DNA of 64,000 bases from Chrysoperla carnea (Eukaryota; Arthropoda; Insecta; Neuroptera; Chrysopidae), in assembly GCF_905475395.1 (NCBI RefSeq), contig NC_058342.1:35236140-35300139 (forward strand). Direction: 5' to 3'. Position 1 is the first letter of the stretch. Each line of letters begins with the position of its first letter. Position numbers and translations under genes: made by a program. Below, in pieces: positions 1-64,000 of the stretch. A model generated the notes under the pieces. That model had not been told where the DNA came from. It worked only from the letters and a program-made list of their open reading frames with translations, and searched no databases.

Positions 1-122
1 CAAATATTTTACTTTTAAAATCAACTGATGTGTCGACTGTCGGTATCATGACAAATATTTTTTTTTACTTTTATTATTTATTATACACAATTGAATTTTA
101 TGTACCGGGAGTTCATTATCAA

Positions 123-413
123 GGTTAGGTTAGGTTATATTGGCTGTCCACGAAGGACACACTTAGACTATAGAGAACCTTTGTGATACCATATATGTGT
201 TTTACCACCTTTCCGCTGATAATTTCATTTATCAGCTCCTTAATTTCAACGGCTGAGTGCACCTTGTTCATGCATATACCATGCACTACACCAGCCAATC
301 ACAACTATTAATTAAATTAAATTTTGTTGCGACGGCGGGAATCGAAACCGGCTAATCTAAGCATACCGCGGGCGGAATTGGTTACGCCATAACCAACTGA
401 GTTAATAGGGCGA
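123..413 (-). mobile_element. SINE1 copy a, near full length, tRNA-derived
   Basis: This is a short interspersed element read on the minus strand. Its tRNA-like head lies at the right end (about 327-413), with A-box- and B-box-like promoter segments for RNA polymerase III. The body includes a conserved hairpin (CTGATAAATGAAATTATCAG). The tail at the left end is (TAACC)n, the complement of the insect telomere unit TTAGG. The 9-bp sequence CATTATCAA flanks both sides (114-122 and 414-422), as expected for target-primed insertion. Four further copies in the window confirm the family. The B box is mutated here (TCGAAACC on the plus strand), so transcription is doubtful. Confidence 0.8.
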
Positions 414-740
414 CATTATCAAAATAGCTACGAATTTTTATCTAAGACAAAGAATTGTAAACTATGGTTTTTAAAGTGAAAATTTCTTTGCGTGTTGGGC
501 ACTTTTGGGATAAAAAACACTGAATTCGAAAAGCTAAATGCTAAAAATTCAATTTGAATTCAACCTGCTGATGGATCAGTGGCAACCCTGCTGAATTGCT
601 AAGTTCAAAACAATATGCTTAATTATACGTACATTATTCGTGACAACAGACGTGTTATTGTACATAATACTTAGACATCATATGTATACATATACAAATT
701 ACACACAGCTGTGCTGTTTTTTAAATTTTTATATACCATG

Positions 741-1050
741 TTGGGCCATACATTTCAAATTTTTGGTCAAATTTAACGAAGCTGCAATATTTTTCAAAAT
801 TGCAACTTCATGATTTCCACATTTGGCACAAGGACTGATATAAGCAAGTGACTAATACAAAAAATGGAAAATACGGGTCAGAATTTGTGGGTTTTAAAGA
901 AAATTTCATTCAAATCGAACATTTGGCCAAGATACGAAAAAATTGAATTTTTATACTTTCATGAAAATCAAAAAAATCTGATTTTGCTCTATCACACTCA
1001 AATTTTATCCTAATATAATAAACCAAGTATATAATTCCACTAATTTTGGG
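741..1050 (+). repeat. Satellite-like unit S300, copy 1
   Basis: The unit runs from a GGGCC motif, through a segment ending GGCACAAGGACTGATATAAG, to a second GGGCC. The same sequence lies on the opposite strand at 1553-1856, but cut at a different point in the cycle: the two halves are in swapped order. That is what two pieces of a head-to-tail satellite with a monomer of about 305 bp would look like. No coding potential is visible. Confidence 0.6.
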
Positions 1051-1552
1051 CCGACGAAACTGATGACATTGCTCTTACGGAGAAATCTCCAAAATTAACG
1101 AAAAAATGCATATTAAAAAATGATTAATAATGCAAATTTTTTTTGTTTGCTAATTTTACAAATTTTATTATGAAATTCGAATAGAAATAACTGTTATTTG
1201 ATTCACTCGTAATTTTGTTTTTAATTTGTGAATTTATTATTTAAACAATCTATAGTTTTTTTTAATTTTATTTTTAAATTTTATCATTTTGTATAAAACA
1301 CTACATATTTGATTTGATCTTTGTTTACCATTTGTCAGTGTACAATTATGTGTAACAAAGATATACGAAATACTCAAATATTTTGTTTTAGAAATGTATT
1401 CACCGTTTAATTAAAAAACAATAAGATTAGAAAAAAATTTCAATTCTTAGTCATAGTTTCTCGCTCCGAATATATAAACTTATGTACTAAATCGAAAGAC
1501 AACGTGGGGGGAAAGGCGTATTTTACTTTTTTCGTGTTAGGTACTCGCATTT

Positions 1553-1856
1553 ATCAGTCCTTGTGCCAAAAGTGGACACCATGAAGTTGCAATCTTGAAA
1601 AATATTACAGTTTCGTTAAATTTTATCAAAAGTTCGAAAAGTGTGGCCCAAAATTAGTGGAATTACATGTTGGATAAAATTTGGGTGTGATAGAGCAAAA
1701 TCAGATTTTTAAATTTCATGCCGTCGTAAAGGATAAAAAATCAATTTTTTTGGGTATTTTGTTCGATTTAAATGAAATTTTTTTTTTGAAACACACTAAT
1801 TTTGGGTCGTTTTCCCCATTTTTCGTTTAAGTTACCCGCTTATATCAGAGCCAAAT
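1553..1856 (-). repeat. Satellite-like unit S300, copy 2 (inverted)
   Basis: This is the reverse-complement partner of 741-1050, with about 500 bp between them. Matching stretches include the segments around GGCACAAGGACTGATA and around TCTGATTTTGCTCTATCACA. Its halves are permuted relative to copy 1. The 500-bp spacer is AT-rich, with long T and A runs and nothing recognisable. Confidence 0.6.
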
Positions 1857-1895
1857 GTACTACTAACTACTAAAGTAAAAAATGTTCCTTATAAA

Positions 1896-2195
1896 TAAAT
1901 AATGGGGTTTAACCTCCGTTTCTCTGACATATGCGCCTATAACAGAGGCCACCCACATCATTATTTGTTAATCTTTATTTATTCATTTACAAACATATTT
2001 TACAATTATATTTTGATGTGGGTGGAGTCGGTTACTTCGTTCTTATCCAAGCGACGACAATGTGATCAATTCTACCGTCTCCATTAATTATATATTGTTC
2101 AAACTGCCGCTGCCTGGATTCGAACCCGCAACCTAACACTAAGTGAACAAACGATCGGAGACTAGCGCCTTAGACCGCTCGCCCACTTAGGCTCT
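1896..2195 (-). mobile_element. SINE2 copy a, complete, class II tRNA-derived
   Basis: The tRNA-like head is at the right end. Read on the minus strand it has a D-arm like that of Leu or Ser tRNAs (GGGCGAGCGGTCTAAGGC) and a canonical B box (GGTTCGAATCC). The body carries an inverted pair, CCACCCACATC and GATGTGGGTGG. The left end is the 3' tail, an (ATT)n-type simple repeat. An 11-bp target duplication, TTCCTTATAAA, flanks it at 1885-1895 and 2196-2206. A 61-residue open frame across it is a translation artefact shared by the other copies. Confidence 0.85.
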
Positions 2196-2689
2196 TTCCT
2201 TATAAAAATCAGTCTTTACAATTTATAAACAGACAAAAAAACATGTGTCAATTAAGACTAGATAAAGTTTAAAATAACTGCACAAGGAAAAACAACTTTT
2301 GTTTGAATCAGGAAATGAAATTGTTATGAAAAATAAGTGGTCGCAGATGACGTTAAACGATCTTCAAACATCCTGTATATAAAGTCCGAATGAAGAATGA
2401 AAATTATTTGAAAATGAAGAATGACGTTACACACAGATACAAGCCAGACATGTTTTGCTTGTACAAATAAATAAAATTGTTTTATATAAGTAATAAGTGT
2501 ACATACAAACATTACACACACTCACATACACGCATAGATGTTCAAATACGTTAATATTTATTTAATACGATTTTTGTATTGCAAATTTCCTTTTTAAAAA
2601 GAAAAATAAATTGTGTTATTAATTATAATATATTTTGTTACTTTCTCATTGACTATATAGGTGAAGTATAACATTAAAGTATGCTTCAA

Positions 2690-2910
2690 ATTGAATAAAT
2701 ATGGCAAATGGAGCGACGAATGTGGTACAACTAATGTGGTACCAAGTTGAGTGGTGAAGTTGACACAAACGCATGAGTTGTTTGTATGAAAGTAATATAA
2801 AAACAAATTTTAAATATTGTTAAACAATCTTTTTTTGATTGGTTCTACCACTTATAAATATTATAACAAAATACTTATGTGATTGTCACAGCCACATGAG
2901 CAGGTCTTAG
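2690..2910 (-). repeat. Dispersed repeat R2, uninterrupted copy
   Basis: The sequence matches the reverse complement of 5790-6480. It includes a block reading CAACTCATGCGTTTGTGTC on the minus strand and the segment ending in a TGTGACAATCACAT-like motif. It lacks the 423-bp insertion found in the other copy, so it is a paralogous empty site for that transposon. The family itself is unclassified. Confidence 0.65.
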
Positions 2911-3946
2911 TGTTTTAAGTCCACTACAATACCGACTGCGCTACTGATAGCTTTATAAGTGCACAAATATGGTATATATATTAGAAAAATGATCCGTAAG
3001 TTTATTTCAAACTCACTGTAAGTTAGTAACAACAATCTTCAAGTAGTTGACACACTCACATACGAACTAAACATGATAGATATGTGTTCATAATAACCAA
3101 ATCCTATATTAAAAGCAAACGCAAAGAAGTTTTCATTTAATTCATCGATTTGCTTTATTTACACGATTATATATTTCAACTAAGTACAATTTGATTTCCC
3201 ATCAATAAAATGCATGACTTTAGACTAAAATCAATCTCTTTCATAGAAGTAATGATTTCTTTTATTTAACTTCAGTGATTTTGTATCAATGAATTCATAT
3301 TTTACATTCAATCCCATTCTATTGTAAATACAAATATTTAGCTGTACTTGGTTCAATCGTTAGCACACTTTGAGGTGCCAACTCTGTAATTGCTTCTTTG
3401 CTGACCGTTTAAATCCGCCACTGCATCTTCAATCACAATTACAATAATCGGCATTCGCTAGAGTATTTTTTTTTTTACACAAAAGAGTAAAAAGTATTTT
3501 AAATAGTATAAAAAAAAATTTCATGAATACAAAAAAAATATATAAAATATTTCGAAAATAAAATAACTTTTTTTTTTAATATATTAAAAACAATTTATTT
3601 TATAAATATATTACTGTTAAGATAAAAATTGTATAATAAATATTTTCTTTTTCTGAAATAAATAATAAAATATTAATAATAATTGTTAATAAACGGTGTA
3701 CGCGCCATTTTAAATTATAAGTTATAATAAATTATTAATAATGTAACTTGAGATTATTAAAAACAAAATTACAAATATTGATATTAAAAAAAAATTTTTT
3801 TATTTTAAAAATTGTTCAATATGCTCTTATTGGACTGTTCAATCGCGTAGTTAAAGCCACTACACACGATCAAAGAATTTGCGCAATAATCTTGTTTGAG
3901 TAAACAATTTTTGATCGTGCAAATAATTTGATATAAGAACGTCCTC
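2911..3946. other. AT-rich spacer without recognisable genes
   Basis: About 1 kb with long A and T runs, especially 3460-3810. No tRNA, conserved open frame or copy of the window's repeats was seen here. Confidence 0.5.
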
Positions 3947-4830
3947 AACCAATTCCGCCCGCTTAGGGTAGCGGATTCGATTCCCGCCGTCGCAACTAAA
4001 TTAATTTAATTAATAATTGTGATACGCTGGTGTAGTGCATGATATATGCATGAAGGAGGTGCACTCAGCCTCTGAAATTGAGGAGCTGATAAATGGAATT
4101 ATCAGCGGAAAGGTGGTTGTTTCGGACAGTTTGTTAAAAAACTAATGTAATAAAATGAATAACAAATATCTTGGGTCTTTGTCCAACTTATTACTGTGTG
4201 TCCGAAACAGTAATGAATCGTAATTGAAATGAAAAGGACAATTTCGGAATAATTAGATTCAATGCGGAATAATTTCAGAGACTGAACGGAATGAAAATGT
4301 TGGCTCTACAGTCAGATTCATAAAATATCTCGAAAATTACTCATTTAATGGTCAAATAAACACGATTTTTGTAATTTTCGGGTCAAAATTACCTTATAAA
4401 CTTAGTTTTATCGAAATCGGAAACAAAAACTTTTTTTACACTTTTTGCAATTTGTAAAATTCGAAAAAATCATAAAAAATTCAAAAAAACACAATTTTTG
4501 TAATTTTTGGTTGGGTTGGGTTGGGTTGGGTTGGGCTGGGTTGGGTTGGGTTGGGTTGGGTTGGGTTGGGTTAGGTTGGGTTAGGTTGGGTTAGGTTGGG
4601 TTAGGTTGGGTTAGGTTGGGTTAGGCTGGGTTAGGCTGGGTTAGGTTGGGTTAGGCTGGGTTAGGCTGGGTTAGGTTGGGTTAGGTTGGGTTGGGTTGAG
4701 TGTGGGTGTTGGTGTGGGTGTTGGTGTGGGTGTGGGAGTGGGAGTGGCAGTGGCAGTGGCAGTGGCAGTGGCAGTGGCAGTGGGAGTGGGAGTGGGAGTG
4801 GGAGTGGGAGTGAGTTAGGTTTTTTTTTCA
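3947..4830 (+). mobile_element. Composite SINE1 copy b (5'-truncated) carrying telomere-like and G-rich arrays
   Basis: It starts inside the tRNA-like head at AACCAATTCCGCC, keeps a B-box-like segment and the SINE1 body to GGAAAGGTGGT (about 4116), then changes into a second segment beginning TGTTTCGGACAG. This segment includes an AT-rich stretch (4318-4490) related to the 307-bp satellite, then a (TTGGG)n and (TTAGGTTGGG)n array (4509-4697), then (GTGTTG)n, (GTGGGA)n and (GTGGCA)n arrays (4698-4818). The same junction recurs at 41.45 kb. Compared with that copy, this one has about 130 extra bases (near 4145-4275) and lacks the SINE 3' tail. It ends in GTGAGTTAGG followed by a T run. Confidence 0.75.
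4509..4818 (+). repeat. Telomere-like (TTAGGTTGGG)n plus (GTGGGA)n tandem arrays
   Basis: The first half alternates TTGGG and TTAGG pentamers with a few GGCTGGG variants. TTAGG is the common arthropod telomere repeat, but this block is interstitial. The second half is a hexamer array moving through GTGTTG, GTGGGA and GTGGCA variants. The plus strand has many runs of three guanines, so G-quadruplex formation is plausible. Confidence 0.85.
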
Positions 4831-5789
4831 ATTTCATTGATCATTTATAATAGTGTATTATAGTGTTCCTAGCACATGGAGTTTTAACTATAGAAGGTTT
4901 TAAGATTCGACATCGCCGGCTATACGTGCTATGAACTGTTGGGAATAATTTAGTCATATTATTATAATAAAAAGTAGACTTCCATAGTGATTAGTGCTCT
5001 ATAGTGAATTTGGTTTTTCAACGGGGGTTTTTCTTTTGTTTCGTGTATTTATATGTTTGTGAAGTCATATTATTACTCAAGAAATTTTTGTTGATTTTAG
5101 CAAAATTCCATACGAAAATCATATAATAAATTTATTATGTCTATTTGGACACTAATTACTTTATGATTGGTAAACACACATACATTTTTTATACCCTATG
5201 TAAATGTAATTTACACACAGGGTATATTATACAGAGTTGATAATTATTATAGTGGAATAAGAATCTTTAAAAGGTGGATTTAAAAATGAGGTTCTAAATT
5301 CATGCGTTACGGACCCGGATTTTTTCAAAACAAGAAGATATCTTAAATAATATTATGATTTTAACTATTTTTAAAGTATACAGAGTTTAAAATAAACATT
5401 ATGGTGCCCAATCTTACCCTATACACAATTTTACAAATAACAGTATAGCATAATCTACCAGAAAAACGAAATACACAAAATAATATACATATGAACTTCT
5501 TATAAACAAACAAAAATTATATATGTCGAAGGCATCGAATGTACTCGTCATTTTGCTAAATGTCTACAGATATCGAGATCAATTCGAAACCTTGGCGATT
5601 AATTCAAAAACGTTTGAGAAAGTCGGAAAGCAATTTTTCTTTGTAATTTCGATTAAACTATTTTTATGAGTCGAAAATATCGTCAAAAATCGCCTCTAAA
5701 TATAGAATGTTACAGTAGTTCATATGTCGCTGGTTCAAATCCGACTTGAAGAAATACACTTTTTTTAAAATAAACCAATTAGCAGGTAA
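4831..5789. other. Unassigned spacer with a short hairpin
   Basis: No gene or window-level repeat was recognised. At 5191-5225 there is a near-perfect inverted repeat with arms ATACCCT...GTAAAT and ATTTAC...AGGGTAT and a very short loop. Such hairpins occur near ends of some transposons, but no element boundary could be shown. Confidence 0.45.
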
Positions 5790-6480
5790 AAACCTTTTAT
5801 TTTTTTTACCTGCTCATGGGTTGTGACAATCACATCAGTATTTTGTTATAATACAGTGCAACCTTAATATAACGAACCTCAATATAACGAATTCCTCGAT
5901 TTAACAAATTTTTCGCAATCCCCTTGAATTGTCCATAAGAGTCAATATAAAATATACCTCTACATTACGAATATTTTTTGCGAACAGTCTCTTTATAACG
6001 AATTTTCAACTATAATAAAAAATTTAAATACCTCTAAATAACGAAATTCGTCAATTCAAAACCTTTATATAACGTATAAAGTCCCACCAAAATATGACAG
6101 TTAGTTTGCTCCATAGTATGTAATTCATGTCGCGAGAGGTTCCGACACTTTTTTCCTCTTTATAACGAATTTTAGACCAACTTAACCTCAATATTACAAA
6201 CCTCGGTTTAATGAATTACTTGATATAACGAATATTTACTGGTTCCCTTCAGATTTGTTATATCGAGGTTGCACTGTATTTATAAGTGGTAGAACCAATC
6301 AAAAAAAGATTGTTTAAAACTATGTTGCATTTCAAAACAACAATATTTGAGATTTGTAAGACAGTATATTACTTTCATATAAACAACTCATGCGTTTGTG
6401 TCAACTTCACCACTCAACCCAGTACGGTAGTTATATCACATTCGTGGTCCCATTCACCATATTTCATCTCACGATGAAGT
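5790..6480 (+). repeat. Dispersed repeat R2, copy interrupted by a transposon
   Basis: Its left part is about 5800-5853 and its right part about 6277-6470. Together they reconstitute the sequence of 2690-2910 on the opposite strand. The interruption is the TA-flanked element at 5854-6276. Confidence 0.65.
5854..6276. mobile_element. pogo/Tigger-like non-autonomous DNA transposon, 423 bp
   Basis: The ends are inverted repeats: CAGTGCAACCTTAATATAAC on the left and GTTATATCGAGGTTGCACTG on the right. The start CAGTG with an AACCT(C)GATATAACG continuation is characteristic of pogo/Tigger members of the Tc1-mariner superfamily. TA dinucleotides flank it (5852-5853, 6277-6278). The paralogous empty site at 2.86 kb has a single TA at that point, which fixes both ends. 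The inside has repeated TATAACGAA motifs and no transposase frame, so the copy is a deletion derivative that would need an enzyme supplied elsewhere. Confidence 0.88.
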
Positions 6481-6929
6481 TGAGACAACCTCATATCGGT
6501 TGGTATTTAGAACTTTTTCTCAGTGCGCCACTTTAATGTTTTAGATTTTACGAGTGTCATTAAACAAAATGACGAATTTGAATGATACCTGCGACAAATA
6601 TATATAGTCAGTCTGTCCATATATAAACGTATATATTAGATTAATATTATGTGTTTGTGTTTAATATTGTCTGTGTGTAACCCCTCTTCCCCTAAAAGAA
6701 AACAAAACAGCCACCTCAGAATGGACTTCGAATAATATATAAAAGTGGGGATTTTCAAATAAACAGTACTAGAATAACAATAAAATGTGTTTTTAGAGTA
6801 TATTCAAGGATGCACAAAATGTTTTTCATCATATTTCTGAGATTTTTCCAACAATTCATTTTAATCTATACGTACATACCACTGCTGTATGATGTAGTAC
6901 ACTATTTTTACAATATTGTACAAAGACAA

Positions 6930-7420
6930 ATACCTTAATAGAAACATTAGCATTAAATACTAATAAATAAAGCACAAACTTTCGTCTTCAATATAAGAAA
7001 TGAATCCTTATTTAATTGCACTAACAAACACAGTAAACGTAAATTGAATCACACGGTAAATCAAGAACAACAACAGTAATAACATGCACCCATAAGAGCA
7101 GGTAGATTCCGGCTTACAAAACAGGCGGGATGCGAGGTTAAGATAACTCAAGTGACTTGCTTCTGATGGAGTGGTTATCTAACTACACCAAAAAACAACT
7201 TTCAACGCAAAACAAAAGACAGACGAAGTTTTTTTTTGTTTTTCAGTTTTAAAAAAATTGATTTAGTTTTATTTTTTGAAATGCGGGCTGTTTTGGGGAG
7301 GGGAGGGTAAGGAGCCCTGTGATCCCCCCTTGAATCCGCGCCTGAAAAAGAGTCAAGTTTTCTGACTTTTGTTTGGAAATTTGGTATAAATACTCCACTA
7401 TGCTATGGTTAGATTCACAC
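6930..7420 (+). repeat. Dispersed repeat R9, copy a, with a nested insertion
   Basis: It shares a long block with 43715-44060 and 61600-61885, including AGAGCAGGTAGATT, GGCTTACAAAACAGG and CAACTTTCAACGCAAAACAA. The match ends near the motif GGAAATTTGGTATAAATA. The family is unclassified and no terminal repeats were found. Between 7222 and 7352 this copy holds about 130 bp absent from the other two. Confidence 0.6.
7222..7352 (-). mobile_element. Short insertion inside R9, possibly a retroelement 3' fragment
   Basis: It is defined by comparison with the other two R9 copies, which read straight through from AAAAGA to the TTCTGACTTTT motif. Read on the minus strand it starts GGCGCGGATTCAAGGGGGG and ends in an A-rich run, and the flanks look like AAAAGAC and AAAAGAG. 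An A-rich end and a short flanking duplication suggest a 5'-truncated non-LTR insertion. A 104-residue frame over this area (7249-7563, minus) reads partly through it and is not supported as a gene. Confidence 0.4.
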
Positions 7421-7984
7421 ATAAATGCCATGTACTTTAAAACTTCATTTGCTATGTCCAAAAATTTGGACTGCCCTTGTTTAATGAATTGTACATAAAT
7501 AAATGTATGGCGGTTTTTGAGTGAACGAGAAAAAAACTTTTTTTTTTTTTGGAAAGAATACATACTTTTAGTTATTAATCTGACCTAAACAAATATTACT
7601 TAAGTCTTTGTGTAATCTTCAGTACAACAGACCTTAAAAAAAGAATTTATTAAACCCTTATTTGAAAGCATTTATACATACACAGTTGATTTTATTTTTG
7701 TTAGTGTGTTTATTTACTTATATTTACCCTAAAAGAAAACAATTTTAAAATAATTTTAATTTTTTTTTTATTTTCGAAATTGTTTATTATTTACAAAAAA
7801 AAAATTTTTTTTAAAGAAATTTACACAGCTTGTGTTATACGTCTTAGGGACTTTTTTTTATATTTTTGTTTATTTAGGGTTGTGAATGTATACGGAATAT
7901 TGCAATAAAAAAATATATTTTTGACAACGTTGTTTAAAAATTTCTGGGTAGTTCCATGAAAAAATGTACCATGAAGGAAAGCAA

Positions 7985-9000
7985 CGATTCCACTGAGAAT
8001 TCATTACCGCCCTCTACTCTTTTCCATCTCGGTCACATACGAAAAGATTAATGTCTCACTACGCTCAATTCGTCAATAAAAAAACTACATCTCCACTGTC
8101 TCCAGAAGTTTTTCTGTGCTTTTTACCCGCAAACAATTAACATCTTTTTGGCTGTGTTAAAATATTTCAAAAAAATTTAACAAAAGACTGTATGTGATGC
8201 TGAGATTATCAACATCAGACAGCCAGTTAAACGGCTCCACAATTGTTCTTCAATTCAACTGTTCAATCTGGCCACAGAATGATCTGATGCGGGTTAATCT
8301 TAGCGTACTTGTACTACCGTCGAGACGAATCGGAACTGTGCCATCAGTGCCCATAGTAATGCGTTCCTCAGATAACCACTTCCAGATCACGTTGAGTATT
8401 GATTGAACAATTGAAAGTGACCAGCTTGCATGAGCTTTGAACCCTAAACCTATGGATTAGAAGGCCAACACTCTACCAAGCAACCACGCTCACCGTTGGG
8501 TATGACAACAAAAAAATATAATAAATATTTTTTGATTTTTGTTCAATTGTAAAATACAAAATATATATTTTGATTTCGTTTAATGATTAAATTGAGTGTG
8601 TATACTTTTGTGCTGTAGTCACTTTGTGTATAGTTATTATTCCTTTCAAGTATGCCGAAGATCAAGTAAACCGATTTATAAAAACTTAGATGGTCGAGGA
8701 TATCAGATGAGATGAAAAGGGTACTTACAAATCTATCATTTTTTGGGACAAATTTTTGGAAATATTTTAATTGAAATTGAAATATTTGAATTGACTTTGT
8801 TCTTTTGAATTATTGTTTCAAATTACCTAATTATCTGACCATTTCACTTTTCGAAATGAATTGAGGCAGGATCATTTCCATGGTAATTATTTATATGTTA
8901 AAATTATATGTCATGCCTTTTCCAAACTGAATCTATTTTGAACATCATCGTCATTTTTTTAGTTTTTTCGGGTACGAAACTCTAAGCTCTTATAAACACT
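7985..9000 (+). mobile_element. R3 element copy 1 (tRNA-Arg-derived), with extended 3' region
   Basis: The core 7985-8660 matches three other copies. It contains a tRNA-like segment on the minus strand (about 8428-8505). In copy 2 that segment folds with loop CTTCTAA, giving anticodon TCT (Arg), and it has a weak B box (GGGTTCAAAGCTC). After the core, most of a 65-80 bp terminal repeat is missing here (only GTAAACCGATTTAT remains near 8668). About 300 bp follow that match 49930-50285 on the opposite strand. A shared 60-residue frame (8194-8406) is conserved between copies only because the DNA is. Confidence 0.7.
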
Positions 9001-9370
9001 AAAATCATAAACAAAATCAATTCTAATTACTTTTTAAAAAAATGTTAATCTCTTTTAAAATAGATAATCTTTGTTTTAAATAAATTAATAGCATAATGAT
9101 AATAATCGAATCACACAGTATCTAAATAACAATAACAAATAATTTTATTGTATAGGTATTATTGATTATTTAAGATAATTTCATAGATGACACGTAATTC
9201 AAAAGAGATTACTGACACGCAATTCGTAATAATTATTATATTTATATAAATACAGGGTATTTAAAAACTAAACACCCTGCTAAAGTTTTATTATTGATAC
9301 CACTCCAAGCAATATACAACAAGTTCAAATTGGTGAAATATTGAAATTTATAAAAATATAGCTACTTTAA

Positions 9371-10007
9371 GGATGTATGAGCATGACAACAATGTTTGAT
9401 TTAAAGGCTCAAAATTTGTTTGTAGGTAGTCTTTTACTCAAAGAATATGTGGTTAAAATTTCAGCTTAGGTATCCGTGCAAATTTTTAAGAAAAAAGTCA
9501 TTAAAAATCGATATAAAATACATTGGCTCTTATGGAGGAATCTCAAAAAACGACATATTTTGGAAGTTTTTGATAATTTTCATTTGGAATGAATGAAAAC
9601 AAATTAAAAAAAAACTTTTTAATAGAAAGTAAACATATTAGCAATGAATTAGAAAAGAAAAAAACTAAGTGTCACCGTCCATATAAGGGATGTAAGAGCA
9701 GGGTAGATTAAGGGTTGAAATTATTTTTATCTTATTTTCAACTTTGATGATGAATTTTGTTATAACTTCATGAATGTAGACGAAAAATAAGAATAAAATT
9801 TTTCGATATGTGTCTTGGTTTTCGAAATATCGAAAGCTAAATAATTAAACAAAATTTTCAATTTTCGATATTTTGAAAATTAAGCCAGATATCGAAAAAT
9901 TTTATTCTTACTTTTCGTCTTATATCGTCAAGTAATAATATAAATTTACCATCAAAATTGAAAATGTCTATTTTTAAATTTGTGCCCCACTACCATGCTC
10001 ATACATC
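9371..10007 (-). mobile_element. TTAA-flanked miniature inverted-repeat transposon, copy A
   Basis: Ends are GGATGTATGAGCATG and its inverse CATGCTCATACATC, flanked by TTAA at 9367-9370 and 10008-10011. It is in the opposite orientation to the copy at 39952. One terminal base is missing at the right end. Inside lies a long imperfect hairpin built around TCGATAT motifs. There is no coding frame. TTAA target duplication is typical of piggyBac-type transposases, but the ends do not start with the usual CCC/GGG, so the superfamily is not assigned. Confidence 0.82.
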
Positions 10008-10011
10008 TTAA

Positions 10012-12303
10012 ATGATCTGACTTTATTACCACTCTTCCCTGACGTATCTTAGGGTAGCTCTTAAACTAATCCCCACATTTGGCAAAGTCAAACGGTTTAC
10101 ATGTGGATGATTCCAACGATGATAGAAAAGAATTTCCCCAAAGAGTTAATAGATATTTATCTTATTGTCATACAGGACAATTATTTAAAAATTGAAAAAT
10201 GAAAGCGTCGCACTACGATAGATAATAATTGAGGTATAGAAGGAATAATAAACATTGACATAACCGGAAGTAGTTGGAATAATTAATTTGTTGTTTGAAT
10301 GGTGCGGTGCTCGGTGGATATAGAGATATGACTACAATTTGACGTATTACGTATGAACGTATCTATGTATGCTACTCAGACCGTTATTATAACTTTATGT
10401 AAACAGTTTTTTATTGATTAAATATTACGGGAACGGGGTTGGAGCTTACCTATAACCTAATTTCAAAACAAACTTACATTCATTATTTGTTTATAAGGTG
10501 ATTCGATCCGATTAATACGCTTATATATGAGAGAGAATAAATTGAATTTTCGTATAAAGCTTCATTTTGGGTCTCAAAACTCATTTGAGTTATTCAATAT
10601 CAAAGATTAAAAAAAATCAGATTTTCACGATTATCTCAGTTTCTATTGCTCCAAAGATTTTAATATAAAAATTGTAGTGCTTCAAATTTGCGACAAATTT
10701 TATTTGAACCATTTTGAGATAGAGTATGGTGGGAACTCACTATAACTGGAGCAGACTCACTGACTGATACAAATTCCAAAGAATTGTTAGAAAGATGCGG
10801 TTTTCAGCATTCAAAATTGCTTGAAAAACATGAAAAATGGGGGTTTTCCCATTTTCCGGTGGGATTATGATGTGGGTAATGAAATTTTTTACAGTATTCA
10901 AGACAAATTAAGTAAGAGCACTTACTTAATTCGTAGAATGGAAGGACGACTGCAAAGAATGCTTTTTTTTGAGGGCGGCTAGGGCCCTCGTTGATTGCGG
11001 GGTCCTGGGCACTTACCCAGAGTGCCTTAGAGAAAAGAAAGGCATGTCTCCACTGATATTTTACACTGTGGGAAGTCCGCGTGGAATATTCTAGGTAATC
11101 TATAACCCATAGCCTCGACTTTGGTATTGAAATTTTCACTTATGTATACCAAAAAGAATTTTTGATTTTAATAAGTTCGGGCGAGTTTGGTTGGCCTATC
11201 AAATTATTGGTTTACTAAGGGCTTAGCAAAATGTAGGCATAATTTAAATCAAGCTTAAAACATTTTTTTTCACACTATAGCAAACACGCAAAGAAAAGTA
11301 CTTACTACTCCAAATTTTTTTTATCTTCCAGATCAACCCAATTTATTTTCCAAAAAACCGAATAATTCTAAAAAAAACTCTTTCAAAGAAAATTTTTCTT
11401 ACACTTTCACCAACCGCCAATTTATTATCTAACATTAGTTAAACACGCCATTTCCAAAAACGTTATTACGTTAATATTAAACAAATACGCATGCGTCTAT
11501 ACATCAGAAAAATAGTTATAAACGCGCGTTATTTTAAATATATAAGAATACTCGAGCCTTACCTAAAATTTCACGTTTAATCGGAAAACTATGTAACTGA
11601 GTCACTTTTGAGTCATAATCGCTTAAATGTAAATATTCAAAAAAACAAACACAAACCTCACTGAAAACAAATGAATCTCACTAACACACTCGAGAAAAAA
11701 AACACATTTAACGATAATAGAAAAAAAAATAAGGATCGTTAAAAAATCTTGGGAGAAATAATCTGCCGTCGGACGGATTTGATAAAAAATTTTTTGTGAG
11801 ATGATCAGAAGTAATAAGTATGTAATACCATCACGACTGAATAGTTACAACTGGGGAAACACATAAAATTGTTTTTAGTCAAAACTAAACAATTTCTTAA
11901 CCAAAAATATTGTTTACTTTAAATTCGTAACTGACATATGTTTATCAGAAAATTTGAATAGAGTGTCATCCTTGTTCAACACATGATATTTTTGTATATA
12001 AATATGTTCGAGTTCGTATTAAAAAGTATTTTGATTGTTTACGAAGTTATAAAAGTAAATAAACAATTATTTTATTTTGATTTGTTATAATATAAACAAT
12101 ATTCCTATATAGCAAGCATATGTGTGTGTTTTTAAAGGTTTTACTTTATTTTTTAAAATAAAGTATTGGAAACCAAGCCAGGAGAACAAATTTTAGATTC
12201 TTAAGAAAAATTTTAATAAGAAATACCTTTTAAGGAAGTATGAGTTGTGTGTACAGACTGGATTAATTTAATATGGATTTTTGGTAAATTATATTTTCAT
12301 TAA
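10012..12303. other. Unassigned AT-rich spacer with one GC-richer patch
   Basis: About 2.3 kb with no recognised gene. At 10965-11040 there is a GC-richer patch containing GGCTAGGGCCCTCGTTGATT followed by GCGGGGTCCTGGGCA. It stands out from its surroundings and may be a worn transposable-element end. A 111-residue minus-strand frame over it (10804-11139) has no recognisable domain. Confidence 0.4.
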
Positions 12304-12539
12304 GGTGCTGAATCCAAAAATGAAATCCTTTTCCAACTATCACGTCAGATTTTCTTGCAATTTTCTTGCAGTTTTCAAAGTATCGAAAATTGAAAATATT
12401 GTTTAATTATTTAGCTTTCCATATTTCGAAAAACCAAGGCAGATACATGAAGTTTTATCAAAATTCGTCATCAAAGTTGAAAATAAGGTAAAAATAATTT
12501 CACCCACGAGTCTAAATTTGTCTTGGCGCTCGTACTACC
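12304..12539. mobile_element. Relative of the TTAA miniature transposon, diverged family M2, damaged copy
   Basis: The right end reads TTGGCGCTCGTACTACC followed by TTAA (12540-12543). Its inverse matches the left end of the element at 48144. The interior shares the hairpin segment of the main TTAA family (ATCGAAAATTGAAAAT and GAAAACCAAG-like parts). A TTAA precedes the proposed left end (12300-12303), but the left terminus does not mirror the right, so the left end is probably rearranged. Confidence 0.5.
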
Positions 12540-12543
12540 TTAA

Positions 12544-14801
12544 AAAGAAGAAAATAGTTATGTCTATGAATCAATTATAAAAGGATGACGCTCGCCGAAT
12601 CAGCCTTGAATCATTGAATCTTAATTGGTTGTTGAATTTGAAAGTTATTACCCAAAAACTATGGGGGTATGAATTTTTTACTTCTGTTTTGGGTAATAAT
12701 TTTGCTCTTTTTATAATTTTGGAGTTTTTTTGTGGCTCCTTTGAAAAATATAGTGCAAAAATTTTAGACGACAATTGATTTGAGCTCCTGGATGTATGAT
12801 GAAATCATTTATACCTTCCCTCGGGCGGAAACCCGTCCCGTCTTCTATTGAGCAGAAAAATAGCACATACACCGCGGGACCAAGTAAATATCATGTTTGT
12901 CACGCTCGACTCAACACTATCTCAAAATGAGTCTTTACTTTTGCTCCCTAGTTGTGTCTTATGGCTATTCTCATAAATTTTTAACACCAGAAAATCTTTG
13001 AAATAAATCTTTTATTTGCCAGAGGGGGCTATATTTTATAAAACGCGAATAAGTTATAAAAATATAAGAATAAAGTTTTGTAGAATCGTTTACTTGTATT
13101 TTTTTTTTTCGTATGTGTATTCAACTTTTAACACATCCATACGGTTTTGGTAGGGGGGAGGGTGGTGTAATCAGTGAGATTTGATGAATATTTTCGTTAT
13201 AAAATTGTATGCGCACTCTAAATAATATAGTCGAAGCGCTGTTTCATTATTTTTACAAGCTTAGGAATTTACCAAATAAGATTACGGAAACCGTTCTCAA
13301 GAAATATTTTTTTGCTCATCATTAGCAAACTTTATCTAAGAAATTACTCTATTAATCGTTAAATGCTTTTCCCTTCTAAAAAATTTAAAAAAATTGCATA
13401 TAAAGTGGATTTTAAGCATGAAATATAGAAATAGAGTTCATTTCACGGTTGGAGGATTAAATTCCGAGATATTGTAGCGAAGCTTTGAAGCTTCTTTTCT
13501 GGTGATACGCCCGAAATTATGCATGTGAAGAATTTAAAAGTAATTTTGTGTGACTTATTTATCCTAAATAACTCAAAATTACAAACAATAACAATTACCC
13601 AAATATTTTCTGACCTTCACTTAGGTCTTTTTAATCGACCCTTATGGCAGCTTTTTGAAACTCTGTTTAACGGTGATTTAAGAGATGTTGGGAAAATTTT
13701 GAACCATGTGAAAACCATATAATTTTTTTGTCCGAATGCGCCTATACTAATAATTTCTCAATTAAGATATCAACGTATTTTTTTTCAACTTAAACGATCC
13801 TTGTCCAAAATCCAGGGTTCCCCTTCTCCAGAGTTGATCGAGAGAGTCGAACGATCAAGAGAAACGACTTGCGAACCCCTGAAGGTTTGCTCAATGGCAA
13901 TCAAATTCCTGTGGGCTCCTTGAATCAATTTTGCATGAATCCTATTTCATGGATCTAATTTCATGGACCCGAATATATAAATATATGTAGAAGACAAAAT
14001 ATGTAACCTAGCAGTTATCGATACTATACTTTGGCACAAAATAAAACCGCATACTGGAACTAAATATGTTGGAAACGGAACTAACTTCATCACTCTTTTA
14101 TGGACATAATTCATATAACAATGATTGACATTCACTCGAAACTACAAAAAATGAACCACTCTGAGATGATTTTTAAGCAAAACAAGCCTGATGCGAATAG
14201 TGGCCTGACTTTAGTTAAATACTTATATAAATGTCTCTTCGTTTGGTGCAATTGCTTTGAATAAAAGTGTACACATCAACACATATCAATTTATTATAGA
14301 GGTGTCTGAAAAGTTTTCACTAAAAATATTGTCTTAAAAGAGAGTTATGATTCTGAATGTTTTTAATAGACTTCGGGTCAGTGTGAATTTTCGCAGTCAT
14401 TTTATGAAGTATTGATATTTAAAAATCCTTTGCGAATATCACTTCCCCAATTAAAGTAACCTCAAGGTCTTGGAAATTTGTTAGTTGGTCATTTGCCAAC
14501 AAATTAACGCTACCTGATAAGTTTGCGACAACCGATGCGGGATCAAGTAGAAAAAGAAAATGTTTCCAAAAAAGTAAAATAAGCGATAATTAACCTTGAT
14601 TATCTAGGGAAAGTTTTGAATCCTGTTTTTCCAAACATCCTGTATATATAAGACTTATTTGAGTCATAACATCACACTAATGCGGTAAAAATACAGGACT
14701 ATCATCGGTCTAGAAGGTACAAAAATAATCTGTATGCATATACATTATGAATTATGTTGAAGCTTTAATGTCAATACGGCTGCATTATAATCTCGCTACA
14801 T
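12544..14801. other. Unassigned spacer
   Basis: Mixed AT-rich sequence with no tRNA, clear transposon end or credible exon. Segments 12800-12960 and 13800-13925 have higher complexity but no open frame with recognisable motifs. Confidence 0.4.
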
Positions 14802-14946
14802 AATTAGGGTATTATCGTTAGTCAAAAATAAATGAGTAGGCCATAGACCATCAATTAGTTCAGTGTAAACAGCTGGGCATAATATATCCATAGATAATAA
14901 GTATTTATATTTATTATAATCAGATGTCTATGAATATATCTGTCAA
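14802..14946 (+). repeat. Dispersed repeat R14, copy 1
   Basis: It matches 63255-63563 in the same orientation: a TATTATCGTTAGTCAA motif, then CATAGACCATCAA, CAGCTGGG and an AT-rich block ending ATGAATATATCTGTCAA. Copy 2 has about 160 extra bases between the first two motifs. A SINE1 copy follows almost directly. Confidence 0.6.
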
Positions 14947-14954
14947 TTATTTTA

Positions 14955-15150
14955 TATTGGCTGTCCACGAAGGACACACTTAGGCTATAGAGAACCTTTG
15001 TGATACTATATATGTGTTTGACCAACTTTCCGCTGATAATTTCATTTATCAGCTCCTCAATTTCAGAGGCTGAGTGCACCTCCTTCATGCATATATCATG
15101 CACTACACCAGCGTATTACAATTATTAATTAAATTAATTTTGTTGCGACG
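14955..15150 (-). mobile_element. SINE1 copy c, head truncated
   Basis: Body and 3' part of SINE1 in minus orientation, from GGCTGTCCACGAAGGACACA to GTTGCGACGG. The tRNA-like head beyond the acceptor-like TTGCGACGG is missing, and the simple-sequence tail is absent. An 82-residue frame (14855-15103) reads through this element and is an artefact. Confidence 0.75.
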
Positions 15151-15482
15151 GGTGTTAACAAAAGATCTGTTCGATTGAATTTGACTAGACGGATTCAAAT
15201 GCGATTAAACTGTATCGTACGGTTACGGGAGCTTCATGCATGTGTATTTATGTGTGTATGTATATTATTATAAACAGTATAAAATTGTTATTATTCCATT
15301 ATTTAAAACCGCACGGATAAATAAAATACAATACAATTTATTATTTATGTTATTGTTGATGTTTTTCAATATAAAAATTTTTGTTTTATTTAAAACAAAA
15401 ACGTTTAAATTGCGTTTGTTTTAAATTTTATCAACAATATATATTGTATTATATACCTATTAGTCGTGTCATTTTAGCATTT

Positions 15483-15780
15483 CATAGAGAATGTTTTTGT
15501 ACCGCAACCTAACGAGCCAGTTTATTTTTTTAAATGAACAGGAAGGTCCATATAACGGAATCTGTATCCCGAAAACCCCCAATGTATGTTTCAGGTTCAT
15601 TTTGTTGCATATTTTCAAAGTTTTGAAATTTTCAAAAATCACCTATTATTATAATGTGCTAATTTGGCCCATAGCAATGGCCAAACTTTCTAGCAGCAAA
15701 AAGTTAGATGTAGTTTTTAATATATGGACCTTCCTGAACATTTAAAAAAAAAACTGGCCCGATAGGTTGAGGTGAATAAA
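15483..15780 (+). repeat. Dispersed repeat R11, copy 1
   Basis: It shares segments with the reverse strand near 56465-56610 and with 58040-58140: GGTCCATAT, TTTGGCCCATAGCA, AGTTAGATGTAG and TATATGGACCTTCCTGAACA. The left and right ends contain the inverted pair AGGTCCATAT and ATATGGACCT, which suggests a fold-back or miniature element. Target duplications were not identified. Confidence 0.5.
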
Positions 15781-16085
15781 AATTCTTCATTTTAGCCTTT
15801 TTTGATCTAAAATGATTCGTCTACTATATATTGTAACTAATTTTTCGAATTGCATCCACATATGCGTGGAATGCGTGCAACGATAACCATATGACGCCAT
15901 ATTCTATGATCATTTGTTAGTGAAAATTCTGAATAGCACATCATTGCACCAATGAGTCGAAAAAAATCGTGTCTATTTCCTGATTTATTCAAACCTAAGA
16001 AAAATCTCTTTTAGTCAAGGACGACAACATTTTGATTTTGAATTTAGGAAGCATTCAGGGTTGCCACCTCGTCGGAGAGAGAATT

Positions 16086-16095
16086 AAAAAAAAAA
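16086..16095 (-). terminator. RNA polymerase III terminator of tRNA-Ser
   Basis: A T10 run on the minus strand begins a few bases after the tRNA 3' end, well above the four or five T residues normally enough for pol III release. Confidence 0.85.
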
Positions 16096-16098
16096 TTT

Positions 16099-16180
16099 CG
16101 ACGAGAATGGGATTCGAACCCACGCGTGCAGAGCACATTGGATTAGCAGTCCAACGCCTTAACCACTCGGCCACCTCGTC
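16099..16180 (-). tRNA. tRNA-Ser (anticodon GCT)
   Basis: This is an intact serine tRNA gene of 82 nt that decodes AGC and AGU codons in cytoplasmic translation. Read on the minus strand, the seven-base acceptor stem is GACGAGG with TCTCGTC, with G as discriminator. The D-arm has the class II form GGCCGAGTGGTTAAGGC, which also serves as the A box. The anticodon arm is TTGGA-CTGCTAA-TCCAA with GCT in the loop. A variable arm follows, as required for serine tRNAs, then the T-arm GTGGG-TTCGAAT-CCCAT containing the B box GGTTCGAATCC. No intron is present. A run of ten T bases on the transcribed strand (16086-16095) lies just downstream and should end RNA polymerase III transcription. An 11-bp piece of its 5' end (GCCACCTCGTC on the plus strand) reappears near 16064-16074. 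All stems pair, so this looks functional and not SINE-derived. Confidence 0.96.
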
Positions 16181-17669
16181 TTGTAAATATCAGTTTTGAC
16201 GAATAGTTTCAGAGCTACGGGCAATCAAGTTAGTTATATAGCCCGTAGCTGGAAAAGTACCGATTACAAAATTTTGTAGCCGTGAGAGCTTTTGATTAGA
16301 ATGATCCGAAGAATATTTTGGGAACAGTTAGAAAAAGTTTCATTTTCCTAGTCATATAGGAACTAATATATTTGTAGCTTTGATCGTCCTTAGCTCGAAA
16401 AGTACTCAAATATTTGTGGTGGTGAGAACTTTTGATCAGAACATTTTAAGGTGGATTAGAATAAATTTCATAAAAAGCCATTTTCCTATCTAATGTTGCG
16501 GATTCCTATAACACCTGTTGAATTTTCTATTTTTATTCATGTGAGCCTTTTTAAGACATACTTTTTTCTATAAAAAGTAACATACTCCCTTTAATTCAGA
16601 TAAAAAAAATTAATTTCGAAATTTCTAGAAAAAATATCAAAGCCGACTTTAACATGAATTCTAACTAATTCGAAGTAGAAACACAACAAAAATAAATAAA
16701 CAGAAGAATAATTATTATAATTAAAAAAGTTTAATTAATTTCCATGAAATATTTTTAATTGAAATGAATTGATTCGGAAAATTTTGTAATCCTTAATCAT
16801 AACATATGGTGGAGGCACCGAGAAATGACATGGTAAATATAAAAATAATATTTGTTCAATTTTCATAATTTTTTTGATTTCATGTGTTGATTCAAACTTT
16901 ATCGCATGCGTATCAAATTAAAATATAACCAAAAAATAAAATTCGCATGCGCATAAATAAGTACCGCCAAAAAATCACATGGTGAAAATAATATGAAATA
17001 TTCATACCTATTTCAATTTTTCTTATCATACCCCACAAATAAATAAAGCACTAAATCACTCAAGAAAGCTCAAAACCACTTAAGACAATCACAATTATTC
17101 AAATAAAAATATGTCGCACATTTTTAATTGTTGCACATAACCCATTAAAAATGCACACACACGTTAATAGATGTCTCTGTATAGGAAAAATAAAAAAATT
17201 TACAACAATTTCCCGTCATGCACTTAAAAATGTGTATAACAATTACCCATATGTGAGCATTAATAATGATTGAATATAGAAAATTGTTGGGAATAATAGT
17301 TTAGAACCGACAGAAAACCACCTCTGATGGTAAGAGTTGTAACTATAATGCACAATAAAGAATAAAATACATAATATTTGATGATAAAATTGAGTTAGTT
17401 TGTTGAACAAAATACATGTACAGAGAGTTCGTTTAATATTCGACACATAATTTATGTATGAATAGCAACTATCATAAGAACACATAATATGAAGCAATTT
17501 TATTGTCCGCAATCAATGGGAAGATATCGCAGTACTGCCAATTCTAGTAGCAAGTGTTACCACCTCTATAGATTTGGCCGGAAGACTGAAAAATCGATTA
17601 GTTTCTCCTGATATCAACATAAATCCTTTAGAATTCAGAAATAGAAATTTTTAGATTACTTGATTCGTA
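16181..17669. other. Unassigned spacer
   Basis: The stretch 16200-16500 holds two loosely similar blocks (CGTAGCTGGAAAAGTAC-like and TTAGCTCGAAAAGTACT-like, each followed by GAGAACTTTTGAT), suggesting a decayed tandem duplication of roughly 140 bp. The rest is AT-rich without recognisable features. Confidence 0.4.
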
Positions 17670-17920
17670 TTCAGACTCTGTCTTCTGGAGTTTTCGGGAA
17701 ATTCGCTATATAATCGGTCCAAAGTCGTTAGTCGTTGACTTTTGGGGTCGCTAAGCACGAATATTGCGACAGAATTAATCTCCGAGGTATATGATGCTCG
17801 ATTCTGTCCCGGTATTCGTGTTTAGCGACCCTTAAAACCCCTGAGTAACGACGGGGAGATCAATTGTGACCCGATATACGTATTCAGCGACCCCAAAAAT
17901 CCCCCGAGTAACAACTTTGA
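17670..17920. repeat. R10 repeat units in opposite orientations
   Basis: This carries the family motif GGGGTCGCTAAGCACGAATA on the plus strand (about 17744), then inverted units containing ATTCGTGTTTAGCGACCC and GTATTCAGCGACCCCAAAAA. The same family forms the tandem array at 38.9-39.4 kb. The motif order plus then minus gives local dyad symmetry. Confidence 0.6.
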
Positions 17921-19465
17921 AATAATTTTCATCACTATTACTTGAATTGTGAATTTAGTATATTTTCGGCTAGGTCACAAAATTTCCTAACGCTCTAACG
18001 AATCAAATACGACTTACTATTCAAATTTTTGTAACTTTGACCGATTTTTGTGTTTCGTTTCTTCGACTTTAAAGTATTTTTAAAGGTTTGCTTTATTTTG
18101 TAACAAGGCTTTATTTTGTACTTAATTAGGTTAATTTGGAAAATCCATTTTGTCGTTATAACCGACTGTATATGGCAATGTGTATCATTCTTCACCATCA
18201 GAGGAGCTAGTTTTCAAACATCGGTTGAGATGTTAATAAAGCAATTTAGAAGAAAACACTGAATTGTGAAAAGATCGTAAAAATGTTTCTGTTTTGAATA
18301 TTTTACAAACCCACGTTGCACCATATTACATAGTGTTCACTATAAAAGCAAACTGTACAGTACAAACCCTTCAGTGTTTGTTTACTTACATTTAATGATG
18401 GACAGACAAACTTATGGACAATATACATATGGTTTTAAACACACCTAAAAACCATCATACTATTACTACATCTATATACATAGGCGTCTGAAGCAGGGGA
18501 ACCTTTCCTTAAAAAACATCCCAACCCAAAGAAAACTGAAAGCCCGGTCACTTAAATTAAAAAAGCTCGAACATCAAAAGGTCTGTTTAGAGTGTTCTAA
18601 TTCTAAGGTTTTGTCGATTTACGTAATTATTTTCCTTTAAAGGGGAATGCTACTAGGAGTTACTTTGGTAAGTTTTTCCAAATGGAGTATGTATCCTAAT
18701 AATCAAAATAGGATCGGTAATTGGTCGAGTTGGGATGTCCAAATCAGTTTCCTCCAAAAAGCATGAAGGAAAGAGTCACCAAATCACCCTGGAGCACTGG
18801 GAAGAAATTCAATGTTCTTGACAAAAATCTGTCAACCATTAAATATATTTTCCCTCAACGAGTTAAGGTGAGTCTAAAAAGGCTCTGTCACTGGACAACA
18901 ATCACTATTTCTTATACCATCATGGAAACGGGGTGATGGTTTCATAGCGGAATATGCTTTTCCCTCGATAAAGGGAAATATGCTCTTCGGAATTCGGATT
19001 TCCCTCGGAATATGCTTTTCCCTCGACTTTTTTTGAAAAAACGATCCATATCAAGAAAAAATAGTACAAAAATTTCCTCCGATGTTTCAGTAATTTTATT
19101 CAGGTGACGCCGATGGGTACTGTAAGCAAAATAAACACACTAAAAACCACCCCCCACCCCCCATATAATAATAACAACAACAATAATAATCATCCCCGTG
19201 TTGTGTATGCGAGTGTAGAAGTTTTGTACCCCCAACTCATTCGCCTTACATATATCAATACGTATTCATGTTGTTTCGTTTGGCCATTTCGTTTGTAGCA
19301 TAAACAAATGTTTGTATATTCGATTTCTACTACGACTAGATACTACTACCCCCGTAGTCGGTAATGCATATTATTATCATTATTATTATAGTCGAAATCG
19401 GTTATAACGATCAATCGATTATTTTGATGAATTGACAAGGTTAGGGATGCCATCACAAAAGTATA
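17921..19465. other. Unassigned spacer with weak exon-like signals
   Basis: No repeat family was recognised. Around 18636-18670 an acceptor-like TTTTCCTTTAAAG and a donor-like GTAAGT bracket about 25 bases. A 71-residue frame (18721-18936) contains an AAG/GTGAGT donor-like site near 18866. These signals are common by chance in AT-rich DNA, so no gene is called. Confidence 0.3.
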
Positions 19466-19866
19466 TCTTTATATATTATAAACGCGAAAGTAAACATGTT
19501 TGTTTGTTTGTTACGCTTTTACGTTAAAACTAGCTAATGGTTTTTAATGAAACTGTACAGCAATGTAGCTAATACTTCAGAATAACACATGAGATATAAT
19601 TTATAAAGATATATTAAAAAATAATGAAAAAAATAAAAAAATTTAATTTAATTTGACATTTGAAATTACCAAAAATTACAAGATTTCTGTAAAAATAGTC
19701 AATATGAAATATTTCAAGGCCATCTTCTCTGATATACTCAATGAATAATTACTATTATACATTTAAAAAAAAATATTTTAGCTGTGTTATGGAAAAGGGA
19801 TAAGCGGGAGCAATCTTTATCAATCTCTACTTTTACACCCAGCGAAGCGGGTGGGTATCACTCTAG
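19466..19866 (+). mobile_element. Short non-autonomous Helitron, complete
   Basis: The 5' end is TC, preceded by A (19465), followed by TTTATATATTATAAACGCG. The 3' end has the hairpin ACCCAGCGAAGCGGGT and closes with CTAG followed by T (19867). TC start, a 3' hairpin about ten bases before CTRR, and insertion between A and T without target duplication are the defining marks of Helitrons. The element is 401 bp and has no Rep/helicase frame, so it is a non-autonomous form. Its 3' end is nearly identical to 43131, and its 5' end resembles 25365. Confidence 0.88.
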
Positions 19867-19894
19867 TATTGAAATAAAGTTAATTTTTTGAAAG

Positions 19895-20150
19895 TTTTTA
19901 ATATACTACAGCGAATTTCATTAAAAATAAAGCTCCGGGTTATTTTTTAACGCTATTTTCACTTTTCTTCGGTTAAAGTTAGTCTAGAAAATTATTTTCA
20001 TCAAAATTGAAGACAAAAAAATTCATTCGAATTTCTCGAGCTAAATTTTTAGTTTCTGATTTTAATAAAAATCATTTTCTAGACTCATTTTGACTTAGGA
20101 AAAATGAAAATCTATTTTAAAAATTAACCTATGGCGTAGTTTTTAAGAAT
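19895..20150 (+). repeat. Satellite-like monomer S346, partial
   Basis: It shares motifs TCTAGAAAAT, TTTTCATCAAAATTGA and GGAAAAATGAAAATC with 46090-46690 and 49165-49385. It contains inverted arms around TCATTTTCTAGACTCATTTT. It lies next to the Helitron end. Confidence 0.5.
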
Positions 20151-21469
20151 TTTTAATGCATTAAGTTTAATTAATTAGTGTTTTTCAACAATTTTAATTT
20201 GACATTTTCTATAACATTAACATGTAAAGAACTGCAAATTAGTCATAGCAGCGTCCTTTATCGCCAAAATTTTTCACTGGAAGCGCTGCCATCGATTTTC
20301 TTGTCCCTACCATGACTAGCAATCATTAGGAACACTAAACCATACGATATATTGTTAGATTGTTAGTGAACAAAAGCCTATTGAAGGAATCTTGAATGTC
20401 GTTATAACCAGTTTTGACTGTATTATAATAATAATTATTATTATGATTATTATATTTGTTTATTTATTTGTATTTACTGTATATTTATTTGCTATTGAAC
20501 AAGGATAGAAAACAATTCTAAACAACGATATATGTATATATAATAATATATATTATATATACATATATATGTTATGTATATATATATATTTATTATGGAT
20601 ATAATGAACCCCTACTATCCCATTTATATACATGTATACTTCATCCCTTATAGTTTTATTTGTATCTATCAAAACAACAACAATAATATAACTACTAAAT
20701 AAATAAATACCGAGTGTTCGAATCGAAAAATTTTTTCCAATAAGTACGTTAGAGTGTAGCTGGCATTCACGTTAGAGTTACATAGACTGAGTATTAAACG
20801 ATTTTAAGCGTACCAACATCTGAGGTAATTGCTTAGGTCAAATCCATTGTAGATTCGTAAAAAAAAATGTTGAGTGATTCGTGATAAGTATTTTTTTAAG
20901 TCAAAAAGCGATAAAGTTCAATGAAATCACGATTTTTTATGTGAAATATTTTGTGATTTGAAAATTCAACATTCAATGTATCTTTTTTTTTTATAAATGT
21001 CCCTAGATTCTTTTGATAAATGTAATTTTTTGGTAAATATCCCTAGCTGACCTCAGCAATTACCTGAGATGTTGGCACGCTTCTCACTGTACGAAAAGAT
21101 AGGCGATGCTTAGTCTATGTATAACTATAAAGTCAATGGTGATTGAACAACTGGGCCTCACAGAGGATCGTGATTATTGCAGGAGTTGTCACAATGGAGA
21201 GAAGAATTTTTATAATGTTTATTGCGTTTGGGAAAACAATTGCCTGAGTTAATTGTTGAAATATTCTGTACAAAAAGTGTTGAATATCAGTGCTTGCATT
21301 ATTTTTAATATAATAGAAAAGTTTGAGAAACCATCACAATTATGGCAGAATTTCGTCCGACATAAATTAAGTATTTTCTTGAATTTTTTTCGTTTTCGAG
21401 AATGATTCGAGAAAGTTGAACCTGCAAATTTTCAACTCTCTATCTTTTATAATTTTGAGGCAAATCAAA
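20151..21469. other. Unassigned spacer with an AT palindrome
   Basis: Positions 20539-20573 are an almost perfect AT-only palindrome (TATGTATATATAATAATA and its inverse). A faint R5 5'-end-like motif (CAATTGCCTGAGTTAATTG) lies near 21237-21256. Otherwise nothing is recognised. Confidence 0.45.
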
Positions 21470-21715
21470 CTCTCAATATTTACGTCCTCAGCACGCTATA
21501 AAAATTTTAGCTTGATATCTCTTTTCGTTTTTGAATAACCGTGATGACAAACGGACAGACGACAGACAGACAGACAGACAACTGGAAATAGACTAATTAG
21601 GTGGTTTTATGAACACCTATACCAAAATTTTGTTCATAGTATCAATATTTTTAAGCGTTACAAACTTGGGACTAAACTTAGTATACCTTGGTATATTTCA
21701 TATACATAGTATAAA
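21470..21715 (+). repeat. R5 dispersed repeat, copy 1 (3' half)
   Basis: It begins near TTTACGTCCTCAGCACGC and ends ATTTCATATACATAGTATAA. It includes TTTTCGTTTTTGAATAAC, a (CAGA)n-type minisatellite core, and AACACCTATACCAAAATTTT. About a dozen copies occur here. Full copies carry inverted terminal motifs (TACCATGTATA and TATACATGGTA) and no coding frame. Confidence 0.75.
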
Positions 21716-21762
21716 AAGCGCTCGAAAAAATTAGTTAAATTTTTTTTTTTAACTTAGGCAAT

Positions 21763-21828
21763 TTTTTTACACAAGTATATTAAAAGTTGTCTAAAACTGT
21801 TCAAAGATTCACATATTTTTACAAACAC
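21763..21828 (+). repeat. Dispersed repeat R13, copy 1
   Basis: A block of about 65 bp containing GTCTAAAACTGTTCAAAGAT is almost identical to 55272-55338. No ends could be defined. Confidence 0.5.
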
Positions 21829-22263
21829 ATTACATTTACTGGATGCTGTGATAATACAGCTCCCGAAATTTCTTTTTATAAATTGAAAACCTACAAATTA
21901 ACTTTGAAATACTGCTCGTTTTAGAACTCAAAGAAAATACACTAATAACCAATTGCCAATCTCCTTGGACAAATTGTATCTATATATTAGTCCATACTAC
22001 CTTTTTAAAGTACCTACTACCTTTTAAAACATGTTATATAACCTATTTTATAGAAATTTGTTTGGTAATTCATAAATTAATTATAAAAAAATATACAAAA
22101 ACATTTTGTTAATTAACTAACTCAAATGGATTTTATTTTTTTAACGTTTAATTATTGCTATTTTGTTTTATATAACTTGGTTTTTTGTTTTATATAACTA
22201 CGTTGCTTTTATATTCATGAAACAAGGTGCTCAGTGACTTTTTAATCAATTTATAAATTAGAT

Positions 22264-22294
<31 letters not shown>

Positions 22295-23404
22295 TACAGG
22301 TGTGATAGTGACAGTGATGGATTTAGAACAAGGCACACTAGGTACTGGCCTAGGGCATAATAAGTGTTTTAAAAAATAGCATGTTACTAATTGATAGTCA
22401 ATTTTGACGATATCTACCTTTGTACGTTATAAACACGTATTAGTCCACATCTTAAAAACTACAAAACCAATTTTGATGAAACAATTATGGGATCTGAAGT
22501 GTACTCATACCCTTCCCCGTCAAATGTGGACAAATTATTCAGCAAAAGTCACCAAAAGATTACCTTGTTTGTAAAAAGTGAAAACCTAATATGGTTGTAC
22601 TATAATTTGTAGTCGAGTGTAGGTTGTAGTCGAGCGAGGATCGAAAATGTGGGGATAGGGATATTTTTGGTTTGCTTACCCTCACCTCGCCTTGCCCGAC
22701 TTCGCTTACAAGACGATTCTTTGTACCTGAGTCAAAGGTAACACGAGGTACTCAGACAAGTTCAAGTGAGCTTTATTCTCGCGATATGTTTTTCAGTAGT
22801 TACTGTGGCGTGTAAACAGAAGTTTGTTATAGATCAAGCAGTGGATTTAAAAGGTGGCAAAGAATCAATTCACTACTGGTTTCCCGAAAAAGAGCCCATC
22901 CAAGGGCCCCGAAGTGCATTCTCGAAGACTATAAAAAACGGTCCCACTGGGCTTTTTACCTTAAATTGCTGCCACTTCGATGTCAGTCATAGCATGAAAT
23001 ACTTGCGAAGTAAAACGAAAATGTGGGAGTAAGTGGCGATCGTGCTTGGGGTGGATACTTCACGAGAAAGGTAACACAAAATGTGCAACACGCAGAAATT
23101 TTTAGCAAATAAAAGTGTTTTTATACAATAAAATTAAGCATAAATGTGCTTAAAATACATGTTAAATATTAAACAATGACACTGAGAGCTTTCTATAAAC
23201 ATAATAAAACAGGCATAATGAAGAAAAAGTGTTCAAAAGCATTGTTATGGATAAATAGTAACTGATTTCTCCTTCACATGCTTTCGAGTTGAATTGTTCT
23301 AATATGATGCCTTCATTTTCATACCACACATAAAATTTAGAAAAATATTGTCTGCATATGAGACGGTCTTTTATCAAACGAACCCACCATTGCAACAAGT
23401 TTAT
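21829..23404. other. Unassigned spacer with a (TA)n microsatellite
   Basis: A perfect TA run lies at 22271-22296. The segment 22600-23060 is less AT-rich and holds an 88-residue frame (22766-23032) with no recognised domain or homologue. It could be a decayed exon or repeat. No gene is called. Confidence 0.4.
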
Positions 23405-23850
23405 TTTTATACCATGTATATATGACATATATCAAGGTATATTAAGTTTAGTCCCAAGTTTGTAACTAGAGCTCACAATTATTGACGCTACCAACAAAAT
23501 TTTGATATAGGTGTTCATAAGCTCATTCTAATTAATCCATTTCCGGGTGTCTGTCTGTGGACACGATAACTCAAAAACGAAAAAAGATGTGGAGCTGAAA
23601 TTGTGAGGTCTTGACCCGTTGGAGATAGAACAATAGTTTAAATGTAAAAAAAATTCCTTATAAAAAAATAAACAACTTTTGTTTGGAAAACTTTTTCCTA
23701 CACATCACTGTTTACACATGAAAGCGCAAATGAGGCTCAAAATATATATATATAGGTATTATATGGGTATCAGGTATGTGTGTGTGGCTATTTAAGAGTG
23801 TCTATACATGGTATTTCAATAATTAACTCAGTCAATTGTTTGCTTTCACT
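23405..23850 (-). repeat. R5 dispersed repeat, copy 2, near full length
   Basis: On the plus strand it runs from TATACCATGTATATATGACA to CTATACATGGTATTTCAATA and continues into the subterminal motif AATTAACTCAGTCAATTG. Both terminal motifs are present in inverted orientation. The block AAATAAACAACTTTTGTTTG is conserved. Confidence 0.75.
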
Positions 23851-24825
23851 TCTTACAATTATTTTTAAATAGTAATAAGATTAAATAGTTCCTTTGCTCA
23901 CCATGGGTAAAAATCGTCACGTAACAAAATGAAGTATGCTGTGTGTAAATTCTATTTGTATTAAATACGTGCTACTCGTGGGAATTGGATTGGAAATACA
24001 ACAAAATTGTGCTCATTGAGCGAAAAAGCTTTCAAAATTTTCATAGATCTTCTAAAGAGAGTATATTTGTGAAATCACTCCCCTCTCCTTTAATTTGTTG
24101 AGTTCATTTTGTAAATTCTAAAATATTTTTGTGATTTTAATCGAATTTCTAATATTTTGAATATCTCTATTACCTTCGAAATGAATATACATTCCAAAAC
24201 AGATCGATCCTTTAAACTAGGATGACTTTTCATGTTGATTACCTCAAATTTTCAATGGTGCCAACATTCAATTAAAACAAAACAAAGTAAATGTACTTGA
24301 AACGGTTCGTTTTCACAAACATATCACTATCCTTGTCCAACAAACAAGTATTATCTTTCACAATGTACACCAAGTTACTAGTGCTATGCATCATAGGGTC
24401 CTAAAAACATACTACAATGTACTACTGATGGGGGTATGATAGTAATCCTTATTACCCACCACCTTCGCTGTACTTCCCTCTTAATAAATTCATTCACATA
24501 CAACTATCACCTCCCTCCACTTACCAAACCCCCTTCCTCCTCCTCCCACCACCACACAAAACTGAATATAACAACAACAAACGTTTGTAAACAAACAATC
24601 CACGTCATCATGATCATCGAATATAATAAACAACCAAACAACGTCCCCCCACTCTCTTTTATGTAGTTGGGAATGTATATATTTATTTATTTCACCCATT
24701 TATATACAGTAGTACCAACCTTACATTAATTTTTTTTAACCTCTGAGTTTAGTAATTTAGAGGTTTTCTTCGTTAAAATTCGATGATGGATTTTCGCCTT
24801 AATATTTTTAAATTCCTTTATTCCA
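23851..24825. other. Unassigned spacer
   Basis: No repeat family or gene was recognised. At 24505-24560 there is a C-rich, pyrimidine-biased stretch (CTCCCTCCACTTACC and CCTCCTCCTCCCACCACCAC) that gives overlapping low-complexity frames on both strands. Confidence 0.4.
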
Positions 24826-24836
24826 AGAATAATAAT

Positions 24837-25131
24837 GGGGGTTTAACCTCCGTTTTCTCTGACATATACGTCTATAACAGAGGCCACCCACATCATTATT
24901 TGTTAATCTTTATTTTATTTATTTACAAACATATTTACAATTACATTTTGATGTGGGTGGAGTCGATTACTTCGTTCTTATTCAAGCGACGACAATATGA
25001 TCAATTCTGCACTCCCATTAATTATAAATTGTTCACACTGTCGCTGCCTGGACTCGAACCCGCAACCTAAGTCTAAATGAACAAATAGTCGAAGGCAAAC
25101 GCCTTAGACCGCTCGGCCATTTAGGCTCTTG
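24837..25131 (-). mobile_element. SINE2 copy b, complete
   Basis: It has the same structure as 1896-2195. The tRNA-like head on the minus strand reads ATGGCCGAGCGGTCTAAGGC for the D-arm and GGTTCGAGTCC for the B box. Its tail is (ATT)n. The 11-bp duplication CTTTATTCCAA flanks it at 24826-24836 and 25132-25142. The intact promoter boxes make transcription by RNA polymerase III possible. Confidence 0.87.
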
Positions 25132-25364
25132 CTTTATTCCAAAAATACCATTTGTAGCCATTGATTAATTATGTAAGTATATTGATAATTGCCCCTAAAA
25201 GACCTAGATCAAATTAATACCGCAGTTTTTGAAAAGGAAATGACTACGGTCAAGTTTTCTATATTAGTAAAATGAGTAGAAAAAAATTCTACATTCTTAC
25301 ATCTTTAAAATATTTAGAAAAACACGTCAAAAATTTTTTAGTTTTAGACTTACATTTATTTATA

Positions 25365-25770
25365 TCCCTTATATTATAAATGTGAAAGTAAAGTTATTTG
25401 TTTGTTTGTTTGTTATGCTTTCACGCAAAAACTAGCGAATGGATTAAAAAAAAGTTCAGACAGTCGTAGGGACTGCCGATAGAAGTGAAAATTATACCTA
25501 TCCAAAAAGCGTCCAACGCGCACATAATACAGTCAGAAATAGTCGATGTATTAGTGTATACGTGTACACAGGCTACTGCGCGTGCGCTAGTCTGGCTTCC
25601 CATAGCTATAGATATACTATTATCATTAGGGTGTCGGTGACGCCAACCGATGATTTTACCCTCTACCAAAACGCTCAACGCGCCTAAAGAAGTTTTCACT
25701 TCAATTAAACTTAACAGTAATATAGCTCATACGTCAGAATGACACACGACCTACAATTAATAAAGATAAA
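25365..25770 (+). mobile_element. Helitron copy with 5' end, interior replaced, 3' end lost
   Basis: A TC start after A (25364) is followed by CCTTATATTATAAATGTG and the TTTGTTTGTTTG run typical of these elements. The next part matches the complete Helitron, then gives way at about 25457-25705 to sequence bounded by inverted GAAGTGAAAA and TTTTCACTTC. Helitron-like sequence resumes (AGTAATATAGCTCATACGTC) and ends without hairpin or CTAG. A 92-residue frame on the minus strand lies within it and is not a supported gene. Confidence 0.65.
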
Positions 25771-26537
25771 TTAAATTTATTCTGATATAAAACTGCTCCA
25801 TCTATGTTCGTCATTCCGAACCATAAATTAAAGACAATACTATACAAATTTAAACCTTGATCGCAATTGAGATAATTGACCCCAAACATTACTGTCAGAC
25901 TTGAGCATATTTTATATTTCCCCTCAAAATATATCTGGAAAATTCTAGCGTATATTTAAAACATAGAGGTAGTGTGGCGTTCACACCAAGTTTTTTATTT
26001 TAGTTTTATTATTATTATTATTATTATTATCATTTTCATAAAAATTGTTGTTAGATTCATTTTACGTCAAAGACACAAATTTTTGTTGTTTATTTATATT
26101 GTTGTTGCTTTTTCGTAAAAGGGGTTTGGGTTTGGGGGGTACATGGTGGTTTGTTGGGTTGTATGTTTTTGATGGGAAAATGTTTTTTTTCTTTTACCTG
26201 TATGTTTATTTAATAATAAATAATAATAGTAGTATATAATTATTTAGTAGAATAGGTTACATTTTCTAGTAATATTTGTTTTAAGAGGGAGGGGGTAATA
26301 TAATGGGGGTTACACGTGGATATAGTTCTTTTTTATATTTATTATTACGTAACAAATAATTATTAATTATTTATTAATCAATATCCTTAATTATTGTTGG
26401 CAAAGTGGAAATATTTTTAAGGGCGGAGAAACTACACGCTACCACTCGTCTTTTTGAAATTCTATCGAATCTATTCAGGAGTTCTGGACTAAGTTATCAT
26501 ATGTTGGTGTAATTTTAGAAGAAAAACAAGTGAAAAA
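25771..26537. other. Unassigned spacer with short microsatellite
   Basis: An (ATT)n run lies near 26007-26031 and G-rich patches at 26115-26160. No gene or repeat family was recognised. Confidence 0.45.
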
Positions 26538-26910
26538 AAACAATTGCCTGAGTTAATTGTTGAAATACCATGTATAGACAGTTTTAATTACTTTATCACA
26601 TTACAAATACATACATGTCACACATATATAACTGATATTCCCTTACATACTATACAATTTGCGCATAATTTGCGCTCTCGTGGGTAAGCAGTAATGTTTA
26701 CGAAAAAATGTTTCAAACAAAAGTTGTTTATTTTTTTATACAGAACATTTTTTACATTTAAACTTTTGTTCTATCTCTAACGGTTTACAAGACCCAAAAC
26801 CCAATTGACCTATGTTGCTCATTTACGAACTCGACCTCACAGTTTGATATCTCTTTTCGTTTTTGAGTAATCGAGATGACAGACGGGCAGACTGACGACA
26901 GACAAATTCA
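26538..26910 (+). repeat. R5 dispersed repeat, copy 3, 3'-truncated
   Basis: It begins with the subterminal palindromic motif CAATTGCCTGAGTTAATTG and AATACCATGTATAGACAG, then follows the family through TTTGCGCTCTCGTGGGTAA and ATCTCTTTTCGTTTTTGAGT. It stops in the CAGACGG-type core. Confidence 0.72.
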
Positions 26911-27390
26911 ACTAAATAAAAGAAACCTATTTTCTTCAAAGGATATTTCATTGTTTTTATAAATAAAATATTAATTTTAACAATAACAAAAAGCAAGAAA
27001 AATTGATCAATTATTGATACCATCGATTAAATAATAATACGTTTATTTTCACGAAAACAAAATTCGAATATTCTGAAAACTATACAGATATTACACAAAA
27101 TAACCAAATCAATATATAGTTTTATTTGTATTAAATACGAAGTGAATATACCCAAGCATCGTATCGTCGACTGTGGTAGGGATTGGGGTGGGAGATTGTT
27201 TTTAGAATCATGTTTATATGTACGGTCAAAATCTGTTACAGCGATATTGAAAGAATAGTAGGATGATGATAGAATGTTTATTATCACTATTATCCTGTTT
27301 TGTACAACTTATTGTGCGAATATCACATACCTTAAGCATCTATTTGACAAAACGGACCATAGTCTTTTCAAATTTTGTTCTCATGTGTAT

Positions 27391-27935
27391 TATACCATGT
27401 ATATATGAAATATACATAGTATATTAAGTTTAGTTCAAAGTTTGTATCGCTTATAAATATTGATGCTACGAAAAAAATTTTGATATATGTGTTCATAAAA
27501 TCACCTAAATAGTCCATTTCCGAATGTTTGCCCGTCTGTCTGTCTGTCAATACGATAACTCAAAAACGAAAAGAGATATCAAGCTGAAATTTTTATAGCG
27601 TACTCAGGACGTAAAAAGTGAGGTCGAGTTCGTAAATGAGAAACATGGGTCAATTGAGTCTTGGGTCCGTAGGACCCATCTTGTAAACCGCTAGAGATGT
27701 AAAAAATTAAATGTAAAAAATGTTCCTTATAAAAAAATAAACAACTTTTGTTTGAAACATTTTTTCGTAAGTATCACTGTTTACCCACGAGGGCGCAAAT
27801 TGTTTAGTATGTATTATATGGTAATATCAGTTATATGTGTGTGATATATATATGTATGTGTAATGTGATAGAGTAATGAACACTGTCTATACATGGTATT
27901 TCAACAATTAACTCAGTCAATTGTTTGTTTATATT
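27391..27935 (-). repeat. R5 dispersed repeat, copy 4, full-length reference
   Basis: This is the longest copy (about 545 bp). Plus-strand order is TATACCATGTATATATGAAA, the (TGTC)n core, CTCAAAAACGAAAAGAGATA, GGACCCATCTTGTAAACCG, AAATAAACAACTTTTGTTTG, then CTATACATGGTATTTCAACA and AATTAACTCAGTCAATTG. The inverted terminal motifs and subterminal palindrome suggest a non-autonomous DNA element, but no target duplication could be fixed, so class is left open. Confidence 0.75.
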
Positions 27936-29341
27936 TGAATTCAGTTTGTGCCATATCAATTCGTCGTAATAACCGATTTATCGTTATAACTGTTTTTAAC
28001 TGTATATATGTTATGATGAAACTCATGCCAGTTACTTAATACTAACGCGCGCTACACGAACGGACTTGGTGTATTATTAGGTTAGGTTCAGAATGCATAT
28101 ATAGTTTTGTATTCCTAACCACCTTTCGATTTAATACTACCTCATTCTACGGGCATGTATTCTTTGTCTAGTTCGTCCCTTGTTGTTTACGTAGAAAACA
28201 TCATGATTGTTTACAAGTGAGGAAAAACGAAAGTAAAAAAAACAAAAAAAGATGATATGGGTGGTCGATGAATGTATTGGGTGGAGTGATATGGTAATGC
28301 GATCCAAGTATGTATGGTTTAAAAATTGTAAATTGGTTGTTTTTAAAAGATTTTCAGATCAGATTTCCAAGATAAAATTTGGAAATTTTATTCACGACAA
28401 GAATTCAAAACATTTTCAGATAAAAATTTTGATTTTCGTGTACATCGTCTCAGGTTTTGCAAAGTCCTTTAAAAAAATCTTAATGAGAGATCGAGACTTT
28501 TCCTATCCAGGCGAATATTATCCTTTTTTCAAAACCCTTGGAGCTAGAGGTCGGCGTCAAATCTTAAACTCCATGCATCCATTATTTAAGCATTTTTTTA
28601 AGTATATCTAAACGGCAAAGAGCGTAAAATCAACTAGTGTCCGAATTCTGAAATTTTCAAGAAAACTAAATATTACTTAATACAAAAGGACTTCCTCGAT
28701 TTCCTCAAACTTAAAAGTCTCGAGTTCTATTTCGTCACACAGGAAAGTAAAACAGACGAGAAAATTCAAGTAACAAAATCGAAATTTTGATAAACTTGAT
28801 TTCGCTGAAAACAGGTCAGCTTTTTAAATAGAAAACAAGAAAAGTTGTAAATATTATAAGACTCCTTTTCAACCCAATTTTCATATCCAATGATTCGTAA
28901 ATTATGGTTAAGGGAACCTTATACTCGTGAAGTATTCACCTGAGGTGTCATTTGGAACTCGTTTTTGAAGATTTAATTGGAAATACCTTTTAGTTAAATG
29001 AATTAAATCCAGTTTTTACTAATCTGACGAAAATAAATCTGCTTTTCTTTTCCTGTTTATTAGAATATTGCATATAAATCGATAACCATATAATTTTGTT
29101 TCGAATCGATTCTAAAAACTTTATGAAATGTGTATTAAAAAACTTTTTTTTAAAAGTTGAGTGACATTGAAATTATCGATTCGAAATAATTATAATGACC
29201 AACAGAACTTAATACACAGTACCCCTATTTTATATGTAAATACTGATACTGATAGATAGATTAGTCCAGGCAAGATAGTCAAAAATTCATTTATATCTTT
29301 AAAAAATTTATCGAACTTGATGGAAATTAGGTTAAAGGTAC
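27936..29341. other. Unassigned spacer containing an unrecognised 119-residue frame
   Basis: The open frame at 28252-28611 (plus) is among the longest non-repetitive ones in the window, but its product shows no domain I recognise and is rich in residues expected from AT-rich DNA. It probably arose by chance. Confidence 0.35.
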
Positions 29342-29345
29342 TTAA

Positions 29346-29862
29346 GGATGTATGAGCATGGTAGTGGGGGCACAAATTTAAAAATAGATATTTTCAATTT
29401 TGATGATAAATTTATATTATTACTTGACGATATAAGACGAAAAGAAAGAATAAAATTTTTCGATATCTAGCTTAATTTTCAAAATATCGAAAATTGAAAA
29501 TTTTGTTTAATTATTTAGCTTTCGATATTTCGAAAACCAAGACACATATCGAAAAATTTTATTCTTATTTTTCGTCTACATTCATGAAGTTATAACAAAA
29601 TTCATCATCAAAGTTGATAATAAGATAAAAATAATTTCAACCCTTAATCTACCCTGCTCTTACATCCCTTATATGGACGGTGACACTTAGTTTTTTTCTT
29701 TTCTAATTCATTGCTAATATGTTTACTTTCTATTAAAAAGTTTTTTTTAAATTTGTTTTCATTCATTCCAAATGAAAATTATCAAAAACTTCCAAAATAT
29801 GTCGTTTTTTGAGATTCCTCCATAAGATCCAATGTATTTTATATCGATTTTTAATGACTATC
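29346..29862 (+). mobile_element. TTAA-flanked miniature transposon, copy B, 3'-truncated
   Basis: TTAA (29342-29345) is followed by GGATGTATGAGCATGG and the family interior, including the long TCGATAT hairpin and AACCCTTAATCTACCC. Similarity to the complete copy stops after TATCGATTTTTAATGACT, about 130 bp short of the expected right end. Confidence 0.8.
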
Positions 29863-31589
29863 GAGTTCAGGAAGGTTGTAAGCTCAAAATCTCTATCGCT
29901 TGTATTATATTGTTGAAGTCCCAATATATACAATAAATGTTGGACTATCTACTATGTATTTATACATAGTACCATAGTACATTTATACTCATACAGATGA
30001 CCGACTGATTATATCAACCTGTTGCATTTATATTCCACAACAAGCCACAACAAACAACAATATACCATACTTTGTATATAAGTGCAACCGATATTGGATG
30101 AAGTCTGGATGGAAATTGTTAAGTATTCAGATAAGTTTGGAAATCAAGACACACCCGATCTTGTACGAACATCGAATGGACGCAATATCGTTTAAACCTT
30201 GTGTAAGCTCAAATATTGATCCTAACATGATTTGCGGTCTTAAGCTTGAATGAAAATTAAAAGGACTTAATGCTCTTTATGATGTGTGCTTTTTATGATG
30301 TCATGTTTAGTTTTACCCCGACTTGAACGCATTGATACTTGTAATGCATATAATTATGTTATGCCTTTTTGACAATGTTGTAGCAAGACAACGTTCTTAA
30401 TATAGGTCATGGCTGGGAAAATTGTTGGTCTGCTAATCCTTGGTTTGTATGCCATTATCCAAGAGGTATCCAAGGTTAATAAATCGATCCTTTTTTAAAG
30501 TTAAGTCCAAGACACGGGTAGACAAACGAAGGCTAAATGTATTGACCTTGTTCAATATTTCAGCTTTCATTTATATAATAATCCTTGGTTTGTCAGTCAT
30601 TGTCCAAGGCTTGGACAAGGCTAATAATTAAAACTTTGTTTACCATTTTGACCTATAACTTGAACAAGAGTAGGCAAAACATTATCTATAGGCAAATTTT
30701 GATCAAAAACTTAGAATAATCGGATTCATTTTACCATTGGTAAAACGCCTTAGAAACTGAGTTTTTAAGGTAAATCGGAAGTTTCAGTCACGTCATTGGG
30801 TTGGGTTGGGTTGGAAATCACTCGGAAAATATGCATTACAATTAGGTCTAGTTAAATTTTTAGAAAATATTAAAACGTCTTATAACAATCTTAAAGAAAG
30901 TTTATTTTGGAAACAAAAGACAAATTGTTTTTCACACAAAGAAAAGATTTTCACAGGAAAACACAATAAAAATATTTACTGTTCATCATAAGTAAAAAGC
31001 TTGCTTTATCCGTTTAAATGCTTATTAAAACACTTAAAGTTATCCGGAGTATATTTTTCATTTTTATAAATCAGCAACAAACATTTCCCTTACGAAAGAA
31101 AAAAAACGAAACGAACAATGTTTTTCAATGTTGTTGTATACGTTTTTTTCCCGGAAAATTGATATAAAAAGTTTCCGGTTGTAATATGATGATAGTACTT
31201 TACGTCTATTGTGTCATATAAATGTAGAGTAAATCAGGGTGATTTGAATCCCCTATATTCCTCTCATTTACCCGCAATCATACCAATTTCTTCAACTCAA
31301 TTGTGTAAAATATTTTTTTAATGTCATTTTAAGTGATTTTGAAATGAATTTTTGTTATTTAATTTTTCCTTATTTTGTGTAACAAATTGCAGAATAATTT
31401 TTAATGTTTCAAATAGATTATGATCTCATGACTTTATTCTGACAACTATAGAAAAACTTTAAGCGTGTTTTGTTTCGATTAAGTGTAATAATGACATATT
31501 TTTAAGTCTCCTTTCCTCCGAAATTAACTTGTTAGTGTTTTTATTAGGATCATCTTCCTAATTTAAGGTGATTGTAACCTTCTATATTT
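29863..31589. other. Unassigned spacer with a short spaced duplication
   Basis: Two blocks of about 50 bp, starting TAATCCTTGGTTTGT at roughly 30436 and 30579, are similar and both end in AAGG(T/C)TAATAA. They are about 145 bp apart and may be the remains of a tandem repeat. No gene is called in the region. Confidence 0.4.
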
Positions 31590-31690
31590 TAAAAAAGTTT
31601 TGGTTTACTGCACGGTACACACATATATACCAAATATATGCTATGTAGTCAAGCAATGAGTTATTTTTGCAACTACAAAGTGATGCTTAT
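31590..31690 (-). repeat. Dispersed repeat R7, partial copy
   Basis: It matches the terminal segment AAAGTTTTGGTTTATTGCAC and following bases of the copies at 44705 (same strand) and 60970 (opposite strand). It retains GTGATGCTTATAAA and has lost most of the interior. Confidence 0.6.
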
Positions 31691-32522
31691 AAAAAATCGA
31701 AAAAATCGAAAAAATTTTTCTGTTTCGGAATTTGATAAAACTCAGTTTATAAGGGTATTTTGACCCAAAAAATTCAAAAATCGGGTTCATTTAACGATTA
31801 AGCTAGTAGAAGTTTGAAAAAAACGAGTTTTTGGATTGATTTTTGTCGATATCTCAAAAATTAGCCGCGCAATCGTTAAATGAACCCGATTTTTGAATTT
31901 TTTGGATCAAAATACCCTTATAAACTGTGTTTCATCAAATTCCGGAACACAAAATTTTTTTCGATTTTTTGGAATTTTTTGAAGGGGTACCCCTTGAAAA
32001 AAATCGAAAAAATCGAAAAATTTTTTCTGTTTTGGAATTCGATAAAACTCAGTTTATAAGGGTATTTTGACCCAAAAAATTCAAAAATCGGGTTCATTTA
32101 ACGATTGAGCTAGTAGAAGTTTGAAAAAAACGAGTTTTTGGATCGATTTTTGTCGATATGTCAAAAATTAGCCGCCCAATCGTTAAACGAACCCGATTTT
32201 TGAATTTTTTGGGTCAATTATACCTTATAAACTGTGTTTCATCAAATTCTGAAACACAAAATTTTTTTCGATTTTTTGGAATTTTTTAAAGGGGTACCCC
32301 TTGAAAAAAATCGAAAAAATCGAAAAATTTTTTCTGTTTCGGAATCCGATAAAACTCAGTTTATAAGGGTATTTTGACCCAAAAAATTCAAAAATCGGGT
32401 TCATTTAACGATTAAGCTAGTAGAAGTTTGAAAAAAAAACGAATTTTTGGATCGATTTTTGTCGATATCTCAGAAATTAGCCGCCCAATCGTTAAATGAA
32501 CCCGATTTTTGAATTTTTTGGA
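31687..32522 (+). repeat. 307-bp tandem array with long inverted arms
   Basis: Just under three head-to-tail units. The anchor CCCCTTGAAAAAAATCGAAA recurs at a spacing of 307 bp (about 31990 and 32297). Each unit contains an imperfect inverted repeat: TTATAAGGGTATTTTGACCC with AAATCGGGTTCATTTAACGA on one side, and their inverse 80-100 bp later. Units differ by few substitutions. It is related at low similarity to 4318-4490 and 41516-41690 in the composite SINE1. Confidence 0.85.
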
Positions 32523-32650
32523 AAGATAATATAATGGAAAGTGTTTTTAGCTATGTCAACTTCGAATTTAGGATTTCGAACCCCAGAAAACTAAAAATTG
32601 GCAATGATTTTGTAAATTTCACTTGTTCCACATTCTACCTGTTCAGGTAT
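32523..32650 (-). repeat. Fragment related to the extended R3 region
   Basis: It shares GTGTTTTTAGCTATGT-like sequence and the AAAACTAAAAATTG motif with 49930-50010, and TTTTGTAAATTTCACTTGT with the R3 terminal repeat. This ties the tandem array's right edge to the R3 family. Confidence 0.45.
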
Positions 32651-33241
32651 TTTTGTTATCAATTCAGTCGTCAAGTAAAACCTGTGCTAATTATACAACT
32701 ATGTACATGCGTTTGCATAACTAGATATGAAGATAATTTTTATAGAACAATAATTATAATCCACAAAACAACACAAAAATACCGTAACTAAATTAAAGTT
32801 TAACAATTGCTACCAACATAAAATAATAAAAGGTACACATCTTTAAAAACATTAAAATAACATGCATATACACAAACAATAAAGATATGAGAGACCTTAG
32901 AAGAGTTCTTAAAATATTCTTATCTACCTAGAAACATTTAACATTAACCCATCTAATATAAAAGTGTACACGGATAAAGTCGAAATTTACAATGTTTGAA
33001 TTTTTTTAACTTTTCCCATTTTTGGAAAAATTCAATAAATAGAAGTTAATGTAATTAAGGCAAGAAAACAAAATTTTTAATCCATATTCGAATTTTGCAG
33101 AGGCGAAGCGAGAGGGGAACAAGGGGTTGTATCATGCTCCGGGCGCTTCCCACAAAGGATGCCAAATGGCTTGTAAAACAAAAAATTTGCTGAATAATTT
33201 TATTATAATTGATTTCTGGAAAAAAATTTTAAATTTTGTGA
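32651..33241. other. Unassigned spacer
   Basis: AT-rich with one higher-complexity patch (33100-33170, GAGGCGAAGCGAGAGGGG and CTCCGGGCGCTTCCCAC) that looks foreign to its surroundings but could not be identified. Confidence 0.4.
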
Positions 33242-33257
33242 CTGTGTAATAAAATAA

Positions 33258-33554
33258 TAATAATAATGGGGTTTAACCTCCGTTTCTCTGACATAAACGC
33301 CTATAACAGAGGCCACCCACATCATTACTTGTTAATCTTTATTTATTTAATTACAAACATATTTACAATTACATTTGGATGTGGGTGGAGTCGGTTACTT
33401 CGTTCTTATCCAAGCGACGACAATGTGATAAATTCTGCACTCCCATTAATTATAAATTGTTCACACTGCCGCTGCCTGGATTCGAACCCGCAACCTATGT
33501 CTAAATGGACAAACAGATAAAGACAAACGCCTTAGATCGCTCGGTCATTTAGGC
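33258..33554 (-). mobile_element. SINE2 copy c, complete
   Basis: Minus-strand element with a tRNA-like head at the right (B box GGTTCGAATCC) and an (ATT)n tail at the left. It has the longest target duplication of the three copies: CTGTGTAATAAAATAA at 33242-33257 and CTGTGTAATATAATAA at 33555-33570, with one mismatch. An 84-residue plus-strand frame across it matches frames over the other SINE2 copies and is not a gene. Confidence 0.88.
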
Positions 33555-33570
33555 CTGTGTAATATAATAA

Positions 33571-35934
33571 AAAGGAAAAAAACAAACACTAATAGTCTAA
33601 ATCAAACTAGAAATGGCACGTCTTTTCTACTGGCAGGGCTGTCAGCACTTCCTTATGGCACCTCCGCTGTTTAGTTACCTAAACTATCTCCTTTCTTGAT
33701 TTGTCTGATAAAATAATATGTTAGATATGATCTTGAATCATTAGAGACTGAACTAGTCGAAATTCGAGAACAAGCCCTGTGAAGACGTAATAGAAAAAGT
33801 GTCTTTGTGAAAAATGGGATAATGATATAAAAATACGTATAAGATGTCGTAAAATGACCGGAGAATTGGCTGGAGATAAAAAATTAGGTCTTTTGACCTA
33901 ATTCTAGATGATCATATACATTTCAAAATCTAGTCTTGTTTTCTCAACTACTTTTTTGTCTCAAATTTTGAGTACGGAACGGTGTTTAAAGGTAGAAGGC
34001 TGAAAGTTTTTAGGTAGCTTTAAAAAATAGGTCCATTAATCCTAGAATTTTATACGAGCAACATCCAATAATAATCAGCAAGCTAACTGTAGAAGGGGTA
34101 AATTTTTATGATTTCCCTTAGAAAGCTTTCTATGAAAATGTGATGGAAAATGGATAGATTGTGTGGAATCATTTGTAACGTTTTAACAAAAACAGTGACA
34201 ATAAATTTATGTACGTTGAACATGATGTGCTCTTAAACAGTTTAAAACGTTTAATTGTTGTTATACAATGGTAGTTTACAACTATTAAAATTGTAAAGTA
34301 AAATTAAGAATGATTCAAATTTTCACGCGAACGCTGAGGGGGTGTATTTGTAAATGGTGGAGAAGATTTCTCTCCCTTTCATACCAAAAATTATATATTT
34401 TATATATGCAGAGTATCTCAAAATAAAGTCCATCTATTTATACTGGGAGTTCATTCATAGATTCGGTTCGATTTAATCGATGGCATTGTTTACGCTTTTA
34501 TTACGATTTTTGATTCCCTTCCTACCCCCATGAAAGGTTTCATAAGATTGCTCGACCCTCCCCCTTCCACTTACGTAAGATTCTATTTTTCAGAATACTA
34601 AAAATCTACCTGGATGACCAAGATTTTTTGTGTTAAAAAAGCACAAATTTTATAACTCATATAAGAATCATTTAAAATGTCTCTTTACAAATATCAATTT
34701 GAATGTCCCGGTCATGTACTTTATTTCGTCGCCAATAGATGTCAGTAAGAGTCATATTTTTCTGTCAATGTTTCAGTTTTTCCTGAAAACGCGAATTAAA
34801 CAACATTTTCTAAAAATGAAACGTAAGTAAATCGATTTTTCTCCCTAAAAAACCCCTTGCATAGTAATTTCCATGAAATTGTTGGAGCCGTTTCCAAGGT
34901 GTAATTCGAAGTGTACCTCAAAGAATGAAGAAAATTATTCGACCTCCGAAATGAAACTAAATTTCTATTTTTAAATTTCGACCTACAAAATATTTGAATT
35001 TACTCTCTCCCCTCAAGATATGCCCTCCCCCCCTATTCTAAACACATTACTACAATAAATGTAAAAAAAAATCGATTTTTTTTGTTTAAATGAAAAGATC
35101 CTAAATTTAAATTTCTTTCATTTTAAATGGGAAACCTTCTATCTCGTTTAGATTTTGGTATTTTGATTTTTGAAGATACCCTGTTATACACATATTAACG
35201 TGAGTAAAAACAGTAATATAACAATGTTTTAAAGGTAAATTGTTCCTCCTTAAATTGTTACTATTATATTATCATGAACTCAAGTTATATTGTGGTAGTA
35301 TTGCTTGATATTACCCGTGTACACCCCTGTAACCCTCCAGGGTACATAATACACACACCCTATTTACTGTTTGCTTCAAATTTACAGGTAACATAAATAT
35401 GTTGTTAAATATACGATTCAACATTGTAATGTCATGAATTACTTGAAAATTCCTTGACATACGATTGTCTTCAAAAATCTTCAAAAAAATGTGATAATAA
35501 ACTAAAAACGAGAGGTGTCGTGGGATACCCGGTTGGAACTATGTTCCTATCGTATCTTTGTATATTATAAATATAGCACATACTTTTTTACGCAGATTTG
35601 CTTTGATTTTTTTGCTGGTTTCAATGATTGATTATGTACATGTTCAATTTTGTAAAATCATTTTGTGCTTTTTTCTTCTGTTCAATTTTTAAAATATTCA
35701 GTATGACTTGTAGTCGATTTACCATAAAAACACAATTCCAAAAAAAATGGAAAATATACAACAAGATGTAGGTTTAGTGTAATTAGTTTCTTGTAAATGG
35801 TTTTTTTTCTCTCACGATACTGTTTGCATAACTGTGCATCAGTAATTCTGAAATTTAAAGTATTAATTTAAGAAGTCAAATACTTGTTTTATTGTTTAAT
35901 GAATTAATTATTAAAGCTACTTTAACTCTATACT
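33571..35934. other. Unassigned spacer
   Basis: About 2.4 kb of AT-rich sequence with no recognised repeat family, RNA gene or credible exon. Confidence 0.4.
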
Positions 35935-36322
35935 TTGAATTAATTGTAATATTAGTTTAAAGAAGACATACTTCTGATTTAGTAGTCAACCCAATACGTG
36001 CGTACATTACTTTCATTTAGCTTGATCAAGATATTACATGATATAAAATTATTTGTGCTTACTTTAAATTATCTCTATTATCTTTAACTTCTTCTGATAA
36101 CTCACAACTAATTTTTTTTTTTAATGAAAAACATAAACTTTAGACAAAAAATAGAAACAAATTGACAGATTGTAAATTATTTTCAAAATATTCTCAAAAT
36201 TCATGGTAAGCTGAATCGTTTAAAAAAGATTTGGTTTCCTAAGTAACAAATCGTCGGGTTTTGGGGTCGTTTTAAATTGGCACATTTTTTGGTTTTACCT
36301 CCCAATTAGCAAACAAATTATA
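35935..36322 (+). repeat. Dispersed repeat R12, copy 1
   Basis: It matches 51425-51772 in the same orientation. Shared landmarks are GAATTAATTGTAATATTAG, GATTTAGTAGTCAACCCAAT, CTTCTTCTGATAACTCACAA and TTTTGGGGTCGTTTTAA. The copies differ by several small gaps. Ends are not defined. Confidence 0.6.
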
Positions 36323-36884
36323 AGGTTGCGAAAAAAAACATCATAGCTTACTATCACAGTCACAGTCTTTTAAATTAAGTGGTACGATTATGGCTATTTT
36401 TCCATGATAAATGACGTCAACAAAAATTATATTGTTTCATAGAACAATATATTCAGAAACATCCATTTAAATATATATATATTATTTGTCGCTTAACTGG
36501 TGCTATTATTAAACAAAATATGAAAAAGCTAAGATAATTTTCCACGCTTCATGAAAATACTTTACCGACTTTTAAATATAAAAGAGGTTTATTTAATACA
36601 AATTAGGGGATAATACCTTTTTATACTTTTATTTTGTTGCAAAAATATTAGAAGTGGAAAAAAATCTTTTTTTTTTATGTATGGAAGCAGATATGAGAAA
36701 ATTAGTCAACTTATTTTCAGTTAATCTGAAAAATGTATTTATTTCATTTTACGAAAATATGTTTTCTTTTTTCGTTATTCATAATTTTTCATACTGATTT
36801 AAAGTATTATCAAAATCTTTCAAAACAGACATTTGAATAAGTACTTATAAACTGTTTTTCTGCCGTTTGGGTTTAACAATATCT

Positions 36885-37385
36885 CCTTTCGTTTTCAGTT
36901 ATCGTGTTGACAGACAGACGGACAGACGGGCAGACAGAGAACCGAAAATGGACTAATTATGTGGTTTTATGAACACCTATACCAAAATTATGTTCAATAT
37001 TTTTAAGCGTTTTAAACTTGTGTTTAAACTTAGTATACCTTGATATATATTACATATACACGGTGTTCTGTTATTGACTGCAGATCGTTGGCCTACAAAA
37101 TAAGCTCATAAAGACGAAGGGAAAAGTTATTTACCAATTTTCGATCTGAGGCATACTTTGAGAGATAATAAATCAATTAAATTAATCTGCCCACTGCCAA
37201 CTTAGTTTATGTAATAGGCTATTGCCTTTAATATCTAAGTGAACTGTGATTCGATAAATCTATTAACTTTGTATTAATTCAGATACAAAATTGGTAAATA
37301 ACTATTACCTCCGTCTTGATGAGCTTATTCTGTAGACCAACCATCTGCAGTCAATAACAGAACACTTTGTACACAATAGTATAAA
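36885..37385 (+). repeat. R5 dispersed repeat, copy 5, split by a nested element
   Basis: The 3' half of R5 runs from ATCTCCTTTCGTTTTCAGTT through the CAGACGG-type core to TATTACATATATA (37060). Its last bases (about 37372-37385, ending GTATAAAAA) lie after the insertion at 37061-37369. Confidence 0.7.
37061..37369. mobile_element. TA-flanked miniature inverted-repeat transposon, 309 bp
   Basis: Inverted ends of about 55 bp: CACGGTGTTCTGTTATTGAC onward on the left, and the inverse ending GTCAATAACAGAACACTTTG on the right. They include ATAAGCTCAT and ATGAGCTTAT as inner arm limits. TA flanks both sides (37059-37060, 37370-37371), as for Tc1-mariner-type elements. No transposase frame. A second, truncated copy lies at 52866-52952. 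The host is an R5 copy, so this insertion is younger than that R5. Confidence 0.85.
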
Positions 37386-37841
37386 AATGCCAATAATTTT
37401 TATTACATATTGTATCATAATAATTTATTGCATACATTTCTATAAATTTTGATATACAATAACGAAATATAAATTTTCGATAGAGGCCATTTAGGAAAGT
37501 AAATAACAGTTATTGTTTTCTAACAGTTTTCCAAATGCGCCACTTATTTTAATGTAAAGGAATATTGGCAACAAATCAAACTAAATTGTATTGTGTGTGT
37601 GTGTGTTGCCCGTTGCCTATACTATAGTAGTTTTGATGAAAATCGTTTATGTATCATTTAAGGGTTTGTCGCATTCATGATATAACCAATACACAAAAAA
37701 AAAAACATTTTATAAATGATTCTACGCAACTTTATTTTCGAGAAAAATGATTGTGGTTCGAATTGAGAAGACTTGGATTTCAAATAAATGTTAGTTTAGT
37801 AAACGATTCATAAACAAAATGATGAATAATCTAGATAAGAG

Positions 37842-38058
37842 ATTAGGTTAGGTTAGGTTATATTGGTTGTCTACGAAGGACACTCTTAGGTTATAGAGCC
37901 CCTTGTGATAGCATATATGTGTTTTGCCACCGTTTCCATCTTCTCTCTATGTGTTTTACCACCTTTTTCATTTCAAATTTTCAATTATTTTCAAAGATTG
38001 AGTGCACCTCCTTCATGCATATACCATGCACTGCACCAGCTCATCACAACTATTAATT
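37842..38058 (-). mobile_element. SINE1 copy d, diverged, head missing
   Basis: Minus orientation with a (TTAGG)n tail on the plus strand (37842-37859), the GTCTACGAAGGACAC motif and the GAGTGCACCTCCTTCATGCA motif. The hairpin region is rearranged, with a partial duplication of ATGTGTTTT(A/G)CCACC. The tRNA-like head is lost and an R7 copy follows directly. Confidence 0.7.
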
Positions 38059-38065
38059 GAGGAGA

Positions 38066-38285
38066 TATACAAGGATTGAATAATACTAGGAATTTCAATA
38101 AAACTTTATAAATAAATTTTTTGATTAACAAAGTTTCCAAAAATCATAAAAATTTCTAGATCTTCGGGCTTTTCGGGATAAAATATCGTTCAAAGTTGGC
38201 TGAAACAAAGCATGTATTTGGTTTATTTGTGTGTACCATGCAATAAACCACAACTTTTTTTACAATACTGTTGGTCAAAGATTCA
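38066..38285 (+). repeat. Dispersed repeat R7, internally deleted copy
   Basis: It starts ACAAGGATTGAATAATACTA and ends with the GTACCATGCAATAAACCA segment. The interior between CGGGCTTTTCGG and GCATGTATTTGGTTTAT is shortened relative to 60435-60970. Confidence 0.6.
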
Positions 38286-38884
38286 ATTGCACAGATCTCC
38301 AATTACATAAATTTTCGTGAAAATATTTTTATTCGATATACAATACTTTATTTTTTTTTTAGTATAAAGTAAAAACGTTTTCTGTATAGGTTTTTCTTGC
38401 ATTGTATCATCGGTAGGGATGAAAAAAAGAAGATGAAAATAATACTGAAAAATAAATATTATAATGATTACAATGGAAAATCTTTTTCAATTTCAATAGA
38501 ATTATATTTAAATTGAAATATGAGAATTTCCTTTGACAATATGGTTTGCCCGTATTATTTATTGTAATAGTGGACTGTACCAATATGACAATAACGACTT
38601 TTTCGTCACTAAAATTGTATTTTTCTAGAGAAAAAAACAGTGTTTAAGAGGATTTTCAATATCTACTATTGTATATTCAATTCGAATTCTGTGTTGCCTT
38701 TCAATACTCAAAAGTTCGATTCGATTCTTAGTAACGGAGGAGATATACATTGTCGGGAGTTTATTGGAAATAAAGTCAGGAAATTTTCTGACCTAGCTTG
38801 ATTTATAAGAAATTAAAAATATGCAATTAATGACCGTTAATATTAAGTTCACAATTCGCTTAATAGTGATGAAAATAATTTCAA
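38286..38884. other. Unassigned spacer
   Basis: AT-rich with no recognised feature. Confidence 0.4.
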
Positions 38885-39420
38885 ACTTGTAACACGGGGG
38901 TTTTTGGGGTCGCTGAACATGAATATCGTGACGGAATTGGTCTCAGAGGTACTTGGTGCTCAGAGTAAACCGTTCCTCGTCGTCTACTGGAGTTTTCGGG
39001 AAACCTGTTATATAAACTTTTTCGTCTAGTGAGGTTTTCGGGGTCGCTGAACACAATTATCGTGACAGAATTGGTCTCAAAGGTTCCTGGTGCAACAGTA
39101 TACCCGTCGCCTCCTGGAGTTTTCGAGAGATTCGTCATATAATCAGTGCAAAAGCGTTACTAGGGAGTTTTTGGGATCGCTGAACACGAATTTCGTGACA
39201 GAATTGGTCTTAGAGATACCTGATGCAACGGCATCCCCGACGCCTCCTGGAGTATACATGAAATGAATCATATAATCAGTCCAAACTCGTTACACGAGTG
39301 TTTTTGGGGTCGCTGAACACGAATATCGCCAAAATCCCCTAGTTTGGACTGATTATATGACGAATTTATCGAAAACTTTAGGAGGTGATGGGGATACCGT
39401 TGCACCAAGTACCTCTTAGA
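38885..39420 (+). repeat. R10 tandem array, 133-134 bp period, closed by an inverted unit
   Basis: The motif GGGGTCGCTGAACA (with variants) starts at 38906, 39040, 39173 and 39306. Each unit also has GAATTGGTCT and CTCCTGGAGTTTTCG. After the fourth motif the sequence turns round: CCAAACTCGTTAC is mirrored by GTTTGGACTGATTATATGAC, and the remaining part is in reverse order. The units are GC-richer than the surroundings. An 85-residue minus-strand frame is a read-through of the array. Confidence 0.8.
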
Positions 39421-39947
39421 CCAATTATGCTTTTTGAGAGAAACTATTCGAATTCTGGAGTCTCCTTAAATGGCAACCGTAGAGTTCGGAATGAATCGAC
39501 ATGTAACGACTTGGAAATAGTATGTAACTTTTTTCTATATCAGCTAAAAACTTGATGATTAGTAGCCAATAAATGCTTATGCTAATTTGTACATATATTT
39601 ACGATACAAATGTTATTCGCAAGGACATTGTATCGTTAAATTAGCATTTCCTATCATTCCTATATATATTGATATGACATGTGCCTTTGCGAATGATAAA
39701 TACATGAATGTGCAGGCTATATGATGAACGCTTCCTAGGGGAGTCTTCAACACAGTCACAATGGAGACCTACGTTGTAACTATTATGTATACCTACCCAT
39801 ATACTGTTGAAAATACTATCGTATACATCGAACAACATTAAATCTACTGGGTCATTCAAAATTAGAGATTTTTCGATTCGAAAAACGATTTGGTAGCTGA
39901 GCATTTACTTAGATAGATATAGAAGAAAAGTACCAAGCACAGGCACA
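39421..39947. other. Unassigned spacer
   Basis: No repeat or gene recognised. An 87-residue minus-strand frame (39641-39904) has no identifiable motif. Confidence 0.4.
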
Positions 39948-39951
39948 TTAA

Positions 39952-40592
39952 GGATGTATGAGCATGGTAGTAGGGGCACAAATTTAAAAATAGATATTTT
40001 CAATTTTGATGATAAATTTATATTATTACTTGACGATATAAGACGAAAAGTAAGAATAAAATTTTTCGATATCTGGCTTAATTTTCAAAATATCGAAAAT
40101 TGAAAATTTTGTTTAATTATTTAGCTTTCGATATTTCGAAAACCAAGACACATATCGAAAAATTTTATTCTTATTTTTCGTCTACATTCATGAAGTTATA
40201 ACAAAATTCATCATCAAAGTTGAAAATAAAATAAAAATAATTTCAACCCTTAATCTACCCTGCTCTTACATCCCTTATATGGACGGTGACACTTAGTTTT
40301 TTTCTTTTCTAATTCATTGCTAATATATTTACTTTCTATTAAAAAGTTTTTTTTTTAAATTAGTTTTCATTCATTCCAAATGAAAATTATCAAAAACTTC
40401 CAAAATATGTCGTTTTTTGAGATTCCTCCATAAGAGCCAATGTATTTTATATCGATTTTTAATGACTTTTTTCTTAAAAATTTGCACGGATACCTAAACT
40501 GAAATTTTAACCACATATTATTTGAGTAAAAGACTACCTACAAACAAATTTTGAGCCTTTCAATCAAACATTGTTGTCATGCTCATACATCC
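39952..40592 (+). mobile_element. TTAA-flanked miniature transposon, copy C, complete reference (641 bp)
   Basis: Both TTAA duplications (39948-39951, 40593-40596) and both inverted ends (GGATGTATGAGCATG and its exact inverse) are intact. An internal imperfect inverted repeat at 40042-40182 has arms of about 60 bp beginning GACGAAAAGTAAGAATAAAA. No frame for a transposase is present. The perfect ends suggest this is the youngest of the three copies. Confidence 0.9.
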
Positions 40593-40596
40593 TTAA

Positions 40597-41204
40597 TAAA
40601 CAATAAATTGTTAATTCAATGAAACGATCGATGTTAAATTTCACTAAAAAAATTATTAAATAGGCAACTGTTATGACGTAAATGTTAAGTGTTTGACAAA
40701 TAATCGAAAACTATTATACATGTATAACGTATACGTAATTCAAGTTGCCTATATATTAATTTTGTAAGTCAATTTTAGCAAGATTTCGCAAAAACCAGCT
40801 GCGACTGTATGAAACCTACTGTGCATTCGTTTTTTTGGATGACGCTGTACATACGTTCACATATACCAGTAATAATATGGCACATCTTTACGACATAATC
40901 ACTGTAAGTTTTACGACTGTGTTTTCTTTTTTTCATTACTTTTTGATTCGACTCCTCGTATTCAAACAAAATTTTCTTGTATTATTACAGTTTGGAAAAA
41001 ACTTTTTTAATCAATAATCGATTTGAATAATATTTTCATATAAATATTTATTATTTATTTTTCAAAAAAAAAAAAAAAAAACATTTTTATTACGTTTTTA
41101 AAGTTTTTCCACACATCACTCGCTTCCACCCTTAAATTATATTTTTTAGAATCATTCCGATTCGAATACAAAAAAATAAAAATTATTTATGATTAAAATT
41201 TTGG
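40597..41204. other. Unassigned spacer
   Basis: AT-rich, including an 18-A run near 41065-41082. Two overlapping short frames on opposite strands (40775-41017) are not supported as genes. Confidence 0.4.
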
Positions 41205-41255
41205 ATAAATGTTTACCCTTGAGTTCGCAAATTAAGTGCAAATTACATAGTATGT
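41205..41255 (-). repeat. R5 dispersed repeat, copy 6, left fragment
   Basis: GTTTACCCTTGAGTTCGCAA matches the R5 motif with consensus GTTTACCCACGAGGGCGCAA. The repeat is broken by the composite SINE1 insertion and resumes at 42320. Confidence 0.55.
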
Positions 41256-41710
41256 CGCCCTATTAGCTCAGTTGGTTAAGGCGTAACCAATTCTGTCCGC
41301 GGTATGATTAGGGTAGCGGGTTCGATTCCCTCCGTCGCAACAAAATTAATTTAGTTAATAGTTGTGAATGATATATGATGAAGGAGGTGCACTCAGCCTC
41401 TGAAATTGAGGAGCTAATAAATGAAATTATCAGCGAAAGGTGGTTGTTTCGGATAGTTGGTTAAAAAACTAATGTTTCAGTGACTGAACGGAATGAAAAT
41501 GTTGGCTTTACTGTCAGATTCATAAAATATCTCGAAAATTACTCATTTAATGGTCAAATAAACACGATTTTTGTAATTTTCGGGTCAAAATTACCTTATA
41601 AACTTAGTTTTATCGAAATCGGAAACAAAAACTTTTTTTACACTTTTTGCAATTTGTAAAAATCGAAAAAATCATAAAAAATTCAAAAAAACACAATTTT
41701 TGTAATTTTT

Positions 41711-41875
41711 GGTTGGGTTGGGTTGGGTTAGGTTGGGTTAGGTTGGGTTAGGTTGGGTTAGGTTGGGTTAGGTTGGGTTAGGTTGGGTTAGGTTGGGTTA
41801 GGTTGGGTTAGGTTGGGTTAGGTTGGGTTAGGTTGGGTTAGGTTGGGTTAGGTTGGGTTAGGTTGGGTCGGGTTG
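41711..41875 (+). repeat. (TTAGGTTGGG)n interstitial telomere-like array
   Basis: Near-perfect decamer repeats, each the arthropod telomere unit TTAGG plus a TTGGG variant, starting with three TTGGG units. The copy at 4509-4697 is more variable. Confidence 0.9.
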
Positions 41876-42232
41876 AGTGTGGGTGTGTTTGTGTTTGTGG
41901 GTGTGGGTGTGGGAGTGGAAGTGGGAGTGGGTGTTGGTGTGAGAGTGGGAGTGGGTGTAGGTGTGGGAGTGGGAGTGGGAGTGGGAGTGGGAGTGGGAGT
42001 GGGAGTGGGAGTGGGAGTGGGAGTGGGAGTGGGAGTGGGAGTGGGAGTGAGTGTGGGAGTGGGAGTGGGAGTGGGAGTGGGAGTGGGAGTGGGAGTGGGA
42101 GTGGGAGTGGGAGTGGGAGTGGGAGTGGGAGTGGGAGTGGGAGTGGGAGTGGGAATGGGAGTGGGAGTGGGAGTGGGAGTGGGAGTGGGAGTGGGAGTGG
42201 GAGTGGGAGTGGGAGTGGGAGTGGGAGTGGGA
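41876..42232 (+). repeat. (GTGGGA)n hexamer array, G-quadruplex-prone
   Basis: After a short GTGTTT/GTGGGT lead-in, the array is an almost pure GGGAGT hexamer with a few variants (GAAGTG, GTGAGT, GGAATG). All plus-strand guanine runs of three are three bases apart. All six reading frames stay open, giving false proteins such as (Gly-Ser)n, (Gly-Val)n, (Trp-Glu)n, (Thr-Pro)n and (His-Ser)n; none is a gene. Confidence 0.92.
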
Positions 42233-42319
42233 AAGGTGGTAAAACACTTATATGGTATCATAATGGGCTCTTTAGCCTAAGTGTGTCCTTCGTGGACAGC
42301 CAATATAACCTAGCCTACG

Positions 42320-42490
42320 TAGTATGTATTATATGGGAATATCAGTTATGTGTATGTGGCTATCTAAGAGTGGATATTTTTCTTTACTTACGTGACGTAA
42401 AAAAAACAAACTATCGCGTAATGAACACTGTCTATACATTGGTATTTCAACAATTTGCTCAGTCAATTGTTTGTTTTCACTTGTTTATAT
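42320..42490 (-). repeat. R5 dispersed repeat, copy 6, right fragment
   Basis: It resumes with TAGTATGTATTATATGGGAA, matching R5 copy 4, and ends ACTGTCTATACATTGGTATT plus the CAGTCAATTGTTTG subterminal motif. Confidence 0.7.
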
Positions 42491-42759
42491 GACTTTTTAG
42501 TATCAAAAATTGGTTGAGATAAATAATGGATTGATATTTGTTTGACTTGAAAAGTCAATTGTCCATTTGGTTAAGGTAATGGTTAGCTACTTTGTTGTTC
42601 GTGACCGTTTAATAAAGTAATAAATAGTAAGCAGATGGTGTATTTTCCATGATGACAAACTAATAGGGTTGTCAACAAAATTTTTCAAAATCTTTTCTTC
42701 GATTTAAAACAGTTTTTAGTTCGAAGATTCGAGTATAAGTCTCCATTTTTCGTTAAATG

Positions 42760-43131
42760 TACTAACGAATAGTTTTTAATGAAACTGTACAGCAATATAG
42801 CTAATATATCAGAATAACACATGAGATATGATTTATAAAGATATATTAATAAAAATTAAAAAAATTTAAAAATTAATATAATTTCACATTACCATAAATT
42901 ACAGATTTCTGTAAAAATAGTCAATATAAAATGTTTCACGGCCATCTTCTCTGATATACTCAATGAATAATTACTATTATACATTTAAAAAAATAGAAAA
43001 CCATACATATATTTTACCTTTGTAAAACAATCCTTACCATTATTTCGAGTGTTATAGAAAGGAGATAAGCGAGTTCAATCTTTATCAATCTTTACTTTTA
43101 AACCCAGCGAAGCGGGTGGGTATCACTCTAG
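42760..43131 (+). mobile_element. Helitron copy, 5'-truncated, intact 3' end
   Basis: It matches the complete element at 19466-19866 from AATGAAACTGTACAGCAATA to the end. The 3' hairpin ACCCAGCGAAGCGGGT and terminal CTAG followed by T are intact. It carries a small extra block (about 42990-43040) relative to the complete copy. Confidence 0.85.
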
Positions 43132-43714
43132 TAGTTAATTAAAGATGTTTGTATTAATCTGTCCACCATTCGATAATCTTTAATCACGTGATGAAAGATT
43201 TTCTCAAGCTTTTTGCACATGCTTAAATTTTCTTCAATTTTCTTTAATCATAGCCTCTACATAATTTTATATAAATTTATTTTTTTAATGCACTAGCAAC
43301 TTCAAAAACGGCGAGTTGGCAACCCTATAAAAAACCATCCCTATTAGAATGATAGACGAACTTGGTAGCGGTATAGTTCATAAATAGGACATTAAAATAT
43401 TTATATCAAATATTTAATTGTAGTATGACTTATGTGTTTATTGTAAAATTGTTTATTTAATGATAGCTTAAGTCAATAATGAATATAAACTTCCGTTTCA
43501 TTGTAATTATTTTGTGTTATAATTAATAATTATTCTAAAGTACTGTTTATCTATTTAAACAATTATTTTCATTTTATTTCTACGCATTTCATTTTAAGGT
43601 TGTTGTCTCGCTGTCGACGCATAGACTCCAAAAAATTCTGAATTATTGTATACTTATTAAAAAACTTTGAGTTTGATAAATTTGTTACCAACAAATATGA
43701 ATCACAAATATTTA
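43132..43714. other. Unassigned spacer
   Basis: AT-rich with no recognised feature. Confidence 0.4.
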
Positions 43715-44060
43715 ATTATATTAATAGAAACAGTGGCATTAAAACCTTATAAATAACGCACAAATTTTCGTCTTCAAAATAAAAAAAATCCTTTCTTAAT
43801 TTGACTAATAAACACAGTAAGCTTAAATTGAATGACACGGTAAATCGAGAGTGGACAACAATAATAACATGTATTTGTAAGTGCAGGTAGATTGTGGCTT
43901 ACAAAACAGGTTGGGGGCGAGGTTAAGATAATTCAAGTGATCAGTTTGTGATGAAGTGGTTCTCTAATTACACGAAAAAACAACTTTCAATGCAAAACAA
44001 AAGAGTTGAGGTTTCTGACTTTTATCCGGAAATTTGGTATAAATACTTGACTATGCGTGT
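43715..44060 (+). repeat. Dispersed repeat R9, copy b (uninterrupted)
   Basis: It follows copy a from GCATTAAAACCTTATAAATA to GGAAATTTGGTATAAATA without the 130-bp insertion, so it supplies the empty-site reference for 7222-7352. Confidence 0.65.
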
Positions 44061-44704
44061 TAAAAAAACGCTAGAAAAAAGAACAAGCAAATAATGCAAT
44101 AACAATGATTATTATGTAAAATTATTTTTAAAAGCAGATATAAAACATGAAATAAAAAATATTGAAAAAAAAAGTATGATCCCTAATGTTGGTGGTGGTG
44201 GTGGTGGATGGTTATAATCCATCCCCTATATCTCTCATATTCATAACACAGTGGTGTTATGTAGTAGAACATTTTGTTGGTCAGTTTGATAAACTTAATA
44301 AACTATTTTAGTTGTCTTTTAGCGTTGGTTGTGTCGGTCACTGTAAATCCGGGTGATATCGCTACATTTACACTCCATTTAACGTGCAACTAACTGACAA
44401 GGGAACAATGTTCACGCACAATACGCGTTTTGTCCATATAGCCAGTATATTATACGGTGTTATATGGTCAACTTTCAAGTCGAGACCATGTGCGTCACTA
44501 TACGTTACTAGTTATATGTAGTATACTAAACCTATTTTATTATACATAATATACTCAATGTACAGAGAATTCGTTATATAATCATGACATTCTTTATTCT
44601 GAAAACTGGAAACAAAACCTTGCAGTTTAACCATAGCCCGATCCAAGAGGAGGCGAAATGTAGAGAGCTAAATCCTCAAGGTGATTGTTTCCCTGCAGTA
44701 TTGT
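44061..44704. other. Unassigned spacer
   Basis: A (GGT)n tract lies at about 44188-44206. Otherwise nothing is recognised. Confidence 0.4.
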
Positions 44705-45172
44705 AAAAAAGTTTTGGTTTATTGCACGGTACATACATATAAACCAAATACATGCTTTGTACTCAAATAATGTGATTTTTTTTAGCTTTACAATATCACG
44801 CAACTACAAAAATATATAATATATTGTGTGCAAGTGATGCTTATAAATTTTATAATATAAATATCTCTCTTCAATCATTAATAAACTAACTATAGTCGTC
44901 TCTATTCATAAAAAAATTGGATCTTCGATGAACTCATAATTAAATTAAAATTTAGTTTTGATATAATCGATAATCTTATATTTTGATGGTAATTTTTATA
45001 AACTACAAGATTGTCTAAATATTTTAGATAGTTTTTTTCACACTTCCTAAATTTTTTGATATAGAAATATCCAATTAAAAAGGATAACCTATATGATTCA
45101 TCAGTTTTTATAAAGTTTTATTGAAATCCCTAGTATTATTCAATCCTTGTATATCTCCTTAAATTTATTTAT
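44705..45172 (-). repeat. Dispersed repeat R7, near full length
   Basis: Reverse complement of 60435-60970. Landmarks on the plus strand: TTTGGTTTATTGCACGGTAC, TTGGATCTTCGATGAACTCA, TTTTGATGGTAATTTTTATA and AGTATTATTCAATCCTTGTA. No inverted ends or coding frame. Confidence 0.68.
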
Positions 45173-46089
45173 CGAGTTTCAAGCATATGTCAACTTAAAA
45201 AAGACACCCTCTTTATGACATGAGTGTAAAAGGCGGAAAATATTGCCGCCCTGTCCTCAGCACTCGCGTTATGGTTCACGCTTTATTCAAAACATAATCT
45301 TTACATAATTTTATCAATTTTCTATGAATTTTTCAGCATTTTTATCTACAGTTTTTAAAAATATTTTTTCTTTCAAGTTCATCATAATTGTGAGAATTTT
45401 TCTTATCACGAGAGTAAAGGTATAAAGGTCTGAGTGCCTCCTATTGAATTTGACTCGGGTACAAAACCCTTCTTTTTAACTATGTCGGACAAGGTTACTA
45501 ATTTGTGATATTTTAGGGGGGGGGCTACATAAAAGAAGCAATCGAAGAAAAACGGGCTTAAGTATCATTACGCCCTTATTCCACCGGACTTATCAATTGT
45601 AACCATATATGTTGTTTAAATATATCAAGCTTCAATATTTAGTGAACCACCCATAATTTACCATTGTGTTGTGTCCCTTACCCCGCACTTGTTATTAATA
45701 AATAGTTCACTACGACTATTTGGTGTATTATACTATCATGTCATTTGAAATTCCCTAAGGGTACGGGAATCGATATTATTTTCATATCCACATAATATTA
45801 CTTATATTATTCCTTTTATTGGGTTCATATCAATTTTTAAAAGTACGGTTCGGTTCCTAATTCAATTACTCTGTTTTTATTGTTATTTGTTCAAAAAAGT
45901 TTTGCATGGCATTTCAATAACCAATAATTTCCTTCGAAATATTCTAATTTAAGGAACTAGAAAAAGTAAAACTTATTTTAATATGTTCCTTTATATTATT
46001 CGATTTTCTATTAAAATCTTATTGAAAGACACTTTATCCTCTGACCAACACTTTCTCGGAGTATCTATCCCGAATATACTCACTAAAGC
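45173..46089. other. Unassigned spacer
   Basis: No recognised repeat or gene. It includes a nine-G run near 45517. Confidence 0.4.
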
Positions 46090-46690
46090 TAGCCAAAGCA
46101 AAAGTTTCTAGACTCATTTTGACCCAGGAAAAATGAAAATCTATTTTAAAAATTAATCAAATGCTTAGTTTTTAAGGTACGACCTGTAATTTGGGGAAAA
46201 AATAACAAAATTTATTCCGAAAAATGAAAATTCGTTCTCATGGTTGTATATTAAAAACTGGAGCTCTGATTGAAATTTAAACCGGATTTTCGTTTTTCTT
46301 GGGTCAAAATTAGTCTAGAAAATGGTTTTCGTCAAAATCGTTGACAAAAGAATTTGTTCGAATTTCTCAAATTTTTCAAAGGGGTACCTCTTAAAAAAAA
46401 CTGCCAAAATTCGATATAAGCTTTTAATATGCGATTTTCATAAAAATCATTTTCTAGGCTAATTTTGATCCAGAAAAAAACCAAAATCAGATAAAAAAAT
46501 TGACCAAAGGCTTAGTTTTTAACGTATGGCCTGTAATCAGTGAAAAAAATGCATAAAATTTATTCGGAAAAATGAAAGTTCGTTCTAATGACTGTATCCT
46601 TAAAACTAAAACTTTGATTGAAATTTCAACTGGATTTTCATGTTTCTTGGGTCAAAATTAATCTAAAAAATGATTTTCATCAAAATTACG
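46090..46690 (+). repeat. S346 satellite-like array, about 1.7 monomers
   Basis: The anchor GCTTAGTTTTTAA followed by a (GCC/ACC)TGTAAT motif recurs about 346 bp apart (near 46163 and 46509). Arms around CTAGAAAATG and CATTTTCTAG are inverted within each unit. Related monomers occur at 19895-20150 and 49165-49385. Confidence 0.65.
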
Positions 46691-47229
46691 ATCTTTCTAT
46701 GGTAGATCCAACTACTCGAATTCTACTAAACAACTTATTCCATTCTAGAAACACATTTGAAGCTTAAAGTTTGTGTTTAAACTAACTGCAGTGAACTGGG
46801 CAGTGCTTTTTCTGTTCGCTCTATCAATTGGACGCAAAATTAAAAAAGTTAGACACTGTTCTCGACTATGTATTCCCCGTATGAAATAAATATTTTTGTG
46901 TAGTACAAGACATAAAAAAAGTCACATAAATTTTGGTGTTAATTAACAAACGTAGAAATAATGTTTGGTAATAAGAATGTTAAACAATTTGAGTTGATGT
47001 GTGTTGCATTGTATCATTTTCTGTGTGAATTATAAAACACGCTTTCCTCCTCATACAATCATCACCCCGTGTACTATTTAACGTGTACTTAGGGTTGCCA
47101 ACTAGTTTTGACAAAACAATCTGACATCATACTTAAAAAGTATAAAAAAATAAAGTATTTGAAAGAAAACAAAAGTATTTTTTTAATTGATGTTTTTCTG
47201 GGTGCTTTAAATGCATGCTAACAATTTTT
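46691..47229. other. Unassigned spacer
   Basis: AT-rich with no recognised feature. Confidence 0.4.
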
Positions 47230-47600
47230 TATTATCTTTGAAGATTTCAAAAACGAAAAAATATTAAGCAGAAATTCTTACACCGTGCTAAGGATGTAAA
47301 TAGTGAGTTCGAGTTCGTAAATGAGCAACATAGGTCAAGGTTAGAAATAGAACAAAAATTTAAACATAAAAAATGTTCCTTATAAAAAATTTAACAACTT
47401 CTATTTGAAATATTTTTTCGTATAATTCAATGTTTACCCGTGAGGGCGCAAATTGTATGGAATGTGTGACATGGGAATATCAGTTATGCATATTAGTTAT
47501 GTGTGACATGTATGTATGTTTAATGTGACAGAGTAATCAACACTGTCTGTACATGGTATTTCAACAATTAATTCAGTCAATTACTTTCTTTAACTTGTTT
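47230..47600 (-). repeat. R5 dispersed repeat, copy 7, lacking its outer left end
   Basis: It retains GGATGTAAATAGTGAGTTCG, AAAATGTTCCTTATAAAAAA, GTGAGGGCGCAAATTGTA and CTGTACATGGTATTTCAACA with the CAGTCAATT subterminal motif. The CAGACGG core is missing. Confidence 0.65.
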
Positions 47601-48139
47601 TTAATAAAAAAGAGTCAATAACCTAGCCTCTTTAAATTTCTGACGGAAATGGCTTGACTTCGACACAACCAACCTAAAAGTATACTTATCGAAAATACGT
47701 TGTTATAAAATTATAAAATATAGTTGGCAACCCTACTTTTACCGTGTACTCGTGTACTTATTTTACAATTATGTACAATTACAACGTTCGCATCTGTTAA
47801 TTGTGACGTGTTCGTGTAAGAACGAACTACATAAGTACATAATTTGAGTTGTCATTGTCAGTAGGAGATGTTTTTCTTTAAAATTTATTATCCTGTATGT
47901 TTATTAGTGAAAACATTGTTCGAAATAATGTGGCACACCAATGTTTGCTACAATTTACTACAGCCACGTTCACTACGTTCATATTCACTGAATATTACTG
48001 AATATATCGTTCGTTGTTCGTAAACATTTATCTGACAATTAATTCGCGACTATATTTAGTATTTACCTATACATATAATTCAGTTTACGTTTTAATTAAA
48101 ATTTCGCGATATATGTTTCGATGTTAACATTGATTTCGA
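47601..48139. other. Unassigned spacer
   Basis: No recognised repeat or gene. Confidence 0.4.
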
Positions 48140-48143
48140 TTAA

Positions 48144-48418
48144 GGTGGTACAAGCGCCAAGACAAATTTAAAATTGTGGTTGAAATTATTTGTACCTTAT
48201 TTTCAACTTTATGAATAGACGAAAAATAAAAATACAATTTTTCTATATCTGCCTTGGTTTCGAAATATCGAAAGCTAAATAATCAAACAAAATTTTCAAT
48301 TTTTGATATTTTGAAAATTACTCCAGACATCGAAAAATTGTATTCTTACTTTTCATCTTATATTGTCAAATTATAACATAATTCATCATCAAAAATGAAA
48401 AAATATATTCTTTTAAAT
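48144..48418. mobile_element. TTAA miniature transposon, diverged family M2, right end cut by R3
   Basis: TTAA (48140-48143) is followed by GGTGGTACAAGCGCCAAGAC, the inverse of the right end at 12.5 kb. The interior hairpin shares TCGATAT-type arms with the main TTAA family. The sequence passes into R3 at CTCAATCTAGTCGG (about 48419) before the right end is reached. Confidence 0.6.
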
Positions 48419-49163
48419 TCTCAATCTAGTCGGTTCGACCGTTTAAGGGCTACGATTCCACTGAGAATTCATTACCGTCCTCTACTCTTTTCCATCTCGG
48501 TCATATACGAAAAAAATTAATGTCTTACTACGCTCAATTCGTCAATAAAAAAACTACATCTCCGCTGTCTCCAGAAGGTTTTCTGTGCTTTTTACCCGCA
48601 AACAATTGACATTATTTAGGTGTGTTAAAATATTTCAAAAAATTTAACAAAAGACTGTATGTGATGTTGAGGTTATCAACATCAGACAGCCAGTTAAACG
48701 GCTCCACAATTGTTCTTCAATTCAACTGTTCAATCTGGCCACAGAATGATCTGATGCGGGTTAATCTTAGCGTACTTGTACTACCGTCGAGACGAATCGG
48801 AACTGTGCCATCAGTGCCCATAGTAATGCGTTCCTCAGATAACCACTTCCAGATCACGTTGAGTATTGATTGAACAATTGAAAGTGACCAGCTTGCATGA
48901 GCTTTGAACCCTAAACCTATGGATTAGAAGTCCAACACTCTACCAAGCAACCACGCTCACCGTTGGAAATGACAACAAAAAAATATAATAAAAATTTTTT
49001 GATTTTTGTTCAATTGTAAAATACAAAATATATATTTTGATTTCGTTTAATGATTAAATTGAGTGTGTATACTTTTGTGCTGTAGTCACTTTGTGTATAG
49101 TTATTATTCCTCTCAAGTATGCCGAAGAAATAAGCTGACAAGTGAAATTTACAAAATTTCCAG
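48419..49163 (+). mobile_element. R3 element copy 2 (tRNA-Arg-derived)
   Basis: Full core beginning TCGACCGTTTAAGGGCTACG. The minus-strand tRNA-like segment (about 48900-48965) folds best here: TGGA-CTTCTAA-TCCA gives anticodon TCT for arginine, with D-arm TGGTTGCTTGGTAGAGTG. The right end keeps only the first 25 bp of the terminal repeat (GACAAGTGAAATTTACAAAA). Confidence 0.72.
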
Positions 49164-49164
49164 C

Positions 49165-49385
49165 AAAAACGGAAATCGAGTTTAAAAATTAACAAAAGGC
49201 GTAGTATTTATAATATGGCCTGTAATTAATGAAAAAATACATAAAATTTATTCCGAAAAATGAAAATTCATCCTAATGGCTGTATATAAAAAAACTTAAC
49301 CTCCGATTGAAATTATAAGTGGATTTTCATTTTTCTTGTGTCACAATTAATCTAGAAATTGATTTTCATCAAAATCAAAGAATTT
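49165..49385 (+). repeat. S346 satellite-like monomer, partial
   Basis: It matches the second monomer of 46090-46690 from AAAGGCGTAGT to TTGATTTTCATCAAAATC. It abuts R3 copy 2. Confidence 0.55.
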
Positions 49386-49929
49386 AAATTAACGCCAGTG
49401 AACTGTTTTCTTTCTTTATTTTTCCGGTTGGACGTAATTCTATTGAACACCGTTTTCAATATAGGCCAAAAAACTTTAACAAAGAATTATGCTTGACACT
49501 ACTTTACTCTACAAAAAATTAAACCCTTCATCCAAAATTGAACGGCACATATAAAGACCGTTAAAATAATTAAATAATTATAAACAAATCCTTTTATTCA
49601 AACTGGGAAAAAAAAGATTGAAATATGTATGAGGTAGGGGTCGAAGGGTGCAAGTAGATTAAACCAGATCTGATATTGTAAATGAATAGACATATTAAAA
49701 CAATATTGTTTGTTGCATCCATCAGTTCACAATTCAAGAGTAGAGGTTACGAGAGAGCCCATCTATCAATATATGTATATATAGCATAAATCGCTAGTGG
49801 GCATTATACTGGAATGACAACACAAAATCGTATGCGTATATGATAGTTTTTTAGGATATTGTTACTTTCAGGTTGATCGGACAGCAAATCAAATTACTAA
49901 ACTCAAAATGTTTTTGGTTTCATTTGAAA
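49386..49929. other. Unassigned spacer
   Basis: No recognised repeat or gene. Confidence 0.4.
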
Positions 49930-51158
49930 GGTAATTTAACGAAGAGTGTTCTTAGCTATGTTTCATGTGCGACCTTACAGTTTTTTACCCGAAAAAACTA
50001 AAAAATTGACGATGATCTTTAAAATCGATTCAGTTTGGAAAAGGCATGGCATATAATTTTAACATATAAATAATTACTATGGAAATGAATGGTCAAATAA
50101 ACCTGGCTCAATTCATTTCGAAAAGTAAAATGGTCAGAGAATTAGTTAATTCAAAACAATAATTCAAAAGAACAAAGTCAACTCAAATATTTCAATTTCA
50201 ATTAAAATATTTCCAAAAATTTGTCCCAAAATATAATATCCCTCTAAGTATCCTTTTCGTCTCATCTGATATCCTTGACTATCTAAGTTTCCAAAAATCG
50301 GTTTACAAGAAATGAATCGCATTTGTCGGGGGGTTTTTTAAATTTTGTAAATTTCACTTGTCAGCTTATTTCTTCGGCATACTTGAGAGGAATAATAACT
50401 ATACACAAAGTGACTACAGCACAAAAGTATACGCACTCAATTTAATCATTAAACGAAATCAAAATATATATTTTGTATTTTACAATTGAACAAAAATCAA
50501 AAAATGTTTATTATATTGTTTTGTTGTCATTTCCAACGGTGAGCGTGGTTGCTTGGTAGAGTGTTGGCCTTCTAATCCTTTGGTTTAGGGTTCAAAGCTC
50601 ATGCAAGCTGGTCACTTTCAATTGTTCAAATCAATACTCAACGTGATCTGGAAGTGGTTATCTGAGGAACGCGTTACTATGGGCACTGATGGCACAGTTC
50701 CGATTCGTCTCGACGGTAGTACAAGTACGCTAAGATTAACCCGCATCAGATCATTCTGTGGCCAGATTGAACAGTTGAATTGAAGAACAATTATGGAGCC
50801 GTTTAACTGGCTGTCTGATGTTGATAATCTCACCATCACATACAGTCTTTTATTATTTTTTTTGAAATATTTTAACACAGTCAAATAATTGTTTGCGGGT
50901 AAAAAGCACAGAAAAACTTCTGAAGACAGCCGAGATGTAGTTTTTTTATTGACGAATTGAGCGTAGTGTGACATTAATTTTTTCGTATGTGACCGAGATG
51001 GAAAAGAGTAGAGGACGGTAATTAATTCTCAGTGGAATCGTAGCCCTTAAACGGTCAAACCGATTTGATTGAGAACTAAGTTTCCATAAATCGGTTTACA
51101 AGGAATAAATCGCATTTGTAGGGGGTTTTTTAAATTTTGTTAATTTCACTTGTCAACG
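49930..51158 (-). mobile_element. R3 element copy 3, with flanking direct repeats and extended 3' region
   Basis: In element orientation (right to left): a direct repeat of about 75 bp (51080-51155), the core with its tRNA-Arg-like part, a second copy of the direct repeat (50290-50362), then about 350 bp (49930-50285) that also follow the core in copy 1. The direct repeats start with TGACAAGTGAAATT-like sequence and end in CCGATTT(A/T)TGGAAACTTAG, and share a C-run followed by ACAAATGCGATT. On the plus strand the tRNA-like segment (about 50530-50600) has the usual B-box position mutated. Confidence 0.75.
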
Positions 51159-51424
51159 ATTGAAAATTTTAAGTTGATACAATATAGAACCTCGGATTAT
51201 ATAAACCTTAGTTCAGACTTATCCGAATTTTTTTTTTCATATTTAACACCATTATGAGGAATTTTCATCAGTTTTATATAGTAGGGAAATATTTTGTAAC
51301 CCTATTTTTTTAACGAGCGTATACGATTGACTGCTAACTAACTGTAATAGTAATCGCATTCACTGTTACAGTTAGTTCATTACATAACAGTCAACTTATT
51401 CCAATTAGAACATCTTCTATTAGT

Positions 51425-51772
51425 GCAGTTTTTATGAATTAATTGTAATATTAGTTTAAAAAAGGCATACTTCTGATTTAGTAGTCAACCCAATATGTGC
51501 GTACATTACCTTCAAGATATTTATTATGACATAAGATTTCTTGTTCTTACTTTAAATTATCTCTATTATGTTTAACTTCTTCTGATAACTCACAACTCAT
51601 TCTTTTGAATGAAAAACGTAAACTTTGGGCAAAGAATATAAATTGACAGGTTGTAAATAATTTTCAAAGTGCTTATTCTCAAAATTAGGTAACACATCGT
51701 TGGATTTTGGGGTCGTTTTAATTTGTTGCACATTTTCTTGTTTTACCTTCCAACCAGCAAACAAATCCATTT
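51425..51772 (+). repeat. Dispersed repeat R12, copy 2
   Basis: Same landmarks and orientation as 35935-36322, with several small deletions. Confidence 0.6.
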
Positions 51773-52865
51773 TTTTTTAAATAAATAAATAAACACATTT
51801 GAGAGAGGCCCTTCCACTCTCACCTAGAATGTCTATTCCAGTTTCTTCCTCTTCATGAAAAAATCTGCACATACCGTTCCCTGTAACATTAATTTTGTAC
51901 ACACGATTATCTGATCAGCGTCAATCTTGCGGTAATTTTCAGCCGCATGATGAGAGATTCACTAAAGCTTTCCGCACATGCGTCGAATATAAAAAATTAG
52001 AAAATTTGTTTTAAATCGAGCTAAATGCTCAGTGCTGACGTTGAGGGAGTTTTTCAAAGCAGCTATACAAGTATGGGCTGTGTTACAACCATATCTACCT
52101 GACAAAATGAATTTTGACTATTATATGCATTCAATAACAATTTAATACGTGCTTTTAATTTTTTTTTGTTTTTATGTTGCTTTTTATTCAGGAAAAAAAA
52201 TATTTTTATTCATAAACAATTGATATTCTATTTACAAACAATATTTTTTTTTTACATTTTTCATAAACAGATAATAAACATGTTCGGTTTTTTATTATAC
52301 ATTATTAAAATTAGTTCATGTTCAGGGAAGTGCCATAGCAAGCTTGCCCCGCACTCGGGGCACAATACCTTTTTAGCGACCTCCCCTTTCCCCATTCAAA
52401 AATCATATAATATTATATGAAAAATATACTTGAAAATTATTAAATAAATAAAGTCACAGCTTCAAGCTTAGCTTTAAATTTAAGACAAACAGTGTAATTG
52501 AAAAAACAAAACTAGATTTTGAAATGTATATGGTAATCTAGAACTAGTTCCAAGGATATCAATTATCTTTAGCTAATTCTATTAACAATATTATTAAAAC
52601 TTAAAATGAAACTCGTAAAAAAACTTTTGTTTGTTTACGTTAAATTAAAGACACGCCTTTTGTGACGTAATTTCTTTTTTACTAATAATCTAATGTTTTC
52701 TTGCAAAAATAGGGCAGTTGATATCCCTTCTTAAGTTGAATATTATTAAATGATAGATACTAATATCTACTGATTATCATTGGCTGAATGTTATCGAATG
52801 ATATTCAGTGAATGAACAAATTTATGAATTTTTGTCATACCTGTAGCGCCTAAATTAGGGCTCAG
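51773..52865. other. Unassigned spacer
   Basis: No recognised feature. An 84-residue plus-strand frame (52166-52420) is mostly poly-A/T-driven with a GC-richer end and no domain. Confidence 0.4.
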
Positions 52866-52952
52866 ATCCAAAATTGGTAAATAACTTTTTCCATTGTCTT
52901 TATGAGCTTATTCTGTAGGTCGACGATCTGCAGTCAATAACAGAACACCATG
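52866..52952. mobile_element. Truncated copy of the TA-flanked miniature transposon
   Basis: Right arm only: CAAAATTGGTAAATAACTTT, ATGAGCTTATTCTGTAGGTC and the terminal GTCAATAACAGAACACCATG followed by TA. It shows that the terminus is more likely CATGG than CACGG. Confidence 0.75.
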
Positions 52953-52954
52953 TA

Positions 52955-53690
52955 TACATATATCAAAATAAGGTTGTAACAATGGGAAGGTAACATGGTT
53001 TCATAGTCCTGATTCTTCTCCTACTTCATGATACTTCAAAACTTTGTAAATTTTTCAGTAATTTTTCATTCTAAAGTATGAAAAATTGAAAAACAATATA
53101 ATGAAAATTGCATTGTTAAAACACAGCGCACACAAATAGATAAAATAAATAAAAAACTATTTAAATATGCATATGGAACAACTGTTTTTTAATATATAAA
53201 TATATCAACAAAGGAATTGTTTTTTTATTTTTTTTTTTATACGGAATAATATTGACAAATATCATCATTTCATAATAATTATTGTTAGTAAACAACTGAA
53301 CTCTATATATTATTATTAATAAAGCGAATATATGCCTAACCTAACAATACATTCATAACGTCAACAGTGGTAACTGGTAACGGCGCCGCTAAAATATCTA
53401 AGGGAATGAGGGTATGGAATAGAAAAAAGGAAATAAAAAAAAAACAAATGAAAAACAATATCAATACAAAGTGAAAAATTATAAAATTTAAATAAATAAT
53501 ACTTTTTACATATTGTACTAAAAGGTAAAAAATAATTATTTCTACGAGTTACTGATTGTGAAAGCTGGACGCGGTCAATTTAAAATATCTTTTGAGTTTA
53601 TCAAGCTCTTATGAATAGTCATGAATGAGTGACGAATAGAAATAAATATTTTCTACTTTTAAGTTCAATTAAAACTTGTCCTTTACCAAG
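52955..53690. other. Unassigned spacer
   Basis: Strongly AT-rich with homopolymer runs. No gene or repeat recognised. Confidence 0.4.
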
Positions 53691-53692
53691 TC

Positions 53693-54553
53693 AAATTTAC
53701 AAAATTTAAAAAACCCCCCAACAAATGCGATTTATTCCTTGTAAACCGATTTATGGAAACTTAGTTCTCAATCCAGTCGGTTTGACCGTTTAAGGGCTAC
53801 GATTCCACTGAGAATTCATTACCGTCCTCTACTCTTTTCCATCTCGGTCAGATACGAAAAACTTAATGTCCCACTACGGTCAATTCGTCAATAAAAAAAC
53901 TACATCCCCGCTGTCTCCAGAAGTTTTTCTGTGCTTTTTACCCGCAAACAATTGACATCTATTTGGCTGTGTTAAAATATTTCAAAAAATTTAACAAAAG
54001 ACTGTATGTGATGCTGAGAGTATCAACATCAGACAGCCAGTTAAACGGCTCCACAATTGTTCTTCAATTCAACTGTTCAATCTGGCCACAGAATGATCTG
54101 ATGCGGGTTAATCTTAGCGTACTTGTACTACCGTCGAGACGAATCGGTACTGTGCCATCAGTGCCCATAGTAATGCGTTCCTCAGATAACCACTTCCAGA
54201 TCACGTTGAGTATTGATTGAACAATTGAAAGTGACCAGCTTGCATGAGCTTTGAACCCTAAACCAATGGATTAGAAGGCCAACACTCTACCAAGCAACCA
54301 CGCTCACCGTTGGAAATGACAACAAAAAAATATAATTTAAATTTTTTGATTTTTGTTCAATTGTAAAATACAAAATATATATTTTGATTTCGTTTAATGA
54401 TTAAATTGAGTGTGTGTACTTCTGTGCTGTAGTCACTTTGTGTATAATTATTATTCCTCTCAAGTATGCCGAAGAAATAAGCTGACAAGTGAAATTTACA
54501 AAATTTAAAAAACCCCCGACAAATGCGATTTATTCCTTGTAAACCGATTTATG
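53693..54553 (+). mobile_element. R3 element copy 4, bounded by about 65-bp direct repeats
   Basis: The direct repeats lie at roughly 53693-53757 and 54490-54553, both reading AAATTTACAAAATTTAAAAA then C-run, ACAAATGCGATTTATTCCTT and GTAAACCGATTTATG. Between them is the R3 core with the tRNA-Arg-like segment on the minus strand (about 54240-54310). This copy is the best model of the element without its 3' extension, at about 860 bp. The repeats resemble miniature LTRs, but no primer-binding site or polypurine tract is evident. Confidence 0.75.
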
Positions 54554-55271
54554 CCAAACTTACAACACCTTTTTTTTTAGTTCGGGGGTTAAAATTGCCT
54601 GTAGTATAGAAATGGACAAAAAACCTTACACACCCTGTAAAAATATCATGATCCAATTGTACAGTATTTAATAAACGTACACAAATCGTATTAGTATGAA
54701 CTGTTGTTTGAATATTATTTACTTTTTGACATACGGTGAACTGACGAATAAAATTATACACAAAAAAAAACTCGTATACGGAACACTCCGGAGTATAAAA
54801 CAAAACTGCACCTCTCAATTTGTTTCTATATTTTTTTCTGCATACGGTTTTCTAGTCTCAATCTCGAAATACAGTTGGTACACTAAACAGCATGATATAA
54901 TAATTTTTATTATCAGAATTGTTTGTATAAAATTTTTGCTTGAAGCTAAAATAATAGCTTTTCCGTAATATTTTGTTAGTTGCATTCAAATTATAAAATA
55001 CAAAATATTTTCTCTACAAAATATCAATCAATTGCCAATCAATATTAGTAGACATTACACAATTTTAATTTGCTTAAGGTTGTACAGTTATTAAAGCTTG
55101 AATTGAAAATTTTTAATATTTTGTACTAGGGAACAAAAACTGATTCGTACTCTCTGAATCCCTGGCAAATATATTTTAACCACAAGATGTAAGAAAAACC
55201 CTCACAACAAGCCCTATAAATTTTGTATATTCAGAGAAATTAAAACATTTAGAACTTTTGAAATATAGGCC
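54554..55271. other. Unassigned spacer
   Basis: Overlapping short frames on both strands (54549-54968) show no recognisable motif. Confidence 0.4.
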
Positions 55272-55338
55272 ATTTTTTTACACAAATATATTAAAAGTTA
55301 TCTAAAACTGTTCAAAGATTCACATATTTTTACAAACC
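55272..55338 (+). repeat. Dispersed repeat R13, copy 2
   Basis: Near-identical to 21763-21828, centred on CTAAAACTGTTCAAAGATTC. Confidence 0.5.
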
Positions 55339-55914
55339 TATATAAACTTAAGCTTTTGAAAAACGAATGTTAGCTTTAAGAAGAAATGCGACTTAAGCTA
55401 AGGTGATTAAATAAATCTGTGATCAAAAATCTACATTAAAAGAATACATGTACATTAGTTTTGTTTGTATAGCCCTAGGACCCAGATATAAATACGTTTT
55501 GTATTCACCTCGAAAAATAAGAAATCAATCTTTATAATAAATCTTAAAGTTGAAATAAATCTTTATTTTTTTTTTATTCTCATGTAATTTGTCATTTAAA
55601 ACGTACCTAGAAAATAGGAATAAACGTTTCGAAATGATATTAAAATTAAAGAAACATGTACTGATAAAAATTATGTACCCATTACAAACAAAAAATGATA
55701 CATAAATTTTTTGATACACGACGGAAACATTTGAAGGGTATCATATCACCTTCATGCAAGTAAAACATATCGTGAAGCATTGTATTCACTAATTAGAGTG
55801 TAAATACGATGCTTTCGAGTTTTGAAATTTTCCATCGTTTCAAGGGATAAAATTTGTGTAATTTTTTCGATTTTTGTCAAACTAATTTTATGAAAAGGAG
55901 AGCTTAATAAAATT
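55339..55914. other. Unassigned spacer
   Basis: AT-rich with no recognised feature. Confidence 0.4.
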
Positions 55915-56140
55915 GCGAATTGTTTGTCTGTCTGTCATCACGATAACTCAAAAACGAAAAGCGATATCAAGCTGAAATTTTTAAAGCGTGTTTAGGACGT
56001 AAAAAGTGGGGTTGAATTCGTAAAAGAGCTACATAGGTCAATTTGGTCTTGGGTCCTTAAGATCTATCTTGTAAACCGTTAGACATAGAACAAAGTTTAA
56101 ATGTAAAAAATGCTCCTTATACAAAAATAAACAACTTTTA
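55915..56140 (-). repeat. R5 dispersed repeat, copy 8, internal part
   Basis: It begins in the TGTCTGTCTGTC core, then CTCAAAAACGAAAAGCGATA, GGACGTAAAAAGTGGGGTTG and AAAATAAACAACTTTT. Both ends are missing. Confidence 0.7.
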
Positions 56141-56427
56141 GCCTCTTAGATGACACACATATGCCGGTTAAAAAAAAAATCCTAAATCAATATCTGATTA
56201 ATTTGAAAAACATATTTCAAGGTACAAGGTACATGTACATATCGTTAACATATATGCAAAATAAAACACGTATACGTTGTAAATGCTATGAGAATGTGTC
56301 CCAAGGGACTTATTCATACCCTTACAATATTAAACTATCGTCATTCCTACGAGTATGTATTTTAGGTAGGTACTTGATGTAATCTTGGAGTTTGGAAGTA
56401 CCAATACATATTAGACGAATCATTTTA

Positions 56428-56850
56428 GACGAAAAAAGTGTAAAATAAAGATTTTTTTTGTACCTCGTGTAAAAAATTGTTCAGAAAGGTCCATTTATCA
56501 AAATCTACATCTAACTTGGAGCCGCCAGAATGTTTAACCATTGCTATGGTCCAAATAGACCAATTATTAGAAACCATTTTTGAGGTGATTTTGAAAACTT
56601 TAAAAATATTCAACAAAATGAGCAGAAAAAAACAAAAAACGCATACACGGGAGTTTTTGGGGTCGATGATCACTATCCTGATCACGATTCCGACGTTAGA
56701 ATGTGGATATACTCAGCCCTCTTGGCATTATTCACCCACCGCTGGCTCAACACAGCAATATTCATTGAATATTCAACAAAATGAACTAAAAAAGTTTACT
56801 CGGAGGGTTTTGGGGTCACTGATCACGATTCCGGATATCCGGATATATCA
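56428..56850. repeat. R11 fragment followed by two R10-like units
   Basis: On the minus strand, 56465-56610 resembles R11 (AAGGTCCATTTATCAAAATC, ATTGCTATGGTCCAAATAGA). It is followed by plus-strand R10-like motifs GAGTTTTTGGGGTCGATGATC (about 56650) and TTTTGGGGTCACTGATCACG (about 56808), spaced about 155 bp. A 154-residue frame (56477-56941) is stitched from these repeats and the next R5 end. Confidence 0.5.
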
Positions 56851-56942
56851 ACATTTTGTTCATAGCATCAATATTTTTAAGCGTTACAAACTTGGGACTA
56901 AACTTAATATACTATGTATATTTCATATAAACATGGTATAAT
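56851..56942 (+). repeat. R5 dispersed repeat, copy 9, 3' end only
   Basis: It runs from TTTTGTTCATAGCATCAATA to CATATAAACATGGTATAA. Confidence 0.7.
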
Positions 56943-57383
56943 TAAGGAAAGTTATCCTTGATCTATGATTCAGAGGCAAATTTTGATGCTGTTGGGCCTT
57001 TTGAGTGTCGGTGTCCCTTCATTATGCTTATGCTGTTTCGACTTTTGTTAAATAGGGAAGGGAAAGGGTCTAAGTTAGGCAAAATGTTTGAATATACTTC
57101 GATAATCATCCTAATTTTAGATTAAATTCGTCGAAGAAGGAGAGGTGGATGAAAGTTGTTCTTAGGTCTCTGAAGTACCTAATCTGTACCATAGAAAAGG
57201 AACGTAAATTCAATGATCTACCCTCCACCCACTTGGGAGGAGATAGATCCTCCCAAGTGGGAGGAGGGAATACTTGTGGGCGATATTTGTTTATCTAATA
57301 GACACCTTAGACACAATTTTATTAATATAGATTATAAAAATATTTTGATTTCAACTAATCAAGGTTTTTTAAAATAAAAATTT
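56943..57383. other. Unassigned spacer with a short palindrome
   Basis: CCTCCCAAGTGGGAGGAG-type inverted sequences near 57225-57266 form a compact fold-back (CCACTTGGGAGGA and TCCTCCCAAGTGG). No gene recognised. Confidence 0.45.
57372..57381 (-). terminator. Probable RNA polymerase III terminator of tRNA-Gln
   Basis: T5 then T4 runs on the minus strand lie within about 12 bases of the tRNA 3' end. Confidence 0.7.
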
Positions 57384-57455
57384 AGGTTCTACCGAGATTT
57401 GAACTCGGATCGCTGGATTCAAAGTCCAGAGTGCTAACCATTACACCATAGAACC
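57384..57455 (-). tRNA. tRNA-Gln (anticodon TTG)
   Basis: This is an intact glutamine tRNA gene of 72 nt, decoding CAA. On the minus strand the acceptor stem pairs GGTTCTA with TAGAACC, with T as discriminator, which is usual for animal tRNA-Gln. The D-arm is TGGTGTAATGGTTAGCA (A box). The anticodon arm is TCTGGA-CTTTGAA-TCCAGC with TTG in the loop. The T-arm CCGAG-TTCAAAT-CTCGG carries the B box GTTCAAATC. All stems are complete and there is no intron. Downstream on the same strand an ATTTTTATTTT stretch (about 57372-57381) can act as RNA polymerase III terminator. Nothing around it suggests a SINE body, so it is a stand-alone nuclear gene rather than a retroposed head. Confidence 0.96.
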
Positions 57456-57834
57456 GATATGTTTAACATATCATAACTAAAGATCCAATTTTGTTTGTTC
57501 AATACAAACTTGAAGAAATTCCTAAATTGGACAGGACATTCTTGGCATTAAGTAGACGATTCAAGGACGAACTATTTGATTTCCGATGCGATTTTCGAAG
57601 TTTCTAGCCCCAAACTTATGGAGTATTACTATTATTTTTTTAAATTGGTTTTATATAATTTAATTAGGTTCAATTGAACATTTAACACAAGAAATTTTAT
57701 TTGCTAACTGTCAAAATTCGTAAAATAAGGCGATGACATTGAATAATTATCCAATTAGCACACTATTTATATTGAAATTTATGCAGGGTAACAAAACTTT
57801 GACAAAGATTCTTCCTCTTTTCTGTATGTCAGTA
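57456..57834. other. Unassigned spacer upstream of tRNA-Gln
   Basis: AT-rich with no repeat family recognised. Confidence 0.4.
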
Positions 57835-58032
57835 ATTTGACCCTTTTGAGTCATCGTATCCACAAACAGACAGACGGATGGACGGACGGACAGACATTCA
57901 AACGGACAACCGGAAATGAATTTTATTAACATCTATACTAAAATTATGTTCGTAGTATCAATATGTTTAAACGTTAAAAATTTGGGACTAAACTTAGTAT
58001 ATCTTCATATATTTCATATACATGGTATAATA
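57835..58032 (+). repeat. R5 dispersed repeat, copy 10, 3' half
   Basis: It begins TTTGACCCTTTTGAGTCATC, has the core ACAGACAGACGGATGGACGG and ends TTTCATATACATGGTATAA. Confidence 0.72.
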
Positions 58033-58039
58033 ATTGGCC

Positions 58040-58140
58040 TATTTGGTCCACAGCACTTTTTAGCGGCACCAAGTTAGATGTAGATTTTGATATATGGACT
58101 TTTCTAAACATTTTTTCAAAAAATTCTCTTTAAAATGCTA
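58040..58140 (+). repeat. R11 fragment
   Basis: CCTATTTGGTCCACAGCACT, AAGTTAGATGTAGATTTTGA and TATATGGACTTTTCTAAACA match the right half of 15483-15780. Confidence 0.55.
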
Positions 58141-59747
58141 AAATGATTCGGCTATATTTTCATATACACACTGAGTTTTACTACAATCGTTAAGTAATAT
58201 AAAATCATATACAACAATTTTCTTGATATTATGTTCTAAGAAATTACCAAGGTGATGGTAGAAGGTGCCTCCTTTAAGTATCGTTCGAAAAATAACATTA
58301 ACCATACCTTAACGAATGCATGCACACTGTTTTCTTTCAAATTAACAAACAGTTTTTGTAGTTGTACGAATAAATTTGTCATTTATTTAAAATGACGGTT
58401 TGTGTTTACTTACTTGAATAAAATTATCCTTGTTAGGACTCTACTTTTCTTATCAAATTTGGTATATATTTCATTTCTGTGCAAAATTTTTTTATATGAA
58501 GTTGGACTAAATCTAAATCACTTATGAAAATTCATGGATTTATCCAAAACTAGTCGGTGGAAATTAAAATAAACGGTCCGAAACATCGGACAAGATTTTA
58601 TTATATTATAAAATTGATATCTTATTCTTGTAGTTCGGTAAGGGTGAGGTTAAGCAAAGATTACCAAGTTACAAAAGTTACTTAAAAAGACATTTTAATA
58701 TTTGATCAATTTTGTAGGTAGGGTTGACTATTGACGATTTCAACCCCCCCAGCTCTACGGCTCCAGGAGGAGGGTTCTCCGAGGGGAATTATATCAAACA
58801 TAGGACCTTGTTATATAAACTCTGCTACGAAGTTTCACTGCTGTCCCCTCAGCCTCTCCCTAGAAACTCCCATTTTGCTATATTTGGAAAGGCTTTCCCT
58901 AGGTTGTGGGCCTTCTTGAATTTTACCGGATGTGGCTTATACTAATCCTAGGAACACATTAAGGTCTAGCCTTGTGACATGTTTAATCGAAATTGTAGAG
59001 CCGTTTTTTGAGAAAACTTCAAAAATCCTGTTTTGGCCTAAAGGAAAGTAACCTTTAAAAAAGGTTTAGGGAAGAAATGAAAAAATCATCTGGAATTATG
59101 ACTAAACTGAACCTATGTACCGAGTTTGAGAAAAATCGGTTGAAAATTGAAGGCTCCAGCTTGGTAACAGACATACCGACATACCGACATACCAACATAC
59201 CGATAAAAATCATCATCAAAGTTGAAAATTATTTATTGTCACTTGTTAAGAAATAAAATTTAATAAATTTATAAAAAAAGTTTTTTCTTGTTACAAAAAC
59301 GTTACGATTTAACGATTGTTTAATTAAAGAAGTGTTTGTTACTTTCTAAAATATTAAAATTTATGTTTCTAAGTGTGAAGATGGTAAATAAATGTGTATT
59401 ACAGGTATACGGTGGATATAGACAAGAAATCTCCTGGGATCAGTGATAAGCATTCAAGTGAGTGTCCTTATTGCAAAAGTTATTGCTTATATTCTTAGTG
59501 ATCCCAACCATTCAATTTAATCCAGACACATATAGAGAACCCTTCATGAATGGTGATTTCATAAACGTCTATTAAATATATTTACAGGTTTTTCGTAAAC
59601 AACTTGTAAATTGTGTATTAACACCATGCATGAGTTTTATTTCAGGTTGTTTCCATGGTAAGCATAAGCTTATTTTGAGAAAATTTGAGGAAGGGGGAGG
59701 TAGATGGATGATATGTTTTCATATATTTCTCCAAAACAAAGAGTTTA
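58141..59747. other. Unassigned spacer with a short tandem repeat
   Basis: An (ACATACCG)n-like minisatellite of about four units lies at 59170-59203. Two overlapping frames at 58724-58945 lie in a less AT-rich patch and have no recognised domain. Confidence 0.4.
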
Positions 59748-60081
59748 AATTTCATTTAAACTTTTGTTCTATCTCTAACGGTTTACAAGATGGATCCTAC
59801 GGACCAAAGACCCAATTGACCTATGATGCTCATTTACGAACTCGACCTCACTTTTTACGTCCTGAGTACGCTGTTCAGCTTGATATCTTTTTTCGTTTTT
59901 GAGTAATCGTGCTGACTGATAGACAGACGACAGACAGACAGACATACAACCGAAAATGGACTAATTAGGTGATTTTATGAACACCTATAGCAAAATTTTG
60001 TGCGTGGCATCAATATTTTTAAGCGTTACAAACTTGGGACTAAACTTAATATACTTTGTATATTTTATATACATGGTATAA
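59748..60081 (+). repeat. R5 dispersed repeat, copy 11, lacking 5' end
   Basis: It follows the family from AAATTTCATTTAAACTTTTG through CGGTTTACAAGATGGATCCT, CTCGACCTCACTTTTTACGT and the CAGA core to ATTTTATATACATGGTATAA. Confidence 0.75.
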
Positions 60082-60434
60082 AAATTACATAAATTTTAAT
60101 TTGGTTAATCAGGTGAATTCAAGGGATGGACAAAAAATTGTCTATTTAAAACATATGACTATGAATTTTTTTTTTTTTTGGGTTGGTACTGATAATATTG
60201 TTTGTTTGGAAAACAAAAACTGTATCCTATGTATATATACACATGCAATAATAGAAAATTGTACGGTTGCATTTTTAAAAAAAGTCTCTTCTATTATTAT
60301 AAATTGTGTGAACCGAAGGAGTCAATGATATCAAAAAAAAAAAAAAATTAAATTTAAACTAATTTATGCGACTAAAACAGTTGGAACCCATTATTGGAAA
60401 GACTTGAGCCTGTCAAGACTTTAATTGTTCCCTA
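60082..60434. other. Unassigned spacer
   Basis: It contains T12 (about 60167) and A14 (about 60334) runs. No gene recognised. Confidence 0.4.
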
Positions 60435-60970
60435 CTTTTAAGGATATATGCAAGGATTGAATAATACTAGGGATATCAATAAATCTTTATAAATACATTT
60501 TAACAAAGTTTCCAAAAATCACAAAAAATTGCTAGGTCATCGGGCTTTTCATTATCGGGCTGAAAAAATGATGAATCGTATAAGTTATCCTTTTCAATTG
60601 GATATTTTTATATGAAAAATCTAGAGAGTGTGATAAAAAACTATCTAAAATATTTAGACAATCTTGTAGTTTATAAAAATTACCATCAAAATATAAGGTT
60701 ATCGATGACATTAAATCTAAATTTTAATTTAATTATGAGTTCATCGAAGATCCAATTTTTTTATGAACTGATGGCGACTATAATTAGTGTATTAACGATT
60801 GAAGAGCGATATCTATATTATCAAATTTATAAGTATCACTTGCACACAATATATTATATATTTTTGTAGTTGTGTGTTATTTTAAAGCTAAAAAAAAATC
60901 ACATTATTTGAGTACAAAGCATGTATTTGGTTTATATGTATGTACCGTGCAATAAACCAAAACTTTAAAA
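60435..60970 (+). repeat. Dispersed repeat R7, longest copy
   Basis: It starts AAGGATATATGCAAGGATTG and ends GTACCGTGCAATAAACCAAA. The interior matches 44705-45172 reversed. An 85-residue frame inside (60612-60869) is broken in the other copy, which argues against coding. Ends are not inverted, so this is not a typical miniature DNA transposon. Confidence 0.7.
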
Positions 60971-61413
60971 AAAAAAATAAAATACAAAATTTTTGAATCA
61001 TTTAGTAAAATGAATTGAAGTCAAATATTTTTATATATATTTTTTTCAAATAATATTTGTATATGATGCACCTCCATACTTCCACACCTCCATTGCTCTA
61101 TTGCTCTATTGCTCCATAGGTACAATACTAGATGTCTCCATTTTCCATCTCTGTTCAATATCGAGACACAAATAAATGAGTTGCGTACGTTCATATGCCA
61201 ATCTAGTGTTTATACAAATATTCGTTTATTAATATGATTTTATTATTTTATTTATTCATTGTTTTAATGAACACGATTTTTCATTAATTTCACTCGGATA
61301 TCTGTCTAAAAAAAACGTGAAAAACTATTATGTGAACACAAATATAGTGAGAGACACTTTTAACGTCAATATAACAAAATATTTCACTGTTTGCAAAGGC
61401 AACTCCTGGATGC
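60971..61413. other. Unassigned spacer
   Basis: AT-rich. A CTCCATTGCTCTATTGCTCT-type short repeat lies near 61086-61120. No gene recognised. Confidence 0.4.
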
Positions 61414-61562
61414 CTAGAGATGGTTGTGTCCCATAGCCTTATACCAACGCCCTGGAATTTCGCTTTGTTCTAATACCCATATTACGTTAACCTTGATTTG
61501 TTCCGCTAGTTCATTTAAGGACGTTCGGCAGTTCTGTGCTACCTTCGAGAAGATGCACAGGG
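61414..61562 (-). pseudogene. RNase H-like relic of a retroelement polyprotein
   Basis: The minus-strand frame from about 61562 to a stop at 61414-61416 contains SLNELAEQIKVNVIWV followed by LEQSEIPG. This resembles the last part of the RNase H domain in many LINE and LTR polyproteins, where a Cys-x-x-x-Leu-x-x-Leu segment precedes a strand ending Trp-Val-Pro-Gly-His. Here Trp-Val is kept, but Pro-Gly-His has become Leu-Glu-Gln, the catalytic histidine is lost, and the frame stops about 17 residues after IPG. No upstream polymerase sequence or element end was found. It is a short, inactive fossil. Family is uncertain: a jockey/I-type LINE is my first guess. Identification rests on pattern memory only. 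Confidence 0.5.
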
Positions 61563-61599
61563 GAGAATTTATACCGGAAAAAGTATAAAGAAGGAATTT

Positions 61600-61885
61600 T
61601 TATGCGCAAAATTGATTCAAAAGACACTAACAAACACAGTAATCGTAAATTGAATGACACGGTAAATCGAGAGCAAAAACACTAATAACATGCATCCGTA
61701 AGAGCAGGTAGATTGTGGCTTACAAAACAGGCTAAAGGCGAGGTAATAGTAACTCAAGTGGCCCGTTTGTGATGGAGTGGTTATCTAACTGTACACAAAA
61801 AATCAACTTTCAACGCAAAACAAAAGACTTGAGTCTTCTGACTTTTGTCCGGAAATTTGGCATAAATATCCCACTGTGAGATATG
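61600..61885 (+). repeat. Dispersed repeat R9, copy c
   Basis: It shares ACTAACAAACACAGTAA, AGAGCAGGTAGATTGTGGCT, CAACTTTCAACGCAAAACAA and GGAAATTTGGCATAAATA with the other copies, and lacks the nested insertion seen in copy a. Confidence 0.65.
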
Positions 61886-61967
61886 ATCGCTAAAGTCTCT
61901 CAAGCTATTCTAACATTAAATTCTATCGAGAATATGTCCTTCAAATTTCAAAAACATTATGAAAACA

Positions 61968-62265
61968 AACAATTGACTGAGATAATTGACAAATGTTGCT
62001 CATTTACGAACTCGACCTCACTTTTTTCGTCCTAAACACGCTATAAATTTTAGCTTGATATCTCTTTTCGTTTTTGAGTAATCGTGATGACAGACGGACA
62101 GACGACAGACGCCAGACAAACAGACGGACAACAGGAAATGTACTAATTAGGTGATTTTATGAACATCTATTCCAAAATTTTGTTCATAGTATCAATATTT
62201 TTAAGTGTTACAAACTTGGGACTAAACTTAGTATACCTTCATATATTTCATATACATGGTATAAT
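61968..62265 (+). repeat. R5 dispersed repeat, copy 12, interior-deleted
   Basis: The 5' subterminal motif CAATTGACTGAGATAATTG runs directly into ATGTTGCTCATTTACGAACT, skipping about 220 bp of the full element. It then continues to TTTCATATACATGGTATAA. Confidence 0.72.
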
Positions 62266-62734
62266 AACACTGTTTGGGAATCACTGGAAAAATATATATT
62301 GTAATTATTTTTATTTATCAAAAAATTACATTTGATACATCAATTGAATCAGATATATTGACCACAGTTATTGAATAGAAAAAAATAAGATTAAGAAAAT
62401 TGGACAAAAGAGGTTCACCCCTTCCAACCATATAGTCCGTTCGACAATTGTATGGACAGTATCGGTTCGTACAATTTATCATTCTATTCAACGATATTCA
62501 TGTAAGTAAAGGTTCTTTTTTTTGGGAACAAGATATGTTCCGTCTATTTAAATAACCGTCTACATTTTCACCAGTATTGTGTTTTTGTAATCCTGATAAA
62601 TATGTTTATTTTCATTCGGCGTCGAACTCAACAAAGATATCTTTGAAAAGGGCGCAATATAATAAATGTATCGTTGTAGCATATTGTTTGAAATTTCCAA
62701 ATATAAATTTATTGTATAAGATTGTATAAAAAAA

Positions 62735-63231
62735 CAAGTGAAAATGACAAACAATTGACTGAGTTAATTGTTGAAATACCATGTATAGACAGTGTTGATC
62801 ACCCAATCGTTTGTAATTAACGAAAGATACCATCCACTCTTAGATAGACACACCTAATTTGTATCTAATTTGCGCTCTCGCGGGTAAACAGTGGTTTTTA
62901 CGAAAAAATGTTTCAAACAAAAGTTTTTTTTTTTATAAGGAACATTTTTTACCTTTAAAATTTTGTTTTATCTCCAACAGTTTACAAGATGGGCCCTACG
63001 GATCCAAGACCCAATTGATCTATGTTGCTCATATAAGAACTTGACCTCACTTTCTATGTCCCCAACACGCTATAAAAATTTCAACTTGATATCTCTTTTC
63101 ATTATTGAGTTATCGTGTTAACAGACAAACAGACGGACAACCGGAAATGGTCATATTTCTAAGCTCTAGTTACAAACTTGAGACTAAACTTAGTATACCT
63201 TGATGTATATTACATATATACAGGGTATAAA
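62735..63231 (+). repeat. R5 dispersed repeat, copy 13, near full length
   Basis: Complete order from AACAATTGACTGAGTTAATT and AATACCATGTATAGACAG through TTGCGCTCTCGCGGGTAAAC to ACATATATACAGGGTATAAA. It lacks about 40 bp just after the CAGACGG core. Confidence 0.75.
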
Positions 63232-63254
63232 AACCAAGTTCATAATCGTCAACT

Positions 63255-63563
63255 TACGTAATAGGATATTATCGTTAGTCAATGAAATTTGAAAAAAGTT
63301 AAAATTTATGTAAAAATATACTTAAATATTCTGATTTCGAGTCATAAAAGCACATAATTGTTTTATTATATTAAAATTAAAAATAGTAACTTTTAAACTG
63401 TATATCACGTGACCTAAAACGCGGGTAAACCCTACTGTGATGTCATAGCGGTATGAGTCATAGACCATCAAGTAATTCAGTGTAGACAGCTGGGTATAAT
63501 GTATACATAGATAATAAGTATTTATATTTATTATAATCAGATGTCTATGAATATATCTGTCAA
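63255..63563 (+). repeat. Dispersed repeat R14, copy 2
   Basis: It matches 14802-14946, with about 160 bp more between GATATTATCGTTAGTCAA and CATAGACCATCAAG. The last 100 bp are nearly identical. A 91-residue frame on the minus strand reads through it and resembles one at the other copy, so it is repeat-derived. Confidence 0.6.
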
Positions 63564-64000
63564 ACTTACTTGTGTCATTTCGTATAGTGATACCCATATT
63601 ACGTCATTAAATTGGATGCCCGCGTTTTTGACAGTTTAAAAAAGGTTTAAAATTTAAGTTTCTGGCAAGAAAGTTTGTGTATTTTTCCGAAATAAATTTT
63701 TGATGGCTTTTTATTCTCAAAATCAACATTTTGAAGTACTTTTTCAAAAATAGTGGAATACCCTATGGTACAATCAAGTTACAGAGCGAATTTAAATGGA
63801 AAACTTTTAGGATAATCATGAATGAGACATAATAAAAATTTTATTATTAAAAATTCAGACAAATCAATCATATAAACATCAGACAACATTGTCAAAAAGA
63901 GCAAAAATGATATATAATTTCACAAAAATAAAATAAATATTTAAGAAAATATTTTCTATCTGTAAGAGAAAATCATAAAATTTAATATGATATAAAATAT
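63564..64000. other. Unassigned end of window
   Basis: AT-rich with no recognised feature. Confidence 0.4.

Follow-up and report, generated by a model that had tools for sequence, protein, structure and literature searches.

A telomere-like array module in SINEs and Helitrons of Chrysoperla carnea and its orientation along chromosome arms

The composite element at positions 41248-42327 of the window, the 64,000-nucleotide stretch of DNA analysed here (C6:35236140-35300139 of a 559-Mb assembly in 337 contigs), is a tRNA-like SINE containing a multi-part module, hereafter X, with telomere-like and G-rich arrays. The SINE-bearing form of X is confined to 5.4 Mb of C6, X elsewhere lies in different host repeats, and near chromosome ends it predominantly runs outward, that is, with its G-rich strand reading 5' to 3' toward the nearest chromosome end. 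Transposons are normally insensitive to the direction of the chromosome; this polarity is the surprising part, and ordinary transposition gives no account of it. The explanation put forward here, to which we assign a probability of roughly 45% as a whole, is that an old tRNA-SINE acquired X later, that Helitrons spread X, and that copying by homology ran one way near the chromosome ends.

Structure of the composite and of module X

The composite (copy A, plus strand throughout) lies between 8-bp target duplications of the resident SINE, TAGTATGT, at 41248-41255 on the left and 42320-42327 on the right. The resident tRNA-SINE, about 82% identical to the other SINEs of the window by blastn, supplies a head and body at 41256-41444, aligned up to the 9-bp sequence AAAGGTGGT (41436-41444). 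Alignment and script place this 9-bp SINE sequence on both sides of the insert; in the alignment, the only complete ordinary SINE in the window has it a single time. At the SINE-X junction AAAGGTGGT is joined to TGTTTCGG, and X begins at 41445 with an internal piece of a TA-flanked MITE, recognised by sequence comparison (TGTTTCGG...CTAATG, 41445-41474), in which about 125 bp are missing relative to the second copy in the window (copy B). It continues with a satellite-like spacer at 41475-41710, 98% identical to positions 4273-4508 and 73-79% to 306/307-bp satellites, and then with two arrays delimited by TRF, the telomere-like decamer (TTAGGTTGGG)n at 41711-41868 (15.8 units, 99% matches) and (GTGGGA)n at 41897-42232 (56 units). 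The second AAAGGTGGT (42232-42240) opens the SINE tail, which by alignment and script spans 42232-42319 and ends in CCTAGCCTACG. Direct reading, TRF and a script thus bear out the earlier note's description of a tRNA-like SINE with (TTAGGTTGGG)n and GTGGGA arrays between 8-bp TAGTATGT duplications. In the SINE head, TAGCTCAGTTGG and GGTTCGATTCC, spotted by eye, are taken to be the pol III A and B boxes. ARAGORN predicted no tRNA at this head; a search of 10 loci with Rfam gave five matches, none reaching its gathering score, and the only matches on SINE heads were to tmRNA families (4 of the 10 loci), likewise below gathering scores.

The earlier note was also right about a copy at 3947 with the matching internal junction. 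In this copy B, likewise on the plus strand, the aligned SINE head and body occupy 3947-4117 with the first ~30 bases absent, and the junction falls at 4117/4118. By alignment and script, X at 4118-4508 comprises the inner part of the MITE (TGTTTCGGACA ... TGTCCGAAACA, ending at 4209) and the spacer. Its arrays (4509-4812 by TRF) consist of the decamer at 4509-4698 and the hexamer at 4702-4812, and a T-tract, CAATTTCATTGATC and the first bases of Y were recovered by alignment and script at 4820-4851. Beyond 4851 the DNA is unlike that of other copies; the SINE tail is absent, and no flanking duplication was seen. Across the family the fuller form reads SINE (1-205), X, arrays, T-tract CAATTTTATTGATC, Y and SINE (about 87 to end), the SINE body occurring twice, with one stretch on either side of X. 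Copy A is without Y, the second SINE body and part of the MITE piece, all of which other copies have; the 1.06-kb form is a deleted derivative of the fuller SINE-X-Y-SINE form.

The window also holds three ordinary SINEs without X, all on the minus strand and opposite to the composites: one at 125-412, found by blastn and alignment, with a 9-bp duplication TTGATAATG seen by eye, and two recognised by sequence comparison, a 5'-truncated one at 14952-15151 and a degraded one at 37848-38058. The SINEs end in (AACCT)n, the complement of TTAGG (for example window 125-412, L005 and L010). A further repeat family has four copies in the window (8146-8445, 48613-48912, 50329-51146 and 53694-54517) and a 136-aa open frame, for which a homologue search at E <= 0.001 returned none.

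In general, X consists of a TA-flanked MITE piece followed by a satellite-like spacer, the decamer array and a GTGGG(A/T) array. Solo MITEs flanked by TA occur on both strands (11 places), and solo copies such as L067 show, by eye, terminal inverted repeats GACNTTTTC...GAAAGGTC with TA flanks; the MITE presumably belongs to the Tc1/mariner-like superfamily. The spacer is 73-79% identical to a 306/307-bp satellite found at three chromosome ends and, by TRF and blastn, as a 307-bp tandem repeat resembling the end satellite at window 31686-32522 (no strand assigned), with match scores of 79-100 bits against at most 34.6 for 30 shuffles. The three ends with the 306-307 bp satellite are C1 left, C5 left and C6 right (L031, L039, L042), and a 165 bp satellite lies at four ends, namely C2 right, C4 right, C5 right and C3 left (L034, L038, L040, L035); perhaps the two satellites distinguish telomeric from centromeric ends. 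The right end of C3 (L036) carries a 146-bp satellite interleaved with (GGTTG)n, a telomere-like G-rich array. Neither TTAGGTTGGG nor CCCAACCTAA occurs in the twelve 3-kb ends of C1-C6, two of which read N. By its composition, X would resemble a copied chromosome end.

A local family of SINE-X composites on C6

A pattern search for the SINE-X junction with up to 3 mismatches found 20 places in 559 Mb, all at C6 31.58-37.01 Mb (5.4 Mb) and all on the plus strand. The reversed control pattern gave 0 places over the same 559 Mb, which indicates that the junction is not due to chance. The upstream flanks of 17 of the 20 copies, compared all against all, are unrelated, having in common only dispersed repeats whose offsets do not correspond. 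In seven copies a script located both SINE ends, and it detected matching direct duplications at the ends of four of these, all different (TAGTATGT, TTTGAACTAATTC, TTACACCGT and TTATTTG). The other three of the seven have none, with short matches away from the ends in L002 and L004 and no match in L005. The multiple copies, differing flanks and differing duplications that the earlier note had named as signs of a family were therefore found, and the junction is not restricted to two loci with common flanks. Segmental duplication with local expansion of one locus, which would place every SINE-X copy on one arm and one strand as observed, is highly improbable and largely refuted: no colinear flanks lie beside the SINE among the 17 copies, the target duplications are distinct, and the flanks of the Helitron-type copies examined differ too, except for a common continuation in L052 and L053.

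The mobile composite family that the earlier note proposed stands as a family of 20 copies with unrelated flanks (17) and differing duplications (4 of 7), but its movement as one 1.06-kb unit is not supported. Under that proposal SINE-X-SINE transcripts would be reverse transcribed and inserted with target duplications, which accords with the unrelated flanks, with the duplications and with the retention of both SINE ends in several composites. However, every one of the 20 copies falls in the same 5.4 Mb and on a single strand, whereas ordinary SINE tails, counted by an exact pattern, show no polarity (217 plus, 226 minus); several composites are without the tail or part of the head; X also occurs outside SINEs; and the SINE heads and tails are ~4.5 times more diverged than X while differing from ordinary SINEs by weak majority differences only. 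Movement as a unit is accordingly quite unlikely.

This difference in age emerges from pairwise divergence with CpG sites excluded and L001, a deleted and unusually diverged copy, dropped. In the composites the SINE head differs by 10.9% (8 copies), the body next to X by 5.0% (13) and the tail by 11.0% (4), and X by 2.4% (16 copies); in ordinary SINEs the values are 9.9%, 5.6% and 9.0% for head, body and tail. Composite heads differ from ordinary SINE heads by 10.6%, about as much as from one another. The weak majority differences between the two sets amount to one head position (3 of 6 copies) and two tail positions; at one body position all 13 composites compared read G, whereas 7 of 14 ordinary SINEs read A. 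Since the query used to collect the two SINE sets came from the body and so depresses body divergence in each, only the jump on the 3' side is clean evidence: in seven copies divergence is 3-5% at positions 121-180, 13-15% at positions 181-270 and 6.4% over the last 14, against 5.5-10% at positions 181-270 of ordinary SINEs. Because the heads are as diverged as those of ordinary SINEs and X differs by only 2.4%, X probably came as a module into SINEs that were already old, instead of travelling inside one. Judging from these sequence comparisons, X most likely entered by homology, with a piece of SINE body on each side. The element at 41248-42327 would then be an ordinary old tRNA-SINE that received X afterwards.

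A one-base marker defines a C6 sub-lineage of X with 21 places on C6, all on the plus strand and 9 of them without the SINE junction; outside C6 it has two copies, on C4 and C5, both outward. Stepwise local spread, in the sense of isolation by distance, was rejected, since X divergence is unrelated to distance along C6 (Mantel r = 0.09, p = 0.25), which indicates a star-like burst. The SINE-type copies on C6 have at least 24 GTGGGA units in 8 of the 16 measured; in 13 Helitron-type copies GTGGGA occurs 0 or 1 times, and the units are mostly GTGGGT. Searches of viral contigs, a set that may omit records near the source genome, gave 0 matches for the junction and for the SINE tail. A circle integrating into SINEs by a single crossover would fit the repeated SINE body; it was set aside as it leaves the orientation unexplained.

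Helitron hosts and polarity near chromosome ends

Outside the composites, all eight copies examined elsewhere carry X without a SINE, as do five of six further stretches, in Helitrons. An exact pattern for the Helitron-type variant of X matched 107 places (27 plus, 80 minus; control 0), and the surroundings were examined at 10 of the 107. Two loci, L077 and L079, are complete Helitrons running from TCTGTATA after an A to GTCAGCTAG before a T (A/TC...CTAG/T), with X inside. Among the eight copies elsewhere, two reach the Helitron 3' end (L056, L058), L052 and L053 have a continuation in common, and L051, L054, L055 and L057 have the Helitron 5' start with four different stops within or soon after the arrays; only half of the eight therefore look broken off. 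A stretch that by eye resembles a helicase C-terminal remnant is present in L058 and L075-L080. Three C6 loci (L070-L072) have X and the MITE with neither SINE nor Helitron in ~160 bases upstream. In L053 (C1:902000-903800), one of the eight, X is instead joined, by eye, at the anticodon region to a truncated tRNA-Ser/Leu-like head. Another repeat lies upstream of X in L058, L073, L078 and L080, in the last of which it starts as a second Helitron-like 5' end (TCTATATATATAAAACAAAGTCGTG...); the arrays of L078 and L080 are short, with 132-140 bp to the T-tract.

Polarity was read from the 100 Helitron-type places listed of the 107; the other 7, by subtraction, are all on the plus strand and follow C6 29.8 Mb in list order. 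Among the 100 listed, 90 point toward the nearest end, and 87% are found no more than 15 Mb from an end, a zone comprising 34% of the length. Within that zone 82 of the 87 listed places are outward (94%, p = 5e-19), the five exceptions being at C1 1.50 and 1.64 Mb, C2 98.77, C3 91.28 and C4 4.50; more than 30 Mb from any end, 2 of 5 listed places are outward. Seven of the 12 ends (C1 left, C2 left, both ends of C3, C4 left, C5 left and C6 right) account for 86 of the 87 listed terminal copies, and our guess is that the remaining five ends are centromeric. A DNA search with X, which scores only the best candidates and gives family counts as lower bounds, returned 37 of 40 outward among the best 40 of 2258 candidates; in these best rows the polarity extends to copies with 99% or more identity. 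With the Helitron 5' piece of an X copy as query, 40 of 41 rows are outward, several of these loci being already counted above. The outward polarity of X near chromosome ends is almost certainly a real feature. Among the titles and opening parts of abstracts listed by literature searches on the orientation of such repeats along arms, none describes this pattern, which does not prove it to be unpublished.

Ordinary SINEs serve as one control, with 100 listed SINE tails spread evenly along C1; in its first 18 Mb X counts 18 minus and 2 plus against 6 minus and 8 plus for SINEs (Fisher p = 0.006). The (TTAGG)8 tracts are outward at 7 of 16 sites among 100 of 192 matches listed, and of those listed only four, 3 of them outward, are in the 15-Mb terminal zone, which makes this a weak comparison. 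At least one listed TTAGG tract is a SINE tail, at C1:36185746 beside a tail at 36185779. The 5' ends of type-2 Helitrons, at 17 places (10 plus, 7 minus), are outward in nine cases and, within 15 Mb of an end, in 3 of 8. At seven of these 17 places a Helitron 3' end follows 1.4-2.0 kb downstream, and four of the seven are outward, namely 2 of 2 near ends and 2 of 5 in the interior, with X confirmed in L078 and L080. The X arrays were accordingly rejected as a sufficient cause of polarity, since L078, L080 and like places occur in both orientations. Helitron 3' ends are outward in 16 of 17 cases near chromosome ends and in 4 of 9 in the interior, and at L075, a terminal Helitron 3' end, X is absent from the 1.9 kb read. 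Outward 3' ends that include one without X mean that the polarity may not be specific to X there; near ends it may be a property of this group of Helitrons and not of X alone.

In type-1 Helitron copies the 5' arm differs by 1.8%, X by 0.9% and the 3' end by 1.6% (the last from 2 copies). Such similar values across the parts imply that terminal Helitron-type copies may be plain transpositions, in which case the polarity needs another cause. One such cause would act at insertion: single-stranded, G-rich intermediates of Helitron type would enter gaps at replication forks, as bacterial ssDNA transposons (IS200/IS605) do, and terminal forks would run outward. The carriage of X by Helitrons and the polarity already present in copies at least 99% identical (37 of 40 best rows) agree with this, and it would cover the SINE, Helitron and MITE-only contexts alike. 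However, it requires outward forks across 15-28 Mb, whereas the window shows no replication-type strand skew (GC -0.010 +- 0.007, AT 0.004 +- 0.005), and no polarity is seen in the type-2 Helitron 5' ends of the terminal zones (3 of 8 outward); fork-coupled insertion is therefore rather unlikely.

Another cause would be selection after insertion, with inward copies lost either because exchanges between arrays of opposite orientation on different arms yield dicentrics or because outward arrays are useful in end protection or meiotic pairing. End clustering together with polarity is the remainder expected from removal by ectopic exchange, and the restriction to one end per chromosome on five of six (bar one copy, C2 98.8 Mb) is like that of C. 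elegans pairing-centre repeats (PMC4595182). However, interior type-2 places with a downstream Helitron 3' end run in either direction (2 of 5 outward, X confirmed in L080), and selection would have to be strong, as copies of 99% identity or more already show the polarity; this account, too, is somewhat improbable.

The explanation preferred here instead combines an old SINE, later X, spread by Helitrons and one-way copying. Helitrons would have spread X through the genome, and at the right end of C6 homology-driven copying would have placed a local X sub-lineage, with SINE pieces on its flanks, in at least 20 SINEs already resident there. For the polarity, repair of a broken arm would start synthesis at its centromere-side end, prime on a repeat common to the donor (SINE, Helitron or MITE piece), pass through X while making the G-rich strand, and switch template after the arrays; copying in the opposite direction, with the G-rich strand as template, would stall. 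One-way repair with template switching would account for the homology-defined 5' arms, the four broken-off copies, the SINE divergence profile, the end clustering and the outward G-rich strand. As a mechanism for the polarity such break repair is a tentative possibility. It is likewise possible, though doubtful, that whole arms are copied into one way, by a repair or replication process running from the centromere side to the end over 5-28 Mb, which would have written X into unrelated resident repeats and left a strand-polar trace with end-specific sub-lineages. Outward growth of the chromosome ends themselves was rejected, since X is flanked on each side by parts of resident SINEs whose duplications match.

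Comparison with known systems

A polarity of this kind beside unbiased SINEs would be the footprint of arm-scale directional repair or replication, or of selection acting strongly on which way telomere-like tracts point; with either cause, an ordinary genome assembly would test the behaviour of interstitial telomere-like DNA. The 20 SINE sites provide natural before/after pairs.

The composite resembles human SVA (SINE-VNTR-Alu) in having SINE parts around a GC-rich tandem array within one dispersed repeat. However, LINE-1 carries SVA as one unit to all chromosomes, whereas in the present case the array is younger than the SINE ends and the copies occupy just 5.4 Mb and a single strand. In C. 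elegans, Sanford and Perry reportedly described in 2001 asymmetrically distributed repeats of meiotic pairing regions. The likeness lies in asymmetric repeats in end regions, as outlined in PMC4595182; unlike those repeats, the modules here are ~1 kb and sit inside mobile elements.

C. elegans also has six Helitron-associated satellite families with 345 members, as well as 203 short telomeric satellites that are interspersed (PMC4595182). Those Helitron satellites are internal tandem arrays spread genome-wide by Helitron, as X arrays are carried here (PMC4595182); in contrast to those, the present array is telomere-like, its end-near copies point outward, and the module also occurs in SINEs. 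Interstitial telomeric sequences likewise place telomere-like tracts within chromosomes, frequently next to mobile elements, and in yeast the fork block at such tracts depends on their orientation (PMC6410037); compared with these, the tracts here belong to a defined multi-part module with arm polarity. The telomere motif of Bombus is given in PMC9841428 as TTAGGTTGGGG, which is similar in alternating TTAGG with TTGGG(G). Compared with that motif, the array studied here has a 10-bp unit, is absent from the end stretches of C1-C6 examined, and lies at interstitial positions.
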